Origin: Hamiltosporidium magnivora
Lineage: Eukaryota > Microsporidia > Dubosqiidae
DNA length: 10,816 bases
Direction of reading: 5' to 3'
Assembly: GCA_004325065.1 (NCBI GenBank)
Contig: PITI01000567.1
Coordinates: 1 to 10,816 of the forward strand
Shown here piece by piece: positions 1 through 10,816 of the stretch. The notes below the pieces were generated by a model, which was not told the origin of the DNA, ran no database searches, and saw only the letters and a program-made list of their open reading frames with translations. The position numbers and the translations under genes are program-made. The stretch's first letter is position 1, and every line of letters starts with the position of its first letter.

Positions 1-236
1 ATTACCTACATGTTCAGCTGCGGTCAGCAATCTGGTTACATAAAAAACTACAAATAAATTTGTAGAAAAAGTTTCTCCATTTCTTAGACCTCTTCTCCTC
101 ATAACAACTCCCATGGAACAACCGAAGATGTAGTGTGGTTGTATTCCCACCAAAAATCCAAACAATGATCTTCACACCAGTTTCACACACTCATTGCCAA
201 GCAGAAAGTTTTTTATGTGGTTATCCTCCCTCCACG
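1..236 (-). repeat. Interspersed repeat family, copy 1 (5' part, cut by window edge)
   Basis: This is the first ~236 bases of a ~0.7-kb repeat read on the minus strand; the rest lies beyond the left edge. It aligns base for base with 10243-10477 on the plus strand, with roughly eight differences by eye, so the two copies are young or homogenised. The shared start is GTGGAGGGAGGATAACC, followed by the block CCACATAAAAAACTTTCTGC found in copies 2 and 4 too. An ATG at 114-112 opens a frame of 38 codons that is still open at the edge and matches the short ORF in copies 2 and 4. An extra A near 163 breaks the reading frame upstream of that ATG compared with copy 4, so the repeat as a whole does not behave like a coding gene. 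I recognise no known element family. Confidence 0.9.
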
Positions 237-1687
237 TTGACAAATATATAAATATTACTTGAAAAAGATTAAATAAGTATAAAAAAAATTAATCGAGCTG
301 CAATAACTAAACATATAATTGTATCAACTTTATATGATAAATGTTTAACTTAAAATATCAAATATCGTAATCTAATAGGATTCTGAATTTGAAGAAAATT
401 TGTAAACATATTTTAATTAATTAAATTTTTAAATATAAAGACAAAAAAAACCAAATATTAAATATTCTACAGAGGATATTATACATTTAAAAAGATTCAA
501 TTTTTATGTTGAAATAAATTTTGAATTATTTAATATTAATTTTATTTTCTAGTTAATACTTTATTTATTTACTTATTAGGAAATATCAAAGTATTCTTTT
601 AAATTACATTGCTTTACGTATTTTTAATTAAGTCTTTGAAAATTATCGCTGGTCTTTTTAGAAATATCTGGAATTAATAGTTTTACTTGAATAAAAAATG
701 TTTAGGCAATGCTTATAAAGTCTAAATGAAATTTGGAACCAATTTTATTAAAACTTTAACAAATAATCATCAAGAAAAAAAGCACAAATTAGAATGGCAC
801 TAGAACCTTCAATTAAGTCAAAATACTCTGAATACATTCATTAAAACATGCATTATATGAAGTTTTAATGTTTACATTTTGGCGAGAAAAAATTTTCGAT
901 CTTTTATAGATTTTTAAACATATATAACTTTATTATTAAACATAAAATAAAAAAAATTTATTAAAATTATCATTCTTGTTAAAATATATTCTTATATTAT
1001 ACTCTATTATATGTTTAAATAAGCTTTATATCTCGGTTAATTGACTTCTGTAAAAATATAATCAACAAATTCTAAATCAAATAAAACTAGGGAAATAAAG
1101 AAGCTAAATTGAAGTTAATTAGAAGAATATAATCTATGATCTACCACTAAAATCTTTAAATTAAAAATATTTAGGCGTAAATTTCATTGAATAAACATAA
1201 ATCTTGAATCTCTATTTATAATAAATGTTTTTTAAATTTGTTTAGGAAAGAAAAATCGTAAAAATATTTTAAATTATAGATTTAAGTTGTATTTCTATAC
1301 ATTAAAATTCCACTTTTTTGTAAAAAAACTTATTTTTTTCTCAATTTTTTAGGTTCTTAAGATATATTCGCTTAAAATAGATCAAACGCAGTTTTATTTC
1401 AAATTTAAACCTTAAAGTGAAGAATTAAATATATAAAAAGCTTGCAAATAAATGAAAAATTGCGATTCTTATGTATTTCTTAATTCATTTTCCTTTTAAG
1501 AAACCTGAAAACGAAATAAAACATTTAATGATTGTTTGAAGACTTATACTTTCAAAGAATTAAGAAATTTATAAAAAGTAAACTTAAAGTGGAATGTAAA
1601 TAATATAAGATTTAAGAACAAATGCACACATATTTGGATAAATAAAGAAGAAAATAATTAAAAATATAAAAAATTGTACAAACTACA
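237..1687. other. AT-rich intergenic DNA, no gene seen
   Basis: About 1.45 kb of almost uniform A/T with short homopolymer runs and no ATG-initiated frame of useful length on either strand. The only structure I noted is a perfect 12-base inverted repeat, ATTTCTTAATTC at 1475-1486 and its complement at 1557-1568, separated by 70 bases; in DNA this AT-rich it may be chance. I see no tRNA-like or GC-rich RNA-like island. Confidence 0.7.
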
Positions 1688-1693
1688 TTTATT
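1688..1693 (-). promoter_or_regulatory. AATAAA polyadenylation-type signal after the 102-aa gene
   Basis: On the minus strand AATAAA begins five bases after the TAA stop of the 102-aa secreted-protein gene. A signal this close to the stop fits the very short 3' ends of microsporidian transcripts, but the hexamer is common by chance in such AT-rich DNA. Confidence 0.4.
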
Positions 1694-1698
1694 TTTCT

Positions 1699-2007
1699 TT
1701 AAGAAGAAGCAGCTAGTGAAGCCAACAACATTACTAAAGAAATTCCCACACAGGCGCCACCTACTCCATTTATAGAAGAATCTCTATTTTTTCCATTTGA
1801 ATTATCGTTTGTATTGTCAGTGTTATCTTGATTATCTTCTTCATCAGTATTATTGGAAGTAGCAGTAGATTTTTTTGTATCGTTTGCACTGTCTCCAGAT
1901 GTTGTTGCCTTTGATGGATTTGTCGGATTATCATCTTCAGACTTGGAATTTCCTTTCGAGCAAAATACAGAAACTATGAACAGAGTGTAAAGTAAATATT
2001 TATTCAT
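1699..2007 (-). CDS. Small secreted, Ser/Thr/Asn/Asp-rich, probably GPI-anchored protein
   Basis: A 102-residue protein of unknown function, predicted to be exported and held at the cell or spore surface. Residues 1-17 or so are a signal peptide: Lys3, then a hydrophobic core of Leu/Ile/Val/Phe ending near Cys16-Ser17. Residues 18-78 are low-complexity and hydrophilic, dominated by Ser, Thr, Asn, Asp and Lys, with N-glycosylation-type sequons at Asn42 and Asn52 and many possible O-glycosylation sites. Residues 79-100 form a hydrophobic tail rich in Gly, Ala, Leu and Val that runs nearly to the C-terminus; with small residues before it (Ser77, Ser78, Asn80, Gly81) this is the layout of a GPI attachment signal, although a C-terminal membrane anchor is also possible. 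The ATG is supported by CCCC two bases upstream, a TATA-like sequence 30 bases upstream, and AATAAA just past the stop. Such proteins evolve quickly, so similarity searches may return only close relatives or nothing. Confidence 0.8.
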   Translation of the reverse strand: MNKYLLYTLFIVSVFCSKGNSKSEDDNPTNPSKATTSGDSANDTKKSTATSNNTDEEDNQDNTDNTNDNSNGKNRDSSINGVGGACVGISLVMLLASLAASS

Positions 2008-2009
2008 TA

Positions 2010-2013
2010 GGGG
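2010..2013 (-). promoter_or_regulatory. CCCC start-site motif (microsporidian CCC-like signal)
   Basis: The minus strand reads AAAGCCCCTAATG, placing four C residues two bases before the start codon of the 102-aa gene. Many microsporidian genes carry a CCC or GGG motif directly upstream of the start, so this both chooses the start and hints at the phylum. A run of four C is conspicuous in DNA this poor in G and C. Confidence 0.6.
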
Positions 2014-2029
2014 CTTTGTACATACGATC

Positions 2030-2037
2030 TATTTATA
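2030..2037 (-). promoter_or_regulatory. TATA-like box of the 102-aa gene
   Basis: The minus strand reads TATAAATA with its first base 30 bases before the ATG. The spacing suits a core promoter with a very short 5' leader. TATA-like words are frequent in this DNA, so the support is mostly positional. Confidence 0.35.
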
Positions 2038-2409
2038 ATTTTTAATTTGATTTGATTTATCAAAAATTGTTAAGGCGATTCCAATTTTTATACTTATTTC
2101 CATATCAGGATATATTAAATATCAAATTTATATTAAAATTTCCATGGAGGAAAAATTTTGAAGGAAAATAGAACAGAAAAATAGTCTTTTTCGTATTTTT
2201 CATAAAAATTATTGTTAAAAATTTATATTTTGACATGGAATTTCCTATAAAGATGTTTATATTCTATAATACTATAATTTGAATTGCCATGGTAGGAGGT
2301 TTATTTCAGATGAATATATTTTTTATAATACTTCTTTAAATATTAAATATTTATTTTTCCTAATTTTGTGTTTTCCGTTCATTTCATCTTTCTAGTTTAT
2401 TGTATCAGA

Positions 2410-2598
2410 CTATGACAATTTACTTCGATAATTTGAATGCATGCTTACTAAAAGTTCATTTTGCCTAGTACTTAATAGAGAGAGGAAATTATTGTTCTTA
2501 CTTTGTAAATTTAGTCTAATTATTTCTTTTTTAATTAATATATATAAATAATATTGTGCAAAAGAAGATTTTATTATTTTTTTATGTAAATCTACCAT
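2410..2598 (-). CDS. Doubtful small ORF, 62 aa, unknown function
   Basis: An ATG-initiated frame (start at 2598) for a 62-residue basic protein with a mildly hydrophobic stretch around residues 14-28 (Phe, Tyr, Leu, Ile) and a Ser/Leu/Asn-rich second half. It has no signal peptide, no cysteine or histidine metal motif, and no domain I recognise. No CCC-like motif precedes the ATG. An AATAAA lies at 2401-2396 on the minus strand, just after the TAG stop, which is the only context in its favour. It is transcribed in the same direction as the 102-aa gene, 402 bases upstream of it. At this length and AT content it may be a chance frame. Confidence 0.2.
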   Translation of the reverse strand: MVDLHKKIIKSSFAQYYLYILIKKEIIRLNLQSKNNNFLSLLSTRQNELLVSMHSNYRSKLS

Positions 2599-3463
2599 AT
2601 TGATTTATTTTTAAATTGAGATTCATGCGCAAATACTATAAGACATATCTCATTCAATTAATAATATCATTAAAAGCTATAGCCTAAAGAATCCTTATAT
2701 CACAAAAATTCTCACGAATTAAAAAAAACAGATTTTAATTTTACATTTTATCAGTTTAAAAATTTCGAGAAAAACATATTAGATTTTTTGTCTATAGAAA
2801 TCACCTTAACTAATTTTTTTGAAATATTAAGATCATTGATATAACTTTGCACAGTGTTTTCTAGGAATATTTGCCATCAAGAATTTATGGAACAGAATGT
2901 TTTCTTTAATCTTGATTAATATTTTAAAGACACGTGTGCGTATTTGTCAAAACAATTGATATTTATTATGTTCTACTCGAGTAAAACAATTTTTCTCGTG
3001 GATTTCTTGCATTTTCATATATATTATGAGACAACGAAGCTATAACCCACATGCTCGACGAACAAATTTTTGTTTCAAATATAGAATACAAAGTTTCTAA
3101 TATTTTTTAATTCATAGTATCTTATGTTGTATAAAAGATTGTTTAATGATCGAATTATTACTTTTTGATTGATAAAAGTTAAAATTTAGTATTAATAATC
3201 ACATCGTATTAAAAAATATTTTTAATTCTTAAGAAGTATTGCAGCTCATTCAAGTAAAAATATATATTTTACATATGTTTATTTAACTTCATGGATGTAT
3301 ATCCAATCTGTCAACTTACTTATAACATATCGAAACGTTCGCATTTTCTAAAATAAAAAAATTCCTGTCTTTTTCCATAATGTATCGTATGTTATAGCGT
3401 ACAATTGTTAAAATGTAAAGATGAATATTATATTAAGAACTATACCGCAATTTTTTTAGACTT
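2599..3463. other. Intergenic DNA, no gene seen
   Basis: AT-rich sequence with stops in all frames. The part from about 2850 to 3080 is a little richer in G and C (for example CACGTG at 2932-2937) and could be a worn remnant of something coding or repetitive, but no frame or motif is readable. Confidence 0.5.
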
Positions 3464-4188
3464 TTTTTAAAAATATCACATCTTTTATAAATAGTGGCAA
3501 GTGTTATATTTGTTTTCATGACATTAACGCGTTCTAGGTTGTACATAAATATCTGCTATACCAACACACCATCAGTACCCCCTGCGATACCTACGTCCAA
3601 AGCCTTTCATCTACCAGGTGTGTAGAACCTAATTAATAGGCGAGGCGGCTGTCCGAAGTTTTTTAATGGCCGTTGCATAGTGTGTGATTGAAGGCCGAAG
3701 TCCCCCCAGGGCTCCCCCAAGACTATGAAGCATTCCACTTACTCTAAACTTTCTGAACCCAATAAACTTTTAGCTAAGATTCATTTCAGACACTTAGATA
3801 GGGTTCACCTAGACGGTTAAATGTCATACCAACAGGTATAACCGCTACTTAGGTATTCTAGATTTAAATGTGTTTATTTTTGATATCCCCCAGGCTCTAG
3901 GTTTTCTACCCGAGTGAGCCAGGCTAGGTTTACATGCTTTTAGATTGTAATTGGCTTCATGTTTAGCTGCAGTCTGCAATCTAGTTACATAAAAAACCAT
4001 AAAATAGATTTGTAGAAAAGTTTTGCTATTTCGTAGATCTCTTCTCCTCATAAAAACTCTCATTGAACAACCGAAGATGTAGTGTGGTTTTTTTCCACTA
4101 AAAATCCAAACAATGACCCCACACCAGTTTCACACACTCATTGCCAAGCAGAAAGTTTTTTATGTGGATATATATCATCTCTCGACTA
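3464..4188 (-). repeat. Interspersed repeat family, copy 2 (full length)
   Basis: The most informative copy, ~725 bases on the minus strand. Read from 4188 downward it starts TAGTCGAG and, after a short AT-rich stretch, joins the shared block CCACATAAAAAACTTTCTGC. It then carries AGATTGCAGACTGCAGCT, GGCTCACTCGGGT, a TTTATTGGGTTCAGAAAG block, GGTTCTACACACCTGGTA (where copy 4 is cut) and GGTATCGCAGGGGGTACT. It ends with AACACTTGCCACTA at 3492 plus about 28 further bases still alignable with copy 3. The GCCACTA end is the inverse of the YAGTGGC-like start. An ATG at 4063 opens a 72-codon frame (to 3845) whose residues MRRR-LRN and VTRLQTAA recur in copies 1 and 4; no domain is recognised. No target-site duplication is visible next to either end. 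Confidence 0.9.
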
Positions 4189-6000
4189 GCTGGTTTTAAA
4201 ATACATTTATATTTTAGAAAAACTATATCACATAAATCCGATAAGTTATCAATAAAAGCAGATTGTCTAGTTTTTAGAGGACGAAATGTTTTTTAATTTG
4301 TTTCAAGGGTAATTAGCTGTTCGAATTCATTTATATGTTTATATTTTTTTCAACAAAACTTTTATAGGGCTCATGTATTTTATTTTATGAAATCCATATG
4401 TTAAATAAATATTAGCCGCAATTTTTTTCTGCTATAATAATTACCAGCCAATGATTTCTGAATAAATAGAAGAGATTTAATCCGGTTTTCGAAAACAGAC
4501 TATAAAAATTGCATCTAACGCCATATATTTTTCTAAAAAAATATATTTTGCTTCAAATCAAATCAAACAAAAATACTCAATTACTATTAGGCGAAATGAA
4601 CATTAAAGTTATTTTTAATCTTTTTGTAAATATCTTAGTCATTCAATTATTTTCAATACTTATGTGTAAGCATCATTGATAAATTTATCATAAAATATCA
4701 AATCCTTCATTTATTTTGATTTACAAGGGTTTATAAAATAGTTTAAAAAGCAATCTTTATTTAATTACTTGATATGTCATATTAAAATGCCTAATTTTTA
4801 TTTTTTCAAGAACTAGATACAAATAAGAACCAAATAAATAAAAATCGATAGGATATCAAAACCGCCAGGCTTTGTTTGTAGTTTTTTGAAAATGTTTTTT
4901 TTTTCACCTTTTGCTTTTTCCAATAGACGAGAACATGCTACACATGCACATAAAAACTTCGCACTATTATTTAAGCATTTTTAACACTTTTAATTTGAAC
5001 TTTAAATGTAAGCCTAACAAAAACATCTATTATCCGAAAGATAAAGATTATACCGATTAGATATCGAACCATTCATGGGAATGAATTTTTTTATTCCATC
5101 AGTAGACTATTGTGTCTGATAAAACGTTTAAGTATATGCGTTCTAACTTCATTTGAAATAATTATGAAGGATCGAAAAAGCTATGTTTCTGTCTAAGGTA
5201 TAAATTACACAAAACCCCAGCGGAAAAAATTTTTACATCATAAAATTTGAAGTGAATGTAAATGAATCAGATCAGAATATTCAAGTTGAATACAACACGA
5301 AGATAATTAGAAATAGAAGCGATTAACTAATAAATTGGATAAAAAAATTAATTATGCTTGGAGAAATTATACAAACATTTTGGTAAACATTTTCTATTTA
5401 AAGCTAAAAAATTTAATAACAGATTAATCGAAGCTCTCTAAGGCGTTTTTTATACCATTTTTAATTGAATCGCTGAATAGAAATTCCGGTTATTTAGGTT
5501 ATTTTTTAAATTTAAATTTTACATTGATTTATGGCTTCCTATTTTTTGCGGTACAATGATTCCCAAAACATTTTATAGTTATTTTTAGTTTATGAAGATC
5601 GACTGTTCATATTTTAGGCAGTTATATTCTTCTTTTAATATTAATCTATACGTTTAAAGTAATGAGAGATCGATTCTTAAAACCGAATGGTCCAGTTTTA
5701 AGTTACCCAGCGAAAACCATATTAACATACCTAACATATAAAGTAGATTCTATGTAAAATATGCCAAAAAAATTTAATTCGAAATATGTTTGAAGAATCT
5801 TGTATTTTTGTAAGACAATGTGGCAATTTATTAAAAAGCCATTAAAAATTTTAATGATGTAACCAAAAAAATACTTCAAGGTGTGATGTCTACATTCTAA
5901 ATCGTAATAATTTTTTTGTCCACTCAAGAAGGCAGTAATTTTAAAAATCGAATTAAATCGGTTAAAACTTATTTTTTAGAAAAAGTAAAATATTCAAGCC

Positions 6001-6042
6001 ATTTAAGTTTATTTAAACCCTGTGATTTAAATAAATGTTAAT
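6001..6042. repeat. Imperfect inverted repeat (hairpin)
   Basis: Two 17-base arms (6001-6017 and 6026-6042) match at 14 of 17 positions, with a perfect 10-bp inner stem TTTATTTAAA/TTTAAATAAA around an 8-base loop, CCCTGTGA. It could be a cruciform or transcript hairpin, but its all-A/T stem makes chance a serious alternative. Confidence 0.4.
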
Positions 6043-6290
6043 CATCAAAAAAATATTTTTTTATAAAACACGAGCTTATTTTTTGAATTAGCAAATATCT
6101 AACATTTTCATGCTTGGAATATATATTTTTGAAATTAAAATTATACGTAGATTTCAATTAGTATTTTTATTTAGAGATTAACCTTTCCTTCGAATAATCT
6201 AAGCATTAACACAAATATTATTTTTGAAAATCATAATAAATATTTAATCAATTAAATCCAAAAGAAAACAAATAAATTCAAAGTAGAAAA

Positions 6291-6381
6291 AAATATTAGA
6301 TTTTCTATTTCAAAAAATAGACTCAAATTCTTAAAATTAACACATATTAAGATTTATATATCAAATAAAAATCTAATATTT
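6291..6381. repeat. Inverted repeat with ~52-base spacer
   Basis: AAATATTAGATTTTCTATTT at 6291-6310 is matched by its reverse complement at 6363-6381 with a single-base gap. A direct, slightly altered version (AATATTAAATTTTCTATTT) occurs again near 6462. This may be the footprint of a small decayed element, or low-complexity AT sequence. Confidence 0.35.
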
Positions 6382-6930
6382 CCTAAAAAAAATAGAATAC
6401 ACTTCCTAAAACCAACTTTTTTTTAAAAAAATTTGATCAAATAATTTCGAAATTTAACAAAATATTAAATTTTCTATTTACAACAAAATTAATCAGAATT
6501 CAAAAATTTTTTTTGATTAAGTTAAATGAATTAGGTGGTAGGTTTCCCCCATTTTTAATTACTTCTTTGCATTTTATTTTATCAAAGTTTTAAAAAATTA
6601 ATTTAAGTTTTTTTCTTAAATTATTTAAGATTTAAACAAGATTCCTCTTATAAAATTCGAAATACCGATTTAAAACTATGGTACATTCTAGAATGTTTTA
6701 GGTTCAACATATCGTTATAAACAAATCAATTTTGAATTCCAATGTATTTTTGATTTTGTTTGAATTTATAAAAAATAAAATTATAATTTTAATTGCGCTA
6801 GAATTTCATTGTTTATATCATTAATTAAAATATCTATATCTAGAAAAAAAATGATTATATCTTTAAAAATTAATTTGTAAAAAATCTTTAATTTTTTAAA
6901 TAAAAAAAATTACAAGTCAATAATAAATAA

Positions 6931-7814
6931 ATGAAACTGAAGCTTTTTATTTCAATGATGGTAAATACTCTAATTTTCCTTGTATTAGAAATACTAATCT
7001 ATAAAAAACATTACAATTCCATTAAATTTACTAAAAACACAGAAGAATATATTGCCAATTACGATATTTATTCGTCTTTTTTGTGCTTCGTTTACCGCAC
7101 ATATTTTTTAATGGCAATATTGTTCTGCTACAAAATAGAATATATCTATGTTTTTGTAGTAGTAAAGATTAATATTATTTTGTTTAAAATAGAACAGATT
7201 ATTTGTAATGGAATAGATTTAATAATTTTATTGCAAATATCTTTAAATATGTTATTTGGATACGTATATACAATTGAAATTAATCGAGTAAAGATCAGTA
7301 CATTATGGAACCGACGTAGTATAATTGGCATTGAAATATTTTCTAGAAATTCTTATTTGGTAAGTATTTTTTTCTAATTTAGATTTCAAAAGCTGTTAGA
7401 GCCTTAAGAAACTTTTTTTATGTTTGGAATTTTTCTACATTTTTGATGAAAATAAGATGGAGGGAAAGTAATTTGCTCTTGACACAGATAGATTGGATAT
7501 ATACATGTTTATTGATAATAGAATTTCCGTTTTATTATATAGGAAGCCAAGGAATCATAAAATATAAGATTGTATCAATATTTTTTATCTTTATAATTAT
7601 AATTAGAGAATTATCAGAAATGGTTCTTCTTGGTTTCAAACCTAAAAATGATTTTCTATTTTTAATAAGATTCATTTTACTACGTGAGCTACTCAAATTT
7701 TTAATTTTAATGCTGCTTTTGATTTTTTCAATTCAACTATATTTTCTCGCAAATTACGAATTAGATCATTCAATGGAGACAAATGAAAATCAAGTAATTC
7801 TGATGGGCAATTAG
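6931..7814 (+). CDS. Two-exon multi-pass membrane protein, 286 aa, unknown function
   Basis: Exon 1 (6931-7359) supplies 143 codons and exon 2 (7383-7814) another 143 plus TAG; a 23-nt intron separates them. Unspliced, the frame stops six codons into the intron, and exon 2 lies in another frame. The ATG follows an in-frame TAA at once, so the start is well fixed. Hydrophobic segments lie near residues 5-24, 47-66, 69-85, 95-115, 180-196, 204-226 and 246-266, giving about six or seven membrane passes. Between the two halves is a basic loop (117-170) with many Arg and Lys; the intron falls within it. The C-terminal ~20 residues are acidic and hydrophilic. Residues 227-232 read GFKPKN, echoed by GFKAKN in the 79-aa ORF at 9983. 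There is no signature motif that I recognise; it is probably a lineage-specific membrane protein, and its cellular location is unknown. Confidence 0.7.
7360..7382 (+). other. 23-nt spliceosomal intron
   Basis: Begins GTAAGT at 7360, has a run of seven T, and ends TTCTAATTTAG, with a CTAAT branch-site-like sequence only four bases before the final AG. Removing it joins two reading frames exactly at a codon boundary (phase 0). Length, the strict 5' consensus and the branch site next to the acceptor match the short introns known from microsporidia. The intron carries an in-frame TAA and its length is not a multiple of three, so retention would truncate the protein. Confidence 0.75.
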
Positions 7815-7826
7815 TCATTAATATGT

Positions 7827-7832
7827 AATAAA
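7827..7832 (+). promoter_or_regulatory. AATAAA polyadenylation-type signal after the two-exon gene
   Basis: AATAAA starts 13 bases after the TAG stop of the two-exon gene. The position fits a short 3' untranslated region, though the hexamer is common here by chance. Confidence 0.35.
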
Positions 7833-8950
7833 TTCAATTTTTCATTTCTTGCAAGATTTTAATAATAATGATGGATAAAAGCTTCAAATACAATTTTGTT
7901 TACTCTACATTCATGGTGAATATATATAAAATAATATTAAAAACTTAATTCACCTTGCCCCTCTCTTAATTCATATATTTATACTATCTGTAATATTTCT
8001 GTTCAGCTCAATATTATTTTTAATAATTTATAACTAATTGAAAACATTTCATTTCTTATCAGAAATAATAATTACATACTTCTAATTCTTTCTTGAAAAA
8101 TAAATACATCCTTTATATAATTATTGTATATTATATTTAATTTACAATTTGCAGATTATTTTTCTTTAATTAGAAGATTTCTAACAATTATTTTAGAAAG
8201 TATAAAAATTTCTTCACAAATCAGCTAAATATAATTTCTATATATAGGCCTATCCTAATTAATCGATTTTAATTTGCTATTAGTATCACAAAATATTGGA
8301 ATGTTTTTCGAAATAGTGCTTTCTAATAAAAAAAATCAAAATCAGGATAAAAGCATTTCAAATCTGATATTAGAATGTTTTTACACTAGAAAAATGATTT
8401 AAATCTTGAACTATTCGTATCGCGTTGTATTCTCACAGTCTTTCAAGCCAACACGTTATACAAATTTATACACGCAAAAAATGCTATTTTCATCTATCAA
8501 AGCAATTCCATAGATAGAATTATATTTAAAAATCTATTTTATGCGAATTTAGTACATTTAATAACTCTTATTTTACTCGGTATAGTTTTTTAATTAATAT
8601 TAATTTCAGGGTAATTTGTGTCTTCTCATATATTTCTTTTACCGCAAAAATGTATATTATTTTCTTTGTTAGGCTTCTATTCGCTGTATACAATATATAT
8701 TGTATGTTCTAAATACTGATAATGTAAATTTCGTATTTGTAGAATATTTGTTGACATGTTTAAACAATTTATCTTAGAAAACCTAACAATGGCTGTAAAA
8801 AACATGAGTGTTTAAATAAATTTTAGCCTGCAGTTAAAAAAATAAGGTTTGGCATCTTATATTCACTTTAAACATATTTTTAGGTATACAATTAGAATAA
8901 AATGATTTATCCAGTAATCAAATCTTTTAAACATATTATTTTATATTTGA
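7833..8950. other. AT-rich intergenic DNA, no gene seen
   Basis: About 1.1 kb with stops in all frames. An exact 18-base palindrome, ATACAATATATATTGTAT, sits at 8688-8705; in this composition it is weak evidence of anything. No RNA gene or conserved motif is visible. Confidence 0.65.
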
Positions 8951-9669
8951 CAGTGGCGGATGGAGAACAACCACATAAAAAACTATATATTAGCATAAAG
9001 TATATGGAATTAATGTGGAAATCGTTGTTTGAATCTTTGGTATGAATTAATCACACAAATTTTCGGTTTTTCAATAGGATTTGTACGAGGAGGAAAAGGT
9101 TTACGAAATTGCAAAACTTTTTCTACAAATCAATTTTATAGTTTTTCATGCAACTAAATTGCAGACCGCAGCTAAACTTGTAGGTAATTACCCTGTAAAA
9201 GAATAGAAACTTAGTCTTGCTCACTCGGGTGGAAATCTTAGAGCCTGAGAAATATCAAAAATTAAAACGATATAACACCGAGAAAGCCAAGGTGCAGATT
9301 ATACTTTTTGGTTTGACATTACATTGTCTAAGTAAACCCCATGTAAGTGTCTGTCATATATATTAGCTAGATGTTTATTGGGTTCTGAAATTGTAGAGCA
9401 AATGAGAAGGCTGCATAGTCTTGGAAGAGCCCAAGGTGGGTTTCGATCACATTTCATGCAACGGACATTAACGAGTTCCGGGCTACAGCCTCTCCTTTAA
9501 TTGGGTTAAGACTTCTTTATGATAAAGGGCTTGGGGAAGTAAGTATCGCAGTGGGTACTATATAGAGTGTTGGGACAGCAGTTATTAATGATAAACCAGA
9601 ACTGCATTAATGTCATTAAAACAAATATAACACTTGCCACTGTTTTAAAAAGATTTGATACTTTTAAAT
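8951..9669 (+). repeat. Interspersed repeat family, copy 3 (full length, decayed)
   Basis: A full-length but diverged copy on the plus strand. It starts CAGTGGCGGATGG, reaches the CCACATAAAAAAC block, and keeps ATTGCAGACCGCAGCT, TTGCTCACTCGGGT, TTTATTGGGTTC, GCATAGTCTTGG and GTATCGCAGTGGGTACT. TTGCCACTG at 9634-9642 is the inverse of its own first bases, CAGTGGC. Similarity to copy 2 continues for about 27 bases beyond that point. Many differences from copy 4 replace G or C with A or T, as expected of an old copy drifting toward the AT-rich background. The short ORF of the other copies has lost its ATG (ATAGGATTT here) and contains stops. The eight bases flanking each end do not match, so no target-site duplication is seen. 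Confidence 0.88.
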
Positions 9670-9982
9670 AACGGAATATATTTTAGTATAATTACTATTA
9701 GTTATTTTTTTGCTTTGAAACTTTTTTTTAACACATAATTATCGTGAAGAAAATTGGCTATGTATTTATAGTGATTTATATGAAAAAAGTAATAACAAAT
9801 CAAAATATTTTATATGAATAAGACAGTTTATTTAGAATTATAAAATTTAATTAAATATTTTTTATAATCTAGATGATCCAAAATATTTCAAATATAGACT
9901 ATTAATAAATTTTTGCTCCATGAATAAACTGAACGCAAATGGATAAGCTAAGCTATTAAATAAAAAAAAATGTGAATTCAGG
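9670..9982. other. AT-rich spacer, no gene seen
   Basis: AT-rich spacer between repeat copy 3 and the 79-aa ORF. A minus-strand ATG frame (10098-9862, 78 codons) spans part of it, but it overlaps the 79-aa ORF, lacks any start signal, and looks less like a protein; I treat it as a shadow. Confidence 0.5.
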
Positions 9983-10222
9983 ATGAATGAAGAATTAGAA
10001 CCAAGATCACAAGAGACTTCATTTCCTAAGATATCTTTTATATTTAATAGTAGGATTTTTAAATTTATAAAAGAATTAATATATTTTATTCTAAACATTA
10101 TTCTACATATAGGTTTATATATTTTAGAAATAATTTATGTAAAGTATATTATTTTAATCGGAACAATTGTTTTCAAATTAATAGTAATTGGATTTAAAGC
10201 CAAAAATATTATTTGCATTTAA
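9983..10222 (+). CDS. Possible small membrane protein, 79 aa, unknown function
   Basis: An ATG-initiated frame with a hydrophilic, charged N-terminus (residues 1-16, rich in Glu, Ser, Gln, Pro) followed by hydrophobic segments at about 32-51 and 55-70 and the ending GFKAKN-IICI. The charged head followed by two membrane spans is more protein-like than random AT-rich sequence, and the codons are A/T-ending as expected. The GFKAKN motif, after a hydrophobic run, resembles GFKPKN at residues 227-232 of the 286-aa protein, so this may be a fragment or short relative of that family. The stop lies only 18 bases before repeat copy 4, so truncation by repeat insertion is possible. No CCC-type motif or TATA box is visible; it may also be a chance frame. 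Confidence 0.35.
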   Translation: MNEELEPRSQETSFPKISFIFNSRIFKFIKELIYFILNIILHIGLYILEIIYVKYIILIGTIVFKLIVIGFKAKNIICI

Positions 10223-10240
10223 TTATATTCAATATACAGT

Positions 10241-10816
10241 TAGTGGAGGGAGGATAACCACATAAAAAACTTTCTGCTTGGCAATGAGTGTGTGAAACTG
10301 GTGTGAGATCATTGTTTAGATTTTTGGTGGGAATAAAACCACACTACATCTTCGGTTGTTCCATGGGAGTTTGTATGAGGAGGAGAGGTCTAAGAAATGG
10401 AGAAACTTTTTCTACAAATTTATTTGTAGTTTTTTATGTAACCAGATTGCAGACCGCAGCTGAACATGTAGGTAATTGCCATGTAAAAACATGGAAACCT
10501 AGCCTTGCTCACTCGGGTTAGAAGACTTAGCGCCTGGGAGATATAAAACAAAAAACCATTTAAATCCGGGAGAGATAAGTAGCAGGTTATACCTGTTGGT
10601 ATGACATTGCGCTGTCTAGGTGGACCCCATGTAAGTCTCTGAAATATACCTTAGCAAGAAGTTTATTGGGTTCAGAAAGTGTAGAGTAAGTGGGAATGCT
10701 GCATAGTCTTGGGGAGCCCAGGGGGGGCTTCGGCCTTCGATCACACTCCATGCAACTGACATTAACGAACTCCGGGCAACTGCCTCGCTTAGTAATTAGG
10801 TTCTACACACCTGGTA
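10241..10816 (+). repeat. Interspersed repeat family, copy 4 (cut by window edge)
   Basis: The first ~576 bases of the repeat, starting TAGTGGAGGGAGG and running off the right edge within GGTTCTACACACCTGGTA; comparison with copy 2 puts roughly 150 bases outside. It is nearly identical to copy 1 over their shared 235 bases. It holds clear hairpins: CTACAAAT/ATTTGTAG at 10412-10429, CCATGT-AAAA-ACATGG at 10479-10494, and a 6-bp stem closed by a C(UUCG)G tetraloop at 10723-10738. An ATG at 10363 opens a 52-codon frame to 10521, in register with the frames of copies 1 and 2. The G+C content is visibly far above that of the flanking DNA. It could be a non-autonomous transposon, a retroposed structured RNA, or a remnant of a larger element. 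Confidence 0.9.
10723..10738 (+). other. C(UUCG)G-capped hairpin inside repeat copy 4
   Basis: Bases 10723-10728 pair with 10733-10738 (C-G, G-C, G-C, G-U, G-U, G-C) around a UUCG loop. This tetraloop with a C-G closing pair is among the most stable RNA loops. Copy 2 keeps the loop and closing pair but has one mismatch in the stem; copy 3 has lost the region. It is suggestive of a folded RNA but not proof. Confidence 0.45.

Follow-up and report, generated by a model that had tools for sequence, protein, structure and literature searches.

A probable 23-nt mini-intron inside a gene of a divergent multi-helix protein family in Hamiltosporidium magnivora

Introduction

In the window analysed here, a stretch of 10,816 nt from the microsporidian Hamiltosporidium magnivora, two neighbouring reading frames raise the question of whether they are separate genes or a single gene interrupted by an intron of only 23 nt. 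Microsporidian introns are reported to be few and short, with many at the 5' end of ribosomal-protein genes (PMC3749934). They have been used to ask why few introns survive near-total loss, and the discussion rests largely on ribosomal-protein genes. A sequence-only reading of the locus had proposed a single gene for an unknown membrane protein, with the intron in its middle. We find that positions 7360-7382 very probably represent a genuine mini-intron of the U2 type interrupting one membrane-protein gene, a judgement drawn from sequence comparison, and that this intron is probably partly spliced.

Results

Removal of 23 bases joins two long open frames

Taking the 23 bases out at 7360-7382 joins 143 and 143 codons into one frame of 286 aa that ends with the stop at 7812-7814 (Table 1), while leaving them in stops frame 1 of the window gene at TAA 7375-7377, giving a 148-aa ORF. 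The letters of the intron, the exact removal of 23 nt, the 143|143-codon join at a codon boundary and the ORF starting at ATG 7446, as given in the sequence-only reading, were confirmed in every detail. The intron has the GT-AG borders and strict GTAAGT donor of microsporidian U2-type mini-introns, and also their TAAY near the 3' AG (CTAATTTAG, 7374-7382). This copy of the gene has no lesion besides the 23-mer, which itself carries all splice signals.

Table 1. Coordinates and loci of the window gene, its relatives and two further genes with introns of the same form
Feature	Position or locus	Strand	Description
Predicted intron, spliceosomal type	7360..7382	+	23 nt, GTAAGTATTTTTTTCTAATTTAG, phase 0; same 23-mer at C305:13059-13081(-)
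Exon 1	6931..7359	+	143 codons, open from ATG; N-terminal half of multi-helix protein
Exon 2	7383..7814	+	143 codons plus stop; open throughout, second intron unnecessary
5' splice site GTAAGT	7360..7365	+	read from the sequence
Branch-site-like CTAAT merged with 3' splice site TTTAG	7374..7382	+	CTAATTTAG; putative branch role
In-frame TAA if intron retained	7375..7377	+	gives 148-aa product
ORF of 122 aa that unspliced annotation would give	7446..7814	+	starts at ATG 7446
Gene A	window (C567)	+	286 aa; site-1 intron only, 23 nt, phase 0
Gene B	C305/L007	-	302 aa; two introns, 23 nt in phase 1 and 21 nt in phase 2
Gene C	C414/L044		281 aa; two introns, 20 nt in phase 0 and 19 nt in phase 2, the latter with donor GTAATT
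Gene D	C66/L036		20-nt intron (phase 0); degenerate further on
Gene E	C271/L042		278 aa; site 1 intron-free; 21-nt intron (phase 2)
PPPDE gene	C227		22-nt intron
Cytochrome b5 gene	C568		21-nt intron

Motif counts were controlled with the reversed pattern in the same 10.7-Mb assembly. GTAAGT-N3-30-CTAATTTAG occurs 4 times against 4 for its reversed pattern, GTAAGT-N12-TTTAG 18 times against 17, GTAAGT-N2-14-YTAAYTAG 15 against 14, GTAAGT-N2-16-CTAAYWWAG 4 against 9, GTAAGT-N2-16-CTAAYNAG 15 against 11 and GTANNT-N3-12-TCTAATTAG 13 against 6. Motif enrichment was dropped as evidence for introns, the counts lying within the noise of the reversed control in five of the six pattern searches, with GTANNT as the exception. 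It is the coding context of the window motif that goes beyond chance; motif counts alone do not.

This context was measured over 211 kb (the window plus L014-L033), where only 14 of 60,000 random 23-nt cuts produced a join with 100 or more open codons to either side, nine of them in L026, four in the C305 region and one in the window. The nine long-frame-joining cuts within the 10-kb region L026 perhaps mark another interrupted gene. We also cut each of the 86 GTAAGT sites in the same 211 kb by 20, 21, 22 and 23 nt, a pass again being 100 open codons on either side. Passes with a cut length not divisible by three came only from the window (23) and from C305 (20 and 23), and both passing sites end in CTAATTTAG.

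The strict form GTAAGT-N4-9-CTAATT(T)AG is present at 11 places in the assembly, seven of which connect frames that are 45 codons or longer on both sides (C567, which is the window, C305 twice, C414, C271, C227 and C568); the remaining four join 170|34 codons (C66), 28|41 (C135), 2|32 (C57) and none (C99). Six of the 11 lie within the five family loci described below. Among the nine introns tabulated, the donor is GTAAGT in eight, which were found by searching for GTAAGT, and GTAATT in the ninth, the second intron of C414. All nine end in CTAATT(T)AG, eight of them having come from search patterns in which this ending is required.

Two unrelated genes carry introns of the same form

The C227 protein joined over its 22-nt intron contains a PPPDE domain (PF05903, 5.4e-41) at residues 4-135, with the junction after residue 56, and the C568 protein joined over its 21-nt intron contains a cytochrome b5 domain (PF00173, 3.3e-18) at residues 32-91, with the junction after residue 50. 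Both scans were run on the joined proteins, and each match spans the junction. At C568 the junction falls immediately before HPGG, which we take to be a cytochrome b5 motif. These two genes are an independent control for introns of the window's form. A further strict-form candidate of 20 nt lies in a small hydrophobic ORF (28 + 41 codons) in C135 (L038, around 1500), for which no Pfam family scored over its cut-off.

The window gene belongs to a divergent family

The relatives in C305, C414, C66 and C271 were found through intron-pattern searches, so that intron-free members are under-sampled. In an alignment of genes A, B, C and E, the junctions of the window and C414 fall in the same column and C271 reads through, with W126 and G133 of the window protein, just before the junction, among the invariant columns. 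The 20-nt intron of C66 occupies the same column and phase as those of the window and C414, and the first junction of C305 lies, by eye, about 11 nt upstream of this column. The second-site intron of C271 is found about 50 residues before the end of the protein, as it is in C305 and C414. A single membrane-protein gene, as seen in the sequence-only reading, is supported, with the correction that this gene is part of a divergent family of five or more members, which have seven mini-introns between them.

A comparison of C414 with C66 gave dN/dS values of 0.24 for exon 1 (143 codons) and 0.34 for exon 2 (86 codons), at dS of 1.44 and 1.77, near saturation; these ratios fit purifying selection on both exons. 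The introns of the two genes agree at 18 of 20 bases, the search pattern itself fixing 14 of the 20. C66 (L036, around 1500-1900) is interrupted by a stop in exon 2 and changes frame later on, and its first intron signals are intact.

The four intact members are multi-helix hydrophobic proteins of 278-302 aa with 6-8 hydropathy segments (6 in the window, C414 and C271, 8 in C305); the broken C66 has 7. A low-confidence model (pLDDT 51.5) of P0121, a public record of the C305 gene, consists of helices throughout: four precede the intron site (residue 150), one begins at that site and two follow it. None of the four intact members matched a Pfam family, at E <= 1 in the case of the window and C305 proteins and at E <= 0.1 in that of C414 and C271. 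Our best guess is that the family is a surface or organelle membrane protein, diverging fast by duplication. It is a new, fast-diverging multi-helix family, found so far in Hamiltosporidium only. Genome searches with the single window halves retrieved only themselves, the C414 protein retrieved itself and C66 only, and the C271 protein only itself; since these searches missed other known members, further members may exist.

The restored frame is conserved across the junction

Removal of the 23 bases restores a frame conserved in relatives, the joined window protein matching C414 and C271 across the junction as well as a profile of four relatives. The Smith-Waterman score of the window protein is 151 with C414, which is spliced in the same column and matches along both exons (maximum of 1000 shuffles 121), and 108 with C271 (a score reached by 0/1000 full shuffles, whose maximum was 105). 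When exon 1 of the window was shuffled, the score was reached by 0/1000 against C414 and 3/1000 against C271; when exon 2 was shuffled, by 0/1000 against either. The local alignment with C271 is gap-free over the junction (YLISKAVRALRNFFYVWN / YIISENLKALRNLCYFHN), and C271 is the kind of homologue that the sequence-only reading had suggested looking for, one that reads through the site with the intron absent. With a 50-aa junction piece, the score was reached by 1 of 2000 shuffles against C271, 40 of 2000 against C414 and 478 of 2000 against C305.

A profile of genes B, C, D and E scored 13.2 bits with the joined window protein, compared with -26.8 for the reversed sequence and a maximum of -12.1 for 1000 shuffles, and leave-one-out profiles scored 9.1 bits for C305 (1000 shuffles, maximum -3.9) and 10.4 bits for C271 (maximum -4.2), the degenerate C66 member being included in the profiles with an X placed at its stop. 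Each window exon alone scored below the shuffle maximum against the family profile (5.4 bits, maximum 9.0; -0.2 bits, maximum 9.2). Compared directly, the window and C305 proteins have a composition-adjusted E of 0.57, the reversed sequence scores higher, and 201/1000 full shuffles reach the score. Homology between the two, as indicated by a first pairwise BLAST (E 2e-5), was rejected as a composition artefact, with C414, C271 and the profile as the sole connection between the two.

Public records hold the C305 gene with and without its first intron

The family profile was searched against 5.8 billion proteins at lengths of about 157-500 aa, with 7992 candidates scored. Two records were retrieved at E <= 1, both of them LUQ84_3561 of Hamiltosporidium tvaerminnensis (P0121 and P0122) and neither naming supporting reads; full-length records of the window, C414 and C271 proteins were not found in this search. 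P0122 (157 aa) is, letter for letter, the C305 gene left unspliced and read into the 23-mer. P0121 (250 aa) is the C305 gene with exactly the 23-mer removed and intron 2 read through, and it agrees with the C305 gene product in all residues but the final one (249/250), where the mismatch stems from this read-through. The 23-mer removed in P0121 is letter for letter that of the window. A homologue ending near residue 143-148, together with a separate gene for the second half, had been named in the sequence-only reading as pointing to two genes; the 157-aa record does end near residue 148, and it is exactly the C305 locus unspliced, not a separate gene. A search with the joined window protein alone gave no homologues at E <= 10 among 1087 candidates.

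Annotation of the H. tvaerminnensis genome used funannotate together with Iso-Seq transcripts (PMC10542269), and the text of that paper makes no mention of LUQ84_3561. Funannotate with AUGUSTUS and GeneMark-ES has been reported to predict numerous false introns in microsporidia (PMC10815200). We found no description of the family in open-access titles, abstract starts and passages. Splitting genes at the intron would hide the family, and ordinary annotation can miss such introns.

Discussion

We propose that 6931-7814 is a single gene whose product, a hydrophobic protein of 286 aa, has about 6-8 helices and is presumably located in a membrane. The spliceosome would use the GTAAGT donor and the fused CTAAT branch site/TTTAG acceptor, as in other microsporidia, such that spliced RNA would yield the full 286-aa protein and retained RNA would reach the stop inside the intron after 148 aa. 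A search for U6 (RF00026) gave no match in the assembly, and the same search was also silent in all 14 control genomes.

The closest comparison is with H. tvaerminnensis, which is separated from its sister species H. magnivora by a reported 0.012-0.017 substitutions per site (PMC12558613). Its genome has 98 predicted introns, of which 17 in 15 genes were confirmed by Iso-Seq; the confirmed introns have a mean of 28 bp, are GU-AG in all but two cases and are 7.5-92.3% spliced (PMC10542269). They come from the same organism as the window's intron or a sister species, they are likewise very short, and C305 is LUQ84_3561. A polymerase-kappa ORF in L028 of the assembly has 100% identity with a protein from H. 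tvaerminnensis. Elsewhere among microsporidia, the introns of Encephalitozoon cuniculi measure 22-76 nt, many being in other than ribosomal-protein genes (PMC3629993), Vavraia culicis has four introns in other genes of known function (PMC4435813), and Spraguea lophii has two spliced introns that are situated 89 and 152 nt into their genes, with six of eight short intron-like motifs still present in its transcripts (PMC3749934). The likeness to these three species lies in GT-AG borders, strict donor and branch motifs, very short length, low number and often inefficient splicing (PMC3629993, PMC3749934, PMC4435813). Unlike many microsporidian introns, those of the family lie about halfway or further along membrane-family genes, with up to two per gene. 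The extremely short introns of mikrocytids are similar as shrunken introns of a reduced intracellular parasite, although mikrocytids belong to a separate lineage, the Rhizaria (PMC10245619). The window intron is thus of a known kind in an unusual place, well inside genes, and present or absent between paralogues. The expectation that a mid-gene intron would be unusual holds as far as its atypical place is concerned, but the intron is not unique, as illustrated by the PPPDE and cytochrome b5 genes and by the two S. lophii introns.

Given the range of splicing seen for the 17 H. tvaerminnensis introns, both the 148-aa and the 286-aa products are expected, and the retention of most S. lophii motifs implies that efficiency at the window intron could be low. 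As a compatible addition, the retention product may matter in its own right, with the intron, here and in related genes, acting as a switch that decides whether the full protein or a half protein with about four helices is made. This would agree with the in-frame stop that retention yields in the window gene, with the public records of C305 (157 aa with the intron retained and 250 aa with it removed, the longer one still holding intron 2) and with the splicing range reported (PMC10542269). However, low efficiency is general in microsporidia, with a median of 25.3% in V. culicis (PMC4435813), and may be plain inefficiency, and C271 has no intron at site 1 and therefore no such switch there; we regard a switch as unlikely. 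Also speculative, and in our view rather improbable, is the broader idea that the family is a mini-intron refuge in a nearly intron-free genome, where introns come and go among paralogues at two sites and retention halves the protein, splicing efficiency setting the ratio of half to whole. As an intron, the window's is ordinary; it is more interesting as part of a family with introns retained, lost and perhaps used. The members differ in the sites that carry introns, which makes gain, loss and retention testable within one species.

Three readings compete with a genuine, partly spliced mini-intron. That the 23-mer was copied between the window gene and C305, where its two positions are offset by about 11 nt in the alignment and differ in phase (0 and 1), seems to us quite improbable. 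Its letters are identical though the two proteins are not directly alignable, and C305 and C414 align with no gap over the offset, as read by eye; against this, the signals fix 15 of the 23 positions and the rest are an A plus seven T, the introns of C271 and C57 share the whole 7-base middle with no known relation, and sliding, misalignment or chance suffices. It is very unlikely that the window gene is a decaying copy in which splicing of the 23-mer has ceased or nearly so, leaving little or no full protein. Degeneration of the relative C66 (exon 2 stop, later frame change), the repeat-rich window contig and the finding that most short intron-like motifs of S. lophii are unspliced in transcripts (PMC3749934) would be compatible with decay, but the window has no further lesion and complete splice signals, and the public C305 protein record has the identical 23-mer removed. 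Lastly, two separate genes, coding for proteins of 148 aa (6931-7377) and 122 aa (7446-7814), are highly unlikely: both ORFs exist, mechanical annotation would yield them and the similarity of each exon on its own to the family profile falls short of significance, but C271 holds both halves in one uninterrupted frame, the score against C414 is lost on shuffling either window exon (0/1000), and a large part of the 21 codons that open exon 2, ahead of ATG 7446, lies in the block matching C271.

Other features of the window and the assembly

Copies of a dispersed repeat, in both orientations and 74-100% alike, occupy positions 1-235, 3463-4171, 9059-9671 and 10243-10816 of the window; both contig ends lie inside this repeat, which is probably why the assembly stops there. 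On the reverse strand, a 102-aa ORF at 1699-2007 begins like a signal peptide, continues with an acidic middle rich in Ser/Thr/Asn and ends in a hydrophobic C-terminus, and so resembles a GPI-anchored surface protein; its six Pfam matches at E <= 1 are all under the curated cut-off. A 79-aa hydrophobic ORF at 9983-10222 on the forward strand gave no Pfam match at E <= 1, and Rfam gave no matches over the whole window. A search of the assembly for SSU rRNA (RF02542), with 5 of 110 candidates scored, likewise retrieved none. Elsewhere in the assembly, the contig pairs L019/L020 (C4, C5), L018/L032 (C3, C18) and L022/L025 (C7, C10) have equal-length ORFs in common whose first 60 residues are the same or nearly so, which suggests that these pairs are duplicated or uncollapsed assembly pieces.
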